From an uncultured Pelagibacteraceae bacterium (lineage in GTDB: Bacteria; Pseudomonadota; Alphaproteobacteria; Pelagibacterales; Pelagibacteraceae), in contig CABZFJ010000002.1 in NCBI GenBank assembly GCA_902524995.1, forward strand, positions 1-64,000: a stretch of 64,000 bases of DNA, in the 5' to 3' direction. Shown here one piece after another: positions 1 through 64,000 of this stretch. The notes beneath the pieces were generated by a model. It was not told where the DNA came from. It did no database searches and worked only from the letters and a program-made list of their open reading frames with translations. The position numbers and the translations under genes are program-made. The first letter of the stretch is position 1, and the number at the start of each line of letters is the position of its first letter.

Positions 1-117
1 TTTACTTTTATAATTAAATAAAACTGGTAAAGATAAAATTGTTAAAGATGAAAAAATTATTACAATTGCAGTTAAAATTAAAATAAAAGTTATTTTATTT
101 TGCTTAATTTTATTCAT
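1..117 (-). CDS. Partial gene, N-terminus of a membrane-anchored protein
   Basis: An open frame starts at an ATG at 117 on the minus strand and runs off the left edge, so only 39 residues are visible. After a short basic start (MNKIKQNK) there is one long hydrophobic stretch (about residues 9-34), as in a signal anchor or signal peptide. It is divergent from the uvrD-type gene, with 29 bp between the starts. The family cannot be recognised from this fragment. That it is a real gene is inferred from the clean start and membrane-segment pattern. Confidence 0.5.
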   Translation of the reverse strand, partial: MNKIKQNKITFILILTAIVIIFSSLTILSLPVLFNYKSK

Positions 118-146
118 AAAAATTATAAAACTTATACAATAAAAAA

Positions 147-2164
147 ATGTTAGTTTCTGATTATTTGTCAAATTTAAACGAAAAGCAAAAAGAAGCAGTT
201 TTACACCTTAATGGTCCACTTCTAATTGTTGCAGGAGCTGGCTCAGGCAAAACTAAAGTATTAACATCTAGAATTGCACATATAATTCGAACTCATAAAG
301 CTTTTTCAAGCCAAGTGCTGGCAGTAACATTTACAAACAAGGCTGCAAAAGAGATGCAAATTAGAGTTTCAAAACTTCTTAGAAAAGAAGCAACAGGCCT
401 ACCCTGGCTTGGTACATTTCACTCAATTAGTGCAAAAATTTTAAGAAAACATGCTGAGGCGGTTGGATTAAAATCTAATTTTACAATAATAGATCAAGAA
501 GACCAAACAAGATTAATTAAAAATATTTGCAAAGCTGAAAATATAGATATTAAAAAAATTTCTCCAAAATATATTTTAGCGATTATAGATAAATGGAAAA
601 ATAAAGGCCTATATCCAGATGATGTTATTTTAAAAAAAAAAGAAGTATTAGAGAAAAATTTTTTAAATATATATAAAATTTATCAACAAAAACTCGTTGA
701 TCTTAATTCTGCTGACTTTAGTGATTTAATTTTGCATACAGTTAAAATTTTTAAAAACTATAAAGATATAGCATCCATTTACTCAAAAAAATTTAAATAT
801 ATCTTGGTTGATGAATATCAAGATACGAATTTTATTCAAAGCGAATGGCTTAAGTATTTATCTGCTACTAATATGAATTTATGTTGTGTTGGTGATGATG
901 ACCAATCTATTTATAGCTGGAGAGGTGCAGAAATTAAAAATTTTTTAGACTTTGACAAAATTTACAAAAATACCAAAGTTATTAGATTAGAAAAAAACTA
1001 TAGATCGACTCAAAATATTTTAAATGTTGCATCAAAATTAATAGAAAATAATCAAAATAGAGTAGGCAAAACGTTGTATACAAATCAAGAAAATGGAGAT
1101 CTTATAACATTAGATTGTTTTAGGAATGTTAAAGATGAAGCTACAGAAATTAGTTCCACAATTGAAAATTATAAAAAAAAAAATTCATTAAACGATATAG
1201 CTATTTTGGTAAGAGCAATCTTTCAAACAAGAGAATTTGAAGAAAGATTTTTAAAAGTTGGCTTGCCTTACAGAATAATAGGTGGAATAAAATTCTATGA
1301 GAGAGCAGAAATAAAAGATTGCGTTGCATATTTAAAATGTGTTCATCAACCTTTAGATGATTTATCTTTTGAGAGAATTATTAATGTTCCAAAAAGATCT
1401 ATTGGCGATACTACTATTAAAAATATTTCTGAATTTGCAAGAAGGCATAATTTTTCATTAGAAATTGCTGCAAAAAAATTAATAGAAACAAACAAAATTA
1501 AACCAAAAACAAAAGTTGGTCTAAGCTCGTTATTAAAATTATTAGAAAAATGGAGATATGATTTAAGCAAAAAGATAAATCACATTAAACTTTTACAATT
1601 AATTCTAGATGAATCTGGATATAGCGATATGTTAAAGAATAAAAAAGATTTAGAAAATGAAAATAGGCTAGAAAATATAAAAGAACTTTTAAATGCTATG
1701 AAAGAATTTGATAACTTAGAAAGTTTTTTAGAACATGTTGCGCTTGCTACTTCTTTAGATCAAGATTGGGAGACTGAAAAAGTAAATTTAATGACCTTGC
1801 ATGCATCTAAAGGGTTAGAATTTAAAATTGTTTATTTACCAGGTTGGGAAGAGGGATTATTTCCACATCAAAAAAGTATCGAAGAAAAGGGAGAAAGTGG
1901 GCTTGAAGAAGAAAGACGGTTAGCCTATGTAGGCATAACAAGAGCAAAAAAAATTGCGAAAATTTCCTTTTCAATGAATAGGTTTTACCAGGGAGATTGG
2001 ATGGATAGTATGGCATCAAGATTTGTTGATGAATTACCAGACGAATATATTAAAAAAAATAATAATTTTAAAGAAGGTGAAAGCGATTTTGAATTTAATC
2101 AAGATATTGAGTTTGAAAATGAAATTAGAAGTCCAGGTTGGTTAAGATATCAAAAAAAATTAAA

Positions 2165-2168
<4 letters not shown>
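147..2168 (+). CDS. uvrD: UvrD/PcrA-type SF1 DNA helicase
   Basis: 3'-5' superfamily 1A helicase of 673 residues, expected to act in nucleotide excision repair or mismatch repair and in clearing RecA or stalled complexes. Visible motifs are the Q-motif (LNEKQKEAV), Walker A AGAGSGKT (29-36), motif Ia TFTNKAAKEM, Walker B with DEYQDTN, motif III GDDDQSIYSWRGA, motif IV KNYRST, motif V LMTLHASKGLEF and motif VI EERRLAYVGITRA. It is slightly shorter than E. coli UvrD, mostly at the C-terminus. The ATG is the only start that keeps the Q-motif. It overlaps pepP by a GTGA junction, so the two are probably co-transcribed. Confidence 0.95.
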
Positions 2169-5845
<3,677 letters not shown>

Positions 5846-5853
5846 TTAAGATA

Positions 5854-6687
5854 TTACTTAAATATTTTTTTGAATTTACTCAGAATATTTTCTCTATCAT
5901 CTTTTTTTTTATTTTTATTTTTTGTGTAATTTTTATTTAAAATAATAAATGATGCTTCATACCATTTACTTGATTGATAATTATATCCTAATAAAGCAGC
6001 GTAACTTGTTGCTTCCTCAACCAAACCTAATTTATAGTTTAATTCTACCAATCTAAACAATGCCTCTTCTACATAAATTGTGGTTTGGTGTTCATTTACA
6101 ACCTTCTTGAATCTATTAATTGCAGGTATCCATTTTTCTCTACTTACATAATATCTAGCTAAGTACATTTCTTTTGACGCTATAATTTCATTAATAAACT
6201 CAAGTTTAAAGTTTGCGTCTCTTGCATAATCAGTATCAGGGTATTCATCAATTATATATTCAAATAATTCTTTAGCTTTTATAATTTCATTTGAGTCTCT
6301 TTTTTCGTCAACGATTTGGTCGTAATGACAAAGTGCTAGTAGATAATAAGCATATGGTATTTGTGGATGATTTTTATATTTAACAATAAATCTTTCCAAC
6401 TCATTAATAGCATCATTATAATAGCTTTGCGAAAAGTATCCATACGCTGACATTAAAATAGATTTTGAAGCCCAAATCGATTGCGGATATAACGTCTCAA
6501 CTTCATTAAACTTTTTACCAGCATAAATAACATCCCCTTTATTAAATTCTTCCATTGCCTCGTTGTAAGTTTCTATCATTTGACTTTCTAAACTTTTTTC
6601 TTTTAGAACCTGGACTTTTTCTTTTTTGCTACAAGATATTATTAATAATAAAATTAATATGTAAAAATAAATAGATTTCGAATTCAT
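5854..6687 (-). CDS. bamD: Outer-membrane assembly lipoprotein BamD
   Basis: TPR lipoprotein of the BAM complex that inserts beta-barrel proteins into the outer membrane. The N-terminus is a lipoprotein signal peptide with lipobox LIISC, so the mature protein starts at Cys19 or so. The rest consists of TPR-like helical repeats (YNEAMEEFNKGDVIYAGKKF, YYNDAINELERFI, then YPDTDYARDA typical of BamD). The length of 277 residues is near the family norm with a lysine-rich C-terminal tail. It lies between lpxC and ligA, an order common in alphaproteobacteria. Confidence 0.92.
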   Translation of the reverse strand: MNSKSIYFYILILLLIISCSKKEKVQVLKEKSLESQMIETYNEAMEEFNKGDVIYAGKKFNEVETLYPQSIWASKSILMSAYGYFSQSYYNDAINELERFIVKYKNHPQIPYAYYLLALCHYDQIVDEKRDSNEIIKAKELFEYIIDEYPDTDYARDANFKLEFINEIIASKEMYLARYYVSREKWIPAINRFKKVVNEHQTTIYVEEALFRLVELNYKLGLVEEATSYAALLGYNYQSSKWYEASFIILNKNYTKNKNKKKDDRENILSKFKKIFK

Positions 6688-6725
6688 TTGAATCTTTTAT
6701 CAAATATAAAGTAAAATTCTAATCT

Positions 6726-7646
6726 TTAAGCTATTGATTTTAGCTTGTTATAATTAGCGAATGAATGAGGTAATTCTTTACCTTTTATCTCAATTAGTGA
6801 GTAGTTAGATTTGTCAGCAAATAATTTTCTCAAAAGCTGATTTGTAAGTTTATGGCCACCTTGAGAGCATTTTAAAGAACCTATTATTTTATAACCAGAC
6901 AAAAATAAATCTCCCATGCAATCTAAAATTTTATGATTAACAAATTCCTTAGCATTCCTTAGTCCATCAATATTTAAAATTTTATTATCTTTGATAACAA
7001 TTGCATTTTCTAAGCTGCCACCTTTTCCAAGATTAAGTTTTTTTAATTTTTCTATATCTTCGTACAAACAAAAAGTTCTCGAATTGAAGATTTCATCTAA
7101 ATTATCTTCAAATATATTTATTTTATTTTTTTGATTTTGAATAATTTTACTATTATATTTTAACTCAAACTCAATGTCTCCACTTATATTAGATTTATCT
7201 AAACTTATATATTTCTCTCCATCTTGAATCTTAATACTTTTGTTTATTTTAATTATTTTAATTGGTTGATCACTAAATCTTAATCCAATTTCATTTATCG
7301 TATTAATAAAAATTTTAGCAGATCCATCCAAAATTGGAACTTCTTGAGAGTCAATTTCGATTAAAGCATTGTCAATTCCTATACCATAAAATGCACCCAT
7401 TAAATGTTCTATTGTCGAAACTTTTGTGCCATATTCATTTGAAATTGTTGTGCACAATGTAGTATCTACAACATTTGAATAATTTGCAAAAACTAAGTTA
7501 TTTTTTTGTAAATCTATTCTTTTAAAAATTATTCCAGAATTTGGATTAGCAGGTAATATATTAATATTAACTTTTCTGCCAGTATGTATTCCTATACCCG
7601 AAAGTGAAATTTTTTTAGATAAAGTTTTTTGTGTGAGTATAGACAT
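6726..7646 (-). CDS. lpxC: UDP-3-O-acyl-N-acetylglucosamine deacetylase LpxC
   Basis: Zn-dependent committed step of lipid A synthesis, so the cell makes LPS. It has 306 residues, the standard length. Visible motifs: SGIGIHTGR at the N-terminus, STIEHLMGAFYGIGIDNALIE (first zinc histidine, split here as TIEHLMGA and later residues), NHKILDCMGDLFL (second His and Asp), and the GSLKCSQGGHKLTN region with the catalytic His. It follows ftsA after 62 bp, which may hold its own promoter; none is clear enough to call. Confidence 0.97.
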   Translation of the reverse strand: MSILTQKTLSKKISLSGIGIHTGRKVNINILPANPNSGIIFKRIDLQKNNLVFANYSNVVDTTLCTTISNEYGTKVSTIEHLMGAFYGIGIDNALIEIDSQEVPILDGSAKIFINTINEIGLRFSDQPIKIIKINKSIKIQDGEKYISLDKSNISGDIEFELKYNSKIIQNQKNKINIFEDNLDEIFNSRTFCLYEDIEKLKKLNLGKGGSLENAIVIKDNKILNIDGLRNAKEFVNHKILDCMGDLFLSGYKIIGSLKCSQGGHKLTNQLLRKLFADKSNYSLIEIKGKELPHSFANYNKLKSIA

Positions 7647-7708
7647 ACTAAGCTTATAATTAATACTGATTAATTAAAGTACTCAAGAAATGTTACAAGA
7701 AAATACAA

Positions 7709-8872
7709 TTATTTGCTGAATAAATTAAAAAACTTTTCAAAAATACCTTGTTTCTTTTCTAAAATTTCTGGAATTTCATAATTATTTAGATGGTAAACTA
7801 AGCAGGAGTTGCATATTTCTAGATTGGTTTCCTTATAAAAATTAATAGATTTAAACATAAACTTATCATTCAAATAAAATGAATTGTTGTTAAATAAGAT
7901 TGATCCATCACCAATTAATAAAAGCTCTGAGTCTTTAGCATTAATATTATTAGTTAAATTTGTAGATTTTTTAAATATTAAATCTACTATCTCTTGAATT
8001 CTGTATAATATAACTTTTTTTAGTAGATCAATTGAAACATTTTTTTTTAAAATATCTTCAGTTAATACATAGTTAATATTTGATTCATTTTTATATGAAA
8101 ATTCTATGTCTGATTTACTAAATGATATTTTTATTCTTTCTGCCTCCTCGGGAGTAATCTTAAAAATTTTTGAAATATCATTCGTAATATGAGAACCTCC
8201 AATTGGGATAGATTGTATTAACTTTAATTTTTTTTTTTCGTAAATAATAAATGTTGACCTTTTGAATCCTATTTCTAGAAATGAAATTTTATTTTTTCCA
8301 ATTTTATTAAAGTAGCTTTGCGACTTAATAAAACTTGTACAAAAAATTTTTTCTATTTTGATACCAATTTCATTAAAACTTTTATTTAAATTAGAAATTA
8401 TTTTTTTTGGATAACATATTATTTTAAATTCAACTTTCAGATTTTTTGCTTTAAACTTATTTTTGGGAATTTGATTATACTCTTTTTCATCTACTACACA
8501 TTTATTTTGAATAATATGAACAATATCTTGATTTTGATAATTTGCGTTTATAATTTGTTTAAGTTCTAAAATTGTTAAAGAATAAATTTTTTTTAAATCT
8601 AACTTATTACTAAAAGTCTTATTTAAAGACACATCTATTGTAAATACATCAGCAGTATCAAATAATAATATTATATTCTCTATATGTAATGAGTTTTTTT
8701 TCTCCGCTTGTTTTATTAATTTTTGGACATTTGTTAATTGATTTGAAAAATTATCTGTTAATTTAATTTCGACTGTGTCAATATATCTATTATTTAGATC
8801 TTTATCAAAAACTGTAAATCTAATTTTTGATGAACCGAAATCTATAATATTAAAGTTCTCTTTCTTATCCAC
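7709..8872 (-). CDS. ftsA: Cell division protein FtsA
   Basis: Actin-like membrane tether of the FtsZ ring. It is 387 residues and rather divergent. The phosphate-1 region IIDFGSSKIRF, the SHI..D region (SIPIGGSHITNDIS) and phosphate-2/adenosine region LLIGDGSIL are visible, and the C-terminus (GIFEKFFNLFSK) looks like the amphipathic membrane-targeting helix. It overlaps the ftsQ stop by 8 bp. In most bacteria ftsZ is the next gene; here lpxC follows, because ftsZ is at the other end of the cluster. Confidence 0.88.
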   Translation of the reverse strand: MDKKENFNIIDFGSSKIRFTVFDKDLNNRYIDTVEIKLTDNFSNQLTNVQKLIKQAEKKNSLHIENIILLFDTADVFTIDVSLNKTFSNKLDLKKIYSLTILELKQIINANYQNQDIVHIIQNKCVVDEKEYNQIPKNKFKAKNLKVEFKIICYPKKIISNLNKSFNEIGIKIEKIFCTSFIKSQSYFNKIGKNKISFLEIGFKRSTFIIYEKKKLKLIQSIPIGGSHITNDISKIFKITPEEAERIKISFSKSDIEFSYKNESNINYVLTEDILKKNVSIDLLKKVILYRIQEIVDLIFKKSTNLTNNINAKDSELLLIGDGSILFNNNSFYLNDKFMFKSINFYKETNLEICNSCLVYHLNNYEIPEILEKKQGIFEKFFNLFSK

Positions 8873-9554
8873 TTTTTATGATTATCCTATTAGGTATTCT
8901 TAAATCTATTACGGTATTAGGTTTTATATCATTAAATTTTTTAAATTTTTCAAAGGCATTCAATGTGCTGTTTATATTTTTGTTTGGTAGTTTTATCACA
9001 ATATTATTTTGAAAATATAAATCCCATCTCTTATTTTTGTGAAAATAATATTTTAGTATTTGTACTCCGTTAAAATTTTGTTTATGAATTTTAGATTTAA
9101 TGTCAAAATAATCAGAAATTTCAAAATTACCAAAAATAATTGGTAAATTTTTATTATTTTCGATGTGCTTCGATTTAATAAATTCTTTATTGCTTCCCAA
9201 AAAATACTTTTCTTGATTTATATATGTTTCTGCTATTAAATTTGTAACACTGGCTTTAATAACTAAAGTTGATGGAAATCTTTTTTTTATGTGGACTTTT
9301 TCTAAAAAATTTAATTTTTTAATCGAATTTGTTAATTCTTTTTTATTTATAAAAAAAATATTTTTTGTTAACAAATATTTGGTATTTAAATAAATTTTTG
9401 ATTTAATTTCAGGTAATGGAGTTTCAACTATAATATTATTTACCATAAAATAATTTTTAAAAATTTTAGAAAAATGTTCATTGGTGATAGATGTTAATAA
9501 TATTAATAATGTTAAGTAAAAATAGATTTTATTTTTATTTATTAATTGATGCAT
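8865..9554 (-). CDS. ftsQ: Cell division protein FtsQ
   Basis: Bitopic inner-membrane divisome protein linking FtsA/FtsZ to the FtsL/FtsI side. It is 229 residues: a short cytoplasmic start, one membrane segment (about 10-27), then a POTRA-like region (LNFLEKVHIKKRFPSTLVIKA is the diagnostic stretch, split between residues near 90-110) and a beta domain ending RIPNRIIIKS. Sequence similarity is weak, and position between ddl and ftsA supports the call. It overlaps the ddl end by 20 bp. Confidence 0.85.
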   Translation of the reverse strand: MHQLINKNKIYFYLTLLILLTSITNEHFSKIFKNYFMVNNIIVETPLPEIKSKIYLNTKYLLTKNIFFINKKELTNSIKKLNFLEKVHIKKRFPSTLVIKASVTNLIAETYINQEKYFLGSNKEFIKSKHIENNKNLPIIFGNFEISDYFDIKSKIHKQNFNGVQILKYYFHKNKRWDLYFQNNIVIKLPNKNINSTLNAFEKFKKFNDIKPNTVIDLRIPNRIIIKSG

Positions 9555-10455
9555 CTATCAAAATTTTTTTTATCAAACTTTTGAAAGAAATGTTATTAAA
9601 TTTTGCTATTTCTGGAACTAATGATAAGGATGTCATACCAGGTTGAGTATTGGTCTCCAAAAGGTAAAATTGCTTTTTGTAAAATCTAAAGTCAGATCTT
9701 GAAATACCTTTGCATTTCAGTAATTTATGAGCCTTTAATGCTAATTGAGTAACTCTTTTATATTCAGATTTTTCAATATTTACAGGAATTATATGCTCTG
9801 TTTGTGCGCTTGGGTTATATTTAGCCTCATAATCATAAAATTTTCTTTTTGGCTTCAACTCTATAGCTCCAAGTACTTTTTCAGACAAAATCGCAACTTG
9901 AATTTCTCTTCCAGGAATATATTGCTCGATAAGTATCTCACCGTAATCTTGTAATTTATTTAAATTTTTAAATATATTTCTACTATTACATATAAACACG
10001 TTAACACTAGATCCTTCATTTAAAGGCTTAATAACTAATGGAAAGCCAATTTTTTTCTTTAATTTTTCTCGAAGAACTTTTTTTCCTAAAAAGTTTCTGA
10101 AGGAATATTTTATGTACTTGGGAGTGAGAATTTTATTTTTTTCATAAATTTTTTTGGACAGCTCTTTATCTATTGCTAATGAAGAGGATAATACTCCTGA
10201 ATGAGTGTATTTAACTTTTTCACTTTCTAAAATTGCTTGTATATAACCATCTTCACCATATCTACCGTGTAAGAGATTTAAAACTATTTTTGGATTAAAT
10301 TGTCTTATTTTATTTACCAACTCTCCATTTGGTTCTTGAATTTTAACTTTAAACTTATCTAGTTTTAATAACTCTGAATAAACGCTTTTTGCAGTTTTTA
10401 GACTTATCTCTCTTTCATTTGAGTAACCACCAGCTAAAATTAAAATTTTTTTCAC
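9535..10455 (-). CDS. ddl: D-alanine--D-alanine ligase
   Basis: ATP-grasp enzyme making the D-Ala-D-Ala dipeptide for MurF. It is 306 residues, the usual DdlB length. Visible features: GGYSNEREISLKTA at the N-terminus, LHGRYGEDGYIQAILE, the ATP-grasp lysine strand GFPLVIKPLNEGSS, EQYIPGREIQVAIL, and the Mg-binding end YLLETNTQPGMT. It lies between murB and ftsQ, with 1-bp and 20-bp overlaps, so it is part of the dcw transcript. Confidence 0.96.
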   Translation of the reverse strand: MKKILILAGGYSNEREISLKTAKSVYSELLKLDKFKVKIQEPNGELVNKIRQFNPKIVLNLLHGRYGEDGYIQAILESEKVKYTHSGVLSSSLAIDKELSKKIYEKNKILTPKYIKYSFRNFLGKKVLREKLKKKIGFPLVIKPLNEGSSVNVFICNSRNIFKNLNKLQDYGEILIEQYIPGREIQVAILSEKVLGAIELKPKRKFYDYEAKYNPSAQTEHIIPVNIEKSEYKRVTQLALKAHKLLKCKGISRSDFRFYKKQFYLLETNTQPGMTSLSLVPEIAKFNNISFKSLIKKILIDASINK

Positions 10456-11363
10456 TATTCAATTATTTCAATTTCTAAATTAATATTAATCCCTGTTTTA
10501 TCTTTAACATTTTTTTTTACAAAATTTATCAATGAATACATATCATCGAAAGAAGCATTATTTTTATTTACAAAAAAATTTGAGTGTTTCTTTGATATAC
10601 AAGCGTCTCCAAAGCTAACATTTTCTGGAACTGACTCTTTTATAAGTTCCCATGCTTTTTTTGTAGTTTGATCGATTGGATTTTTAAAAGTACTTCCTCC
10701 AGTTTTAATTTTTGAAGGCTGAGCATTATTCTTTTTTATTGCCAATTCTTCAACCAGACTTTTTATTTTGTTTTTATTTGATGAACTGCCTTTAAATGTA
10801 GCACTTAAAAAAATTAAATCTTCATTTAAATCTATCTTTCTGTATTTAAAGTTAATTTTATTGGATGGTATAACTTTAATATTTCCTTTTGTATCAATGC
10901 ATTGCAGTGAAATTAGTTTATCTTTAAATTCTGCTCCAAAACAACCAGAGTTCATTTTAAGACCACCCCCAACCGAGCCAGGAATGCAATACATAAATTC
11001 AAAACCACTTATTGCATTATCTAATGCATATTCTGAAAGTTTTTTCTGTGAACAAGATGAGCCAGCTATTATTGTTTCTGCATTTAATTTTGAGAGTGAA
11101 CTGAAGTTATTACCTAGTTTTATGATTACACCTTCATAAGTATTATCTTTAAATAAAACATTTGAGCCCATGCCTAATGTAAATATTTTTCCCCTATTAC
11201 TATATAGTTGTAGGAAATCCTTTAGTTCTATAAGATTTTTTGGTTTAAAAAAGATTTTTGTTTTACCACCTATGTTAAACCAATTAAACTTTTTAATATC
11301 AAGATTAAAAAAAATATCTGAATTAAATTTATTTTTAAAGTTTTCAATATCTTTTAATTGCAT
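10455..11363 (-). CDS. murB: UDP-N-acetylenolpyruvoylglucosamine reductase MurB
   Basis: FAD/NADPH enzyme that completes UDP-MurNAc. It is 302 residues, the size of type II MurB. FAD-binding motifs are visible (FNIGGKTK, LGMGSNVLF), as is the FMYCIPGSVGGGLKMNSG block, the catalytic serine region KTGGSTFKNP, and the catalytic glutamate near the C-terminus (INLEIEIIE). It directly follows murC (1-bp gap) and overlaps ddl by one base. Confidence 0.96.
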   Translation of the reverse strand: MQLKDIENFKNKFNSDIFFNLDIKKFNWFNIGGKTKIFFKPKNLIELKDFLQLYSNRGKIFTLGMGSNVLFKDNTYEGVIIKLGNNFSSLSKLNAETIIAGSSCSQKKLSEYALDNAISGFEFMYCIPGSVGGGLKMNSGCFGAEFKDKLISLQCIDTKGNIKVIPSNKINFKYRKIDLNEDLIFLSATFKGSSSNKNKIKSLVEELAIKKNNAQPSKIKTGGSTFKNPIDQTTKKAWELIKESVPENVSFGDACISKKHSNFFVNKNNASFDDMYSLINFVKKNVKDKTGININLEIEIIE

Positions 11364-11364
11364 A

Positions 11365-12747
11365 TTAATTAAGATTTCTTACCCAATTAGTTATAGATCC
11401 AGCACCCATAGCAATAAAAATTTTATTTCCAAATGCTATATTTTTGACAATTTTTTTTAAATCAGTGTCATTTTTAAGCATTATCAAATTTACTTTAGAA
11501 TTCTTAGCAATTAATTTTGCAAATGAGGTGTATGAGAATCCCAGTTTTATAGTCTCACTAGCTTTAAAGATGGGACAAAGTAAAACTGTATTTGCATTTT
11601 TAAAGCAATTAGAAAACTCAATTTTTAAATTTTTCACTCTTGAGATTCTGTGTGGTTGGAAAATACAAACTATTTCTTCTTTATCATATACCTTTCTTAC
11701 ACCTTCTAATACGGATGAAATTTCAGTCGGATGATGAGCGTAATCGTCAAAAAATGGAACTTTATTTATATCGAATAAGAAATTAAATCTTCTTTGAACA
11801 CCATTAAAATTTTTTAGTCCTGATTTGATTATTTTATCCGATACACCTATCGAAAATGCTACTGCTAATGCAGATGCTGCATTTTTTATATTATGTAAAC
11901 CTAGTAAAGGTATTGAAATATTGTTTATAATTTTTGTTTTGCCTGGTATTTTAATTATAATACTAAATTTCGAATATTTTCTATTCTGGATTATATTAAA
12001 AATATGAAAATTTGATTTCTTATTTAAACCAAATGTGTAGAAGTTATTGTTTTTAATTTTTGGTAAAATATTTTTTACGTTTTTGTCGTCTAAACACAAA
12101 AAAGCCTTTCCAATAGATGGAGTTTTATCAATAAATTCTATAAATTTATTTTTTAGATTTTTCATAGTTTTGTAGTAATCCAAGTGCTCGTTATCAATGT
12201 TGGTTATTATTGAATAATTAAAAGGTATTTGAAGAAAACTACCATCCGACTCATCTGACTCAATTAAACTCCAGTCACTTTTTCCTAATTTTGCCGAACT
12301 TCCTATTGAATTCAAAACACCTCCATTTATTATTGTAGGATCTAATTTTGCATAATTCAAAATGTTTGACAAAATTGATGTTGTTGTTGTTTTGCCATGT
12401 GATCCTGTCACAACAATATTTTTCATTAAAGAAACTATATGACCTAGTAGTTCTCCTCTTTTATATATCGGCAGGTTTAATTTTTTAGCATACCTATATT
12501 CTGAATTTGATTTTTTTATAGCTGATGAAACTACTAATACAGTGCAATTTTTTATATTTTGCTTATTATGATTTAAGTAAATTGGAATTTTTCTTTTTCT
12601 AAGTAAATTTAGATTTTTATTATCTGATTTATCGCTTCCTTGTATTTTAAAACCTAAACTATCCATTATTAATGCCAAACCACTCATACCAATTCCACCA
12701 ATTCCAACAAAATGAATTAGTTCAGTTTTTCCGATATTAATTTTCAT
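11365..12747 (-). CDS. murC: UDP-N-acetylmuramate--L-alanine ligase MurC
   Basis: Adds the first amino acid of the peptide stem. It is 460 residues. N-terminal Rossmann domain with HFVGIGGIGMSGLA, central ATP-binding P-loop TGSHGKTTTT, the acidic DESDGSF segment, NIDNEHLDYY, and the C-terminal DDYAHHPTEI motif. It starts 11 bp inside murG and is followed by murB, the conserved dcw order. Confidence 0.97.
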   Translation of the reverse strand: MKINIGKTELIHFVGIGGIGMSGLALIMDSLGFKIQGSDKSDNKNLNLLRKRKIPIYLNHNKQNIKNCTVLVVSSAIKKSNSEYRYAKKLNLPIYKRGELLGHIVSLMKNIVVTGSHGKTTTTSILSNILNYAKLDPTIINGGVLNSIGSSAKLGKSDWSLIESDESDGSFLQIPFNYSIITNIDNEHLDYYKTMKNLKNKFIEFIDKTPSIGKAFLCLDDKNVKNILPKIKNNNFYTFGLNKKSNFHIFNIIQNRKYSKFSIIIKIPGKTKIINNISIPLLGLHNIKNAASALAVAFSIGVSDKIIKSGLKNFNGVQRRFNFLFDINKVPFFDDYAHHPTEISSVLEGVRKVYDKEEIVCIFQPHRISRVKNLKIEFSNCFKNANTVLLCPIFKASETIKLGFSYTSFAKLIAKNSKVNLIMLKNDTDLKKIVKNIAFGNKIFIAMGAGSITNWVRNLN

Positions 12748-13813
12748 CTATGATTTCTATAATATTATTATTTATATTATTCCAAGTATTTTTTTTAGTA
12801 ATTTCCTCAAGATTTTTAAATTTTTCGGTGTAATTTTGATAATCATTAAATATTTCAAATATCATTTTTGTAGAGTTTTTAAATTCAAATTCCTTTTGAT
12901 TTATTAACCAACAACAATTTTTTTTATAGTAAAATTCAGAATTATAGAATTGGTGATTATCTTTTGCAGAAGGTAAAGGTATTGAAACAAATGGTATATT
13001 TAAGAATGAAAGTTCGCTTAATGTACTTGCTCCTCCTCTGGTAATTGCTAAATCTATACCATTATAGAGTTCATGACTATCATTAGTAAATTCAATTAAC
13101 TTATATTTTATATTTGATTTTTCATATTTATTTTTTATTGAAGATAAATTATCCTTATTTGATATTTGCTGTATAACTTCGAAATTTCTTTTTTTTGAAA
13201 TTTCGATAATTAATTCAGTGATATTTTCGTCAAAAAACGATGCACCTTGACTACCACCAATGATAAGAATTTTTTTTATTTCTTTTTTTAAATAAATTAT
13301 GTTTTTTTTTAGTTTATATATCTCTTTTTTTAAAATAGGTTTGACCATAACTTTTTTAGAATTATATTTAATAGGAAAGTTTCTTAAATTTTCATCGTAG
13401 CAAATTATTTTTGTTGAAAACTTTAAAGCAAGTCGATTAGACCTACCTAAAACACTATTAGGTTCAAACAAGAAAATTTTCTTTTTTAGTATAAATGCAG
13501 CCAAACAAAATGGAAATGTCATGTATCCACCAGTGCTAATTAAAATATTTGTCTTATTTTTTTTTAAAAAACTAATAGATTTATAAATATTAAAAAAATA
13601 TTTTAAAATATTTATTGGGATTAAATAGGGTTTTAAAAATAAATTTGGTACATCTATTAATTCATATTTAAATTGTTTGGTATTTATAAATTTACTTCCT
13701 CTCAAATCAGATACCATTTTAACAGAAAATTTGTTTTTTAAATGTTCAAAAAAAGAGGTAGATGGTACTACATGACCACCAGAACCACCTGTTACTATTA
13801 GTATATTTTTCAT
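12737..13813 (-). CDS. murG: Lipid II synthase MurG (GlcNAc transferase)
   Basis: Peripheral inner-membrane glycosyltransferase that converts lipid I to lipid II. It is 358 residues with the GT-B signature: GGSGGHVVPS near residue 8, STGGYMTFP, FEPNSVLGRSNR, the interdomain GGSQGASFF loop and the donor-site ITRGGASTLSEL. It is flanked by ftsW and murC with near-zero spacing. Confidence 0.96.
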   Translation of the reverse strand: MKNILIVTGGSGGHVVPSTSFFEHLKNKFSVKMVSDLRGSKFINTKQFKYELIDVPNLFLKPYLIPINILKYFFNIYKSISFLKKNKTNILISTGGYMTFPFCLAAFILKKKIFLFEPNSVLGRSNRLALKFSTKIICYDENLRNFPIKYNSKKVMVKPILKKEIYKLKKNIIYLKKEIKKILIIGGSQGASFFDENITELIIEISKKRNFEVIQQISNKDNLSSIKNKYEKSNIKYKLIEFTNDSHELYNGIDLAITRGGASTLSELSFLNIPFVSIPLPSAKDNHQFYNSEFYYKKNCCWLINQKEFEFKNSTKMIFEIFNDYQNYTEKFKNLEEITKKNTWNNINNNIIEIIDEN

Positions 13814-13814
13814 A

Positions 13815-14924
13815 TTAGTTTATTTTTCTCTTCGTCAAATTTAATATTATTCCAGTTAAAATTGATGTTCCGACTATTGAGGAACCACCATAACTAATAA
13901 ACGGCATAGTCATGCCTGTGGTAGGAAGCATTCTTATATTTACGCCAATATGAATAAAAGCTTGTAATAGTATTATTGAAATAGTTCCAACTAGTATAAG
14001 TTTATAATTATTATTTTTTATAAAATTAATTTTTTTTAAAACTTTATAATATAATATTAAATAAAGTAATATTATACCAATTAAGATTATTACTCCAAAT
14101 TCTTCTGCGATCACTGAAATTATATAATCCGTATGTGCTTCTGGTATTCTTGAATTTAAAGTTCCTTCACCAATTCCTTTTCCAAAAAAACTCCCACTAG
14201 ATATTGCATCACTTGCTTTATCAGCCTGGTAATTATTACTATTAGAATTATCCAAAAATGACATTAATCTTATTCTTATGTATTCAAATTTAGGCACTAA
14301 AAAAACTAAAAATAGAGTTAATGAACATACTGTTAATAATGAGATTGCAAAAAGAAATAAATTTATTCCTGAAACAAAAATAATTGCAAGCCAAACAGAT
14401 ATTATTAATAATGTTTGTCCTAAGTCTGGTTGAGATAAAAGTAAAATAATAATTGGTGCCAAAATGACTGAACTCAAGAGATATTTTATATAAAGATTTT
14501 TTTTTTCTAGTGAAATTATTAGCGAAATGACAATAACAAAAAAAGGTTTTAGAATCTCAATTGGTTGAAACCTAGGTAGTGATCCAATATCTAGCCATCT
14601 CTTTGATCCTTTGACCTCCACTCCAATTAAAGGAACTAAGAATAAACTTATAAATGTGATAAAAAATAATATAACTGATAACTTAATTAAAATTTTTTGA
14701 TCTATTAGAGATAAAAATAAAATTAAAAATATTCCTATTAAAACAAAAATTAAATGTTTTAAAAAAAAATAGTAAGAATTTGTGTTTAATTTATCTGATG
14801 CAATTATTGAAGTTGAAACTAAAGAAAAGAACAATCCTAATGAAAATAATATACTTATTATCAAAAAAATTGTTTTATCAATATTTTTCCACCAATCATA
14901 AAATGTGTCAAAATATTTATTCAT
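13815..14924 (-). CDS. ftsW: Peptidoglycan polymerase FtsW (SEDS family)
   Basis: Polytopic SEDS glycosyltransferase that polymerises septal lipid II with FtsI. It is 369 residues and about ten hydrophobic segments. Diagnostic pieces are KGSKRWLDIG, FQPIEILKPF, LSQPDLGQTLLI, the large periplasmic loop with SDAISSGSFFGKGIGEG, EAHTDYIISVIAEEFG and the C-terminal PTTGMTMPFISYGGSS. It shares one base with the murD stop. Confidence 0.96.
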   Translation of the reverse strand: MNKYFDTFYDWWKNIDKTIFLIISILFSLGLFFSLVSTSIIASDKLNTNSYYFFLKHLIFVLIGIFLILFLSLIDQKILIKLSVILFFITFISLFLVPLIGVEVKGSKRWLDIGSLPRFQPIEILKPFFVIVISLIISLEKKNLYIKYLLSSVILAPIIILLLSQPDLGQTLLIISVWLAIIFVSGINLFLFAISLLTVCSLTLFLVFLVPKFEYIRIRLMSFLDNSNSNNYQADKASDAISSGSFFGKGIGEGTLNSRIPEAHTDYIISVIAEEFGVIILIGIILLYLILYYKVLKKINFIKNNNYKLILVGTISIILLQAFIHIGVNIRMLPTTGMTMPFISYGGSSIVGTSILTGIILNLTKRKIN

Positions 14925-16210
14925 TAAAATGGTAAATATCTTTTAATTAACATATTAAATTGTCTACCTCTGTCTTCAAAATTTTTGTATTGATCAAATG
15001 ATGCAGCTGACGGGCTAAATAAAACTGTAACTTTTGTTCTTATATTATTAAGCTTAGGAATTAGTTTAAGAGTATTTGTCAGATCTTTTGATAGATTAAC
15101 TTTAATTTTATTTTTAAATAGATTGAAAAAAACATGTCTATCTTTTCCATAAATATATGCTTCTAAATTTTTAAAATACTTTTTATTTAAACTAAATTTA
15201 TCACCCTTTTTAAATAATCCGCCCAAGATCCAAAAAATTTTTTCATTAGTTTCTAAGAATGGAATAGTAGAAGATAATGTTGTTGACTTAGAATCGTTTA
15301 TTATTTTTAAATATTTTGATTCATAAATCACTTCCTGCCTAAATTTAAGAGGCTTAAAATTATTAATCGTACTTATTACAGTTTTTAAATTTAAATTCAT
15401 ATGTTTCGATAGCTCAAATAAAAAATTTAAATTTTGAAAATTTGCAGAATTTTTGAAATATTCGTTGCTTAATTTATTTTTTAAATATGCATACTTATTT
15501 TTACTTAAAAATATTATTTTAGACTTTATATTTTTAGGTCTTAATAAGTCTTTTAATAAATTAGTATTTGTTATTATTGCTACATCATTTACATTTTGTT
15601 TTATTACACATTTTAATTTTGATAATACATAATTTTTCATTGTATTATGCCTTTCTAAATGATCCGAGGAAATATTAATAATTATTGAAAATTTTGATTT
15701 AAAGTATTTACTATAAGCTAGTTGATAAGAAGAAGCCTCAATAACAAAAATGGTATTTCTGGTAATTTTTTTTTCCTCTAAAATAGGGTTTCCAATATTT
15801 CCAGCTAATCTAGTATCATAATGGTGCTTCTTTAAAATATCGTAAAGCAATTTACTTGTAGTTGACTTCCCATTCGTGCCAGTGATTGTAATTGTCAAAA
15901 CCTCAGGGTTAAATTTATAAAAAATATCAAAATCAGTAATAATTTTTTTTTGGTTCTTCTTTAAATAATTTGATAACTGGCATCTATTTATATTTATACC
16001 TGGACTTATAACTATATAATCATAATTATTATTTAATAATTTTGATTTAGAAATAAAAAAATTTTTATATTTTTTATTAATTTTTTTCTTATTATCATCA
16101 AAAATAAAACACCTATTTTTCTTTTTTAAATATTTTAATGATGAGATACCAGATTTTCCAAAACCATAAATTAAAAAATTTTTACTTAAATTTTCATTTT
16201 CTAATTTCAT
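14924..16210 (-). CDS. murD: UDP-MurNAc-L-Ala--D-glutamate ligase MurD
   Basis: Adds D-Glu to the peptide stem. It is 428 residues. The N-terminal domain begins with IYGFGKSGISS, the P-loop is TITGTNGKSTTSK, then GNIGNPIL, the ISSDHLERH block and the C-terminal LFSPSAASFDQYKNFEDRG motif shared by MurD proteins. It overlaps mraY and ftsW by single bases. Confidence 0.96.
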   Translation of the reverse strand: MKLENENLSKNFLIYGFGKSGISSLKYLKKKNRCFIFDDNKKKINKKYKNFFISKSKLLNNNYDYIVISPGININRCQLSNYLKKNQKKIITDFDIFYKFNPEVLTITITGTNGKSTTSKLLYDILKKHHYDTRLAGNIGNPILEEKKITRNTIFVIEASSYQLAYSKYFKSKFSIIINISSDHLERHNTMKNYVLSKLKCVIKQNVNDVAIITNTNLLKDLLRPKNIKSKIIFLSKNKYAYLKNKLSNEYFKNSANFQNLNFLFELSKHMNLNLKTVISTINNFKPLKFRQEVIYESKYLKIINDSKSTTLSSTIPFLETNEKIFWILGGLFKKGDKFSLNKKYFKNLEAYIYGKDRHVFFNLFKNKIKVNLSKDLTNTLKLIPKLNNIRTKVTVLFSPSAASFDQYKNFEDRGRQFNMLIKRYLPF

Positions 16211-17295
16211 TATCTAAGTTTTAAAGTGGCTAATCCAATCATCGCTAGAATAATTGAAATTATCCAAAACCTAATTACAACCGTTGACTCAGGCCATCCT
16301 TTTTTTTCAAAATGATGGTGTATTGGAGCCATTCTAAATATTCTTTTACCTGTCAATTTATAGGAGATAACTTGAACAATTACGGAAACGGCCTCTAAAA
16401 CAAACAAACCACCTGTTATTGCTAAAACAATTTCGTGTTTAGTTATTATACCAACCGCTCCCAGTGAACCACCTAATGATAAAGATCCAGTATCCCCCAT
16501 AAAAATTTTTGCTGGCGGTGCATTAAACCATAAAAAGCCTAAGCAAGCCCCAATTATTGATCCACAAAATATTGAGGCTTCTCCTACACCCTCTATATAT
16601 GTGATCTGAAGATAATCTGAAAATATTATGTTACCAGAAACGTAACTAATAAAAGCAAAACAAGCAGCAACTAACATCACAGGAACTGTTGCTAATCCGT
16701 CTAAACCATCTGTTAAATTAACTGCATTTGAAGCTCCAACTAATATGAACATGTAAAAAGGTACAAAAAACCATCCTAGGTTTATTACTAAATTTTTGAA
16801 AAAAGGAAAATAAAGATTGCTTATTTGATCAGAATTACTTGTGATATAAAGTATAGATATACCAATCAAAGCTAAAATAAGTTGTATAGAGAACTTTAGT
16901 TTAGATGAAATTCCATTCGAACTTTTTAACTTTATTTTTTTATAATCGTCATATGCTCCTAATAATCCAAAAGATGCTGAAATAAATATTAAAAACCAAT
17001 TATATGGATTTGATAAGTCGCCCCATAGTAATACTCCTGAAAAAACACCTAGTAATATTATTAGTCCACCCATTGTAGGTGTTCCAATTTTTCTAATTAT
17101 ATGATCACTAGGTCCATCTTCTCTAATTGGATTATGAATTTGTTTTGAAGAAAAAAAATTAATTAAAGGGCTTCCAACTAAAAAAACAATAGCCATAGCT
17201 GTGAACATAGAAAGCCCAGTTCTTACAGTTAAATATTTAAAAACATTCAAAAAACTGAATTGATCTACAAAGATAGAAAAAAGTTCAAATAACAT
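16210..17295 (-). CDS. mraY: Phospho-MurNAc-pentapeptide transferase MraY
   Basis: Integral membrane enzyme that makes lipid I from UDP-MurNAc-pentapeptide and undecaprenyl phosphate. It is 361 residues with about ten membrane segments. Visible motifs are the PTMGGLII start block, GAYDDYKK with the paired aspartates, NLTDGLDGLA, FMGDTGSLSLGG and the APIHHHFEKKGW loop. It is the family's standard length and follows murE-murF. Confidence 0.97.
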   Translation of the reverse strand: MLFELFSIFVDQFSFLNVFKYLTVRTGLSMFTAMAIVFLVGSPLINFFSSKQIHNPIREDGPSDHIIRKIGTPTMGGLIILLGVFSGVLLWGDLSNPYNWFLIFISASFGLLGAYDDYKKIKLKSSNGISSKLKFSIQLILALIGISILYITSNSDQISNLYFPFFKNLVINLGWFFVPFYMFILVGASNAVNLTDGLDGLATVPVMLVAACFAFISYVSGNIIFSDYLQITYIEGVGEASIFCGSIIGACLGFLWFNAPPAKIFMGDTGSLSLGGSLGAVGIITKHEIVLAITGGLFVLEAVSVIVQVISYKLTGKRIFRMAPIHHHFEKKGWPESTVVIRFWIISIILAMIGLATLKLR

Positions 17296-20123
17296 TAAGA
17301 TTTTGATCCAATATGTTTGGTTATTCGATTAAGTCCTGTAGAATTTGAGCCCTTTATCATTAAAAAATCACCATCATTTAAATCATTTTTTATTATATTA
17401 AGAATTTCACTTGTTGATTTGAGTATTTTTCCTCTTTTTTGTGTTCTAATTTTGTTAAATGTTTCTATTATATTATTCCCATAAACAAACAACTTTTTGA
17501 ACTTTGCCTTATTGATATCTTTTGCAGCCTCAATATGGAGTTTTTTTGAGAATTTTCCTAATTCTAACATGTCGCCTAGTAGCATAAATTTTTTATTTGG
17601 ATTTATTTTTAAATTATCAAATTTCTTAATTGAGAAATTCAGAGATAACGGATTTGAGTTATAACTTTCGTCTATTATGTGAACTTTTTTAGAGCCTACA
17701 ATAATATTTTTTATATTTCCTCTGCCACTAGGTATTTTATAGTTAGAAAAAAAGCTACTATCTATTTCATCAGTAATATCTAAACCTTTACAAACTGCTA
17801 TAGAAGCCAAAATATTATCTAAGTAAGGTAATAAATTATTATTAATTTTAAAATTATAAATTTTAGAGGCTACATTAATATAGATACTACAGGAATTCTC
17901 AGATTTTTTTAATTTAGATAATCTAATAATAGAATTTTTATGTTTGCCGAAAGAAATAATATTTAGATTATTTTTATTTGCTACATTTGAAAAAAAATCA
18001 AAAAATTTATCGTCTTTATTTAATATAATAGTACCATTTTTTCTTATATTGAAAATAATCTCTGATTTGGCTTTAGCTATGTCAAATAAAGATTTAAAAT
18101 TTTTGGCATGCGCATAACTAATATTTGTAATAACTCCAATATCTGGTTTAATTATTTTCGATAAATAGTCTATTTCTCCTTTTCTATCCATTCCAATTTC
18201 AAATACTCCATATGTAGTATCCTTATTTAAATTTATTAAAGAAATCGGTAAACCGAATTTATTATTGAATGAATTTTTTGAATATGTTGTGGAATAACTT
18301 TTTTGAAGACATTGTCCTAACAATTCTTTCAGCGAAGTTTTGCCTGAAGATCCTGTAATTGCAACTTGAGATGCATTAGAGGAAATTCTTATCTTTTGTG
18401 AAATTTTCATTAACAATTCTAGAGTATTTTTAACATTAATTTTTTTTTCATTATCTTTTTTGTTATTTTGAATTATGGCTAATTTTGCTCCATTTTTTAT
18501 AGCTTCGTCTGCAAAATCGTTTCCATTCAGGGATTTCCCCTTAATTCCAAAGAAAATTTTACCTTTATTCTGTTCTTTTGAGTTTGTGCTTATTTTTAAA
18601 TTTTTAATTTTATCTAATTTTTTGTTATTTAAAATCTCTTTAAATATATTCAATTTCCAATCATTTGATAAAAATCTATTTTTTAAAAGTATTGATTTTC
18701 TTATATTGTTTTTGTCAGAAAATTTATTTTTCTTAATATATTCTTGAGTGTTTTCATGTCCTTTTCCTGCAATAATTAAAACTTCATCAGACTTACTATT
18801 TAAAATAGCATTTTTTATAGCTAATTTTCTTGATGGTATTTCAATCATTTTGGATGGTAAAATTGATTTCTTAATACTTGCTCTGATATTTTCTGGATTT
18901 TCATTTCTTGGATTGTCATCTGTAAGATAAATATAATTACAAAATTTGTTTGCAATTTTGCCCATTATTGGTCTTTTTTCTTTATCTCTTTCACCACCAC
19001 ATCCAAATACAATATTAATTTTTCTTAAACCAAATTGTTCCTTTATATTTTCTATAGTAGTTTTAAGAGCCTCTGGAGTATGAGCATAATCTAAAATAAA
19101 AATAGAATTATCTTTGGTTGTTCCGATTATCTCAAACCTTCCATTTGCAGGTTTAATGTAATTAAGTTTTCTAACGATATCATCAATTTTTAAATTACTT
19201 TTAATTGCTGCTGCAACTGCCATCATCAAATTCTTAATTTGTATTTTTCCAATTAATTTAGTTTTAAATTGGTATGCCTTATTTTGATAAGTAAACTTTA
19301 TATGTTGATAGTTATTTAAAGTTTTAACTGAATTAATTTTTAAATGACTATCATATGCACCAATTTTTAATATATTTAATTTTTTTCTTTTGGCTATTTT
19401 TTTAAAGGTCCGTGAATATTTTAAATCATTATCAAAAATCAAATTTCCATTTTTCTTAGTCAACTCATTGAATAAGACTAATTTTGAATTAAAATAATTT
19501 TTATAATTTTTGTGATAATCTAGATGATCTCTGCTTAAATTAGTAAATATAGATGTGCTAAATTCAATACCATGTAGTCTTTTTTGATGAAGGCCATGAC
19601 TTGATGCTTCTAAAATTACATTTTCAATTTTTTTATTCTTTAAATTAGTAAGTATTTTATTTGTTGTAATCGCATCAACAGTTGTATTATCTAGTTTTGA
19701 ATTAACACCATTTGATTTGACACCTAAAGTTCCAATTGAGGCTACTCTTTTTTTATTAAGTTTTAATATTTGGTAATAAAAGTTGACAATAGACGATTTA
19801 CCATTTGTTCCAGTTACAGCAATTATATTATTTGGTTTTTTATTATAATATTTATTTGCAAAATGTGATAAGGCTAATCTAGGATCACTTACCTTTATAT
19901 ATAATACGCCTTTATTGATTCCAGTTTTAAACTTATTTGATACAATTGTTCGTGCTCCTCTTATTATGGCATCATTAATAAAATTATTTCCATTAAATTT
20001 GCTACCCTGTATTGCAAAAAATATATAATTTTTTTTTATTTTTTTTGAATTAAATTCAAATCCGCTAAAACTTCTATTCTTAAAATCTTTTTTAAGATTT
20101 TTAAAAAAGCTTTTTAATATCAT
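17295..20123 (-). CDS. murE-murF: Fused MurE-MurF: meso-DAP-adding and D-Ala-D-Ala-adding ligases
   Basis: A single 942-residue open frame carries two Mur ligases in tandem. The first half (about 1-490) is MurE: P-loop TGTNGKSS near 104-111, FTNLSRDHLDYH, and DNPRNENP at about 403-410, whose DNPR signature marks use of meso-diaminopimelate. The second half (about 490-942) is MurF: N-terminal SGKIFFGIKG-type domain (here KGKIFFGIKGKSLNG), P-loop TGSSGKTS near 590-597, and DESYNSNPLS with LGDMLELG. MurE alone and MurF alone are each about 450-490 residues, so both halves look complete. A sequencing-error fusion is possible in principle, but the frame is continuous with no degenerate linker. Confidence 0.93.
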   Translation of the reverse strand: MILKSFFKNLKKDFKNRSFSGFEFNSKKIKKNYIFFAIQGSKFNGNNFINDAIIRGARTIVSNKFKTGINKGVLYIKVSDPRLALSHFANKYYNKKPNNIIAVTGTNGKSSIVNFYYQILKLNKKRVASIGTLGVKSNGVNSKLDNTTVDAITTNKILTNLKNKKIENVILEASSHGLHQKRLHGIEFSTSIFTNLSRDHLDYHKNYKNYFNSKLVLFNELTKKNGNLIFDNDLKYSRTFKKIAKRKKLNILKIGAYDSHLKINSVKTLNNYQHIKFTYQNKAYQFKTKLIGKIQIKNLMMAVAAAIKSNLKIDDIVRKLNYIKPANGRFEIIGTTKDNSIFILDYAHTPEALKTTIENIKEQFGLRKINIVFGCGGERDKEKRPIMGKIANKFCNYIYLTDDNPRNENPENIRASIKKSILPSKMIEIPSRKLAIKNAILNSKSDEVLIIAGKGHENTQEYIKKNKFSDKNNIRKSILLKNRFLSNDWKLNIFKEILNNKKLDKIKNLKISTNSKEQNKGKIFFGIKGKSLNGNDFADEAIKNGAKLAIIQNNKKDNEKKINVKNTLELLMKISQKIRISSNASQVAITGSSGKTSLKELLGQCLQKSYSTTYSKNSFNNKFGLPISLINLNKDTTYGVFEIGMDRKGEIDYLSKIIKPDIGVITNISYAHAKNFKSLFDIAKAKSEIIFNIRKNGTIILNKDDKFFDFFSNVANKNNLNIISFGKHKNSIIRLSKLKKSENSCSIYINVASKIYNFKINNNLLPYLDNILASIAVCKGLDITDEIDSSFFSNYKIPSGRGNIKNIIVGSKKVHIIDESYNSNPLSLNFSIKKFDNLKINPNKKFMLLGDMLELGKFSKKLHIEAAKDINKAKFKKLFVYGNNIIETFNKIRTQKRGKILKSTSEILNIIKNDLNDGDFLMIKGSNSTGLNRITKHIGSKS

Positions 20124-20134
20124 TTTGAAATTTC

Positions 20135-21766
20135 TTAATATTTTATGGCTAAAATAGGCCCAATTTTTTCAATTATATTTTTAGCAACCTCAACTGAAGT
20201 CCAACCAGCAGTATTAAAAGGTGTGCCAACTATCTTTCTTTCTTTGCCGTCATTATATTTATAAATATAAGTTTCACTTAATTTCGGTTCGTCTAACAAG
20301 ACAACCAATACATATTTTGGAGAAGATATTGGAAAAATCGCAGCAAAAGTATTTATTTTTTTTTTAGAATATTTACCTTTTATTGATTTTTGAGCTGTTC
20401 CTGTTTTTCCTGCAATTTCGTAACCAGCAATATTTGCTAAATTAGCAGTACCTTGTTTGGCTGTTACAATTTTTCTCAATATAACATTAATTTTATTTGA
20501 ATTTTCTTCTTTTATTATTTGTTCACCCCTTTTTTGATTATTCTCTTGTTTAATTAAGGTTGGTTTTATTTTATATCCACCATTTGAAATTATCGCGTAA
20601 GCTTTTGCAAGTTGAAGCGGAGTAGTAGTTATTCCGTGACCATAAGCAGATGTGGCCAGTTTACATTTACCCCATTTAAATGGAATCGGAGTTCCGACTT
20701 CTTCTATATCAAATTGTATTTTATTTATTAAATCCAAATCCTCTAAAAATTTTCTAAAATTTTCAATCCCAACTTTCTGTGCAATTTTAACTGAACCAAT
20801 ATTACCTGATCTAATTAATATTTCTTCTGCTGTAAGACTTGGTGGAATTTCCATGTCATATTCAGAAATTGATCTCCCAGCACATTTTATTTTTTTTGGT
20901 AGATTTTCGAAAAGTGTATCTTCGCGTATAACGTTTTGCTGAAATCCAGCGGCTAATGTAAATGTTTTAAAGACAGAGCCCAGTTCATACACACCTGATG
21001 TTGATCTATTGATAAATTTTTTGTCAGAAATATCTTCTCTTTTATTTAAATCAAAATCTGGCAAAGAAACCATTGAAAATATCTCACCATTGTTAACATT
21101 CATTAAAATAGCTGCACTTCCATAACTATTAAAAATTTCTTGAAATTTTAATAACTCCTGTCTTATCAAATATTGTATCTCTGTATCCAAAGAAAGTTTT
21201 AATGGTTTATTAGAAGTTGTTAATTCATAGTCATAAGATTTTTCTATACCAGATACACCGTTGTTATCTGTATCAATCTGTCCCAATATATGACTGAAAA
21301 GATTACCATTGGGATAAACGCGAGCAATATTTTCTTCCTCTTTGAATGATTTTTCTCCCAATAATTTAATTTTTTCAAGTTTTTCTGGAGATATTTTCTT
21401 TTTGACATAAAAAAATTTTTTTTCATTTATTTCTTTTTCAAAATTCTTGTCAGGAAATATTAATTTTAAAGAAATTAATAATTTATCTTTGTTAATCAAT
21501 TGATTTGGATTTATGCCTAAATTGGTAACACGAACTGTTTTAGAAATAATATTTCCATTTCTATCCATGATAGATGCTCTATATTTCTCTTTTTCTTTTA
21601 CGTTTTGATTTTGATTTGTTTTCTTAAATCCTAAATAGATAGTTTTAGACGTAAAAATTATTGTTATTATAAAAAAGATAAAGAAAATAAACGATATTCG
21701 TTCAAAAGATATTTTTAAATTTGATCTATTTTCTTCGAATTTAAAATTTTCATCAATATTATTCAT
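20135..21766 (-). CDS. ftsI: Septal peptidoglycan transpeptidase FtsI (PBP3)
   Basis: Class B penicillin-binding protein that cross-links septal peptidoglycan. It is 543 residues. One N-terminal membrane segment (about 24-46) is followed by the PBP dimer domain (YRASIMDRNGNIISKT) and the transpeptidase domain with active-site serine in GSVFKTF, SGN in RSGNIGS, and the AGKTGTAQ box. It overlaps ftsL by 8 bp and works with FtsW, FtsL and FtsQ encoded in the same run. Confidence 0.96.
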   Translation of the reverse strand: MNNIDENFKFEENRSNLKISFERISFIFFIFFIITIIFTSKTIYLGFKKTNQNQNVKEKEKYRASIMDRNGNIISKTVRVTNLGINPNQLINKDKLLISLKLIFPDKNFEKEINEKKFFYVKKKISPEKLEKIKLLGEKSFKEEENIARVYPNGNLFSHILGQIDTDNNGVSGIEKSYDYELTTSNKPLKLSLDTEIQYLIRQELLKFQEIFNSYGSAAILMNVNNGEIFSMVSLPDFDLNKREDISDKKFINRSTSGVYELGSVFKTFTLAAGFQQNVIREDTLFENLPKKIKCAGRSISEYDMEIPPSLTAEEILIRSGNIGSVKIAQKVGIENFRKFLEDLDLINKIQFDIEEVGTPIPFKWGKCKLATSAYGHGITTTPLQLAKAYAIISNGGYKIKPTLIKQENNQKRGEQIIKEENSNKINVILRKIVTAKQGTANLANIAGYEIAGKTGTAQKSIKGKYSKKKINTFAAIFPISSPKYVLVVLLDEPKLSETYIYKYNDGKERKIVGTPFNTAGWTSVEVAKNIIEKIGPILAIKY

Positions 21767-22034
21767 TTTTAAATTTTAAAATTTGTAAATCTATAATTTC
21801 CTTTTTTTTTAATTCATTATCAAAATATATTTTAGAATATTCCATCAACTTATTTGGTGATGTTAGATAGTTGTAATCAAATAAAACTAACTCATATATA
21901 TCATTAAGAACTCTGATTTCTTCTTGAATTTCAAAAATTTTTTTATCAAGTCTTTTTGTAGAATTTTTTGTAAAAGCTGTTGAAATTATAAGGATAATAA
22001 TTGGTATAAATAAAAAAATTTTTTTATGCATCAA
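21759..22034 (-). CDS. ftsL: Cell division protein FtsL-like
   Basis: Short bitopic protein of 91 residues. One membrane helix spans about residues 4-22, followed by a charged heptad-like helix (KRLDKKIFEIQEEIRVLND) that would form the FtsL/FtsB coiled coil. Sequence similarity is low, as is normal for FtsL. The identification rests on size, topology and the rsmH-ftsL-ftsI position. It overlaps rsmH by 11 bp and ftsI by 8 bp. Confidence 0.82.
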   Translation of the reverse strand: MMHKKIFLFIPIIILIISTAFTKNSTKRLDKKIFEIQEEIRVLNDIYELVLFDYNYLTSPNKLMEYSKIYFDNELKKKEIIDLQILKFKNE

Positions 22035-23016
22035 AATTTAAATTTTCTATATCTTTTAAGTAATTAAAATTACTAACAAATTTTTTAAAATTACATCCAT
22101 TATCTAATTTATAAGCAAATCTAAGTTTTGCCGACCTAGAGGGAGGATTAATATTAATCTCACTAAGTGATGGAATTATTGGTTTTTTTTTGGTTAAATT
22201 AAAATACTTTTTAGTTGAAATACTTTTTGGTAAATACCTAGAAGAATTTTTTACTTCTGAGTATTCTTTAAAAAAAAACTTAACTATTTTATCCTCGATT
22301 GAATGAAAAGTGACAACTGCTATTATTCCACCAATTGGCAAAATATTATAAGCATTTATTAAGCCATTTATGAGCTCGGTTATCTCTTTATTAACGAAAA
22401 TTCTAAGCGCTTGAAAAATTTTAGTTGATTTATTTTTTCCGGTCTTCTTTTTTTTGATGTCTTCTATGATTTCTACTAAATTTTCAGTTTTTATTTTTTT
22501 ATTTTCTCTTAATTGTACTATTTTTTTTGATATGGGTTTTGCATATTTTTCATCACCAAAATACTTAAAGATTTTAAAAAGACTTTTTTGACTCATTTTT
22601 GAGATTACATCATCACAAGAAAAATCATTTATTCCCATTCTCATGTCTAGTTTACCTTTGCTATTAAAAGATATTCCTCTATTAAGATCAGAAATTTGAT
22701 TTAATGAATAGCCGAGATCAAAAATAATTGCTTTAATATTATTCTCTTTGATTTGGTCGATATCTGAAAATTTTTTGTTATAAAATTTAAACCTTTTTTT
22801 ATACTTTTTTTGGAATTGAGTGGCTATACTATTGACAGAATTATCTCTATCTACCGCTATGATATTATTTATATTATTTTCTAATATTTTTTTTGAATAA
22901 CCACCTGCACCAAATGTGCAATCGATAAATGTGCCACCATAAAGAGGGGAAATAATACTAATTAATTCGTTTAGTAATACTGGAAAATGTTTTTCCAGAT
23001 TTATGGTGGCATTCAT
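22024..23016 (-). CDS. rsmH: 16S rRNA (cytosine-1402 N4) methyltransferase RsmH
   Basis: SAM-dependent rRNA methyltransferase (MraW), acting near the ribosomal P site. It is 330 residues. Visible blocks: HFPVLLNELI start, FIDCTFGAGGYSKKIL (SAM motif I), FDLGYSLNQISD, RGISFN...LDMRMG, FQALRIFVNKEI and VVTFHSIEDKIVK. Its usual neighbour mraZ is separated from it here by ftsZ. Confidence 0.97.
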   Translation of the reverse strand: MNATINLEKHFPVLLNELISIISPLYGGTFIDCTFGAGGYSKKILENNINNIIAVDRDNSVNSIATQFQKKYKKRFKFYNKKFSDIDQIKENNIKAIIFDLGYSLNQISDLNRGISFNSKGKLDMRMGINDFSCDDVISKMSQKSLFKIFKYFGDEKYAKPISKKIVQLRENKKIKTENLVEIIEDIKKKKTGKNKSTKIFQALRIFVNKEITELINGLINAYNILPIGGIIAVVTFHSIEDKIVKFFFKEYSEVKNSSRYLPKSISTKKYFNLTKKKPIIPSLSEININPPSRSAKLRFAYKLDNGCNFKKFVSNFNYLKDIENLNFDA

Positions 23017-23034
23017 TTATTTTTTTGAAGACCA

Positions 23035-24480
23035 TTAATTCTTTTGTCTTCTCAAAAATGCTGGAATTTCTAAATCTTCTTCTTCCTCAGAGTTTATCTC
23101 TTCTGGTGAAGTTGATAACTCCTCATTAGCATCAGAATTAAATAATTCGGGGGTATCATCATCACTCAACTCAAAATTTTCCAAACCATTATTTTCAGAT
23201 GCTTGCTCATCTATATTGCTTTCAAATTCAGAGTTTACTGAACTAGTTAGAGGTGCTTCGGTTTGCTCTAAATCTTCACTATTTATAGTGCTTGATGATT
23301 CATTTGCATAATTAGTATCTATACTTTTAGAACTCAATTCTTCGTTTTTCTCTTCTTCCTCTATTTTAAGAGCGTTAGCTCCATTAGTAATTATTGAGTT
23401 GTTATTTGTAAATTGGAAAGAGTTAGTTGATGTAGAATTTGAAAACTCAGAATAACCTGGATTTCTATTTTGAATTCTATGTACCATGTTAATTACCGAT
23501 TTAGGCTCAGGTTGTTGTCCATCTAATGCGGTAGCAACAATTGAAACTCTCATTAATCCATCCAAACTATCATCAGTTATAGCTCCTATAATTAATTCTG
23601 CTTCTGGATCAACTTCGGCTCTTACTTTATTCACAGCTTCATCTACTTCAAATAATTTTAAATCTTTACCTCCAGTGATATTGACCAAAAGTCCTTTTGC
23701 CCCTTTTAAAGAATAATCGTCAATCAATGGATTATTAATTGCTGATTCAGCAGCTTTGACTGCTCTGCCTTCTCCTTCAGCTTGACCTGTGCCCATCATA
23801 GCTTTGCCCATCGAACTCATAACAGTTTCAACATCAGCAAAATCTAAGTTAATAAGCCCCGGTCTAACCATTAAATCAGTTATACTTTGAACACCATGAA
23901 GCAAAACGTCATTTGATAGAGCAAAAGATTCTTCAAAAGTTGTTTGTTCACTTGCAATCTTGAATAAATTTTGATTTGGAACAACTATAATAGTATCAAC
24001 ATGTTTTCGGAGTTCTTCTAAGCCTTGTTGAGCTTTTCTCATTCTTGAAGGGCCCTCATATAAGAAAGGTAGAGTTATAACCCCGACTGTTAAGATATTA
24101 AGTTCTTTTGCAGCTCTAGCAATTACATGAGCGGATCCCGTTCCAGTCCCACCACCCATTCCGGCTGTGATGAACACCATATTTGCACCCTGCAATATAT
24201 TTACAATTTCATTTAGAGACTCGTCTGCAGCAGCTTGACCTATATCAAGTTTTGCACCTGCTCCTAGCCCTTTAGTTAAATTTAATCCCATTTGTATTTT
24301 TGTTTGTGCCATACTTAATCTTAAATCTTGAGCATCTGTATTGACTGCAATAAACTCAACGCCCTGAAGTCCGGCCTCAATCATTCCATTGATTGCATTA
24401 CCACCCGCTCCTCCTACTCCTAATACTAGAATTCTAGGTTTCAGTTCTTTTATATCTGGTGTTTTAAAGTTTATTGTCAT
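23035..24480 (-). CDS. ftsZ: Cell division GTPase FtsZ
   Basis: Tubulin-like GTPase that forms the division ring. It is 481 residues: GTPase domain with [26 protein letters not shown] (tubulin signature) and NTDAQ; C-terminal domain to about residue 330; then a long acidic Ser/Glu/Asn-rich linker (about 340-465) and the conserved tail IPAFLRRQ that binds FtsA and other partners. It lies 11 bp after mraZ and 18 bp before rsmH, not in its usual place after ftsA. This places it directly behind the mraZ promoter. Confidence 0.98.
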
Positions 24481-24491
24481 ATTTTCCCCTT

Positions 24492-24947
24492 TTAGTTATT
24501 AAATTGCTTTTCCCATTTAAGACTTGCTCGATTAATATTAGATTTTTTTCTAGCGTTTGCCCTAAATTTTTCAAAATATGTTGGTTCCCAAATTTGAAAT
24601 GTTTTGCCTTGACCAACAAATAACATGCTGTTTTTAATTCTTGCATATTTTAGTAATTTTGTTGTTATTTGAACTCTACCCTCACTATCAAATTGTAAAT
24701 TTATACTTTCCGATAATATAGATGTTGCAAAATAATCTTTCTTTTCTTCAAATGGATTTAATGATTCTATTGCATTAGATATTTTTTCAATTCGATCTTG
24801 TGGCCATGCTTCAATACATAAATTGTTAAATGATGGATAACAAATTATTCCATTGTAGCCTATGTTTGATAAATATGATCTATATGATGCAGGCACTGAA
24901 ACCCTTCCCTTTTTGTCCAATTTGTTTTCGTACGTAGATAAAAACAT
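24492..24947 (-). CDS. mraZ: Transcriptional regulator MraZ
   Basis: AbrB-fold DNA-binding protein that represses its own dcw operon. It is 151 residues with two SpoVT/AbrB-like repeats: [15 protein letters not shown] near 8-22 and [16 protein letters not shown] near 80-95. The start ATG is about 20 bp downstream of three TGGGN boxes, which are the known type of MraZ site, so autoregulation is likely. ftsZ follows at once. Confidence 0.95.
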
Positions 24948-24968
24948 AAACCATATTATCCTAAATTT

Positions 24969-24993
24969 TGGGTTTTTATGGGATATTATGGGT
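24969..24993. promoter_or_regulatory. MraZ box: three TGGGN repeats with 10-bp period
   Basis: On the plus strand TGGGT (24969-24973), TGGGA (24979-24983) and TGGGT (24989-24993) are separated by exactly 5 bp each. Three TGGGN repeats spaced by 5 nt are the described MraZ operator in E. coli. They overlap the -10 element of the mraZ promoter, which fits repression. Confidence 0.8.
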
Positions 24994-25011
24994 TTTATTT
25001 GTTAGCGTCAA
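24983..25011 (-). promoter_or_regulatory. Sigma70-type promoter of the mraZ-ftsZ-dcw operon
   Basis: Read on the minus strand: -35 TTGACG (25011-25006), 17-bp spacer, -10 TAATAT (24988-24983). This is the cleanest consensus promoter I saw in the window. The predicted transcript start, near 24976, would leave a leader of about 30 nt before mraZ. Confidence 0.7.
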
Positions 25012-25074
25012 TAGCTAATATTATGAAACTCTAATGCAAAAATTTAATAATTATTTGGATTTATTTTAATGAAA

Positions 25075-25432
25075 TGCCAGATAAACTATAAGCCGGGTTC
25101 TGTCTTTTAAACTTATCATTTATCTAGGCTTTAAATCACTTTAAAGCTCAAGCAACTAACCCTGATGACTAGCCAAAGACTGCTTTTAGTTATTTCTAAC
25201 AATGTCATCTCTACTCAGTCTTGCTCCCAGTGGGGTTTTCCATGCGCTAGCTGTTACCAACTTAGCCGGTGTGCTCTTACCACACCTTTTCACCCTTGCC
25301 TTGATAAGGCGGTCTATTTTCTGTGGCACTATCCCTAGGGTCTCCCCCGCCAGCTGTTAACTGGCACTGTGTCTTTGTAGAGCCCGGACTTTCCTCTTTA
25401 ATATATTAAAGCGATAAGTCATTTATCTGGCA
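25075..25432 (-). ncRNA. rnpB: RNase P RNA, class A
   Basis: Catalytic RNA that matures tRNA 5' ends. Read on the minus strand it contains the universal 5' core GAGGAAAGTCCGGGCTC and the 3' core ACAGAACCCGGCTTA that form the P4 helix. TGCCAGATAAA at the 5' end pairs with TTTATCTGGCA at the 3' end, which fixes the ends to about one base. The 358-nt length fits bacterial type A. A TATAAT-like -10 lies at 25444-25449, just upstream. Confidence 0.96.
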
Positions 25433-25443
25433 TAGAGAGAATT

Positions 25444-25449
25444 ATTATA
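25444..25449 (-). promoter_or_regulatory. Candidate -10 element of rnpB
   Basis: TATAAT on the minus strand, 11 bp before the predicted 5' end of the RNase P RNA. No good -35 hexamer at 16-18 bp was found, so this is a weak call supported mainly by position. Confidence 0.35.
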
Positions 25450-25481
25450 TTTTTATTAAATTACAACTATTTTTAATTCAA

Positions 25482-26201
25482 TTAAATCAACGATTTTAAA
25501 ATTTCATATGATTCTTGATCAACTATACTACTAATTAATTGAGGCCTAAATCTTCTTTGAAAATTTTTATAGATTTTAATTCTCTCATATGAATTCTGTG
25601 TAGATTTATAACCAAATTTAAATAATAATTGAAAAAAATTTTTGCTATCATTTAATTTTAAACTTCTTAATTTTTTACAATTTTTTTCACTTAGACTATG
25701 CCACAAAGACAATTTTTTCTTACTTAACAATTTCCATGGAAATTTTTCTCCAGGATCTTTTTTTCTAAGTGGCGCAATATCAGAGTGTCCCAATATATTT
25801 TCTTTTTTGATTTTATATTTTTTTTTTAACTTTTTTGATAAATAAATGATTGAAGCAACCTGCTTTCGATTAAATTTTCTATATCCATGATCATATCCTG
25901 GGTTAGAAACTTCTATACCGATCGAATTTGAATTAATAAATTTATCTTTTTTCCAAGATGAAATTCCAGCATGCCATGCAACATACAAATCTGGAACCAT
26001 TTTTATAATTTTTCCATTATTTTTTATGAAGTAATGACAACTTACCTTTGAACTCTCATTTGTGAGCCTTTTCATTGCAGCATTTTCAGACTTCATGCCT
26101 GTATAATGAAAAACTAAATACTTAACTTTCGAATTACTCCTTTTCTTTGTATCGAAATTTGGAGAGTAATTTTTAGACATTTTTTCAACATTTTTCTGCA
26201 T
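25482..26201 (-). CDS. N-acetylmuramoyl-L-alanine amidase, AmpD/AmiD type (Amidase_2)
   Basis: Zn amidase that splits MurNAc from L-Ala in peptidoglycan fragments. Visible zinc-site blocks: YLVFHYTG (first His), YVAWHAG, and GHSDIAPLRKKDPG with the second His and the later Asp. SIGIEVSNPG is also typical. After about residue 170 there is a C-terminal region (FQRRFRPQLI...VDQESYEIL) like the peptidoglycan-binding domain of AmiD. There is no signal peptide, so a cytoplasmic muropeptide-recycling role is the best guess. It is 239 residues and may start at Met8 instead. Confidence 0.88.
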   Translation of the reverse strand: MQKNVEKMSKNYSPNFDTKKRSNSKVKYLVFHYTGMKSENAAMKRLTNESSKVSCHYFIKNNGKIIKMVPDLYVAWHAGISSWKKDKFINSNSIGIEVSNPGYDHGYRKFNRKQVASIIYLSKKLKKKYKIKKENILGHSDIAPLRKKDPGEKFPWKLLSKKKLSLWHSLSEKNCKKLRSLKLNDSKNFFQLLFKFGYKSTQNSYERIKIYKNFQRRFRPQLISSIVDQESYEILKSLI

Positions 26202-26259
26202 AATTTAAAACAATTTATCTTTATATTAGTATTAATTATAATATAACTATATCTTTGCT

Positions 26260-27063
26260 ATGAACAAACTACTATCGATTCTAATTATCATTTTATTGTC
26301 ATTTGTAGGAAACTTTGCAATTGCAGGAGACGATGGAAAACTAAAAATAAACGGAAAAAAAAGTAATAATGGATATGAAGAAGTTGGTGATTGTTTTGAG
26401 AAAATTAATAGAGGAGTATTTGCATTTAATCAAGGTTTAGACAAAGTAATTTTTAAACCGCTTGCTAGAGGATATAGAATGTTTCCTCAGCCTATAAGAT
26501 CCGGAACTAGCAATGCATTAAGCAACCTTGGTAATGTTGTAACAGTTCCCAATAATGTTCTTCAAGGTCAGTTCAAAGATGCTGGTGTAAATTCTGCAAG
26601 ATTTGTTATCAATTCAACTTTAGGAATTGCAGGAATTTTTGATGTAGCATCTTATTATGGTTTAAAAAAACGTGATAAAGAAGATTATGGACAAACATTG
26701 GGAGTTTGGGGTGCCGGCCCAGGTTGTTATTTTGTTTTACCTGTTTTAGGCCCAACAACTGTAAGAGATTCTCTTGGCTCTGTGGTTAATTTAATTGGGG
26801 GAGACGCATGGTACAACGTGACTGTAGTAAATGATACACAATATTTTTCTGAAGCAGATTATTATTCATCAAGATTACTTAGTGGAATTGACTTTAGAGC
26901 AAAAAATTTAGAATCTTTTGATAGTCTTGAAAATAATTCTGTTGATCTTTATGCATCTGTCAGAAGTCTATATTTACAAGATAGATACCGAAAAATAAGA
27001 AATATAGATAAAACAACAGAAACACTTAGTGACGACGACTGGGAAGAATTAGACACTCAGTAA
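26260..27063 (+). CDS. mlaA: MlaA/VacJ-family phospholipid-removal protein
   Basis: Outer-membrane part of the Mla retrograde phospholipid pathway. It is 267 residues. After an N-terminal signal peptide (to about AIA at 20-22) come family blocks FEKINRGVFAFNQGLD, NLGNVVTVPNNVLQG, RFVINSTLGIAGIFDVA and EDYGQTLGVWG..PGCYFVLPVLGPTTVRD. Unlike E. coli MlaA, no lipobox cysteine is visible at the end of the signal peptide, so it may be a soluble or integral form. mlaC follows after 11 bp. Confidence 0.93.
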   Translation: MNKLLSILIIILLSFVGNFAIAGDDGKLKINGKKSNNGYEEVGDCFEKINRGVFAFNQGLDKVIFKPLARGYRMFPQPIRSGTSNALSNLGNVVTVPNNVLQGQFKDAGVNSARFVINSTLGIAGIFDVASYYGLKKRDKEDYGQTLGVWGAGPGCYFVLPVLGPTTVRDSLGSVVNLIGGDAWYNVTVVNDTQYFSEADYYSSRLLSGIDFRAKNLESFDSLENNSVDLYASVRSLYLQDRYRKIRNIDKTTETLSDDDWEELDTQ

Positions 27064-27074
27064 ATAATCTTTAA

Positions 27075-27665
27075 ATGAAATTTATTAAATATTTAATTAT
27101 TTTTTTATATTTATTTAATCTAAATAATATTTTATTTGCAAAAGATCCAAGTGCATTAATAAATGAAATAGTTGATGAAGCGGCATCTATATTGTCTAGC
27201 GAAGATCCTGTTGAGTCAAAAATTATAAAATTAAATGCTATTGCAGAAAGGAGTGTGGATATAAATGGAATAAGTATGTACACTCTTGGAAAATATAGAA
27301 AATCTATCAGCGATGAGCAAAAAGCTAAGTATCAAAAACTATTTAGAAGCTATTTTTTAAAAAGCTTTTCCAGCAGACTTGTCGATTACACAAATCCAAA
27401 GATTGATGTTGTATCTCAAAAAAAAATTAATGATAAATATACGATAGTTAACAGTATTTTAGAGGCCACATCAAAACGACCTAAAGTAAAAATAGATTGG
27501 AGAATATATACAAAAAATCCTGATAGACCCCTGATAAGAGATCTAATAGTAGAGGGATTAAGTTTAGCAAGAACTCAAAAAGAAGAGTTTAACTCAATTA
27601 TTCAAAATAATGATGGTGATATAAATGCATTATTTAAAACACTAGAAGAATTTTTAATTAAATAA
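27075..27665 (+). CDS. mlaC: MlaC-family periplasmic phospholipid carrier
   Basis: Periplasmic lipid shuttle (Ttg2D/tolC-auxiliary family) that moves phospholipid between MlaA and the inner-membrane MlaFEDB transporter. It is 196 residues, with a signal peptide to about residue 22 (ending LFA-K). The core contains DINGISMYTLGKYRKSISDEQKAKY, a family-typical segment, and FKTLEEFLIK at the end. It is co-directional with mlaA. The transporter genes mlaFEDB are not in the window. Confidence 0.88.
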   Translation: MKFIKYLIIFLYLFNLNNILFAKDPSALINEIVDEAASILSSEDPVESKIIKLNAIAERSVDINGISMYTLGKYRKSISDEQKAKYQKLFRSYFLKSFSSRLVDYTNPKIDVVSQKKINDKYTIVNSILEATSKRPKVKIDWRIYTKNPDRPLIRDLIVEGLSLARTQKEEFNSIIQNNDGDINALFKTLEEFLIK

Positions 27666-27666
27666 T

Positions 27667-28227
27667 TTAATAAAATCCAATTTCACTTAAACAAATATCT
27701 GATTTAAAATCATCAAAGCCAGCAACCAGACCAACAGATTTTATTTTTTGTCCCAATATACTTTTGGGTTGATAAAAATTAGATTTTTTAAATTCATTTA
27801 AAGGAGCTCTAATTTCGATCCAATTTTTTGTTGTAGCAAAAGTGTAACTATAGTACTGCCACGGGGCTAAAGTTAAACCTGTTCTTAAATGAAGATTATA
27901 ATTTTTTTGATTACCATAAACTTTCACATATACTCCATTATAATCTTTACTATATATTTCGGGACTTAATTTTGTTCTGATTTGTATAAAACCGCCATTA
28001 TTTTTTGTAGATACATCACCTATCATTCTGTAACATTTAATTCCATTAATATAATCAACTTTAACTTTTCCTGTGGATACTCCTCCCATAACTTGATCTG
28101 TAATAAAATTCCATTTTTGAGATTGAGTCGTTAAATTTGGATTTTCTAATTGATCTAGTATCATTTCTTTTGAAAAGCTAATATTTTGATATAACAAAAT
28201 TAGAAATAATAAAATTGTTTTTTTCAA
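27667..28227 (-). CDS. CIA30-family secreted protein
   Basis: 186 residues with a signal peptide (to about residue 19) and a beta-rich domain of the CIA30 family (first known from a mitochondrial complex I assembly factor). Recognisable: WNFITDQVMGGVSTGKV and GGFIQIRTKL, with APWQYYSYTF later and a final segment GFYQP/SVGLVAGFDD. In bacteria the role of these exported forms is not known. It is convergent with mlaC, one bp apart, and followed by no partner of clear function. Confidence 0.75.
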   Translation of the reverse strand: MKKTILLFLILLYQNISFSKEMILDQLENPNLTTQSQKWNFITDQVMGGVSTGKVKVDYINGIKCYRMIGDVSTKNNGGFIQIRTKLSPEIYSKDYNGVYVKVYGNQKNYNLHLRTGLTLAPWQYYSYTFATTKNWIEIRAPLNEFKKSNFYQPKSILGQKIKSVGLVAGFDDFKSDICLSEIGFY

Positions 28228-28233
28228 AGCAAA

Positions 28234-28689
28234 CTATTTTTTTTTTGCAAGTTGTTGCAGAAGATAAATTTCTTTTTCTGTTAAAGTATTTTTTTCTTCT
28301 TTAATTTGGTCCTCTAAACTGAATAAGTTTATTAATGAAAAAAAAGATACTAAAGCAGTTAAAATAACAAAGTAAAGCGAGCTCAAATTAACAATTATCA
28401 ATATTATAAACACACTTGTCCATGCTATAAAAATACCTCTTAAAATTGTGCGATGACTTTTTAAGTCAGGTATTTTTATAAATTGAATAAATAAAAGTAT
28501 TAAAAGCAACATTATTCCAGAAATAGATACTCTTAATAATACTAAAGTGTCTAAACCGCCACCATACAATTCTCTATGAATTAAGTATGCAACAACCCCT
28601 TTGTATGCAAAATAAAAAAGAATTACAGAAGAAACTAATATTGACAAGTAGTAAGAAATCTTAGGTTTGATTTTAATTTTAAATTTCAT
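28234..28689 (-). CDS. Unrecognised small membrane protein
   Basis: 151 residues with four probable membrane segments (about 13-33, 50-68, 82-100 and 103-122), ending in a charged helix (DQIKEEKNTLTEKEIYLLQQLAKKK) that should be cytoplasmic. No family is recognised. It ends 6 bp before the CIA30-family start, so the two are probably co-transcribed. It is the last core gene before the tRNA that carries the island. Confidence 0.65.
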   Translation of the reverse strand: MKFKIKIKPKISYYLSILVSSVILFYFAYKGVVAYLIHRELYGGGLDTLVLLRVSISGIMLLLILLFIQFIKIPDLKSHRTILRGIFIAWTSVFIILIIVNLSSLYFVILTALVSFFSLINLFSLEDQIKEEKNTLTEKEIYLLQQLAKKK

Positions 28690-28764
28690 TTTATTTAGAT
28701 AATACTACAATTTTTGATTATATTTTGAAAAATTATAATTTATAAATGTTTTTTTAATTGAATT

Positions 28765-28841
28765 TGGTGGGCCCGCCAGGACTCGAACCTGGGACCAATA
28801 CATTATGAGTGTACTGCTCTAACCAACTGAGCTACAGGCCC
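28765..28841 (-). tRNA. tRNA with CAU anticodon, probably tRNA-Ile2 (k2C), elongator Met possible
   Basis: Minus-strand cloverleaf of 74 nt plus encoded CCA. Acceptor GGGCCTG pairs with CGGGCCC, D stem GCTC/GAGC, anticodon stem GTACA/TGTAT (one G-T at its end), loop CTCATAA with CAT at 28807-28805, and T stem CCAGG/CCTGG with TTCGAGT. C4-G69 and C5-G68 in the acceptor are known TilS determinants for tRNA-Ile2, which favours Ile2 over elongator Met. The 5' half (28802-28841) is the left copy of the island's 41-bp attachment repeat. Confidence 0.93.
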
Positions 28842-28842
28842 T
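28802..28842 (-). repeat. Left attachment repeat (within the intact tRNA)
   Basis: A 41-bp perfect match to 41802-41842, covering tRNA positions 1-40 (5' end through the anticodon loop) plus one flanking base. The match stops sharply: base 28801 (c) differs from 41801 (a), and 28843 (t) from 41843 (a). Confidence 0.9.
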
Positions 28843-28858
28843 TGAAATTAATTAGGTA

Positions 28859-28887
28859 ATACACCAATTTTAAAACTCATACAAGTT
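28859..28887 (-). promoter_or_regulatory. Candidate replacement promoter for the tRNA, supplied by the island
   Basis: On the minus strand, TTGTAT, a 17-bp spacer and TATTAC lie in the approximately 45 bp upstream of the tRNA 5' end, all within island DNA. The match is modest. A promoter is expected here because the native upstream DNA is now 13 kb away. Confidence 0.3.
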
Positions 28888-28944
28888 AACTTTACAAACA
28901 ATAAATTGTATTTTTCCAAAATTTTGAGCACAAACTTTGCATTC

Positions 28945-28966
28945 GTTGGTAAATCCGTTGGTAAAA
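28945..28966. repeat. Left-end tandem repeat GTTGGTAAA x2
   Basis: GTTGGTAAAT (28945-28954) and GTTGGTAAAA (28957-28966), 12-bp period, followed by a TTTTTATA run. The same arrangement in the same orientation occurs near the right end (41708-41728). Position about 100 bp inside each attachment repeat suggests arm-type recombinase or excisionase sites (inference). Confidence 0.65.
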
Positions 28967-28970
28967 ATTT

Positions 28971-31058
28971 TTATAAACTTTTTAAGTTTTTTTCCGATAT
29001 TCCATTAATCAGAACTTTCTTATACTTTAAAATTCTTTTAGCAGCTTTAAGAAACTTTGTATTTTTTAATTCACTACTTTTTTTAAAATCATAACCATAT
29101 ATCCAAATATCTTTAAGTTTATTAAAGTTTTTTAAAACACTTAGATCTAAATACTCAGAACAAAGATTGTTAATTGCATTTCCCTCTTTGTGTTTAACAG
29201 AAAAATAATTGTAATATCTAAGTTTTTCGAATGACTTAATTTTTTCAAAATTTGGAAAATTGTGTACTTGTAATATTCGGCCCATATAATACTGATCGTG
29301 ATCGCTAGCAGCATAACCTTTATGATCAATATATTCATCTGAAGGTTTTTCATCTTTCAAATCTTTAGGCACAACTACCTCAAAATCTTTAAGTTTTTTT
29401 GGATAAATATTTTTAGGAAATTCACCCATGGGTTCTCTTAACCATGTATGAACATCGGTCGATAACTTTTCTAATTTTGGTAGTTTATACAATGCTTTAA
29501 AAAAAGAGGTGGCTGTATGCCAATCAACAATACATCCATCTAAATGTAGATGTTTCAATTTCTTTAATTTTGATAAAGGTGACCAATCTTTTATATATTT
29601 CATATTTGCCAATACTAAATGTTCAATATCTTTTAGTTTTTCAATTTCTTTGAGAGTTTTAGTATCTCTCAGGTCAATTTTATCAATTTCTGCATATTTT
29701 AATTTTGCATTAATTACATTTCTAAGATAAGAACTTTCTTTGAAGGTTTTATTTGCAATTAATTTTCCTTTTTCACTTTTATTCAAATAACAACCCTTAA
29801 TTCCTTCGACAACTATTTTGACGTTTACTTCATCTTCACCCTCAAAATCTTTTTGATCATAACAGTGTAAATAAACTGGATAGGAGCCCTTGTTCATTGG
29901 AAGAATGATCTTAGTTAAAGAAAAATCAATATCATTTTTCAATTTATAACCATCAAATAGCTCTGATACTCCCGCTGATATTAAATCAGTTGATATTTCT
30001 AATTTCTTGTTACTAATGTCTCTCTTTTTTGATTTATTTCCTAATTTTGATAAATCTAATTCTTGGGGCTCAATATCTTTAATTATACCAATAATGAAAT
30101 CTTCGAATTGCTTTTTTCTAATTTCAAAACCTTCTTTAAAATTTTCTTTGAATAAAATTTTTGACTGTTTTTTAAGTATTTGAATAGCTTTTGGTAGTCG
30201 ACTAGATATATATTCTCCCGAAAGTTTTACATTCTCTTTTATTTTTAAATTAGTTTCCCATCTTTTATAATGTTCACTTTCATCTTTATTCTCTAGATAA
30301 TCCTCAAAAATATATTTAGTTGGATAACAATTTTCATCTAATTGATTGCTAAATAATTCAGTATAAGAATAATTAATCGGTTCCTGATGAGGTTTTAGCT
30401 CTTTGTGAATTACAGATGAACTAAAACTAGACGACTCAGGCTTATTTATCAGACCGTATGAAAATTTTACACTAAATATTGGTGAAGAATTTTGAAAAAT
30501 TCCATCTTTCTTAAAATAATCCAATTTAATAATCTCATTTAAATCTCCATCTTCGTCTAACGTATCATTATTAACACCTAATAAAGATCGTAACGGTCCA
30601 CCAAAATCTCCAACTGCAATTAAACCTGATTTAGTATTTAGATCAAATAACTTGATTCTATTTTCTTTTAATTTACCAAAAAATTGATCATTATAATCTT
30701 CTTTATCCCACCAATGTGATAAATATCGTTGTGTATTTTTAGGATGTTGCGCATATTCTGCAAATAATGCATCGGCGAATATTTTTCTTATTCTATTTTT
30801 AGCATCTACACCAATATAAACAGAATAACCACCATCTGCTGAAGTTCCAAAAGATATAGAGTTATATTTTGATGCATCTTTTTTTTTAAACTCTTCAACC
30901 AGCTCTTTTGCAGGACCACCTATTCCCCATCCAGTTTCAAAATCATTACTTAATCTTTCACATAAATCACCAACTGTAACAGTTGCTGCATCAACAGCAT
31001 TCATTTCTAATAAATAAATATCTGTTATTGGATATGGGTCTCTTATTTTTTTTGACAT
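28971..31058 (-). CDS. Large protein with DUF4241-like region and leucine-rich repeats
   Basis: 695 residues, no signal peptide or membrane segment. The N-terminal part (about 1-220) has a pattern like the DUF4241 family (SFGTSADGGYSVYIGVD, then LIAVGDFGGPLRSLLG). The middle (about 220-400) is charged and helical. From about 455 there are leucine-rich repeats: LKEIEKLKDIEHLVLANM, then LSKLKKLKHLHLDGC, LPKLEKLSTDV and a last one near LKNFNKLKDIWIYG. LRR units usually bind proteins, so a recognition or sensor role is possible. It is the last gene of the island's left operon, 11 bp after the 121-residue gene. Function unknown; DUF4241 resemblance is moderate. Confidence 0.7.
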   Translation of the reverse strand: MSKKIRDPYPITDIYLLEMNAVDAATVTVGDLCERLSNDFETGWGIGGPAKELVEEFKKKDASKYNSISFGTSADGGYSVYIGVDAKNRIRKIFADALFAEYAQHPKNTQRYLSHWWDKEDYNDQFFGKLKENRIKLFDLNTKSGLIAVGDFGGPLRSLLGVNNDTLDEDGDLNEIIKLDYFKKDGIFQNSSPIFSVKFSYGLINKPESSSFSSSVIHKELKPHQEPINYSYTELFSNQLDENCYPTKYIFEDYLENKDESEHYKRWETNLKIKENVKLSGEYISSRLPKAIQILKKQSKILFKENFKEGFEIRKKQFEDFIIGIIKDIEPQELDLSKLGNKSKKRDISNKKLEISTDLISAGVSELFDGYKLKNDIDFSLTKIILPMNKGSYPVYLHCYDQKDFEGEDEVNVKIVVEGIKGCYLNKSEKGKLIANKTFKESSYLRNVINAKLKYAEIDKIDLRDTKTLKEIEKLKDIEHLVLANMKYIKDWSPLSKLKKLKHLHLDGCIVDWHTATSFFKALYKLPKLEKLSTDVHTWLREPMGEFPKNIYPKKLKDFEVVVPKDLKDEKPSDEYIDHKGYAASDHDQYYMGRILQVHNFPNFEKIKSFEKLRYYNYFSVKHKEGNAINNLCSEYLDLSVLKNFNKLKDIWIYGYDFKKSSELKNTKFLKAAKRILKYKKVLINGISEKNLKSL

Positions 31059-31069
31059 TTAATTATTCT

Positions 31070-31435
31070 TTAAGCCCTTTTTGCATTTACGCTCATTAAA
31101 TCTCTTTGTTTTTTTGTTCTAGCCCTGTTTCTAAATGTATTTTCATCAATAATTTTTTTCTCAAATTGAAGAATACTTTCTTTTGTTGAATGTTTATATA
31201 TATCTTTTAAAGGTTGTTTACTTTTACCTGTATGACCAAAAACTAATCCTAATCTTTCTGTTTCTTTTCTTGTTAAAATTTTTGATCTATTATTTTTTCC
31301 TTCGCCTCTAAAATCTTTTTTAGTCCAATTTCTAGGGTAACTATCAATTATTTTTTGTATTTCTTTATCGGATCTAATTTCCCACTGATTAGAACCATAA
31401 GGATTTCGATTGTAATCTCTATTCTTTTTTGTCAT
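31070..31435 (-). CDS. Unrecognised small basic protein
   Basis: 121 residues from the ATG at 31435, which has AAAGG about 9 nt upstream. A GTG at 31444 would add three residues but sits directly on that site. The product is strongly basic and rich in Arg/Lys/Asn (start MTKKNRDYNRNPYG; later NNRSKILTRKETERLG and RTKKQRDLMSVNAKRA), which suggests nucleic acid binding, but there is no cysteine pair or recognisable fold. It overlaps the end of the preceding gene by 17 bp, so the two are translationally coupled. Confidence 0.6.
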   Translation of the reverse strand: MTKKNRDYNRNPYGSNQWEIRSDKEIQKIIDSYPRNWTKKDFRGEGKNNRSKILTRKETERLGLVFGHTGKSKQPLKDIYKHSTKESILQFEKKIIDENTFRNRARTKKQRDLMSVNAKRA

Positions 31436-31697
31436 CTTTTTCACCTTTAAGCATTTTAATTTCGGCTTCTATCATTTCAAATTTATGACGATCACATACA
31501 TAACTAAAGTACTTTAATGTATTATAAGGAAGAAAATACAATTTTAATATTAAATTTAAAATAGGCTTGTCTTTATAATATAATTTTCTTGCACTCGATG
31601 CTAGATGTCTATGTGTCAATGACCATCTAAGATAGTTATACCATTCTTGACGATTTTCTAATCTTTCTTTAATTATTTCATCAAGTTTATTTTTCAT
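31419..31697 (-). CDS. Unrecognised 92-residue protein
   Basis: A small, basic, probably helical protein (MKNKLDEIIKERLENRQEW, then LRWSLTHRHLASSARKLYY). A short hydrophobic stretch (PILNLILKLYFLPYN) is too short and too broken for a clear membrane segment. It starts 11 bp inside the nuclease gene and ends inside the next gene, so it is part of a tightly coupled operon. No family recognised. Confidence 0.55.
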   Translation of the reverse strand: MKNKLDEIIKERLENRQEWYNYLRWSLTHRHLASSARKLYYKDKPILNLILKLYFLPYNTLKYFSYVCDRHKFEMIEAEIKMLKGEKDDKKE

Positions 31698-32409
31698 TGA
31701 CTACCTCAGAGTATCTGTCGGCTGAATTACATATTTTACATTCATTGTATTTACCAGGTATTTGGTTACCTTCGAGTAAATCAATTTTATCAGTTACAAA
31801 TTGCATAAACTCATCCTCATTTCTTTTCAAAGGAAAGTAACTTATTTTCATTTTTTGATTAATTGATTTAAGATTACTAGTGGTAATTTCCTCAGGAGAA
31901 AATTGAATTAGTCCTAAGTGAGAAATAGGCTTTAACTCTGGCCCTCTTAGTGGATTTTCAAAAATTTTGGCATAAGATTCAAGCTGAAATCTATATGAAA
32001 AACTTTTATCTTGATCATCTGTTGTTTTGAAATCTAAAATTCCATTACTCTTCTCAAATTTTACAACTAAATCAGGTTTTCCTTCTAAAATATATTCTCT
32101 TCCTTTATTATCTTTTAATCCCTTTGAAGTAATAGTTGCCGGAATCTCTAATTCATTAAATTCCGGCTGACCTTTTTTTTTTCTAGAATTAGTTATTTTT
32201 TTTGTAACTGTTTTATAAAATTTTCCATCAGGTAATTTATCAGTTATTTCTGAAGTACTTTTATCAATAAAATATGCTTTTTGTTTTAAATCAAATGCAT
32301 TAAATATTCTTGGAAAATTCCCTTTAATTTCAATATTTAATTTATATTTTAGATAGAAACATCTATCACAATCTGCATAATTAAAGTTATTTGGAGCGAA
32401 TTTAAACAT
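31687..32409 (-). CDS. Cas4/RecB-like PD-(D/E)XK nuclease
   Basis: 240 residues. The nuclease core is visible: GKPDLVV with Asp113, DFKTT with Asp126 and Lys128, and QLESYA with Gln142, the RecB/Cas4 order. Cysteines lie at both ends (Cys14 and Cys17 in ADCDRCFYLKY; Cys224 and Cys227 in NECKICNS), in the place where Cas4 and AddB-type nucleases hold an iron-sulphur cluster. Cas4 has one N-terminal and three C-terminal ligands, so a 2+2 pattern is a variant. No CRISPR array or cas genes are present. The start overlaps the upstream 52-residue gene as TAATG. Confidence 0.8.
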   Translation of the reverse strand: MFKFAPNNFNYADCDRCFYLKYKLNIEIKGNFPRIFNAFDLKQKAYFIDKSTSEITDKLPDGKFYKTVTKKITNSRKKKGQPEFNELEIPATITSKGLKDNKGREYILEGKPDLVVKFEKSNGILDFKTTDDQDKSFSYRFQLESYAKIFENPLRGPELKPISHLGLIQFSPEEITTSNLKSINQKMKISYFPLKRNEDEFMQFVTDKIDLLEGNQIPGKYNECKICNSADRYSEVVNEK

Positions 32410-32567
32410 TAGTAAACCTCTGATATATATCGAATTAATTGAGGCTTTGACTTTGATTTTCCAATAATTTTAATTGTTTCATTTATTTCTATATAAACAA
32501 CATAAAAATGTTTATCCTCAACTCTATCTCTAACTTCTTCAACTCTTATTGCATGAATTGTATCCAT
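32409..32567 (-). CDS. 52-residue unrecognised protein
   Basis: A small frame from the ATG at 32567 to a TAA at 32411-32409. Both ends are TAATG overlaps with neighbours, strong evidence for real translation coupling. The product (MDTIHAIRVEEVRDRVEDKH at the start, then a VVYIEINETIKIIGKSKSK strand-rich part) looks like a small alpha/beta unit. No family recognised. It sits between the putative ribbon-helix-helix regulator and the nuclease. Confidence 0.65.
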   Translation of the reverse strand: MDTIHAIRVEEVRDRVEDKHFYVVYIEINETIKIIGKSKSKPQLIRYISEVY

Positions 32568-32956
32568 TAGTTTACACTCCTTTCATCTTGAAGTTGCTCA
32601 TATTTAAACTTTGAAACTACAAGTCTTAAATCATCCATTATTTTAGACCATTTCTCTTCAAATTTATCAGTTGAACTCAACCAGGGTAAATCATCTTCTG
32701 AAAGATCTAACAACTTGATTATTTTGTTATCAATATCTCTCAAAATTTCCTGCCTTTTGCGCGGACTATGTTCAGAAAACAAACTAACAATTATTTGATT
32801 TGCATCTTTATAAGATGAGGTTTTTTGATTCACCAAAGTTCTAACTACTTGAGCCTTTGATAAAGTAAGTCCTGGAGTTAAAGTTGTTGATAGGTCGTCT
32901 ATTTTTTTATAGCAAGTGATATCAATTGCTATTGATTTGTACTTTTTCTTATTCAT
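32567..32956 (-). CDS. Putative ribbon-helix-helix-type regulator
   Basis: 129 residues. The first 45 residues read as a short strand followed by two helices (YKSIAIDITCYKKIDDLS then LTLSKAQVVRTLV), the pattern of CopG/Arc-like DNA-binding proteins. The remainder is helical and acidic. As first gene of the five- to six-gene operon, just downstream of a 10-bp inverted repeat (32971-32980 and 33031-33040), it could autoregulate the operon. An AAGG ribosome site lies about 10 nt before the ATG. The fold is inferred from pattern only. Confidence 0.55.
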   Translation of the reverse strand: MNKKKYKSIAIDITCYKKIDDLSTTLTPGLTLSKAQVVRTLVNQKTSSYKDANQIIVSLFSEHSPRKRQEILRDIDNKIIKLLDLSEDDLPWLSSTDKFEEKWSKIMDDLRLVVSKFKYEQLQDERSVN

Positions 32957-33257
32957 TATCTATACCTTTCTGAACCAAAGGAATAGGTTAAGGAAATGAA
33001 TTTATTAGACCTACATTCCAATAACGAACACTTTGGTTCATTTATTAGTTTATTTTTTCGAAAGGATTATTTTATAACTCTGTACTCTGCTTCGTTTCCA
33101 AGCAACAACTCATAAATGGAAGGCCAATATACACTACAGTAGGTCTATAAAAATAGTTGTATATAGGCCTTCCATTTTGGTTAGTTATCTTAAATAACCT
33201 CTCATATACTTATATAAACTATAATATTTATTTTTCAATGAATAAAAAAATTTAATT
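32957..33257. promoter_or_regulatory. Intergenic control region of the island with two inverted repeats
   Basis: 301 bp without a convincing gene. It holds TGAACCAAAG (32971-32980) facing CTTTGGTTCA (33031-33040), a perfect 10-bp inverted repeat. It also holds a 20-bp inverted repeat with one mismatch, arms 33114-33133 and 33158-33177 (core AAATGGAAGGCC), loop 24 nt. Neither hairpin is followed by a clear T-run, so operators or an RNA structure fit better than a terminator. A 39-codon frame (32996-33115, +) overlaps both and is not called. Confidence 0.55.
33114..33177. repeat. Long inverted repeat, 20-bp arms
   Basis: Arms 33114-33133 and 33158-33177 match at 19 of 20 positions when one is reverse-complemented, with core AAATGGAAGGCC and ATATACA on either side of the mismatch. 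The loop is 24 nt. No other copy was noticed in the window. Confidence 0.75.
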
Positions 33258-33431
33258 TTATTTTTTATTTTTTATTTTAAATCCATTTTTTTCTAAAACT
33301 TTTATAAGGTTTTTAAGCTTAACATCTCTTGGCGTCCTATGATTTCCTATACTTTCAAAAAATATAGGTTTTAAACCTCTTTTTTCTTTTGATTTAAAAA
33401 AGTCTTTTATTGATTGTATTTTTATTTTCAT
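33258..33431 (-). CDS. 57-residue unrecognised basic protein
   Basis: ATG at 33431 to TAA at 33260-33258. The start has AAGGAG 5-10 nt upstream, one of the strongest ribosome sites in the window, which supports expression. The product is basic (MKIKIQSIKDFFKSKEKRG, then GNHRTPRDVKLKNLIKVLEK) with no cysteine and no membrane segment. The NHRTPRDVKLKNLIKVLEKNG part looks like a small helical nucleic-acid-binding unit, but this is only an impression. It lies alone between the left operon and the restriction-like module. Confidence 0.55.
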   Translation of the reverse strand: MKIKIQSIKDFFKSKEKRGLKPIFFESIGNHRTPRDVKLKNLIKVLEKNGFKIKNKK

Positions 33432-33577
33432 GTTTCTCCTTTAGCGTTTTATTTTAAGTCCTAGCAAGTAGAGTTATGTTCTAAATCAGGACTAGTTAAT
33501 CTTATCACACTAAAGACATAATTAAAAATTATATTATTATTTGTTAGATAATTTTCTTAATTTAAAAATTTCAAAAA

Positions 33578-33916
33578 ATGCAGCAGTTAGAACTGTTTGA
33601 TTACAGAAAAGATTATCTTTTTGATAATAAAAATCAGGTTGCTCATTGGTACGATATTCTTAAAGAAACAGAGGACACAATTAGTTATGCAGAACACATA
33701 GATCCTAATAAAGGCTATGCAATAGCAGGTATGGAATATGAGGAATATGTGGATGTGAAAAAAGATAGGTTGAAAGGACTGACTTATGATCAAATCCTCA
33801 AATATTTAAAAAGTGCTAAAAAAGGGGACAGGCTTAAAAAATATAAAGCATTATTAAAATTTAGAAACATTCCTTATGAAGCTGATCTCTTTACCTGGCA
33901 TAATTCTGAATTATAA
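33578..33916 (+). CDS. Unrecognised 112-residue protein preceding the GHKL ATPase gene
   Basis: A soluble, acidic-then-basic protein starting MQQLELFDYRKDYLFDNKN. The internal segment VKKDRLKGLTYDQILKYLKS could be helical. The QLELFDY start resembles short tails and heads that bind replication or repair partners, but nothing firm can be said. It lies 40 bp upstream of the GHKL ATPase gene in the same direction, so it may be the first gene of that operon. Confidence 0.6.
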   Translation: MQQLELFDYRKDYLFDNKNQVAHWYDILKETEDTISYAEHIDPNKGYAIAGMEYEEYVDVKKDRLKGLTYDQILKYLKSAKKGDRLKKYKALLKFRNIPYEADLFTWHNSEL

Positions 33917-33956
33917 AAGATTTATTATTTTTAATAATCGTTGTAAATTATTTTAA

Positions 33957-35495
33957 ATGGAAAAAATAACATCATTAAATATTAGGCCAACTGTAAATTT
34001 ATTAACTTTACTAAAATATTTTAGATATACTGAATGGTATGCATTAGCTGAATTTGTTGATAATTCCATAACAAGTTATTTACAAAATAAACCAAAACTT
34101 CTTCAAATTGATAAAAATTTTAAATTAAAGGTTCGTATTGAATTTTTAGGTTCAGAAATAACAATCAAAGATAATGCTGGTGGAATAAGTTCTGAAAGAT
34201 TTAGAGATGCTTTTGAAACGGGTAAACCACCCCCTGATACTTCAAAACTTTCTGAATTCGGTGTTGGGATGAAAGTTGCAGCTTGCTGGTTTTCGGACAA
34301 ATGGAGGGTTCACACTAAAAGTTTGAAAGAACCGGTTTGGAGATTAGTAGAATTTGATATGAAAAAAGTTAGTGAAAAACAACAAGAAGATATTTCTGTT
34401 TTAGAAACAAAGCTAAATACAAACAAACATTACACGCAAATTACATTAGCAAATCTTAACCATAAACCAAAAGGTCAAACAATTCCAAAAATTAAAGAAC
34501 ATTTGGCATCAATGTATAGACATTACATTGATAGTGATGAAATTGAAATTTGGATAGATAATAAGAGACTATCCTACAGCGAACCAAAATTATTAAAAAG
34601 TGCATACTTTAAAGATATTGAAGAAGGCATAATAAAATCACCAAAAAAAATTACTTGGAAAAAAAATTTTAAATTTGAATATAATAATGGGATTGTAACT
34701 GGAAAAGTTGCGATTCTAGAAAAAGGGAGAGTTAAACAACCCGGTTTTGCAATATTTCGAAAAAAAAGATTGATTTGTGGTACACCAGAAAGTCCATGGA
34801 AACCAGAAAAAATTTTTGGAGCTGGTAACGACAGAAGACAGCAATGTTTATTTGGTGAAATAAACTTAGATCATGTAGATGTAGCATTTTCAAAAAATGA
34901 TTTTATCTGGTCAGATACTGAGAAAGATAAATTTATAAATCTTTTAAAAAAGGAAGTAGAATTTATAGATGATAAAGAGGAAAAATCTATAATTAGACAA
35001 GCTAAAAATTTTTACTTTAGTCTTGAAAGAAGTGATATTAGATCAACATCAAAAAAAGGTCTCGAAAATGCAATGAAATTTATTGCAAAAGGTTTAGAAG
35101 AAACTTCATCCAAAAAATATAAACCTGAGGCTATTCCAAAAAAAATAGACATACCTAAAGAAAGTGATGAAAGGAATGAAATTGTACCATTTGAGGGAAA
35201 AAATTGGAAAGTAAAAACTATTCATGAATATGACGATAATGAACTAGATCTTTTTAAATTTTCACTAGCTGAGAAAAATAATGAGGAAATTACTATTTTT
35301 ATAAATATGAAACATCCTTTTATTCAAAGATTTTTTGGAGATAGTTCACAAGATATTGAGGGTCTAACAATACTATTGTCTTTCTTTTGTATCAGTGAAG
35401 CTATAATAGTTAAGCATGAGGGAAATCCAAAAGTTTCAATATTAAGAAGAAGATTAAATGATATTTTTTTAACAATACCACCAAGAAGAGATTAA
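33957..35495 (+). CDS. GHKL ATPase, MORC/MutL/Hsp90-like
   Basis: 512 residues. Bergerat-fold ATP site: N-box EFVDNSITS (32-40), G1 box DNAGGIS (72-78) and G2 box FGVGMKVAAC (101-110). After the ATPase comes a second domain (KKEYGLFGEINLDHVDVAFSKNDF type; here CLFGEINLDHVD then AFSKNDFIWS), as in the S5-like domain of MORC proteins. The protein ends in a region with KVSILRRRLNDIF. GHKL ATPases of this kind are known next to Z1 genes in a class of restriction-modification systems (Iyer, Abhiman and Aravind, on MutL/MORC homologues in R-M systems). The Z1 gene starts 6 bp later. Probable role: ATP-driven clamp or DNA-scanning component. Confidence 0.88.
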   Translation: MEKITSLNIRPTVNLLTLLKYFRYTEWYALAEFVDNSITSYLQNKPKLLQIDKNFKLKVRIEFLGSEITIKDNAGGISSERFRDAFETGKPPPDTSKLSEFGVGMKVAACWFSDKWRVHTKSLKEPVWRLVEFDMKKVSEKQQEDISVLETKLNTNKHYTQITLANLNHKPKGQTIPKIKEHLASMYRHYIDSDEIEIWIDNKRLSYSEPKLLKSAYFKDIEEGIIKSPKKITWKKNFKFEYNNGIVTGKVAILEKGRVKQPGFAIFRKKRLICGTPESPWKPEKIFGAGNDRRQQCLFGEINLDHVDVAFSKNDFIWSDTEKDKFINLLKKEVEFIDDKEEKSIIRQAKNFYFSLERSDIRSTSKKGLENAMKFIAKGLEETSSKKYKPEAIPKKIDIPKESDERNEIVPFEGKNWKVKTIHEYDDNELDLFKFSLAEKNNEEITIFINMKHPFIQRFFGDSSQDIEGLTILLSFFCISEAIIVKHEGNPKVSILRRRLNDIFLTIPPRRD

Positions 35496-35501
35496 TTTAA
35501 A

Positions 35502-38009
35502 ATGCAGTGGAGACCTAAAACAAATGGTATTTTTTTTTCAAAGTACATAAATAATTTATCAAAAAAAGACTTACAAAAAGAAGATTTAGAGAACTTAAAA
35601 AATGATACTGCAGATGTAATTTCAAAATGTATTAATCCATCTCAAACAGATAGTTCAAATCGACTAACATCAACAAATCTTGTTTTAGGATATATTCAAA
35701 GTGGAAAAACTACTTCTATGGAAGCTGTTTCATGCATGGCTAGAGATAATGGCTTTAAACTTATAATTTTGTTATCAGGGCATGTAACAAATTTAGCAGA
35801 ACAAACACAAGATAGAGTTTACGAAGCTCTAAATATGTTTGGTTGGAAAAGAATAGAAGTGCCTGGTGGAGGGACTAAACTTAATTATGAAGATATCAAT
35901 ATAGCTTTGAAAGATATTGTATCGTCACAAGAAGATGATCTTTTTGATGATGAAGAAAAACAAGCAGTTTTAATTGTTACAATGAAACATCATAAAAGGA
36001 TTGATAAGATTATCCAAATATTCGAAAAAGCTGAGGAAAATGGTATTGATACTTCTAAATTACCCACTTTAATTATTGATGATGAGGCTGATCATTACTC
36101 ACAAGATAGTTTAGTAAGAACTCGTAAAAGAAATTTTCCTGAAAATATAGCACCAAAAATGCACATTGTTGAAAAAAATGAAACTGTAGAGTCTATTGCT
36201 GAAAAATATTGTGTAAGTGAAGATACTCTAAGATACTTAAATAATTTAGAAGAAAATGACTCTCTTGAAAAATTGGTTGATAGCAAACTATGTATAGAAA
36301 GAGCTGAAAGCACAACTCACAGAAGGATTAAAAGATTAAGACAATCTTTAAAGAAGCATACATTTCTAGCATATACAGCAACTCCGATGGCGCAATTTTT
36401 GATATCAACAGTCAATCATTTGTCACCGAAAAGTGGTACCGTTCTAACACCTGGTAAACATTATACTGGTGCACAATATTTTTTTGGGCAAGGAGCAAAG
36501 AAAAAAAATAAACATACAAGATCAGTCGAAAAGGACGAAATTGCTGATCCTTCTATTATGCCAAAATCTTTAAGAAATGCTTTAAGAATTTTTATTATTG
36601 GAGTTGCAATTGGTTTAAAAGAAAAAGAATATGCTCATGGGAAATCTAGATCTATGCTAGTTCACCCAGCAGTTGGGGTTTCTGATCATGCTAAGTGGAA
36701 AGGATGGGTCGACTCCATTATACGTGACGATAAAAAAATTTTTGAGTCGAAGTGGAATAATATCAAAAATCCCAAAACGGTAGTGGATATTTCATATAAA
36801 GATTTAGAAAATGAGTATTTAGGTGCAATTCAAGATTTAAAAGAAAATGGTGGAGAGATACCCATTTGGAATGATGATTTTGTTAAAAATGTTTTAAAAA
36901 GTTTGAAACTAACAACCACAACATTATTTAATGCAGCAGGAAAATCAAACATACCATTTATTAAATGGGGTGAGGATGGAATTTATTCGAGGATACTTAT
37001 AGGAGGAGTTGGGCTAGAAAGAGGATATACAATTCAAGGGTTAACTGTTTCCTTTATCGTAAGAAAAACCGGAACAGATGACACGGTTTACCAAAGAGCT
37101 AGATTTTTTGGATATCACAAAGATTATGTAGATTTTGTCAGATTTTATCTTCATGATGATCTTATTGATTTTTTTCAAGAACAATACGATAACGAAATTA
37201 TTGTAAGGAATAAAATTAAAGATGCTGTCAAAGAGGGTGGTGATTTAAGAACGGATCTAAAAAGAATATTTCCTTTTTCTAGCAAAAATGGTCCCGTGAG
37301 AAGATCAATCGTTGAACATAATTTAACAAGAAGACCAAAAGGATTTATAGCAGAAGATGTAATGTCTCATCACTTAAATGATATTGAACAAGATATTAAT
37401 AAAAAAATTTATGATGAATTAATTAATCTAAAGAACAAAAAAAGTATAACTGAAGTATGTCAGCACAGTTATGCAAAAGCTTTGAGAGATATGTACATCA
37501 TTGAAGATTTAAACTTGAAAGAGACTAATGAGAAATATTTAAAACATATTTTTCAATTTGATGAAGATGCAAAGGATGATTTTCATTTATTTGATGAATT
37601 AACTGAATATAACAATAACCAAAATCTTGATGATTTAAAGTTAGCGATTATAATTATGAATTCTTCTGATGACAGAAGGAGAGGAGTTGATAAAACTGAA
37701 TTCATTAATGGAGAAAGTAGAATACCTATATGTTCTGGAGGTGGAAAAACAAGGCCACACCACAGATTTTTACATTATGAATTTTTAACTCTCCCGGAAC
37801 AAAGATGGATAAAATCAGCAAAAGAATCTTTTATACCTGCTGAGGGAAAAGAAGCTCGCAGAGCTGAGAATATAGCTACTTTGCAGTTGTTTAGATTTAA
37901 TATAGATGATGGGGATAACACAGATAAGCCATTTAAAAAAAATATTCCCTATTTTAGACTTTATTGTCCTAAAGTTTTAGGCACCAGATTTATGGCAAAA
38001 AAGCTTTAG
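35502..38009 (+). CDS. Z1-domain superfamily 2 helicase-like protein with a LysM-like insert
   Basis: 835 residues. Walker A VLGYIQSGKTTS (61-72), LLSGHVTNLAEQTQDR, Walker B LIIDDEADHYS (190-200), motif YTATPMAQFL (291-300), and the Z1 signature GGVGLERGYTIQGLTVSF with QRARFFGY. Between Walker B and the YTATP motif, residues 221-266 read like a LysM unit (HIVEKNETVESIAEKYCVS, then DTLRYLNNL). This is unusual in a helicase-like protein. The TAG stop shares 4 bp with the facing methyltransferase stop. It should pair with the GHKL ATPase; Z1 proteins are thought to move on or remodel DNA. Confidence 0.9.
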   Translation: MQWRPKTNGIFFSKYINNLSKKDLQKEDLENLKNDTADVISKCINPSQTDSSNRLTSTNLVLGYIQSGKTTSMEAVSCMARDNGFKLIILLSGHVTNLAEQTQDRVYEALNMFGWKRIEVPGGGTKLNYEDINIALKDIVSSQEDDLFDDEEKQAVLIVTMKHHKRIDKIIQIFEKAEENGIDTSKLPTLIIDDEADHYSQDSLVRTRKRNFPENIAPKMHIVEKNETVESIAEKYCVSEDTLRYLNNLEENDSLEKLVDSKLCIERAESTTHRRIKRLRQSLKKHTFLAYTATPMAQFLISTVNHLSPKSGTVLTPGKHYTGAQYFFGQGAKKKNKHTRSVEKDEIADPSIMPKSLRNALRIFIIGVAIGLKEKEYAHGKSRSMLVHPAVGVSDHAKWKGWVDSIIRDDKKIFESKWNNIKNPKTVVDISYKDLENEYLGAIQDLKENGGEIPIWNDDFVKNVLKSLKLTTTTLFNAAGKSNIPFIKWGEDGIYSRILIGGVGLERGYTIQGLTVSFIVRKTGTDDTVYQRARFFGYHKDYVDFVRFYLHDDLIDFFQEQYDNEIIVRNKIKDAVKEGGDLRTDLKRIFPFSSKNGPVRRSIVEHNLTRRPKGFIAEDVMSHHLNDIEQDINKKIYDELINLKNKKSITEVCQHSYAKALRDMYIIEDLNLKETNEKYLKHIFQFDEDAKDDFHLFDELTEYNNNQNLDDLKLAIIIMNSSDDRRRGVDKTEFINGESRIPICSGGGKTRPHHRFLHYEFLTLPEQRWIKSAKESFIPAEGKEARRAENIATLQLFRFNIDDGDNTDKPFKKNIPYFRLYCPKVLGTRFMAKKL

Positions 38010-39028
38010 CCTAATTGTTTTTTTATTTCTTTAGAAATTACATCGGCTAATAGAGGTGGAACTGCATTGCCTATTTGTCTCCATTGATCACTGAAATTTC
38101 CAAAAAATTCATAATTATCTGGAAATGTTTGCAATCTTTTTATTTCATTAATTCTTAAAAATCTATTTTTCCAATGAAAAGGTCCCATATTATTTGAAAA
38201 ACTTGCTTGAATTGTCCATGAGGGCTTGTTTGGGGACAGTTTTAATAAAAATGACCAGTATCTAGATCTCCATTTAAATAATGGTTTCTTGTGCCCTCTC
38301 TCTTTTGTAAAAAATAGATAGTTATCACCAGGAGGAATTTTCTTCAGCAAATGTTTATGCTTTGAGCCTGCCATTTTATCTTTATCTTCTTTGAGGGGAT
38401 AATCTAAATCACCAATAGCATCTTTACAATTCACCCAGGGAAGAGAAAATAAATTGTTATCATTATCCTGATTAGAGTGTGTTTGATTTGGAAAAATAAA
38501 TTTTCCTAAATTTTTCTTAAATCCAACACATATAAATCTTTGTCTAATCTGTGGAACTCCATAATCGGCACAATTTATAACTTTATGAGTAATTGAATAT
38601 CCAAGTTTTTCAGATTGTTTTTCAAAGTACCTAAGGGCTGCTTCATGAGGTTTAAAAATAAAACCATGTACATTTTCAAAAAAAAATACTTTGGGTTTAA
38701 ATTTTTCAACAGCCAAAAAGTAATTTGCTAGTGTATGAGAGTCATCATCTTCAAGTGCTCTTTTTTTATTTTTAAGATAGAATCTAGACTTTGAAAATGG
38801 AGGACATGGCGGTCCACCCACAATACAGTCAAATTTAAATTGATTTTTTATGTTATTAAAATCTACTTTTCTGATGTCTTCGCAGATTACATTTTTAGAA
38901 ATAGTATTTTTTTTAAGAGTGAGACATGCTTTATCCCAATTTTCTATTGATAAAACAGTTTTAAACTTATTTTTGCCAAAACCTATATCAATACCCCCTC
39001 CTCCTGAATACAAACTTAAAATTTTCAT
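38006..39028 (-). CDS. C5-cytosine DNA methyltransferase (first)
   Basis: 340 residues. Motif I SLYSGGGGIDIGF, motif IV catalytic GGPPCPPFSKSR, motif VI FFENVHGF, motif VIII QIRQRFICVGF, and motif X QIGNAVPPLL. The catalytic loop reads PPCP rather than the more usual PPCQ. The variable target-recognition part, about residues 195-300, holds PSWTIQASFS and MGPFHWKNRFLR. It would protect host DNA from the nuclease of the module. It is convergent with the Z1 gene and divergent from the nuclease gene (41 bp between starts). Confidence 0.93.
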   Translation of the reverse strand: MKILSLYSGGGGIDIGFGKNKFKTVLSIENWDKACLTLKKNTISKNVICEDIRKVDFNNIKNQFKFDCIVGGPPCPPFSKSRFYLKNKKRALEDDDSHTLANYFLAVEKFKPKVFFFENVHGFIFKPHEAALRYFEKQSEKLGYSITHKVINCADYGVPQIRQRFICVGFKKNLGKFIFPNQTHSNQDNDNNLFSLPWVNCKDAIGDLDYPLKEDKDKMAGSKHKHLLKKIPPGDNYLFFTKERGHKKPLFKWRSRYWSFLLKLSPNKPSWTIQASFSNNMGPFHWKNRFLRINEIKRLQTFPDNYEFFGNFSDQWRQIGNAVPPLLADVISKEIKKQLG

Positions 39029-39069
39029 TTTTTTTACTTTAAATTTATGTTTTACTAAAACTTATTACC

Positions 39070-40614
39070 ATGATTTTAGATTTAATAAATTATTCTTTAG
39101 ATCAACCAGTAATAGATTTTGATATAGAAAAAGTTGATCAAAAATTAATAAAAATCAATCAAGAAGAGAATAAATTTATTATTTGTATTAATGAAATTAG
39201 AAGTTCCGGAAAGGGTAGAAAAAATCCTTTTGAAAAAAGAATTCAAATTTCTCCTAGACTCAAAAGACTTCTAATTGAAAATGAAGCAGATGACTATAAG
39301 CCTGTGTTACTCGGTTACGATAAAGAGACAAATACTTTTACTTTTTGGAAATTCGATATTTATATCGAAACAAATACAATGCAATCTTTTTATACACGAA
39401 GCCAAAACTTAAAAAAAGCTCAAAGTGAAGGTTGTGATATTTATTTTTTTAGGAGGCGACAAGCATTTAATAGAGGTATAGTTAATGAGAGAAATCAAGC
39501 CGTTTCTATAAATGCCTTTTTATTTCCATTAGTTATAAAAAATTATAATCAAATATTTAATAGAAATATATTAGAAATATTTAATGAAAAAATTAGAAGT
39601 TGGAATAAACCCTATACAAGAGACGAATTAATTCTTTGTTTAGATTTATACTTTAAAAAATATCCAATAAGTAGAAATTCACCTGAAATATTAGAAATTT
39701 CAAATTTTTGCTGTCGCAATTCAGATTTGAAAGGTTTTGTTCCTAGAAAAAAATTTTATCATGATGACATAGCAAAAAATTTTAGAAATTTTAATGGTAT
39801 TAGCAGAAAGCTTGAAAATATCGATTCTGGTTTAAGAGATGACCTTTCAACAAAACATTTGGCAATTAAAGATACAATTAAAAAAGGAGTTGTTCCAGAT
39901 AAGCGTGCAATTAAAATCTTAAAAGAAAATTATATTATTAAATCTAAGATACTTGATAAAAACAAGCTTTCAGAGGATGCTAAGTTGATTAAAGATAAAA
40001 TTATCTCAAATGACATTAATTTTTTTGTTGGAAATTCTAATTATGTTAAAGTTTCAAAAGAAAGAACAAAAAATAAAATACAACATCAAGATGAGCCTAA
40101 CATACTTTTAAAATTTGATTTAAATCACTCTTACACAGACAGAACTCTTAATCTTGATAAGATCAGTGATCCAATAGAAAAACATAACGCATTAAACAGA
40201 GCCACCAAGCTTCATGAGGAAGTTTTAATGAAATTAGCTAAAAAGTGTGAGTCAAAAGGTTTACCAACTTGGAAATCAATTCATATTGACTTGTATACTG
40301 AATATCAAAACAGAGGAAAACTTTTTGAAGTTAAAACTTTTGACAAGTCAAATTTAGATCAACAAATAAGGCATGGAATTATTCAATTAAAGGAATATTA
40401 TTTTAGATATGCGATGTATAATGAGGAAATTTTAAAAAGTACTGATTTATTTTTATTACTTAATGATAATCCAGAAGGAGTAATTAAAAGTTTTCAAATC
40501 AGATTTTTAAAAGATCAAAACATTACTCTGTGTTGGGTACAAAATAATAAAATTGTGACTTTTAAAAAAGATAAATGGTCTAATACAAGACCTGCTATAA
40601 AATGGCTTCTATAA
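39070..40614 (+). CDS. Probable PD-(D/E)XK restriction endonuclease subunit
   Basis: 514 residues. The N-terminal third has a pattern seen in specificity domains of restriction enzymes (RKNPFEKRIQISPR, VLLGYDKETNTFTFWKFD). The middle holds TRDELILCLDLYFKKYP and FRNFNGISRKLENI, a module also found beside HNH nucleases. The C-terminal part has a nuclease-like order: LHEEVLMKLAKK, then a D in SIHIDLYTE, then RGKLFEVKTF (EVK) and QLKEYYFRYA. This would cut unmethylated DNA. Both flanking genes are methyltransferases, which supports a restriction role. The exact nuclease family is not certain. Confidence 0.75.
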   Translation: MILDLINYSLDQPVIDFDIEKVDQKLIKINQEENKFIICINEIRSSGKGRKNPFEKRIQISPRLKRLLIENEADDYKPVLLGYDKETNTFTFWKFDIYIETNTMQSFYTRSQNLKKAQSEGCDIYFFRRRQAFNRGIVNERNQAVSINAFLFPLVIKNYNQIFNRNILEIFNEKIRSWNKPYTRDELILCLDLYFKKYPISRNSPEILEISNFCCRNSDLKGFVPRKKFYHDDIAKNFRNFNGISRKLENIDSGLRDDLSTKHLAIKDTIKKGVVPDKRAIKILKENYIIKSKILDKNKLSEDAKLIKDKIISNDINFFVGNSNYVKVSKERTKNKIQHQDEPNILLKFDLNHSYTDRTLNLDKISDPIEKHNALNRATKLHEEVLMKLAKKCESKGLPTWKSIHIDLYTEYQNRGKLFEVKTFDKSNLDQQIRHGIIQLKEYYFRYAMYNEEILKSTDLFLLLNDNPEGVIKSFQIRFLKDQNITLCWVQNNKIVTFKKDKWSNTRPAIKWLL

Positions 40615-41670
40615 ATTGTCCACCAAATACTTCACCATTGCCTTACCCATCAATGGAGGTACTGCATTACCTATCTGTCTTTGTATAGATCTTCTATTAC
40701 CAAAGAATTTATAATTTTTTGGAAAAGTTTGTATGGCAGCTATCTCAGGAACTCTTAGTCTTCTATTACTCCAGTGAAAAGGACCAACCCAAGGACCAGG
40801 TTGAGCTGCTATTGTCCAAGATGGAAGATCTTCTTTTAACTTTAATAAAAAATTCCAAAATCTTGTATTCTTCTTAAAATTTGATTTTTTACCATCACAT
40901 AAAGCAAGGTAGTTTTCACCAGGTTTTACCCTTTTTAATTCCTTATAATAAGTTCCAAGATTTGTTTTTTCATGCTCTTCCTCGTAAATATCTTGATCAA
41001 ATTCTTCAATATGTTTTCCAACTGTTTCATAAGGTTTTAAGTTTTTATTAAATAAGTCTGGTTTATTAGGATCATAGTGAGTTTTTTGAGGCTCTTCATT
41101 GTTGAATTCTTTTTTGGAGCCCATAAAAAAAACTCTTTTTCTCTTTTGAGGAACACCATAGTCTAAAGCGTTAGCTTTAACCATTTTAAAATTATAATTA
41201 TATTTTTTTGTTTTTCTCAGAATAGTATCCACTGCTTTTTTATTTGTAGGATGTAAAATACTTTCAACATTTTCAATCAAAAAGCCATCAGGATTTATTT
41301 CATCAATAAATTTGAAAAAATCATCAATACAATTTCTTGGATCCTTAGTAATTTTTCTATTTTCATTGGTTATCCAGTAACCATTTTTGGAAAAAGGCTG
41401 ACAGGGTGGGCCGCCTATAATTATAGTCTTGTTGCCATTTAAATATTTTTCTATTTCTTTAACTTTTGTCTTTTTAATATCATCCTTGATTATTTTTGTT
41501 TCTTTGAACTCTGAATTTAACTCGAGTGTTCGAACAGAATCTTCATCATTATCTATCGATACTTTCAGTTTGATATTATTTTGTTTAGCGCCTATATCTA
41601 AGCCTCCAGCACCAGAAAATAAACTAATAGCTTGTATATTTGTATTTTTCATAATGAGTCGATCTATCAT
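40609..41670 (-). CDS. C5-cytosine DNA methyltransferase (second)
   Basis: 353 residues. Motif I SLFSGAGGLDIGA, motif IV GGPPCQPFSKNG, motif VI LIENVES, motif VIII PQKRKRVFFMGS and motif X QIGNAVPPLMGKA. The recognition region (PSWTIAAQPGPW, VGPFHWSNRRLR) is clearly related to that of the first enzyme. The start could be Met7 (41652), because TATAATG at 41675-41668 resembles a -10 element on top of the upstream ATG. The stop overlaps the nuclease stop by 6 bp. It is the last island gene before the right attachment repeat. Confidence 0.93.
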   Translation of the reverse strand: MIDRLIMKNTNIQAISLFSGAGGLDIGAKQNNIKLKVSIDNDEDSVRTLELNSEFKETKIIKDDIKKTKVKEIEKYLNGNKTIIIGGPPCQPFSKNGYWITNENRKITKDPRNCIDDFFKFIDEINPDGFLIENVESILHPTNKKAVDTILRKTKKYNYNFKMVKANALDYGVPQKRKRVFFMGSKKEFNNEEPQKTHYDPNKPDLFNKNLKPYETVGKHIEEFDQDIYEEEHEKTNLGTYYKELKRVKPGENYLALCDGKKSNFKKNTRFWNFLLKLKEDLPSWTIAAQPGPWVGPFHWSNRRLRVPEIAAIQTFPKNYKFFGNRRSIQRQIGNAVPPLMGKAMVKYLVDNL

Positions 41671-41707
41671 TATACCACAAATTATAATTGTCCCGATAAT
41701 AAGGTTT

Positions 41708-41728
41708 GTTGGTAAATAGTTGGTAAAT
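41708..41728. repeat. Right-end tandem repeat GTTGGTAAAT x2
   Basis: GTTGGTAAAT at 41708-41717 and 41719-41728, 11-bp period, followed by TTTTTATA. It matches the left-end pair at 28945-28966 in sequence and orientation and lies about 75-95 bp inside the right attachment repeat. Between these two sites lie all the island genes. Confidence 0.65.
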
Positions 41729-41801
41729 TTTTATAGAAAAAAAAGTCCTCTAATGAAGTTTAATTTTAAACACTTATTTAGGGTATTTTTCTGAGTCGTA
41801 A

Positions 41802-41842
41802 ATTATGAGTGTACTGCTCTAACCAACTGAGCTACAGGCCCT
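41802..41842 (-). repeat. Right attachment repeat: orphan 5' half of the tRNA-CAU
   Basis: 41 bp identical to 28802-28842. It includes the D arm, anticodon stem 5' side and anticodon loop, but the 3' half of the tRNA is missing (41801 leftward is island DNA), so it cannot make a tRNA. It marks the place where the chromosome's own tRNA 5' half was displaced. Confidence 0.9.
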
Positions 41843-41901
41843 AAATTGAATTCTTAATTATATCATTTTTTTTAACTAAGCAATTAAAGATAATTTAATA
41901 A

Positions 41902-41976
41902 TGGTGGGCCGTGTTGGTTACGCTCCAACTACCCCTGCAATGTCAATGCAGTACTCTACTATTGAGCTAACGGCCC
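41902..41976 (-). tRNA. tRNA-Val (GAC)
   Basis: Minus-strand cloverleaf of 72 nt plus encoded CCA. Acceptor GGGCCGT/ACGGCCC, D stem GCTC/GAGT, anticodon stem CTGCA/TGCAG with loop TTGACAT (anticodon GAC), and T stem GTTGG/CCAAC. Its first base G is also the last base of the rpoD TAG stop codon. Before island insertion the tRNA-CAU gene would have followed after 59 bp. Confidence 0.95.
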
Positions 41977-43799
41977 TAACTTTCTAGGAAACTTTTTAAT
42001 TGTTTAGATCTACTTGGATGTTTTAATTTTCTCAGAGCTTTAGCTTCTATTTGCCTAATTCTTTCTCTTGTTACTGAGAACTGGAGACCTACTTCCTCTA
42101 AGGTATGATCAGTATTCATACCCACGCCAAATCTCATTCTCAATACTCTTTCTTCTCTAGGAGTAAGAGTTGATAAAATTTTTGTTGTAGCTTCGCTCAA
42201 ATTAGATTTAATAGCTTGTTCAAGTGGAGCTAAAGCTTTTGTATCTTCAATGAAATCACCCAAACTACTATCTTCTTCATCGCCGACTGGTTTTTCAAGA
42301 GAGACTGGTTCTTTGGAAATTTTAAGAACTTTTCTAACTTTTTCTAGAGGCATTCTTAATTTTTTTGATAACTCTTCTGGAGTCGCTTCTCTTCCAAATT
42401 CACTTAAAATTAATCTTTGAGTTCTTACGATTTTGTTTATAGTTTCTATCATGTGTACTGGTATCCTAATTGTTCTTGCTTGATCAGCAATTGATCTTGT
42501 TATCGCTTGTCTGATCCACCAAGTTGCATAAGTAGAAAATTTATAACCTCTTCTATACTCAAATTTATCAACTGCTTTCATTAATCCAATATTGCCCTCT
42601 TGAATTAAATCTAAAAATTGTAAACCTCGATTAGTGTATTTTTTTGCAATAGATATAACCAGTCTTAAATTTGCTTCTACCATTTCTTTTTTAGCCATTC
42701 TAGATTCTTTCTCTCCCTTTTGTATCCTACTAACTAGTTTTTTAAATTCTGTTACAGAAATTCCTAGTTTATGACTAATTTCAACTAACCTATCTCTTAT
42801 GTTTTTAAATTCTGATTTGTTTTTTTGGAAAAATTTTTTCCAAACTTCATTCGTATCTAAAAATTCTTTTAATTTAGGGTTTATTTCGTTACCTAAATAA
42901 AATTTAATAAATTCATCTCTAGATATTTTTGAGTCTAAAGCAAGTCTGAGTAAATTTCCTTCTAAAGAAATTATTTTTTTATTTTCTATATAATGTTTCT
43001 GTACTAGTTCCTCTAATACTGAAGGAGATAGCTGTAAAGATTTTATATTTTCAAGAATATTATCTACTATTTTTTTGTAATTATTTTCTTTTGATGCAGA
43101 TATTTTTTTTGAATTCAAAACACAGTCTAGTTTATCTTTTTGATATTTAATTAATTTATTATATTCTTTAGTTAAGTTGTGAACAGTCTCTAATACTTTT
43201 GGTTTTATTTCAGTCTCCATTGCAGCAAGAGTCGGGTTAAATTCATCTTCATCATTTCTGTTGTCTTCACTATTTTGATTTTCATCATTCTTTTTTTCTT
43301 TATTAGAATTATTACCATCATCATCTTCCATGTAATTGGTATCTATATCTATAATTTCTCTGACTAGAATTTCATCATTTTGGAGTTTTGAATTCCAATC
43401 AAAAAACTGTTGTGCTGTTATTGGACTTTGTGATAACGCGTTTAACATTACATCTTTTCCAGCTTCAATTCTTTTAGCTATTGCAATTTCACCTTCTCTT
43501 GAAAGAAGTTCGACACCACCCATTTCACGCAGATACATTCTTATTGGATCGTCACTTTTTTCAATGGTCTTTCCATCCTCTTTTGAGGAAGAGTCTTTTT
43601 TTCTTAAAACTTTAAAATCTGATTTTTTTTCTACAAGAATAATATTTTCGTCAAGAATATGAATAAATGCTTGAGATAGGTTTTCACCGGAAAGATTTCT
43701 TTTACCTAAAGATTTATTTAGTTCATCATGAGTAATAAATCCTCTATGGATCCCTCGACCCATTAATCTAGCAAATGATTTCGTAATTATTCGTTCCAC
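41976..43799 (-). CDS. rpoD: RNA polymerase primary sigma factor RpoD
   Basis: Housekeeping sigma70. It is 607 residues from a GTG start. Region 1.1 ([16 protein letters not shown]), region 1.2 ([11 protein letters not shown]), a long acidic nonconserved region, region 2 with [34 protein letters not shown] and [15 protein letters not shown], region 3 and region 4.2 with [20 protein letters not shown] are all seen. It follows dnaG, as in many proteobacteria. Its stop codon overlaps the tRNA-Val gene by one base. Confidence 0.98.
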
Positions 43800-43865
43800 A
43801 ATAATAAAGTTTGAAGGACTTATATAATATCTAATACAAAAAAATCTATGTGATTTTTTTAATTT

Positions 43866-45641
43866 TTAGTTGATTTTTTGTTGCTTTTTTAACTCTTTTA
43901 TCTCATTGAAAGTAGTCTCACTCATATCCTGAGAAAACTTTGATTCTAATTCTGTGATCCTTTGCTCTAATTCATAATTCTTAAGATCTTGAATAATTTC
44001 TTCAAAAATTTCTAAAATTTTTTCATCGTCATTTAAATTTTTTGAAATTATATGTTTAACTGAAGCATAATTCATAACTCTGCTTATAAGGTTTTTATCT
44101 ATATTTAGATTTTTAACATTTAATTTAAATAAATTTTCTGATTGATTTAAAATTTCATCATATAATTGTTTATTTTCATCGCTATATAATTTGACATTAT
44201 CTAATAAATGAAAATTTTTATTAATTAAATTTGGCTTAGCAAGCAAAATATACAAAAATGAAAATTCTTTAATTTCAAAAGATTTTAATGATTTTGTTTC
44301 ATTATAATAACTTTTAGTTTTAGCAAGAGATTTTGGAAATATTTTATAAGTTTTATTAAATTTTGAATTAATATTTGGGGTTAACTCTGAAACTTTTTCA
44401 AGAAAATACTCTAATGTATATTTTTTTACAAGACTGTCTTTAATATTTGATGCAATTTCTCTTAGTTTTTTTTCGAAGATTGCTCGCGAGCTAGGACTTT
44501 CAGTTGTTTGACCTATGTAATGTTCAAAGATAAATTCATGTATAGGTATAGATTTTTGATTTGAAATTTCTAAAAATTTATCTTTACCAAATTTATTTAT
44601 GTAATTATCTGGATCTAAATTATCTTCTAAAAGTAGGAATGAAATTTTTTTATCAGGTTTTAATTCATCGATAATATTCTCTGCTGCTCTCAATGCAGCT
44701 TTATAACCGCTTTGGTCGCCGTCGAAGCATATAATTATATGATTATAGAATTGATTTAAAATTTGTATTTGTTTACTGGTTAAAGCAGTTCCTAGATTTG
44801 CAACAGTATTTTCTATTCCATTTTTTGATAAACCGATAACATCCATATACCCCTCAACCAAATAAACATCCTCTAATTTATTTGATAACTTTCTTGCTTT
44901 ATCAAGATTATATAAGTTTGATCCCTTTTTGAAAAAAGGTGTCTCAGGTGAATTAATATATTTAGCTAAATTTTTATTATCGTCTACAATTCTTCCTCCA
45001 AAACCTATTATATTTCCTGATATATTATTTATTGGAAATATTATTCTGTTTCTAAATCTTGAAATATATTTTTTTTTCTTTTCATCAAAATAAAATAGGC
45101 CTGAATCTTTAATAATTTCTTCATCAAAATCCTTTTTTAGGATTTCATAATAATCTAAATCTCCTGTTACAAAACCAAGATTAAAATTTTTAACCTCAAC
45201 ACCAGACAGTCCTCTTGATTTAAGATAATTTTTCGCGTTAATTGAATTCTCATTTTTAAATAATTCATTTTTATAAAATTCAGAAAAATTAATACATATA
45301 GATTTATATAATTTCCATTTATTTTCTCTTTCCTCATCTTGTTTTGAAAACGTATAAGGTTGCATACCTGCAAGATTTGAAAGCATTTTGACTGCTTCAC
45401 CAAATCTTAAGTTTTGAGTTTTCATTACAAAATCAAAAATATTTCCATGCTCACTTGTGCTAAAGCAATGGTAAAATTCTTTTTCATCATTAACTGTGAA
45501 TGATGGGGTTTTCTCTGTTTTAAATGGAGATAAACCAACAAACTCCTTACCTCTTTTTTTAAGCTTAACAGTTTTAGAAACAACTGTTGAAACTTTTAAT
45601 CTAGTTTTAATTTCGTCTAAATATTCCTTTGGATATTTCAT
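43866..45641 (-). CDS. dnaG: DNA primase DnaG
   Basis: Makes RNA primers for replication. It is 591 residues: N-terminal zinc-ribbon-like domain, Toprim core (VYLVEGYMDVIGL with Glu, and IICFDGDQSGYKAA with the DGD), and a C-terminal helicase-binding region. The zinc region reads GLSPFKTEKTPSF and YHCFSTSEHG where E. coli has CPFH and CFGC, so three of four zinc ligands are replaced. This is probably a lineage trait. It is overlapped by the yqeY gene at an ATGA junction. Confidence 0.96.
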   Translation of the reverse strand: MKYPKEYLDEIKTRLKVSTVVSKTVKLKKRGKEFVGLSPFKTEKTPSFTVNDEKEFYHCFSTSEHGNIFDFVMKTQNLRFGEAVKMLSNLAGMQPYTFSKQDEERENKWKLYKSICINFSEFYKNELFKNENSINAKNYLKSRGLSGVEVKNFNLGFVTGDLDYYEILKKDFDEEIIKDSGLFYFDEKKKKYISRFRNRIIFPINNISGNIIGFGGRIVDDNKNLAKYINSPETPFFKKGSNLYNLDKARKLSNKLEDVYLVEGYMDVIGLSKNGIENTVANLGTALTSKQIQILNQFYNHIIICFDGDQSGYKAALRAAENIIDELKPDKKISFLLLEDNLDPDNYINKFGKDKFLEISNQKSIPIHEFIFEHYIGQTTESPSSRAIFEKKLREIASNIKDSLVKKYTLEYFLEKVSELTPNINSKFNKTYKIFPKSLAKTKSYYNETKSLKSFEIKEFSFLYILLAKPNLINKNFHLLDNVKLYSDENKQLYDEILNQSENLFKLNVKNLNIDKNLISRVMNYASVKHIISKNLNDDEKILEIFEEIIQDLKNYELEQRITELESKFSQDMSETTFNEIKELKKQQKIN

Positions 45642-46102
45642 TGTCTATTAAGTAAATTTTTAACAATCTGACCTGCCTTAGAAAAATCAATTGTATCAGC
45701 ATGGTTTTTTTTTAATTCACCCATCACTTTACCCATATCCTTTAATGAAGAAGCTCCAGAGTTTTTGATAATTTCTTTACAAATTTTTTCTGTATCGGCT
45801 TCAGATAATTGCTTAGGTAAATATTCGGATAAAACACCAAGCTCTCCTTTCTCAATTTCTAATAAATCTGACCTGTTATTCTTTTTATATATTTCAATTG
45901 ATTCGGATCTTTGTTTGATCATTTTTTTTAAGAGCTTTTTAATATCCTCATCATCTGTCTCTTTTTTATTAGGACCAGATCTGTTGTTAATATCTAAGTC
46001 CTTAACTCCCGATAAAATTAACCTATAAGTTGATATCTTATTTTTATCTTTAGATTTTAAAGCATTTTTGTAATCGTTATCTATTTTATCTCTTAGGGAC
46101 AT
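45638..46102 (-). CDS. YqeY/GatB-like domain protein
   Basis: 154 residues from the ATG at 46102 (MSLRDKIDNDYKNALKSKDK), the normal YqeY start. A longer upstream frame exists but has no family sequence and runs over the carA leader. The fold is the helical GatB/YqeY tail domain (LSEYLPKQLSEADTEKI, MGKVMGELKK). It may have a tRNA- or amidotransferase-linked role; the function is not established. It is commonly next to dnaG-rpoD and carA, as here. Confidence 0.92.
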   Translation of the reverse strand: MSLRDKIDNDYKNALKSKDKNKISTYRLILSGVKDLDINNRSGPNKKETDDEDIKKLLKKMIKQRSESIEIYKKNNRSDLLEIEKGELGVLSEYLPKQLSEADTEKICKEIIKNSGASSLKDMGKVMGELKKNHADTIDFSKAGQIVKNLLNRQ

Positions 46103-46224
46103 ACTAGAATGTACTTCAAAGACAAAATTGTTCAAAAGAAAAAATTGTATTTTTAAAAAATTATTATAGATCTGTTGCGGATAAATACGTTTTATTGTAT
46201 TAACCTTTAACTTATGAGTTGTAA

Positions 46225-47418
46225 TTGACTTTAAAACGAAAAAACAAAACTTCACATCTCTCAAAATTTAAAACAGCTATTTTAGTTCTCGAAAATAAAT
46301 CAGTCTATAGGGGTATTGGGCTAGGATATGTAGGAGAGGCAACGGGAGAAGTATGCTTTAATACCTCATTAACTGGTTATCAGGAAATTATATCTGATCC
46401 ATCTTATGCCGGACAAATAATAAATTTTACATTTCCTCATATAGGTAATGTAGGAGCTAATAATGAAGACGTCGAGTCTGATAAAATATGGACGAGAGGA
46501 GTTATTTTTAATTCAGAAATAACAAATCCTTCTAATTATAGGTCTCTTCAAAATTTAGATAAATGGCTTAAAAAAAATAAAATAGTAGGCATAACTGGTC
46601 TAGATACTAGAAGTTTAACAAATTTTATTAGAGATAAAGGGGCTCCAAAAGGAACAATATCAAACAATAAAAATGGTAAATTTAATATTAATAAACTAAT
46701 AAATAAATCAATAAAATGGCCTGGTTTAAACGGAATGGATCTTGCTCAAGAGGTCACAACTAATAAAACTTATATTTGGAAAGGATATAAAACTTGGAAA
46801 AAAAATAAGGGCTATGAAAAAAATAATACGAAGAAATTTAGGGTTGTGGCGATAGATTATGGAATTAAAAAAAATATACTTAGGTATTTTTCTGATTTTG
46901 ATTGCGAAGTAAAAGTTGTTTCCTGCAAGGAAAATGCAAATAATATACTTAATCTAAAACCTCATGGAATTTTTTTGTCAAACGGTCCTGGGGATCCTGC
47001 TGCAACAGGAAAGTATGCAATTAAAGTTGTAAAAAATTTAATAAAAAAAAATATTCCCTTATTTGGGATATGTTTGGGTCATCAAATATTAGCTTTAGCT
47101 TTAGATGCAAAAACCAAAAAGATGAAATTGGGACATAGGGGTGCAAATCATCCAGTAAAAAATTTAATTACTAAGAAAGTAGAAATTACCAGTCAAAATC
47201 ATGGATTTGAAGTTGTTAAGCAAAGCTTAAAAAATAATACGGAAATAACGCATCTGTCATTATTTGATAATTCTATAGAAGGAATAAGATTAAAAAATAA
47301 ACCAGTTTTCTCAGTTCAGTATCATCCTGAAGCTAATCCTGGACCACAAGATAGTAAATATTTATTTAGTGATTTTATTAAAGACATAAAAAAATATGCC
47401 AAAAAGAAAAGACATTAA
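46225..47418 (+). CDS. carA: Carbamoyl-phosphate synthase small subunit CarA
   Basis: Glutamine amidotransferase subunit that supplies ammonia for carbamoyl phosphate, used in arginine and pyrimidine synthesis. It is 397 residues. N-terminal CarA domain ([29 protein letters not shown]) and class I GATase with [11 protein letters not shown], nucleophile in [10 protein letters not shown] and the QYHPEANPG His/Glu pair. The start is a TTG at 46225: an in-frame stop lies just upstream and no ATG is available before the conserved domain. It overlaps carB by 23 bp. Confidence 0.95.
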
Positions 47419-50400
47419 AAAAATTTTAGTGATTGGAGCTGGTCCAATTATTATTGGTCAAGCTTGTGAATTTGATTATTCAGGAACACAGGCATGCAAA
47501 GCATTAAAAGATGAAGGTTATAAAGTAATATTAATTAATTCAAATCCAGCAACTATAATGACTGATCCTGTTGTTGCTGATAAGACTTATATTGAGCCAA
47601 TATCACTGGAAGTACTAGAAGAGGTTATCAAAAAAGACAGGCCGGATGCTATTCTACCTACAATGGGTGGACAGACAGCATTAAACCTTGCAATTAATGC
47701 AGAAAAAAATGGATTGCTTAAAAAATATAAAATTGAACTTATTGGAGCAAACTCAAAAGCAATAGCAAATGCAGAGGACAGAAAAAAATTTAGAAAGAAT
47801 ATGTCTGATATTGGTATTGATTTACCAAAATCAGAAGTTCTAAATAAATTTTCAAACGCGAAAAAATGCTTAAATAAAATTGGTCTTCCTGCAATTATTA
47901 GACCTTCATTTACTTTGGGAGGATTGGGTGGAGGTATTGCGAGAACAACAAAAGATTTTTTTAAAATTGTTAAAGAAGGAATGAATGAGTCTCCTCAAAA
48001 TCAGGTTTTGGTTGAAGAATGTTTGGATGGATGGAAAGAGTTTGAGATGGAGGTTGTCAGAGATAGAAATGATAATTGTATAATTATTTGCTCAATAGAA
48101 AATGTTGATCCTATGGGAACTCATACTGGTGACTCTGTTACAATAGCTCCAGCATTAACACTTACAGATAAAGAGTATCAAATAATGAGAAATGCATCTA
48201 TTGCTTGCTTAAGAAAAATTGGCGTTGAAACAGGAGGTTCAAATGTTCAATTCGCCATAAATCCAAAAAATGGAAGAATGGTAATTATTGAGATGAACCC
48301 CAGAGTTTCAAGATCATCTGCATTAGCATCAAAAGCAACTGGCTTTCCAATTGCAAAAGTAGCCGCTAAACTAGCAGTTGGTTATACTCTAGATGAACTA
48401 CAAAACGAAATAACAAAAGTAACACCAGCTTCTTTTGAACCAACAATTGATTATATTGTTACAAAAATTCCAAGATTTACTTTTGAAAAATTTTCAGACA
48501 CAGAAGCAATTTTAGGAACATCAATGAGATCTGTGGGTGAAGCAATGGCAATTGGAAGAAATTTCAAAGAGTCTTTTCAAAAAGCTTTGGTTTCACTTGA
48601 AACTGGTTTTTCAGGATTAGACAATATTTTTAAATATTCCAAAAAAGAAATCCTAAAAAATTTAAAAATCAATATTCCAAATAAGTTACTTCTTATTGCT
48701 GAAGCTTTTAGAAAAAAAATTTCTATAGATGTTATTTATAAATTATCAAAAGTAGATCCATGGTTTTTAAATCAAATTAAGGAAATAGTTGATGAAGAAA
48801 AAATATTAAATTCAAAAGGGCTGCCCAAAACTTTTGAGGAATTTAATAGAATAAAATCAATAGGATTTTCTGACAAAAAGATCTCACAAGTAACTGGTCA
48901 AAAAGAAACAATCGTCAAATCAAGAAGAAAAGGACTAAAAGTTATGCCTGTTTTTAAGAAAGTTGATACATGTGCTGCTGAATTCAAATCTTTCACACCT
49001 TATATGTATTCTACGTATCAAAGAAATTTTTCTACTAAAAATGAATGCGAAGCTGAGCCAAGCAATAAAAAGAAAATAATAATTTTAGGTGGAGGACCAA
49101 ATAGAATTGGTCAAGGTATAGAGTTTGATTATTGCTGCTGTCAGGCTAGTTTTTCTCTTAAAGAAGCAGGTTTTGAAACAATAATGATAAATTGTAACCC
49201 GGAAACTGTTTCTACTGATTATGATACAAGTGATCGATTGTATTTTGAACCTTTAATTGAAGAATATGTAGAGAATATAATTTTAAAAGAAAAATCAAAA
49301 GGAAATCTAATTGGGATAATTACACAATTTGGAGGTCAAACCCCTATCAAATTAGCTAAATTTTTAGATGAAAATAAATTACCTATTTTAGGGACACAAT
49401 ATAAATCGATTGATCTTGCAGAAGATAGAGACAGATTTAGAGAGTTGCTTATAAAGCTTAAATTAAAACAAGCTGAAAGCGGAATAGCCTACAAAATCGA
49501 TCAAGCTATTAATGTTGCTGATAAAATTGGATTACCAGTGGTTGTGCGACCTTCTTATGTTTTGGGAGGAAGGGCTATGGAAATTGTTCATGACAAAAGT
49601 CAATTGAAACAATTTATTAATGAAGCCTTCAAAGCATCAGAACAAAATCCAATCTTAATTGATAAATTTATAGACAATGCGATGGAAGTAGATGTAGATG
49701 CAATTTCTGACGGTAAAGATGTTTATGTTGCTGGAATAATGCAACACATCGAAGAAGCAGGGATTCATTCTGGAGACTCTGCTTGCTGCTTGCCACCAGT
49801 GTCAATAAAAACAAATCTTTTAAGAGAACTTAAAATACAAACAAGAAAATTAGCTCTGGCTTTAAAAGTTAAAGGATTTTTAAATATTCAATTTGCAATT
49901 AAAAAAGATGAAATTTTTGTCATTGAAGTTAATCCTAGAGCAAGCAGAACTGTTCCTTTTGTTTCAAAAGCAAATGGTATTCCCCTTGCAAAAATTGCAT
50001 CAAGAATAATGTCTGGGGAAAAGTTAAGTAAATATAAATTAAAATATAAAACTAATAAAAAATTTGCTGTTAAAGAAGCTGTATTTCCATTCAATAAATT
50101 TCCAGATAGTGATTTATTACTCGGCCCTGAGATGAAGTCTACTGGTGAGGTAATGGGTTTTGATGACGATTTTGGAATGGCTATTGCAAAAAGTCAAATT
50201 GCTGCTTCAAATTCATTGCCAACTAAAGGTATGGCATTCTTATCAGTAAAAGACTCACATAAACAAGAAATAATTGGTGTTGCACAAAGATTAATTAAAC
50301 TTGGATTTACACTTTCTGCAACCAAAGGAACTTCAGAGATTTTAAAACAAAATGGAATAAAATGTAGAAAAATTAATAAAGTGAGCAGTGGTAGACCACA

Positions 50401-50620
50401 CATAGTTGATGTTTTAAATTCTAAAAAAATATCTTTGGTAATAAATACTGGTGGTGGAAATTCTGAACACAGGATTAGTGATGCAAGGGCATTAAGAAGA
50501 GGAGCTCTTGCAAACAAAATTCCTTATTGTACGAATATGTCTACAGCTTATTCATTTTTAGAAGCAATAAAATCATTAAAAACAACAAAGTTAAGAGTAA
50601 AATCTCTGCAAGATAATTAA
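47396..50620 (+). CDS. carB: Carbamoyl-phosphate synthase large subunit CarB
   Basis: 1074 residues, the normal length. Two homologous ATP-grasp halves (first with [19 protein letters not shown] and [12 protein letters not shown]; second with [18 protein letters not shown] and [12 protein letters not shown]), and an MGS-like allosteric domain at the C-terminus ([29 protein letters not shown]). It begins inside carA, so both subunits are made from one message. Confidence 0.98.
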
Positions 50621-50622
50621 TT

Positions 50623-51285
50623 TTAATTGACTTTCCAATCTGTCTCGAATGTAACGTAATTTACTTGAAGACATCTTCTCTCTTTTACTATTTCTTTTTT
50701 TTCCATACCATGCCAAGTGTTAGGGCCACTTGAAAAGAAATAACCATAATTATCTTTATAAGGAACAGTTTTTGCTAATTTTAGATTTTCATCATAAAAA
50801 TCTGTACCTAAATCTTCTTTTTCATTATGTTTGTTTACAAATAATAAACATGACATCAGTTTTTCTTTAATATCGCAATGTGGTTTTAACCAGAATCCTT
50901 TTCTATCACAGATAACTTCAACTCTTACATATGAATTAGAAAGATCTTTATTTATCATTTCGGCAATTTTTTTGTAAGTTGATGGATTTTGAAGTTCTTT
51001 AACAAATTCAACGAGATTAGGAAATTGATTTGAATTTTCTTTTGTCACAAAACATCTAAATTTTAATGCCTTTCCTCCATCTGATATACCTTCTCTAAAC
51101 TTACCTTCGCCTCCATCAATTGCTCTTGTACCATCGTAGTTTAAATTATGTTCTATTGGGTTAGCTATATCGGCGTTTACAATTTCCTGAACTTGGCCAT
51201 CAGTTAGTGGTTGATTCAATTCCCAATGTTCAAAAGGCACTTTGTGATTTGAAGAATTATTTAATATTGAATTTAAAAATGCCAT
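50623..51285 (-). CDS. 2-oxoglutarate/Fe(II) oxygenase superfamily protein
   Basis: 220 residues. Iron ligands HxD in KPHCDIKEKL (His136, Asp138) and His192 in NTWHGMEKK, with Arg203 or 204 in ERRCLQVNYV for 2-oxoglutarate. Double-stranded beta-helix pattern. The substrate cannot be told. Start ATG overlaps the ELM1-family stop as TAATG, so both are co-expressed. It is convergent with carB, 2 bp apart. Confidence 0.8.
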   Translation of the reverse strand: MAFLNSILNNSSNHKVPFEHWELNQPLTDGQVQEIVNADIANPIEHNLNYDGTRAIDGGEGKFREGISDGGKALKFRCFVTKENSNQFPNLVEFVKELQNPSTYKKIAEMINKDLSNSYVRVEVICDRKGFWLKPHCDIKEKLMSCLLFVNKHNEKEDLGTDFYDENLKLAKTVPYKDNYGYFFSSGPNTWHGMEKKEIVKERRCLQVNYVTFETDWKVN

Positions 51286-52232
51286 TATAATTGAATTTTA
51301 TCTTTAATGATATTTGCTACTCTATTCGTTTCATCTAATTTTTCATAGTTCCAATTTTCTAATTTTTCTCCTAATTCTCTAATAATTTTCATTTCTTGAA
51401 ATGATTTTCTTAAATTTTTAAATCTTTTATCGCTTTTTATAGGTGGAATAGTGGCAATATAAATTGGTTTTCCAGTTAAAGCTGCCTCAGAAATCATAGA
51501 GCTTGAATCGCAGGTAACAACTATATGTTTTGATATTGCAAGAGCACTTAAATAGGCTTTTTTATCAACACCATCTAATACTAAATGATCGTTTCCAAAA
51601 TATATTTTTGCATGTTCTATAGTTCCCTTTGGTGTTCTCATAGAGGGGATGACTACTAAATTAAGATTATTTTCTTTAACTAAATAATTTACTTTTGAAA
51701 AAATTTCTTGGATATTTCTATCCGAATAATCATAATACTGAGTAGGACCACCAATTATTAATGAAATTATATTTTTATCCCTCAATTTGCTTGAAATACT
51801 TAACAAATATTCTTTGTCTTTTTCAATTTCTTCACTTGTTAAATAATGAATGGCTCCTTTTGTTTTCAAAACATTATGTCCATCGAGATTATCGTGCTCA
51901 GGCACTATAACTAGATCAAAATTATCTAGTTTTATCTTTGGGTTTTGAATATGAATGTTAAATACTTTTTTCTTTGAATTTTTTTTTAAGAATAATGATG
52001 GAATAATACTTTTTCTTCCGCATGAAATTAATAAATCAACATCTTCGCATTCAATTTTTTTAAAAACTGAGTCGGAAACTGGAGTGAATTTTGGTGGAAT
52101 AATTTTCCAGAAACCTTTTGTTTCAACTGTGTGGTGAGAAAAATTTATATCTAAAGCTTTAGCCAAACCTTCTACTTGGCTAATCATCCCGTGCATACCT
52201 TCTGTTAATAATATACCTTTCAATTTAGTCAT
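51285..52232 (-). CDS. ELM1-family (DUF1022) protein
   Basis: 315 residues of the family named after the plant mitochondrial fission protein ELM1, widespread in alphaproteobacteria. GT-B-like glycosyltransferase pattern: GILLTEGMHGMISQVEGLAKAL at the start (split between two strands), DLLISCGRKSIIPSL, SLIIGGPTQYYDY and the later VTCDSSSMISEAALTGKPIYI. The bacterial function is not established; a glycosyltransferase-like activity is possible. It is divergent from trxB with 21 bp between starts. Confidence 0.85.
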   Translation of the reverse strand: MTKLKGILLTEGMHGMISQVEGLAKALDINFSHHTVETKGFWKIIPPKFTPVSDSVFKKIECEDVDLLISCGRKSIIPSLFLKKNSKKKVFNIHIQNPKIKLDNFDLVIVPEHDNLDGHNVLKTKGAIHYLTSEEIEKDKEYLLSISSKLRDKNIISLIIGGPTQYYDYSDRNIQEIFSKVNYLVKENNLNLVVIPSMRTPKGTIEHAKIYFGNDHLVLDGVDKKAYLSALAISKHIVVTCDSSSMISEAALTGKPIYIATIPPIKSDKRFKNLRKSFQEMKIIRELGEKLENWNYEKLDETNRVANIIKDKIQL

Positions 52233-52253
52233 TAATCATTATATAGCTTTCAT

Positions 52254-53198
52254 ATGAGCGAAAATCCAACTAAACAGACAAAAGTGTTAATAATTGGGTC
52301 AGGTCCCGCTGGATATACAGCAGCAATTTATGCTGCAAGAGCAATGCTAAAACCAATATTAGTTCATGGTATGGAGCCTGGTGGCCAACTGACAACTACA
52401 ACCGATGTTGAGAATTTCCCTGGATTTAAAGATGTAATACAAGGGCCATGGCTTATGGATCAAATGAAAGGTCAGGCAGAAGTAGTTGGAACTCAAATGA
52501 TTCAAGATCATATTGCATCAGTGGACTTAAAATCTAAGCCATTTAGAGCTGTTGGAGATAGTGGGCAAATTTATGAAGCAGATTCAATTATTATTTCTAC
52601 TGGAGCTCAAGCTAGATGGTTAAATATTGACTCTGAACAAAATTTCAGAGGTTTTGGTGTATCTGCATGTGCAACATGTGATGGATTTTTCTTCAAAGAC
52701 AAAACAGTTGCTGTTGTCGGAGGAGGAAATGCTGCAGTTGAAGAAGCTATGTTTTTAACAAAATTTGCCTCAAAGGTTCAGCTCATACACAGAAGAGATA
52801 GTCTAAGAGCAGAAAAATTACTTCAAAAGAAATTAATGGAAAATAAAAAAATTGAAATAATTTGGGACTCCGTTGTTGATGAAGTTATTGGGGATAATGA
52901 TCCTAAAAATGTAACTGGATTAAAAATTAAAAATGTTAAAACAAATAAAATAGACGAACTAAAAATTGATGGATTGTTTGTAGCTATAGGACATGATCCA
53001 GCAACGTCATTATTTAAAGACCAACTAGAAATGGATAATGAGGGTTATTTAATTACAAAACCGGAATCTACGGAAACAAATATACCAGGAGTTTTTGCTG
53101 CTGGTGATGTAAAAGATAAAATATTTAGACAGGCCGTTACAGCAGCTGGAATGGGATGTATGGCAGCATTAGAGGCTGAAAAACATTTATCCGAATAA
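52254..53198 (+). CDS. trxB: Thioredoxin reductase TrxB
   Basis: NADPH/FAD enzyme that reduces thioredoxin. It is 314 residues. FAD site IIGSGPAGYTAAIYAAR, redox-active pair in ACATCDGFF, NADPH site VVGGGNAAVEEA, and the FAAGDVKDK block near the C-terminus. It is followed directly by the reductase below via TAATG. Confidence 0.97.
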   Translation: MSENPTKQTKVLIIGSGPAGYTAAIYAARAMLKPILVHGMEPGGQLTTTTDVENFPGFKDVIQGPWLMDQMKGQAEVVGTQMIQDHIASVDLKSKPFRAVGDSGQIYEADSIIISTGAQARWLNIDSEQNFRGFGVSACATCDGFFFKDKTVAVVGGGNAAVEEAMFLTKFASKVQLIHRRDSLRAEKLLQKKLMENKKIEIIWDSVVDEVIGDNDPKNVTGLKIKNVKTNKIDELKIDGLFVAIGHDPATSLFKDQLEMDNEGYLITKPESTETNIPGVFAAGDVKDKIFRQAVTAAGMGCMAALEAEKHLSE

Positions 53199-54217
53199 TG
53201 AATGAAACAGTATTGTTAACGGGTATAAGTGGATGGATCGCTAAACACACTGCAATTGAATTATTAAAATCGGGATATAAAGTTTTAGGCACTGTTAGAG
53301 ATTCTGGTTTAATAGAGCAAACAAAAAAAACCATAAATGAATATGCACCAATTGATAAATTATCATTTGTCGAATTAGATCTTTTGAAAGACGAGGGTTG
53401 GGACGAAGCATTAAAAGGCTGTAAGTATGTAATGCATGTGGCTTCTCCTTTCCCTTTAAAGACCTCTAGAGATCGTGAAAGTCTTGTTCCAACAGCTAAA
53501 GATGGAACTATAAGAGTTTTAAAAGCTGCTGTTAATGCGGGAGTTAAACGTATTATTAAAACTTCTTCAATTGCAACAATGTTTAGAAAACCTAATAGGA
53601 CAAATCCATATACATTTGGTGAAAATGATTGGAGTGATGCTAATTGGAAAGGTTGCAATGATTACTTTGTTTCAAAAATCAAGGCTGAAAAAGCAGCTTG
53701 GGAATTTATGGAGAATAAAGGTTTAAAGAATAAGTTGGTATGTATATGTCCTGGAGGTGTCTTTGGAGACGCTTTAGATACTAAAGAAAAAACTTCGATA
53801 AGTTATGTTAAATTATTTCTAGAAGGTAAATATCCAGGTGCTCCGGATTTTAGTATTTTAGTCTCAGATATGAAAGATGTTGTGAAAGCTCACATCAATT
53901 CTTTAACAAGACCAGATGTTGGTGGAAGACGACTTATAATTGGCTCTGAGGTCAAAAGAATGATAGATTTTTCTGATATTATGGCTGAAGCATTACCTAA
54001 ATATTCAAAAAAACTTCCAAAAAGAGTGTTGCCAAACTTTTTAGTGAGAATAATTAGTCATCTGGATACGAGTGCAAAAATGATGGTTCCAGATTTAGGG
54101 ATACAAATGCAAACTGATGCTTCGTATGCTGAAGATTTATTGGGATTTAAATTTCAGCCGGCTAGAGGATGTATTGAGGATGCAGCAAAATCAGTAGTTA
54201 GACTTGGATTAGTATAA
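53198..54217 (+). CDS. NAD(P)-dependent extended SDR, dihydroflavonol-4-reductase-like
   Basis: 339 residues. Nucleotide-binding TGISGWIAKHTAIELL (10-25 or so; a variant of GxxGxxG), then VMHVASPFP, and the catalytic YFVSKIKAE (YxxxK). This pattern belongs to the DFR/cinnamoyl-CoA reductase group that reduces aldehydes or ketones. The substrate is unknown. It shares one base with the trxB stop, so it should be co-transcribed. Confidence 0.85.
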   Translation: MNETVLLTGISGWIAKHTAIELLKSGYKVLGTVRDSGLIEQTKKTINEYAPIDKLSFVELDLLKDEGWDEALKGCKYVMHVASPFPLKTSRDRESLVPTAKDGTIRVLKAAVNAGVKRIIKTSSIATMFRKPNRTNPYTFGENDWSDANWKGCNDYFVSKIKAEKAAWEFMENKGLKNKLVCICPGGVFGDALDTKEKTSISYVKLFLEGKYPGAPDFSILVSDMKDVVKAHINSLTRPDVGGRRLIIGSEVKRMIDFSDIMAEALPKYSKKLPKRVLPNFLVRIISHLDTSAKMMVPDLGIQMQTDASYAEDLLGFKFQPARGCIEDAAKSVVRLGLV

Positions 54218-54283
54218 TATCAATAATTTACAAGCTATTTCGGTATAGAATAAAAAGTTATTTTAAATTATAAAAGAATGTAA

Positions 54284-54658
54284 ATGGAAAACATTGTAAA
54301 GCAAATCCAGCTTGTAGCATTAGTAATCATTTTAGTTAGTACAGTTATTGCTTTTGGGCAAGAAATGTACCAGATGATACTTGTGCAAAGAGTTACTTTA
54401 GCAGATCTGCTTTTACTTTTCCTATATCTTGAAGTACTTGCAATGGTTAGAGTTTTTTGGGAGAGCCAATCAATTCAAATTACACTGCCATTATTTATTG
54501 CTATAACCGCACTGGCTAGATTTATTATTTTACAAGGAAAATCACTAAATCCAGAGATATTACTTTATGAAGCTGGTGCGATTGTTTTAATTGCTTTAGC
54601 GATTGTAATTTTAAGATTTAGAAATTCCTCTCTAATTGGACTAAATAAAAAAAAATAG
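54284..54658 (+). CDS. psiE: PsiE-family membrane protein
   Basis: 124 residues with four membrane segments (about 8-28, 39-58, 64-83 and 91-110), the PsiE layout. Segment LADLLLLFLYLEVLAMVRVFW is family-typical (positions near 39-59). PsiE is named for phosphate-starvation induction in E. coli. No pho box was found here. Function not known. Confidence 0.8.
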   Translation: MENIVKQIQLVALVIILVSTVIAFGQEMYQMILVQRVTLADLLLLFLYLEVLAMVRVFWESQSIQITLPLFIAITALARFIILQGKSLNPEILLYEAGAIVLIALAIVILRFRNSSLIGLNKKK

Positions 54659-54663
54659 TTTTA

Positions 54664-55848
54664 TCATAAATCCTCACAAAACTTTTTAATTCTAGTCATT
54701 GCTATTTTAATCTTTACCATTGAAGTTGCGTATGAAATTCTAAAATATCCATCTAAACCAAATGCTGAGCCTTGAACAACTGCAACATTTTGTTTTTCTA
54801 AAAGTTGTTGGACAAAATCGGTATCTTTTTTAAGTTTAGTTCTTTTATTTAGCAGTTTTTTACAATTCGGAAATACGTAAAATGCACCATTAGGTTTCAA
54901 GCAGCTGATACCATCAATATTATTTAAACTTTTGACAACAAAATCTCTTCTTTCTTTAAATGATTTTGCTCTTTTTTTAATAAAATCTTGTTTGCCATTC
55001 AAAGCTTCAACAGCTGCTGCTTGACTAATTGATGAAGGATTCGAAGTAGACTGAGATTGAATTTTTCTAATTGCAGAAATTATTTCTTTGGGTCCAGCTG
55101 CATAACCAATCCTCCAACCAGTCATTGCATAAGATTTGCTCACTCCATTCATTGTTAATGTTCGAGTTTTTAATTTTGAAATTTGAGCAATAGTAAAAAA
55201 TTTAAAATTATCGTATTTAACATGCTCATAAATATCATCGCTCAAAATGTGAACTTTTTTGTTTTTGATTAAAACCTTCGCTAATTTTTGAATTTCTGAT
55301 TTGCTGTATCCAGATCCAGTTGGATTAGATGGAGAATTAAGAATTATCCATTTTGTTTTTTTTGATATAGCAGCTTTTAGTTTTGCAGGTGTAATTTTAA
55401 ATCCATCTTTTTCGTCACATTTTACAATTTTTGGTTTTCCTCCAGCTAAAAGGACCATGTCCGGATAAGATACCCAAAAAGGTGCAGGGATAATTACTTC
55501 ATCTCCTTTATTTAAAGTTGCCATGAAAGTATTGTAAAGAACTTGTTTACCTCCAGTCCCGACAGTTATTTCTTCTAATTTATAATTTAATTTATTTTCT
55601 CTTTTAAATTTTTTTATAATAGCTTTTTTTAATGCTGGAGTTCCATCAACTGCAGTATATTTAGTATCTCCATCTCTTATAGCTTTTATGGCAGCATTTT
55701 TAACATTAACAGGAGTATCAAAATCAGGTTCACCAGCTCCTAATCCAATTACATCTTTTCCTGCAGCTTTTAATTCTCTAGCTTTTTGAGTAACAGCAAT
55801 GGTTGGTGATGGTTTAATTCTTTTTAAATTATTAGATATTATGCTCAT
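54664..55848 (-). CDS. aspC: Aspartate aminotransferase (class I, Ib subgroup)
   Basis: PLP enzyme interconverting aspartate/oxaloacetate with glutamate. It is 394 residues from the ATG at 55848 (MSIISNNLKRIKPSPTIAV), the usual start. An upstream in-frame ATG at 55902 would reach into the uvrB coding region and is not favoured. Visible: GLGAGEPDFDTP, NSPSNPTGSGY, the PLP lysine in GVSKSYAMTGWRIGY and FRISYATSM with the carboxylate Arg. It is divergent from uvrB with 36 bp between. Confidence 0.93.
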   Translation of the reverse strand: MSIISNNLKRIKPSPTIAVTQKARELKAAGKDVIGLGAGEPDFDTPVNVKNAAIKAIRDGDTKYTAVDGTPALKKAIIKKFKRENKLNYKLEEITVGTGGKQVLYNTFMATLNKGDEVIIPAPFWVSYPDMVLLAGGKPKIVKCDEKDGFKITPAKLKAAISKKTKWIILNSPSNPTGSGYSKSEIQKLAKVLIKNKKVHILSDDIYEHVKYDNFKFFTIAQISKLKTRTLTMNGVSKSYAMTGWRIGYAAGPKEIISAIRKIQSQSTSNPSSISQAAAVEALNGKQDFIKKRAKSFKERRDFVVKSLNNIDGISCLKPNGAFYVFPNCKKLLNKRTKLKKDTDFVQQLLEKQNVAVVQGSAFGLDGYFRISYATSMVKIKIAMTRIKKFCEDL

Positions 55849-55884
55849 TGAATTATGAAAATATTCAATTACGTTATTTAATAT

Positions 55885-58059
55885 ATGGAGAATACATATC
55901 AAGACCTAATTACAGACATTCAGAGCAAAAATCCTAAAATCAGTGGAAAACTTGAAGGTGGAAAAAAATTCAAAATTAAGTCTGATTTTACTCCTGCTGG
56001 TGATCAGCCAGAAGCTATCAAAAAGTTGGTTCAGGGGGCTAATAAAGATTTATTTAATCAGGTTTTACTGGGTGTAACTGGATCCGGTAAAACATTTACA
56101 ATGGCTAAAGTGATTGAAGCTACTAACAGACCAGCTTTAATACTTGCGCCAAACAAAACTTTAGCAGCTCAACTCTATGGTGAAATGAAAACTTTTTTTC
56201 CAGAAAATGCAGTTGAATACTTTGTCTCTTACTACGATTACTACACTCCTGAAGCATATGTTCCTAGATCAGACACATACATTGAAAAAGAAGCATCTAT
56301 AAATGAGCAGATAGATAGAATGAGACACTCAGCAACAAGATCTCTTCTAGAAAGAGACGATGTTTTAATTGTTGCAAGTGTTTCGTGTATTTATGGTCTT
56401 GGGTCAGTAGAAGCTTACAGCAAAATGACTTTAACTCTTCAAAAAAACAATGAATATAATAGAGAACAAATAATAAAATCTCTTGTTGCTCTTCAGTACA
56501 AGAGAAATGATCAAAATTTTTTTAGAGGAACATTTAGAGCAAGAGGAGAGTATTTAGAGATTTTTCCATCTCACTTAGAAGACCGTGCTTGGAGATTAAG
56601 TTTATTTGGAGATAAGTTAGAAAAAATTGAAGAATTTGATCCTTTAACTGGAGATCAGGTAAGAGATCTAAATTTAATAAAGGTTTATGCTAATTCTCAT
56701 TACATCACTCCTAAACCAACTGTTGAACAAGCTGTGATAAAAATCAGAAAAGAATTAGAAGAGACATTAAAAAAACATAAATCAGAAAATAAACTTTTAG
56801 AGGCTCAAAGATTAGAGGAAAGGACAAAGTTTGATTTAGAAATGATAGAAGCAACAGGTTCATGCGCAGGTATCGAAAACTATTCTAGGTTTTTGTCTGG
56901 AAGAAAACCAGGTGAGCCACCTCCTACTCTATTTGAATACTTTCCTGATAACACATTAGTTTTTGTTGATGAATCTCATGTTACAGTTCCTCAACTTAAT
57001 GGGATGTTTAAGGGAGATAGATCAAGAAAAAGTACATTAGCTGAGTATGGTTTTAGATTGCCATCTTGCATGGACAACAGACCATTAAAATTTGAAGAAT
57101 GGGATCTAATGAGGACACAAACTGTTTTTGTATCGGCAACTCCTGGCCCATGGGAATTAGAGCAAACTAAGGGCAAGTTTATTGATCAGGTAATAAGACC
57201 TACAGGGTTAATAGATCCACCGGTTGAGATTAGACCAGCAAAAAATCAAGTGGATGACTTAATGCATGAATGCAAAGAAGTAGTTGAAAAAAATTATAGA
57301 GTTTTGGTTACAACACTTACAAAAAAAATGGCTGAAGACTTAACAGAATACCTTCATGAAAATGGTATCAAAGTCAGATATCTACATTCAGATATTGATA
57401 CTCTAGAAAGAATTGAAATAATGCGTGACTTAAGAATGGGTGTATTTGATGTTTTGGTAGGAATTAATTTATTAAGAGAAGGTTTAGATATTCCAGAATG
57501 TGCATTAGTTGGAATTCTAGATGCTGATAAGGAAGGTTTTTTAAGATCGGAAACATCTTTAATTCAAACAATTGGAAGGGCTGCTAGGAACGTGGATGGA
57601 AAAGTTATTCTTTACGCTGATAAGGAAACAAAAAGTATCAAGAAAGCAATAAAAGAGACTGATAGGAGAAGAAAAATTCAATTAGAATATAATAAGAAAA
57701 ACAACATAGATGCTAAATCCGTAAAAAAAGAAATAAGTGATATTTTAGAGAGTGTTTACGAAAAAGATTATGTCAAAATAAGTGAAGGATCAAATATTGG
57801 TGGCAACCTTAAAAAACATTTGAAAGGTCTTGATAAAAAAATGAAAGAAGCTGCTTCTAACTTAGAATTTGAAGAAGCTGCCAAAATTAGAGACGAAATG
57901 AGAAAACTTCAAAGTACAGAATTAGAAATTACTTTAAACCCTAAAATTAGACAGTACGATGTTAAAAATAAAATTTATCCTAAAGGTAGATCTACATTAG
58001 GAATGCCTGGCACAAGGGTTACAAAAAAAAGAGATAAAAAATGGAAGCACGGAAGATAA
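55885..58059 (+). CDS. uvrB: UvrABC excinuclease subunit B
   Basis: Damage-verification helicase of nucleotide excision repair. It is 724 residues. Walker [11 protein letters not shown], the beta-hairpin [23 protein letters not shown] (DEAH-like), motif V/VI with [13 protein letters not shown] and QTIGRAARN, and the UVR domain near the end ([14 protein letters not shown]) that contacts UvrC. uvrC is also in this run. Confidence 0.98.
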
Positions 58060-58796
58060 TAATTACTGGAGCGGCAACTCGGATGGGGGCTGCGATAGCT
58101 AAAAAATTATCTGGGCCAAATATTGAAATTGTTATCCATTATAACACATCTAGATCGAAAGCAGAAAATCTTAAAAAAGATTTAAATAAAATTGGTACAA
58201 AAATTTATCTAGCACAAGCAGATTTAACTAAAGAAAAAGAAATAGAAAGAATGCTTAAATTTTCAAAATCAAAATTGAAGTATTTTGATTGTTTAATTAA
58301 TAATGCTTCATTATTTGAGAATGATAAACTTGAAAATTTTACAACAAAAAGTTGGGAAAGCCATTTAAAAGTGAATTTAAAAGCGCCAGCTTTATTATCA
58401 AAAGGTTTTGCTAAAAATGCTAGGGGTAAAAACAATAATATTATTAATATAATTGATCAAAGAATATTTAAATTAACTCCATATTTTTTTTCATATACAT
58501 TAAGTAAAACTGGTCTTTACACCTTAACCAAAACTAGCGCCATGAGGCTTGCCCCAAATATTAGAGTGAATGGAATTGCTCCAGGCCCAACTATTAAAAA
58601 TAAAAGACAATCTAATAAACATTTTAAAAAACAATACATGGCAACGCCGTTGAAAAAACAGACAGATGTTCAAGAGATCTGCAATGCTGTAGACTTTTTT
58701 ATTAAAAATAGATCTATTACTGGTCAAGTTTTAGCAATTGATAGTGGCCAAAACTTAAACTGGCAAACGCCAGATATCACGGGAGGAAAAGAATGA
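58041..58796 (+). CDS. Short-chain dehydrogenase, pteridine-reductase/FolM-like
   Basis: 251 residues. SDR motif [16 protein letters not shown] (TGxxxxxGxxxA), INNAS, and [13 protein letters not shown] (YxxxK). The TGAATRMG form with basic residue is typical of pteridine reductases and FolM rather than fatty-acid reductases. A role in making tetrahydropterin or dihydrofolate is supported by folB two genes on. Overlaps uvrB by 19 bp and the hydrolase by ATGA. Substrate not certain. Confidence 0.85.
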
Positions 58797-59929
58797 AAAA
58801 ATTAATTCTGTTAATAATTTTTGTACTTTTCACAACTATGGCTTATTCGCATTCTACAAAAAATTTAAGCCTAGATACAAAAGTAGAATGTAAAAAAAGT
58901 AAATCAATGCTTAATTGGGTTTCTAAAAATAAATATTATAAGGGCGGAGAATTAATTAAATATCAGTCTTACACTGGATTTGATCAAAGGACTGTAATTA
59001 TTGGTGGTCACAAAAAAAATCCGATTGAAATAACAGGATATCTTCAACTTCCAAAAGGAGAGTCGAAAGTACCTATTGTAATATGGACACACAGCAGTGG
59101 TGGTCCAGGAAATTATATTTGGAATGACTTTACTTATCATGCACACAAAAAACTTTTAGAAGAAGGAATAGGAGTTATGTTCATAGATAATTTCTGTCCT
59201 CGGGGGGCGAAAGACACATGGAGAGATCAATCAAAGGTGCCATTAATTAATGGTGCAATCGATGGAATTTTAGCTTTAAAATTACTCAAATCTCACCCAA
59301 GGTCCAATGGAAAATTTGGGACAACTGGGCATTCCAGAGGAGGAACTAATAGTCTTTATATGGCAGATATAAAATTTACATCTTTATTTTTAGATGGAAC
59401 CGAAGGTTTTAATGCAATATTACCTGAGGCTGCCGAATGTCACTCGGCTGGTCTATTTGCAAATCCAGAACTAACAACTAACACAAAATTATTATATGTT
59501 CATGGTGGTTCTGATGATTATACTTTAGCTGAACCATGTGTAGAACATATTAAAAGAATTAAAGCCAAACCCAATCAAATAGAAATTGATATAAAAGAAG
59601 GATGGTACCATGAATTTCATATGGGCAAAAAACCATTTAAAGTAAGAGGTGCAATGACAACCGGGAAGTGTCCAGATTTTTTCATTGATGATAAAGGTTA
59701 TGCAACTAATCCTACTTGGGGTGAGTGGATGATAAATAAACATAAACTTTATAAATCTCTAGAAGAATTTTATGATGCAGCTCAAATTGAACCAAGAAAA
59801 ACATGGAAACAAGCTTTTAAAATAATGAAGAAAGAAAAATGTTTATCAAAGGGAGTTACAATAGGAGGACAAAATCAGGATATATATATGCCTCAATTCA
59901 TAAATTTCTTCAAAGAAAATTTATTATAA
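58793..59929 (+). CDS. Secreted alpha/beta hydrolase, dienelactone-hydrolase-like
   Basis: 378 residues with a signal peptide (to about Ser20, TMAYSHS). The alpha/beta-hydrolase nucleophile elbow is GHSRGGTNS (a GxSxG), the oxyanion strand PIVIWTHSSGGPGNY, and the likely acid and base are Asp in VHGGSDDYTL and His in GWYHEFHM. Exported to the periplasm. The substrate is unknown. It lies between the pteridine reductase-like gene and folB but need not share the pathway. Confidence 0.8.
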   Translation: MKKLILLIIFVLFTTMAYSHSTKNLSLDTKVECKKSKSMLNWVSKNKYYKGGELIKYQSYTGFDQRTVIIGGHKKNPIEITGYLQLPKGESKVPIVIWTHSSGGPGNYIWNDFTYHAHKKLLEEGIGVMFIDNFCPRGAKDTWRDQSKVPLINGAIDGILALKLLKSHPRSNGKFGTTGHSRGGTNSLYMADIKFTSLFLDGTEGFNAILPEAAECHSAGLFANPELTTNTKLLYVHGGSDDYTLAEPCVEHIKRIKAKPNQIEIDIKEGWYHEFHMGKKPFKVRGAMTTGKCPDFFIDDKGYATNPTWGEWMINKHKLYKSLEEFYDAAQIEPRKTWKQAFKIMKKEKCLSKGVTIGGQNQDIYMPQFINFFKENLL

Positions 59930-60354
59930 TGAAAAAAAATAATTTAAAGATTGTTAAAATAGATAAAACAAAGAGCTTATTTAATTACGAAAAAAAAGTT
60001 TTGATAAAAGAATTAATATTGGGATTAAAGCTTGGTTATTTTGATTTTGAAAAAGAAAAACCTCAAAAAGTAAAATTTAATTTAGAAGTAAATTATCAAG
60101 ATAAAAAGCCTTCGAATGACAAAGATATTAAATCGATAGTAAATTATTCTAAAATAGTAAAATTAATAAAAAAATTAGTAAAAAATAAACATTACAATTT
60201 TCTTGAAACATTGGCAGAAGATGTTTTTGATGAGCTATTCAAAGATAAAAGAATAGATAAAATTACTCTTCAAATCGAAAAATTAGAAATAATGAAGGAT
60301 TGCAGCTCAGTTGGGATCCAAATTTCTAAAAAAAGAAGCCATGATCAACTCTGA
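59929..60354 (+). CDS. folB: Dihydroneopterin aldolase-like FolB
   Basis: 141 residues from an ATG that overlaps the hydrolase stop as TAATG. FolB/FolX fold: [29 protein letters not shown] (strand-helix), the catalytic glutamate in [17 protein letters not shown] and the C-terminal IQIEKLE-type strand ([19 protein letters not shown]). It forms 7,8-dihydroneopterin cleavage products in folate synthesis. It overlaps uvrC by 14 bp. Confidence 0.85.
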
Positions 60355-62176
60355 TATAGGTAAAGAAGTAATTAAAAAAGAATTGCCTTTGGTTCCTAAG
60401 CTACCAGGTGTTTATAGGATGTTAAATTCAAAAGGAGAAATTCTTTATGTGGGTAAAGCAAAAAACCTTCCAAATAGACTTAAAAGTTACGTTTCAGAGA
60501 AAAATCATATCATTAGAACTGAGAGAATGCTCTCTCAGACAAAAAGACTCGAAATTACTACCACTTCAAATGAAAGTGAGGCTTTACTTTTAGAAGCAAA
60601 TTTAATTAAAAAATTTAAACCAAAATTTAATATTTTACTTAGAGATGACAAATCCTTTCCTTTTATTTTTATAGGCGACAAAGATAAATGGCCACAAATC
60701 AAAAGACACAGAGGGAAAAAAGGCAAAGAAGGATTTTATTTTGGACCGTTTGCATCAGCTGGATCTGCAAATTGGACTATAAAAATGATCCAAAAAATAT
60801 TTCATCTCAGAATTTGTGATGATACTGTTTTCAAAAATAGAGAAAGACCCTGCATACTTTATCAAATTAAAAGGTGCTCAGGACCTTGTGTTGATTACGT
60901 AACTGAGAGTGATTATAAACAGACTGTTTATGATGCAATTGAGTTCGTATCAGGAAAATCTAGAAAAATCCAGAAAAGCTTATCTAATCAAATGGAAAAA
61001 GCTAGTGAGGATTTAGACTTTGAAAAAGCAGCGATATTAAGAGATCGAATTAAATCGTTAAATATTATCCAATCTTCTCAAAGAATTAATGAAGCAAATT
61101 TAGTCGAAGCAGATGTTATCGCGGGATATAAAGAGTCTGGCAAAACTTGTATTCAAGTTTTTTTTTATAGGTCAAAACAAAATTGGGGTAATCAAGCTTT
61201 TTTTCCAAAGCATGATCCAGAAGAAAATCTAAGTAATATTGTTAATTCTTTTGTCGCTCAATTTTATGAAAATAAAAGTGTGCCGTCTTCAATAATTTTA
61301 TCGAATGAAATTAAAGAAAAAGAATTAATTGAAAAAACACTTACACAAAAAGAAGGTAAGCAAATTACAATTACTGTTGCAAAAAAAGGGACAAAACTAA
61401 AAGTTATCAATCAAGCAATAAATAATGCAAAAGATAGTTTGAATAGAAAACTTTACGAGAGTCAGAATAACAGAGATCTTTTCGATGCAGTATCAAAAAA
61501 ATTCAATCTTGAAAGTAATATTAATTTAGTCGAGGTTTATGATAATAGCCATATTCAAGGAACAAATAGTGTGGGTGCTTTAATTACTTATGGCGACGAA
61601 GGGTTTATTAAAAAAAGGTATAGAAAATTTAATATAAAAATTCAAAAAAATTCTCAAGATGATTATGGAATGATGAAGGAAGTACTTGATAGAAGATTTA
61701 AAAGGGCAGTTCAAGAGAAAGATAACTATCTAACTTTCCCCGATTTAGTCTTAATTGACGGAGGGAAAGGTCAATATTCAGTGGCAAGAGAAGCAATGAA
61801 TGAGCTTGGTCTACATGAAATTCCAATTGTCGCTATAGCAAAAGGTAAAATGAGAAATAGTGGAAATGAAACATTTTTTCATAATGGAAAAGAGTTCAAG
61901 TTTGAGAAAAATGATCCAACATTATTCTTTTTACAACGATTGAGAGATGAGTCTCATCGATTTGCTATAAGTGCTCATAGAGCAAAAAGGAAAAAAGGTA
62001 TAAGCAAATCATTATTAGATCAGATTGATGGTATTGGATCTATCAGAAAAAGGGCATTATTAAATCATTTTGGTTCAGCTAGAGCTGTGGAATCAGCTAG
62101 TTTAGATGAAATTCAGTCTGTAGACGGAGTTGAGGAAAAAGTTGCAAAAAAAATATATAACTTCTTTCACGAATGA
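60341..62176 (+). CDS. uvrC: UvrABC excinuclease subunit C
   Basis: Makes the dual incisions in nucleotide excision repair. It is 611 residues from ATG 60341; a TTG at 60311 would add ten. GIY-YIG domain ([18 protein letters not shown]) at the N-terminus, UVR domain ([17 protein letters not shown]), a cysteine-rich [15 protein letters not shown], RNase H-like domain ([32 protein letters not shown]) and helix-hairpin-helix repeats at the C-terminus. Followed by pgsA via ATGA. Confidence 0.98.
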
Positions 62177-62757
62177 AATTTAAAATACCTAATTATTTAA
62201 CAATTGGACGAATAATAATTGTTCCAATATTTGTTTTTACATTCTACCTTCCAGGATTTTATGGAGATGTTATACCATTTGCTCTTTTCTTGATTGCTTC
62301 ATTTACAGATTTTTTAGATGGGCTTTTGGCGAGAATGTTTAAAGAAGAGTCTAAACTTGGTGAACTTTTAGATCCTATCGCCGATAAGATTATTGTTGCA
62401 ACTGCATTAATATTATTAGTTATGGACCAAACAATAAAAAATTACGAAGTTATTGCAGCTATTATAATTCTTACAAGGGAAATACTAATTTCAGGATTAA
62501 GAGAGTTTCTGGCTAAAGGAAAAATAAAGCTTCCTGTTTCTAATTTAGCAAAACTTAAAACATTCTTACAGATGTTTTCAATAGCAATACTTTTGACTGG
62601 AGAAACTGGAAATAAATTAATTAATTTTCAAGATTATAATGCTCAAACAATTGGCATCATTATTTTATGGCTATCTGCTTTTTTAACACTTTATACTGGT
62701 TATGATTATCTTAGAAAAGGAATAGACCATGCAATCTCTGAAGATAATAAAGATTAG
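62173..62757 (+). CDS. pgsA: CDP-diacylglycerol--glycerol-3-phosphate 3-phosphatidyltransferase
   Basis: Integral membrane enzyme making phosphatidylglycerol phosphate. It is 194 residues with several membrane segments. CDP-alcohol transferase motif is visible: [11 protein letters not shown] then [11 protein letters not shown] (DGxxAR...GxxxDxxxD). uvrC-pgsA adjacency is common in proteobacteria. Its end overlaps ilvE by 4 bp. Confidence 0.96.
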
Positions 62758-63635
62758 GCAGCTTTTTTTTGTCTAACTAACTGATCAAAGCTTTTGGACA
62801 ATCCTAATATAACATCACAAATTTTATATTTGTGATCAGCTATACTTGCAACAGGTGTAATTTCAGCTGCAGTACCAGTTAAAAAACATCCATCAAAATT
62901 ACCTAGTTCGTCTGGAGAAATTTTTCTTTCATGAACTTTAATATTTTTTGATTTTGCAAGTTCAATTACCGCTTGTCTTGTAATACCATTCAAAAAGGAA
63001 TCTGGTATTGGAGTATGTAATTCATTATTTTTATCTTTAAAAAAAATATTTGCGCTTGTTCCCTCTGCAACTTTACCTTCAAAGTCTAACATTAGAGACT
63101 CCGAGTATCCCTGTTGTTCAGCTTCATGTTTTGAGAGAGTACAAATCATATATAACCCAGCTGCTTTTGCATCCCATGGAATAGTATTTGGAGCTGGTCT
63201 TCGCCATTTAGAAATATTTAATCTTATTCCCTCAGCTTTTAATTTTGGATCAAAATATGCAGGCCATTCCCACGTCGCTATTGCTACATTAATTGAAGTT
63301 TTCTGAGCAGACACACCCATCATCTCACTTCCTCTCCATGCAAAAGGTCTTACATATCCATTTTGAATATTTTGAACTGCTACAATTTTTTTGGAAGCTT
63401 CATTTATTTCATCTTTTGTGTAAGGAATATTAATGTCTAATCTTTTTGCAGAATAAAATAATCTATCAGTATGCTCTTCTAGCTTAAATATTTCTCCGTC
63501 GTACACTCTTTCACCTTCAAAAACTAAACTTGCATAATGAAGTCCATGACTGATTACATGGCATTTTGCATCTTGCCATTCAACAAGCTCATTATTGTAC
63601 CAAATTTTTCCTGAACGTTTATCGAAAGGTATCAT
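62754..63635 (-). CDS. ilvE: Branched-chain amino acid aminotransferase IlvE
   Basis: Class IV PLP enzyme for the last step of Leu, Ile and Val synthesis. It is 293 residues. Start (SGKIWYNNELVEWQDAKCH), HYASLVFEGERVY, the PLP lysine near WDAKAAGLYM, MLDFEGKVAEGTSANIF and FLTGTAAEITPVASI are all seen. It is divergent from the MarR-family gene at the right edge. Confidence 0.96.
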   Translation of the reverse strand: MIPFDKRSGKIWYNNELVEWQDAKCHVISHGLHYASLVFEGERVYDGEIFKLEEHTDRLFYSAKRLDINIPYTKDEINEASKKIVAVQNIQNGYVRPFAWRGSEMMGVSAQKTSINVAIATWEWPAYFDPKLKAEGIRLNISKWRRPAPNTIPWDAKAAGLYMICTLSKHEAEQQGYSESLMLDFEGKVAEGTSANIFFKDKNNELHTPIPDSFLNGITRQAVIELAKSKNIKVHERKISPDELGNFDGCFLTGTAAEITPVASIADHKYKICDVILGLSKSFDQLVRQKKAA

Positions 63636-63694
63636 TATTTAATTTTATAAAAAAATATATTTGTATATATAATATGTCAATATAACTTACCAAT

Positions 63695-64000
63695 ATGAAA
63701 AAACTTTTATATTTAAAAGATGAGGATCTCAAACAATATATTGAAAAAATATTTCTTGGCTACAGAGAGACAGTCTCAGATGCTAAAAATGTATTGAATA
63801 AATACTCCATAGGTGTCGCACATAATAAGGTTATTCACTTAATTTCATTATATGAGGGTATTACAATATCAGACCTTTTAAGAAAGTTGAAAGTTACAAA
63901 GCAAAGTTTGAATAGAGTTTTGAAAGATTTAATAAATCTAAAAGCTATAAAATTTGAAAAAGACCAATTAGATACAAGAATAAAGCATGTCTACTTAACA
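63695..64000 (+). CDS. MarR-family transcriptional regulator (partial, C-terminus beyond window)
   Basis: 102 residues are visible from the ATG at 63695. Winged-helix pattern: HLISLYEGITISDLLRKL, then KVTKQSLNRVLKDLINL (recognition helix) and DTRIKHVYLT for the wing. Resembles PetP-type MarR regulators of alphaproteobacteria. Truncated at the right edge. Position next to ilvE is recorded without functional inference. Confidence 0.78.
   Translation, partial: MKKLLYLKDEDLKQYIEKIFLGYRETVSDAKNVLNKYSIGVAHNKVIHLISLYEGITISDLLRKLKVTKQSLNRVLKDLINLKAIKFEKDQLDTRIKHVYLT

What the first reader, a model, noticed from the sequence alone, without database searches (positions are those of the whole stretch)
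28971..32956. Compact, coupled operon of small unknown proteins, a Cas4-like nuclease and an LRR protein
Six minus-strand genes, most linked by TAATG or 11-17 bp overlaps, run from a putative ribbon-helix-helix regulator through a 52-residue protein, a Cas4-like nuclease with a 2+2 cysteine pattern, two small basic proteins and a 695-residue LRR protein. Nuclease plus LRR recognition protein plus regulator in a defence island is a candidate undescribed defence system. No CRISPR is present to explain Cas4.
Basis: partly seen in the sequence, partly recalled or inferred. Interest (0 to 1): 0.7.

Follow-up and report, generated by a model that had tools for sequence, protein, structure and literature searches.

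The report
Swappable nuclease-LRR operon on tRNA island
In an ocean SAR11 bacterium, a six-gene operon pairing a Cas4-like DNA-cutting enzyme with a leucine-rich-repeat protein sits inside a 13 kb island wedged beside a methionine tRNA gene; relatives carry the same genes in other combinations next to restriction systems, so it is probably a mix-and-match anti-virus cassette, although nobody has tested that.

Summary
The six genes are real, at the stated coordinates and joined as described. They are not a fixed unit. The exact nuclease-92-121-LRR set occurs only here, 1 of 12 LRR loci; 5 of the 12 carry this nuclease family, 4 other exonuclease types, 1 a GHKL ATPase, 2 no nuclease. Against a genome whose first three operon genes are 98-99% identical, divergence jumps at the nuclease/92-aa junction and the rest differs. 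35 of 40 congeneric loci have intact tRNA-Met without either mark. Sister islands carry SinI-, AspBHI- and HNH-type restriction genes, C5 methylases and MutL/Z1/DUF4420 (Mza-like) genes. No recombinase was found in the island. The LRR family was seen only in SAR11 among genomes searched; its C-terminal LRR fold is supported, its N-terminal half weakly resembles DUF4241. Best reading: an autoregulated, modular nuclease defence cassette with an exchangeable LRR partner. Defence is inferred from company, not shown; two islands contain only the LRR gene, so LRR may act alone.

The parts
28971..31058 (-). LRR protein, 695 aa: C-terminal leucine-rich repeats (about 440-695), N-terminal half with weak DUF4241 similarity
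31070..31435 (-). small basic protein, 121 aa; N-terminal part (about 74 aa) conserved, C-terminal part different in L065
31419..31697 (-). small protein, 92 aa, of a SAR11 family; 38 of 45 relatives share a predicted operon with a nuclease-cluster gene
31687..32409 (-). Cas4-like PD-(D/E)XK nuclease, 240 aa, pfam12705, CxxC...CxxC
32409..32567 (-). 52-aa protein, recurrent neighbour of the nuclease and of 92-aa relatives
32567..32956 (-). putative ribbon-helix-helix regulator, 129 aa; N- and C-terminal parts occur apart in relatives
33114..33177 (.). 20-nt inverted repeat (95% complementary, 24-nt spacer) upstream of the operon; function unknown
33258..33431 (-). 57-aa protein, hinge gene shared with sister islands
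33578..33916 (+). 112-aa protein, divergent hinge gene
33957..35495 (+). MutL/MORC-like GHKL ATPase (HATPase_c_3 E=4.3e-16)
35502..38009 (+). Z1-domain protein (Z1 E=1.2e-32; PADLOC MzaC 7.2e-27)
38006..39028 (-). C5-cytosine methylase
39070..40614 (+). MTaX1-domain protein
40609..41670 (-). C5-cytosine methylase
28765..28841 (-). intact tRNA-Met(CAT); its first 43 nt (28799-28841) are one copy of the direct repeat that bounds the island
41799..41841 (-). 43-bp copy of the 5' half of tRNA-Met (97.7%), far boundary of the island, beside tRNA-Val and rpoD
28945..28964 (-). paired TTACCAAC sites inside the tRNA-Met end (arm-site-like)
41708..41726 (-). paired TTACCAAC sites inside the far end

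Best explanation
The operon is cargo of a recombinase-less, tRNA-Met-bounded SAR11 island whose multi-gene relatives mostly carry restriction or other defence-type genes. It is a modular anti-DNA cassette. Proposed working: the RHH-like protein represses its own promoter (inferred); when invading DNA or a phage product is sensed, the Cas4-like Fe-S nuclease degrades DNA ends, helped by the 92-aa and 121-aa proteins as DNA-binding or docking subunits (inferred); the LRR protein is an exchangeable partner that recognises the trigger or restrains/directs the nuclease (inferred). Shown: the genes, conservation of catalytic residues, island boundaries, module exchange, company of restriction genes. 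Not shown: any activity, any interaction, defence itself.
For: Island: 43-bp tRNA duplication and TTACCAAC pairs at both ends; in 40 congeneric rpoD-site loci the 5'-half duplication and the TTACCAAC pair occur in the same 3, and 35 have an intact tRNA with neither; 0 pairs in 662,681 bp of trxA-site loci. Defence-type company in sister islands: SinI, AspBHI/Mrr, HNH, DUF4420, MTaX1, C5 methylases; island L203 has CHAT and trypsin-like peptidase genes. Nuclease residues intact. LRR with a DNA nuclease in 9 of 12 loci. Of 45 operons of the 92-aa family, 38 hold a nuclease-cluster gene. Module exchange: nuclease dS 0.06 but adjacent 92-aa gene dS 0.87 against the same genome L058, identity falling from 0.97 to 0.82 in the 100-bp block that starts at 31704. 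No relatives of nuclease or LRR in 50,697 phage records and none confirmed in viral-contig scans (the nuclease and 92-aa scans reach close relatives only). Published proposal that pfam12705 Cas4-like nucleases are ancillary parts of several defence systems (PMC5704561, section 8 read).
Against: Two islands (L005, L052) hold LRR and no nuclease. 6 of 10 nuclease+92-aa operons lack LRR. 23 of the 38 nuclease-containing 92-aa operons are on stretches that include FolC, the site where RmuC, a PD-(D/E)XK protein and SbcB are core genes (40 of 40 loci), so much of that association may concern repair rather than defence. DUF4241 similarity is weak (best E 0.011) and the N-terminal model is poor (pLDDT 61.8) with no PDB match at Z 2 or more among the 163 chains compared. 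Far end not always found: L003 reaches rpoD but shows no 5'-half copy. No experiment exists.
Confidence: 0.5

Rival explanations
1. Two separate cargos stacked head to tail: the RHH-52-nuclease-92-121 operon, and an independent LRR gene that sits at the attachment end and acts alone or with core host nucleases. The 11-bp gap gives co-transcription but no joint function.
For: LRR is the only sizeable gene between the island ends in L005 (2.4 kb; besides it only a 52-aa ORF overlapping its end) and, in another genus, L052 (4.6 kb); nuclease+92-aa operons without LRR are common; the terminal slot holds other genes in L086 and L120.
Against: LRR is in a predicted operon with a nuclease in 9 of 12 loci at two chromosomal sites and in a divergent genus (L053, nuclease 8 bp upstream); at trxA it is placed between SbcB and TrxA (L171 = L051).
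Confidence: 0.27
2. A DNA end-processing or repair module, replacing missing AddAB-type functions, rather than defence.
For: AddA: 0 of 109 family genomes over the TIGR02784 cut-off; 98 of 109 have sub-threshold hits, whose listed frames are at most 755 aa against a 1138-position model (only 1 of 14 control genomes passes the cut-off). 92-aa relatives and LRR also sit beside core RmuC/SbcB. Hudaiberdiev et al. leave defence or repair open for solo Cas4 (abstract, PMC5704561).
Against: Patchy distribution, island location, cassette exchange and restriction-gene company are unlike housekeeping repair.
Confidence: 0.13
3. A mobility, stability or anti-competitor module of the island itself or of a phage satellite (nuclease and RHH serving the element).
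For: No recombinase among island proteins searched and none in the held genome, so movement in trans is likely; Cas4 genes are often recruited by mobile elements (PMC5704561 abstract).
Against: No operon gene is common to all islands with these ends: L209 has neither nuclease, 92-aa nor LRR; no operon relatives in phage or viral collections; no attP found.
Confidence: 0.1

Closest known systems
Cas4-like nucleases of pfam12705 (Hudaiberdiev et al. 2017, PMC5704561; abstract, section 8 and passages seen)
   Same: PDDEXK_1 above cut-off, conserved catalytic residues, four conserved cysteines, no CRISPR, defence-type neighbourhoods (that paper names Dcm, Vsr, helicases)
   Different: not fused to a helicase; 2+2 CxxC pattern; partnered with SAR11 small proteins and an LRR protein
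Mza system (name from PADLOC, composition recalled) and CglI/NgoAVII-type restriction with Z1 N-proteins (PMC4267653, passages)
   Same: the neighbouring cargo in the island: GHKL ATPase + Z1 protein (MzaC E=7.2e-27) + C5 methylases; sister island L086 adds DUF4420
   Different: DUF4420 not detected in the window proteins scanned; the nuclease-LRR operon is a separate, oppositely oriented unit
Tycheposons / tRNA-bordered islands of streamlined bacteria (PMC10872708, passages)
   Same: cargo island bordered by a tRNA gene, there too a tRNA-Met(cat)
   Different: no tyrosine recombinase in the island or in the held genome; ends carry paired TTACCAAC sites; islands can be one gene long
LRR proteins such as SHOC2, internalins, NRC-type NLRs (fold only)
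   Same: C-terminal LRR solenoid, Z 9-11.5 over about 140-210 residues
   Different: no NTPase domain recognised; N-terminal half had no PDB match in this test

Membership tests
pfam12705 / Cas4-like nuclease | PDDEXK_1 model above gathering score | tested here: met
   30.5 bits vs 22
pfam12705 / Cas4-like nuclease | catalytic residues D, D-x-K, QxxxY | tested here: met
   D113, D126, K128 in 42 of 42; Q142, Y146 in 41
pfam12705 / Cas4-like nuclease | four conserved cysteines for an Fe-S cluster | tested here: met
   C14, C17 42 of 42; C224 41, C227 40 of 42; the cluster itself is not testable here
CRISPR-associated Cas4 | CRISPR array or Cas1 in the genome | tested here: not met
   no short-spaced direct repeats in the window; no Cas1 in the held, 82%-complete genome
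Druantia (DruK hit) | other Dru proteins in the operon | tested here: not met
   DruK E=2.5e-5 and 0.034 for the nuclease are the only Dru hits among the ten proteins scanned
Known PADLOC defence system | models for the LRR, 92-aa, 121-aa, 52-aa or RHH proteins | tested here: not met
   0 families at E up to 1 for each (library of 2023)
tRNA-integrating genomic island | duplicated tRNA end at the far border; relatives with the tRNA but without the duplication | tested here: met
   43-bp repeat 41799-41841; 35 of 40 relatives without it, some of which have other genes at the site
Tycheposon / autonomous integrative element | tyrosine recombinase in the element | tested here: not met
   no integrase domain in the island proteins scanned; PF00589 0 matches in G000
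LRR protein | leucine-rich-repeat solenoid | tested here: met
   LRR_14 in 10 of 10 homologues, all below cut-off; SHOC2 Z 11.5, rmsd 3.6 A, 167 aligned
DUF4241 | PF14025 domain | tested here: inconclusive
   9 of 10 homologues hit, best E 0.011, only about the last 35 of 189 profile positions; the window protein itself is not among them
Ribbon-helix-helix regulators | RHH domain model or fold | tested here: inconclusive
   no RHH model hit; MobC_2 E=0.026; no fold predicted

The most novel reading that the evidence does not exclude
A SAR11-specific combinatorial immune system: a recurrent small subunit (92-aa family) and exchangeable DNA-binding small proteins are combined with interchangeable exonucleases (Cas4-like, RecB/Dna2-like, RmuC/ExoI) and a new LRR family with a DUF4241-like head as recognition part, shuffled by recombination and spread on one-to-many-gene tRNA-Met islands that have attachment ends but no recombinase of their own.
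Probability: 0.25. Interest if true: 0.72.

Novelty: new variant of a known kind. Interest (0 to 1): 0.5.

Why it matters
SAR11 is among the most abundant bacterial groups in the ocean (abstracts), and in my literature listings I saw no paper devoted to its own anti-phage systems. The island gives a concrete, cloneable candidate and a way to find more: paired TTACCAAC sites plus the 43-bp tRNA-Met repeat mark these islands sharply in the loci tested, and some hold a single gene. If the nuclease partner is truly exchangeable, it would be a natural test of how one recognition or docking protein works with unrelated nucleases.

Tried and rejected
Phage module: tblastn of nuclease and LRR in 50,697 phage records gave no match; viral-contig scans with the nuclease, the LRR alignment and the 92-aa protein confirmed no relative. 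Rejected as far as these collections go.

Phage-encoded attP: TTACCAAC pairs occur in 8 viral contigs, none with the tRNA repeat; the ORFs of three of the eight were listed and read by eye as phage structural or metabolic genes. One viral contig has a similar tRNA-Met, no TTACCAAC pair and no island gene. tRNA-Met genes of many phages match the tRNA itself, uninformative. No helper found.

Nuclease swap at trxA: I first took RmuC/SbcB beside LRR (L051, L054) as swapped cargo. The survey showed RmuC, a PD-(D/E)XK protein and SbcB to be core there in 40 of 40 loci (representatives Pfam-confirmed), so these two cases are weaker evidence of partnership.

Labels checked late: RmuC, Vsr, the PD-(D/E)XK core protein and C5 methylases are Pfam-confirmed in representatives; SbcB is confirmed in L051, L054, L157 and L196, not in L139; two clusters that I had read by eye as MORC/GHKL ATPases (c86, c98) got no Pfam hit and count as unverified. 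L203, first taken to lack defence-type genes, has CHAT and trypsin-like domains.

N-terminal LRR domain: two structure predictions; the N-terminal model is poor and its second look at PDB gave no match at Z 2 or more. Profile search of PDB sequences gave only weak LRR hits (best E 0.012). Pfam of all members gave only weak DUF4241; LRR profile in 240 genomes of the class: own genome only.

RNA elements: Rfam gave only the two tRNAs above gathering score. Upstream stems differ between loci; not pursued.

LRR loci counted as 12: window, L002-L007, L050-L054. Dropped: L055, L056 (partial) and L057 (repeat similarity only). L008-L014 and L049 are other cuts of counted loci, L015-L019 of dropped ones. 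L120 and L226 are one island (G244).

Literature: ten searches listed no paper on this operon, on DUF4241 (0 papers) or on a SAR11 tRNA-Met defence island; that covers only the open-licence library, and only titles, counts and starts of abstracts were seen.
Full report
WHERE IT IS. The window belongs to a SAR11 (Pelagibacterales) genome: close LRR relatives come from Pelagibacterales/Pelagibacteraceae records; the held genome is 1.12 Mb in 47 contigs, 82% complete.

THE OPERON IS REAL. Pairwise dN/dS is 0.09-0.20 for LRR, 121-aa, 92-aa, nuclease and 52-aa genes; for the RHH gene synonymous sites are saturated.

THE NUCLEASE. PDDEXK_1 E=4.5e-7 over cut-off; PHROG and PADLOC give weak Cas4/exonuclease/DruK hits. 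In 42 aligned family members D113, D126, K128, C14 and C17 are invariant, Q142, Y146 and C224 in 41 and C227 in 40. The family is in 51 of 397 family genomes in many settings; operons of the 42 include ResIII, PIF1, HerA-like and DUF4011/MTES_1575 genes (Pfam) and, by clustering, Z1 and Vsr genes. This fits the published view that pfam12705 Cas4-like nucleases are ancillary parts of several defence systems; I read that paper's abstract, section 8 and passages; a word search of its main text for SAR11 and Pelagibacter found neither.

THE LRR PROTEIN. Found in 10 of 397 family genomes, 7 of them full length (G000, G308, G043, G078, G233, G085, G109), the rest partial or repeat similarity only, plus six loci in named records, one of which (L005) has the contig length of G308's. 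No match in the 239 other genomes of a class-wide draw of 240; other classes were not searched except through the pattern scan, which finds close relatives only. AlphaFold model of the whole protein: mean pLDDT 70.8; residues about 441-689 match SHOC2 (Z 11.5), Rsu1, internalins and NRC-type LRRs; Foldseek by itself was borderline (best E 1.2e-3). The N-terminal half stays unassigned: DUF4241 is hit by 9 of 10 homologues, best E 0.011, over a short C-terminal piece of the profile.

THE PARTS ARE EXCHANGED. Predicted operons of the 12 LRR loci (L007 by hand because its LRR frame is broken): this nuclease family in the window, L002, L003, L007 and L053; an RNase H-like/Dna2-like helicase protein, with a PD-(D/E)XK part in L050, in L004 and L050; RmuC and SbcB in L051 and L054; a GHKL ATPase and an RNAP-alpha-CTD-like protein in L006; no nuclease in L005 and L052. 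The window nuclease shares only 25.7% identity with that of L003 and 23.6% with that of L007, and blastp gave no assignment for that of L002, although their LRR is 81% identical (L002, L003) or 94% and 77% in two pieces (L007). So the nuclease was replaced beside a conserved LRR. Conversely, genome G274 (L058) shares RHH, 52-aa and nuclease at 98-99% identity, but its 92-aa protein is 75% identical and everything downstream differs; nucleotide identity drops from 0.97 to 0.82 in the block starting at 31704 and dS rises from 0.06 to 0.87. The regulator is also mosaic: N-terminal 45-50 residues shared with L065, L086, L007; C-terminal part with L002, L050, L006.

THE 92-AA FAMILY is in 40 of 397 genomes. 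Of 45 predicted operons (gaps up to 60 bp) 38 contain a gene of a nuclease cluster, 3 only a cluster that I labelled MORC/GHKL (one of the three, L138, by a label Pfam does not confirm), 4 neither. 25 of the 45 lie on stretches that include FolC, where RmuC, a PD-(D/E)XK protein and SbcB are core: 40 of 40 loci examined, out of 57 genomes with FolC. That site inflates the association.

THE ISLAND. The first 43 nt of tRNA-Met (28841-28799) recur at 41841-41799 next to tRNA-Val and rpoD. Paired TTACCAAC sites lie inside both ends. Of 56 genus genomes with RpoD I fetched the site in 40: the 5'-half duplication is in 3 (L203, L209, L226) and the TTACCAAC pair in the same 3; 35 have intact tRNA-Met with neither, though some have other genes at the site, and two of them (L216, L219) have a 3'-half copy, another island type; 2 have no tRNA-Met there. 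Among 11 LRR- or 92-aa-bearing loci tested, window included, 7 show the duplication; in L052 the TTACCAAC pair was found at one end only; L003 reaches rpoD and shows no duplication, an exception; L002, L050 and L120 do not contain the rpoD side. The pair motif is absent from 662,681 bp of trxA-site loci, including one with LRR (L171). So this is a defined island type whose ends behave like attachment sites. No recombinase domain was found in the island proteins scanned; PF00589 has no match in the held genome, and of 11 relatives searched eight have one match in a frame of 322-325 aa, G063 has three, two have none. Movement in trans is inferred.

THE CARGO. The window island also has a GHKL ATPase, a Z1 protein (MzaC 7.2e-27), two C5 methylases and an MTaX1 protein. 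Of 10 islands with the duplication (window, L005, L006, L007, L052, L058, L086, L203, L209, G244), six carry a C5 methylase (window, L007, L058, L086, L209, G244; Pfam), with SinI and AspBHI/Mrr in L058, HNH_2 in L209, DUF4420 and MTaX1 in L086. L006 has a GHKL ATPase. L203, whose tRNA end was not fetched, has two CHAT proteins and a trypsin-like peptidase, a pairing I recall from immune loci. L005 and L052 hold LRR alone. Guilt by association is good for the island, weaker for the LRR gene by itself.

HOW IT LIKELY WORKS. Shown: operon layout, a nuclease with its catalytic residues, LRR solenoid, exchange of modules, defence-type company, no relatives in the phage and viral collections searched. 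Inferred: RHH autorepression; Fe-S-stabilised DNA-end nuclease; small proteins as DNA-binding/docking subunits; LRR as sensor or director. I put 0.5 on this, 0.27 on LRR being a separate stacked cargo, 0.13 on repair and 0.1 on an element-serving role.

NOVELTY. The nuclease is a member of a known family and tRNA-bounded defence islands are a known kind. The LRR family, the 92-aa family and the recombinase-less tRNA-Met islands with paired TTACCAAC ends did not turn up under a name in the libraries or literature listings searched. New variant of a known kind, of moderate interest until a phage test is done.

Noticed in passing
L157-L196 (trxA-folC site): RmuC - PD-(D/E)XK protein - SbcB beside TrxA/FolC is core in 40 of 40 Pelagibacter-genus loci while no AddA passes its cut-off in 109 genomes; in other genera 92-aa relatives and other small genes are inserted there. 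I recall, without a call, that addAB lies beside trxA in other Alphaproteobacteria.
   Followed up: partly
window 33258-33916: Divergent 57-aa/112-aa gene pair recurs as a hinge between nuclease operon and restriction cargo; also present in island L209, which lacks the nuclease operon.
   Followed up: partly
L216, L219, L086: 3'-half duplications of the same tRNA-Met: a second island type seems to use the opposite end of the tRNA.
   Followed up: no
L203:179-8729: Island with the same end marks carries two CHAT-domain proteins, a trypsin-like peptidase and PDZ proteins: a possible protease-based immune locus.
   Followed up: no
L055, L056: Shortened LRR remnants (413-aa frame) lie within about 1 kb of a tRNA-Phe gene.
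   Followed up: no
window 32957-33050 and relatives: GAAC...GTTC-like inverted sites before the RHH gene differ between loci, possible operators.
   Followed up: partly
L006:4857-6983, L226:5529-8108: Large island proteins with RNA polymerase alpha-CTD and sigma region 4-like domains.
   Followed up: no
L052, L054: LRR proteins of about 1430 aa carry a second, C-terminal half absent from the 695-aa form.
   Followed up: no
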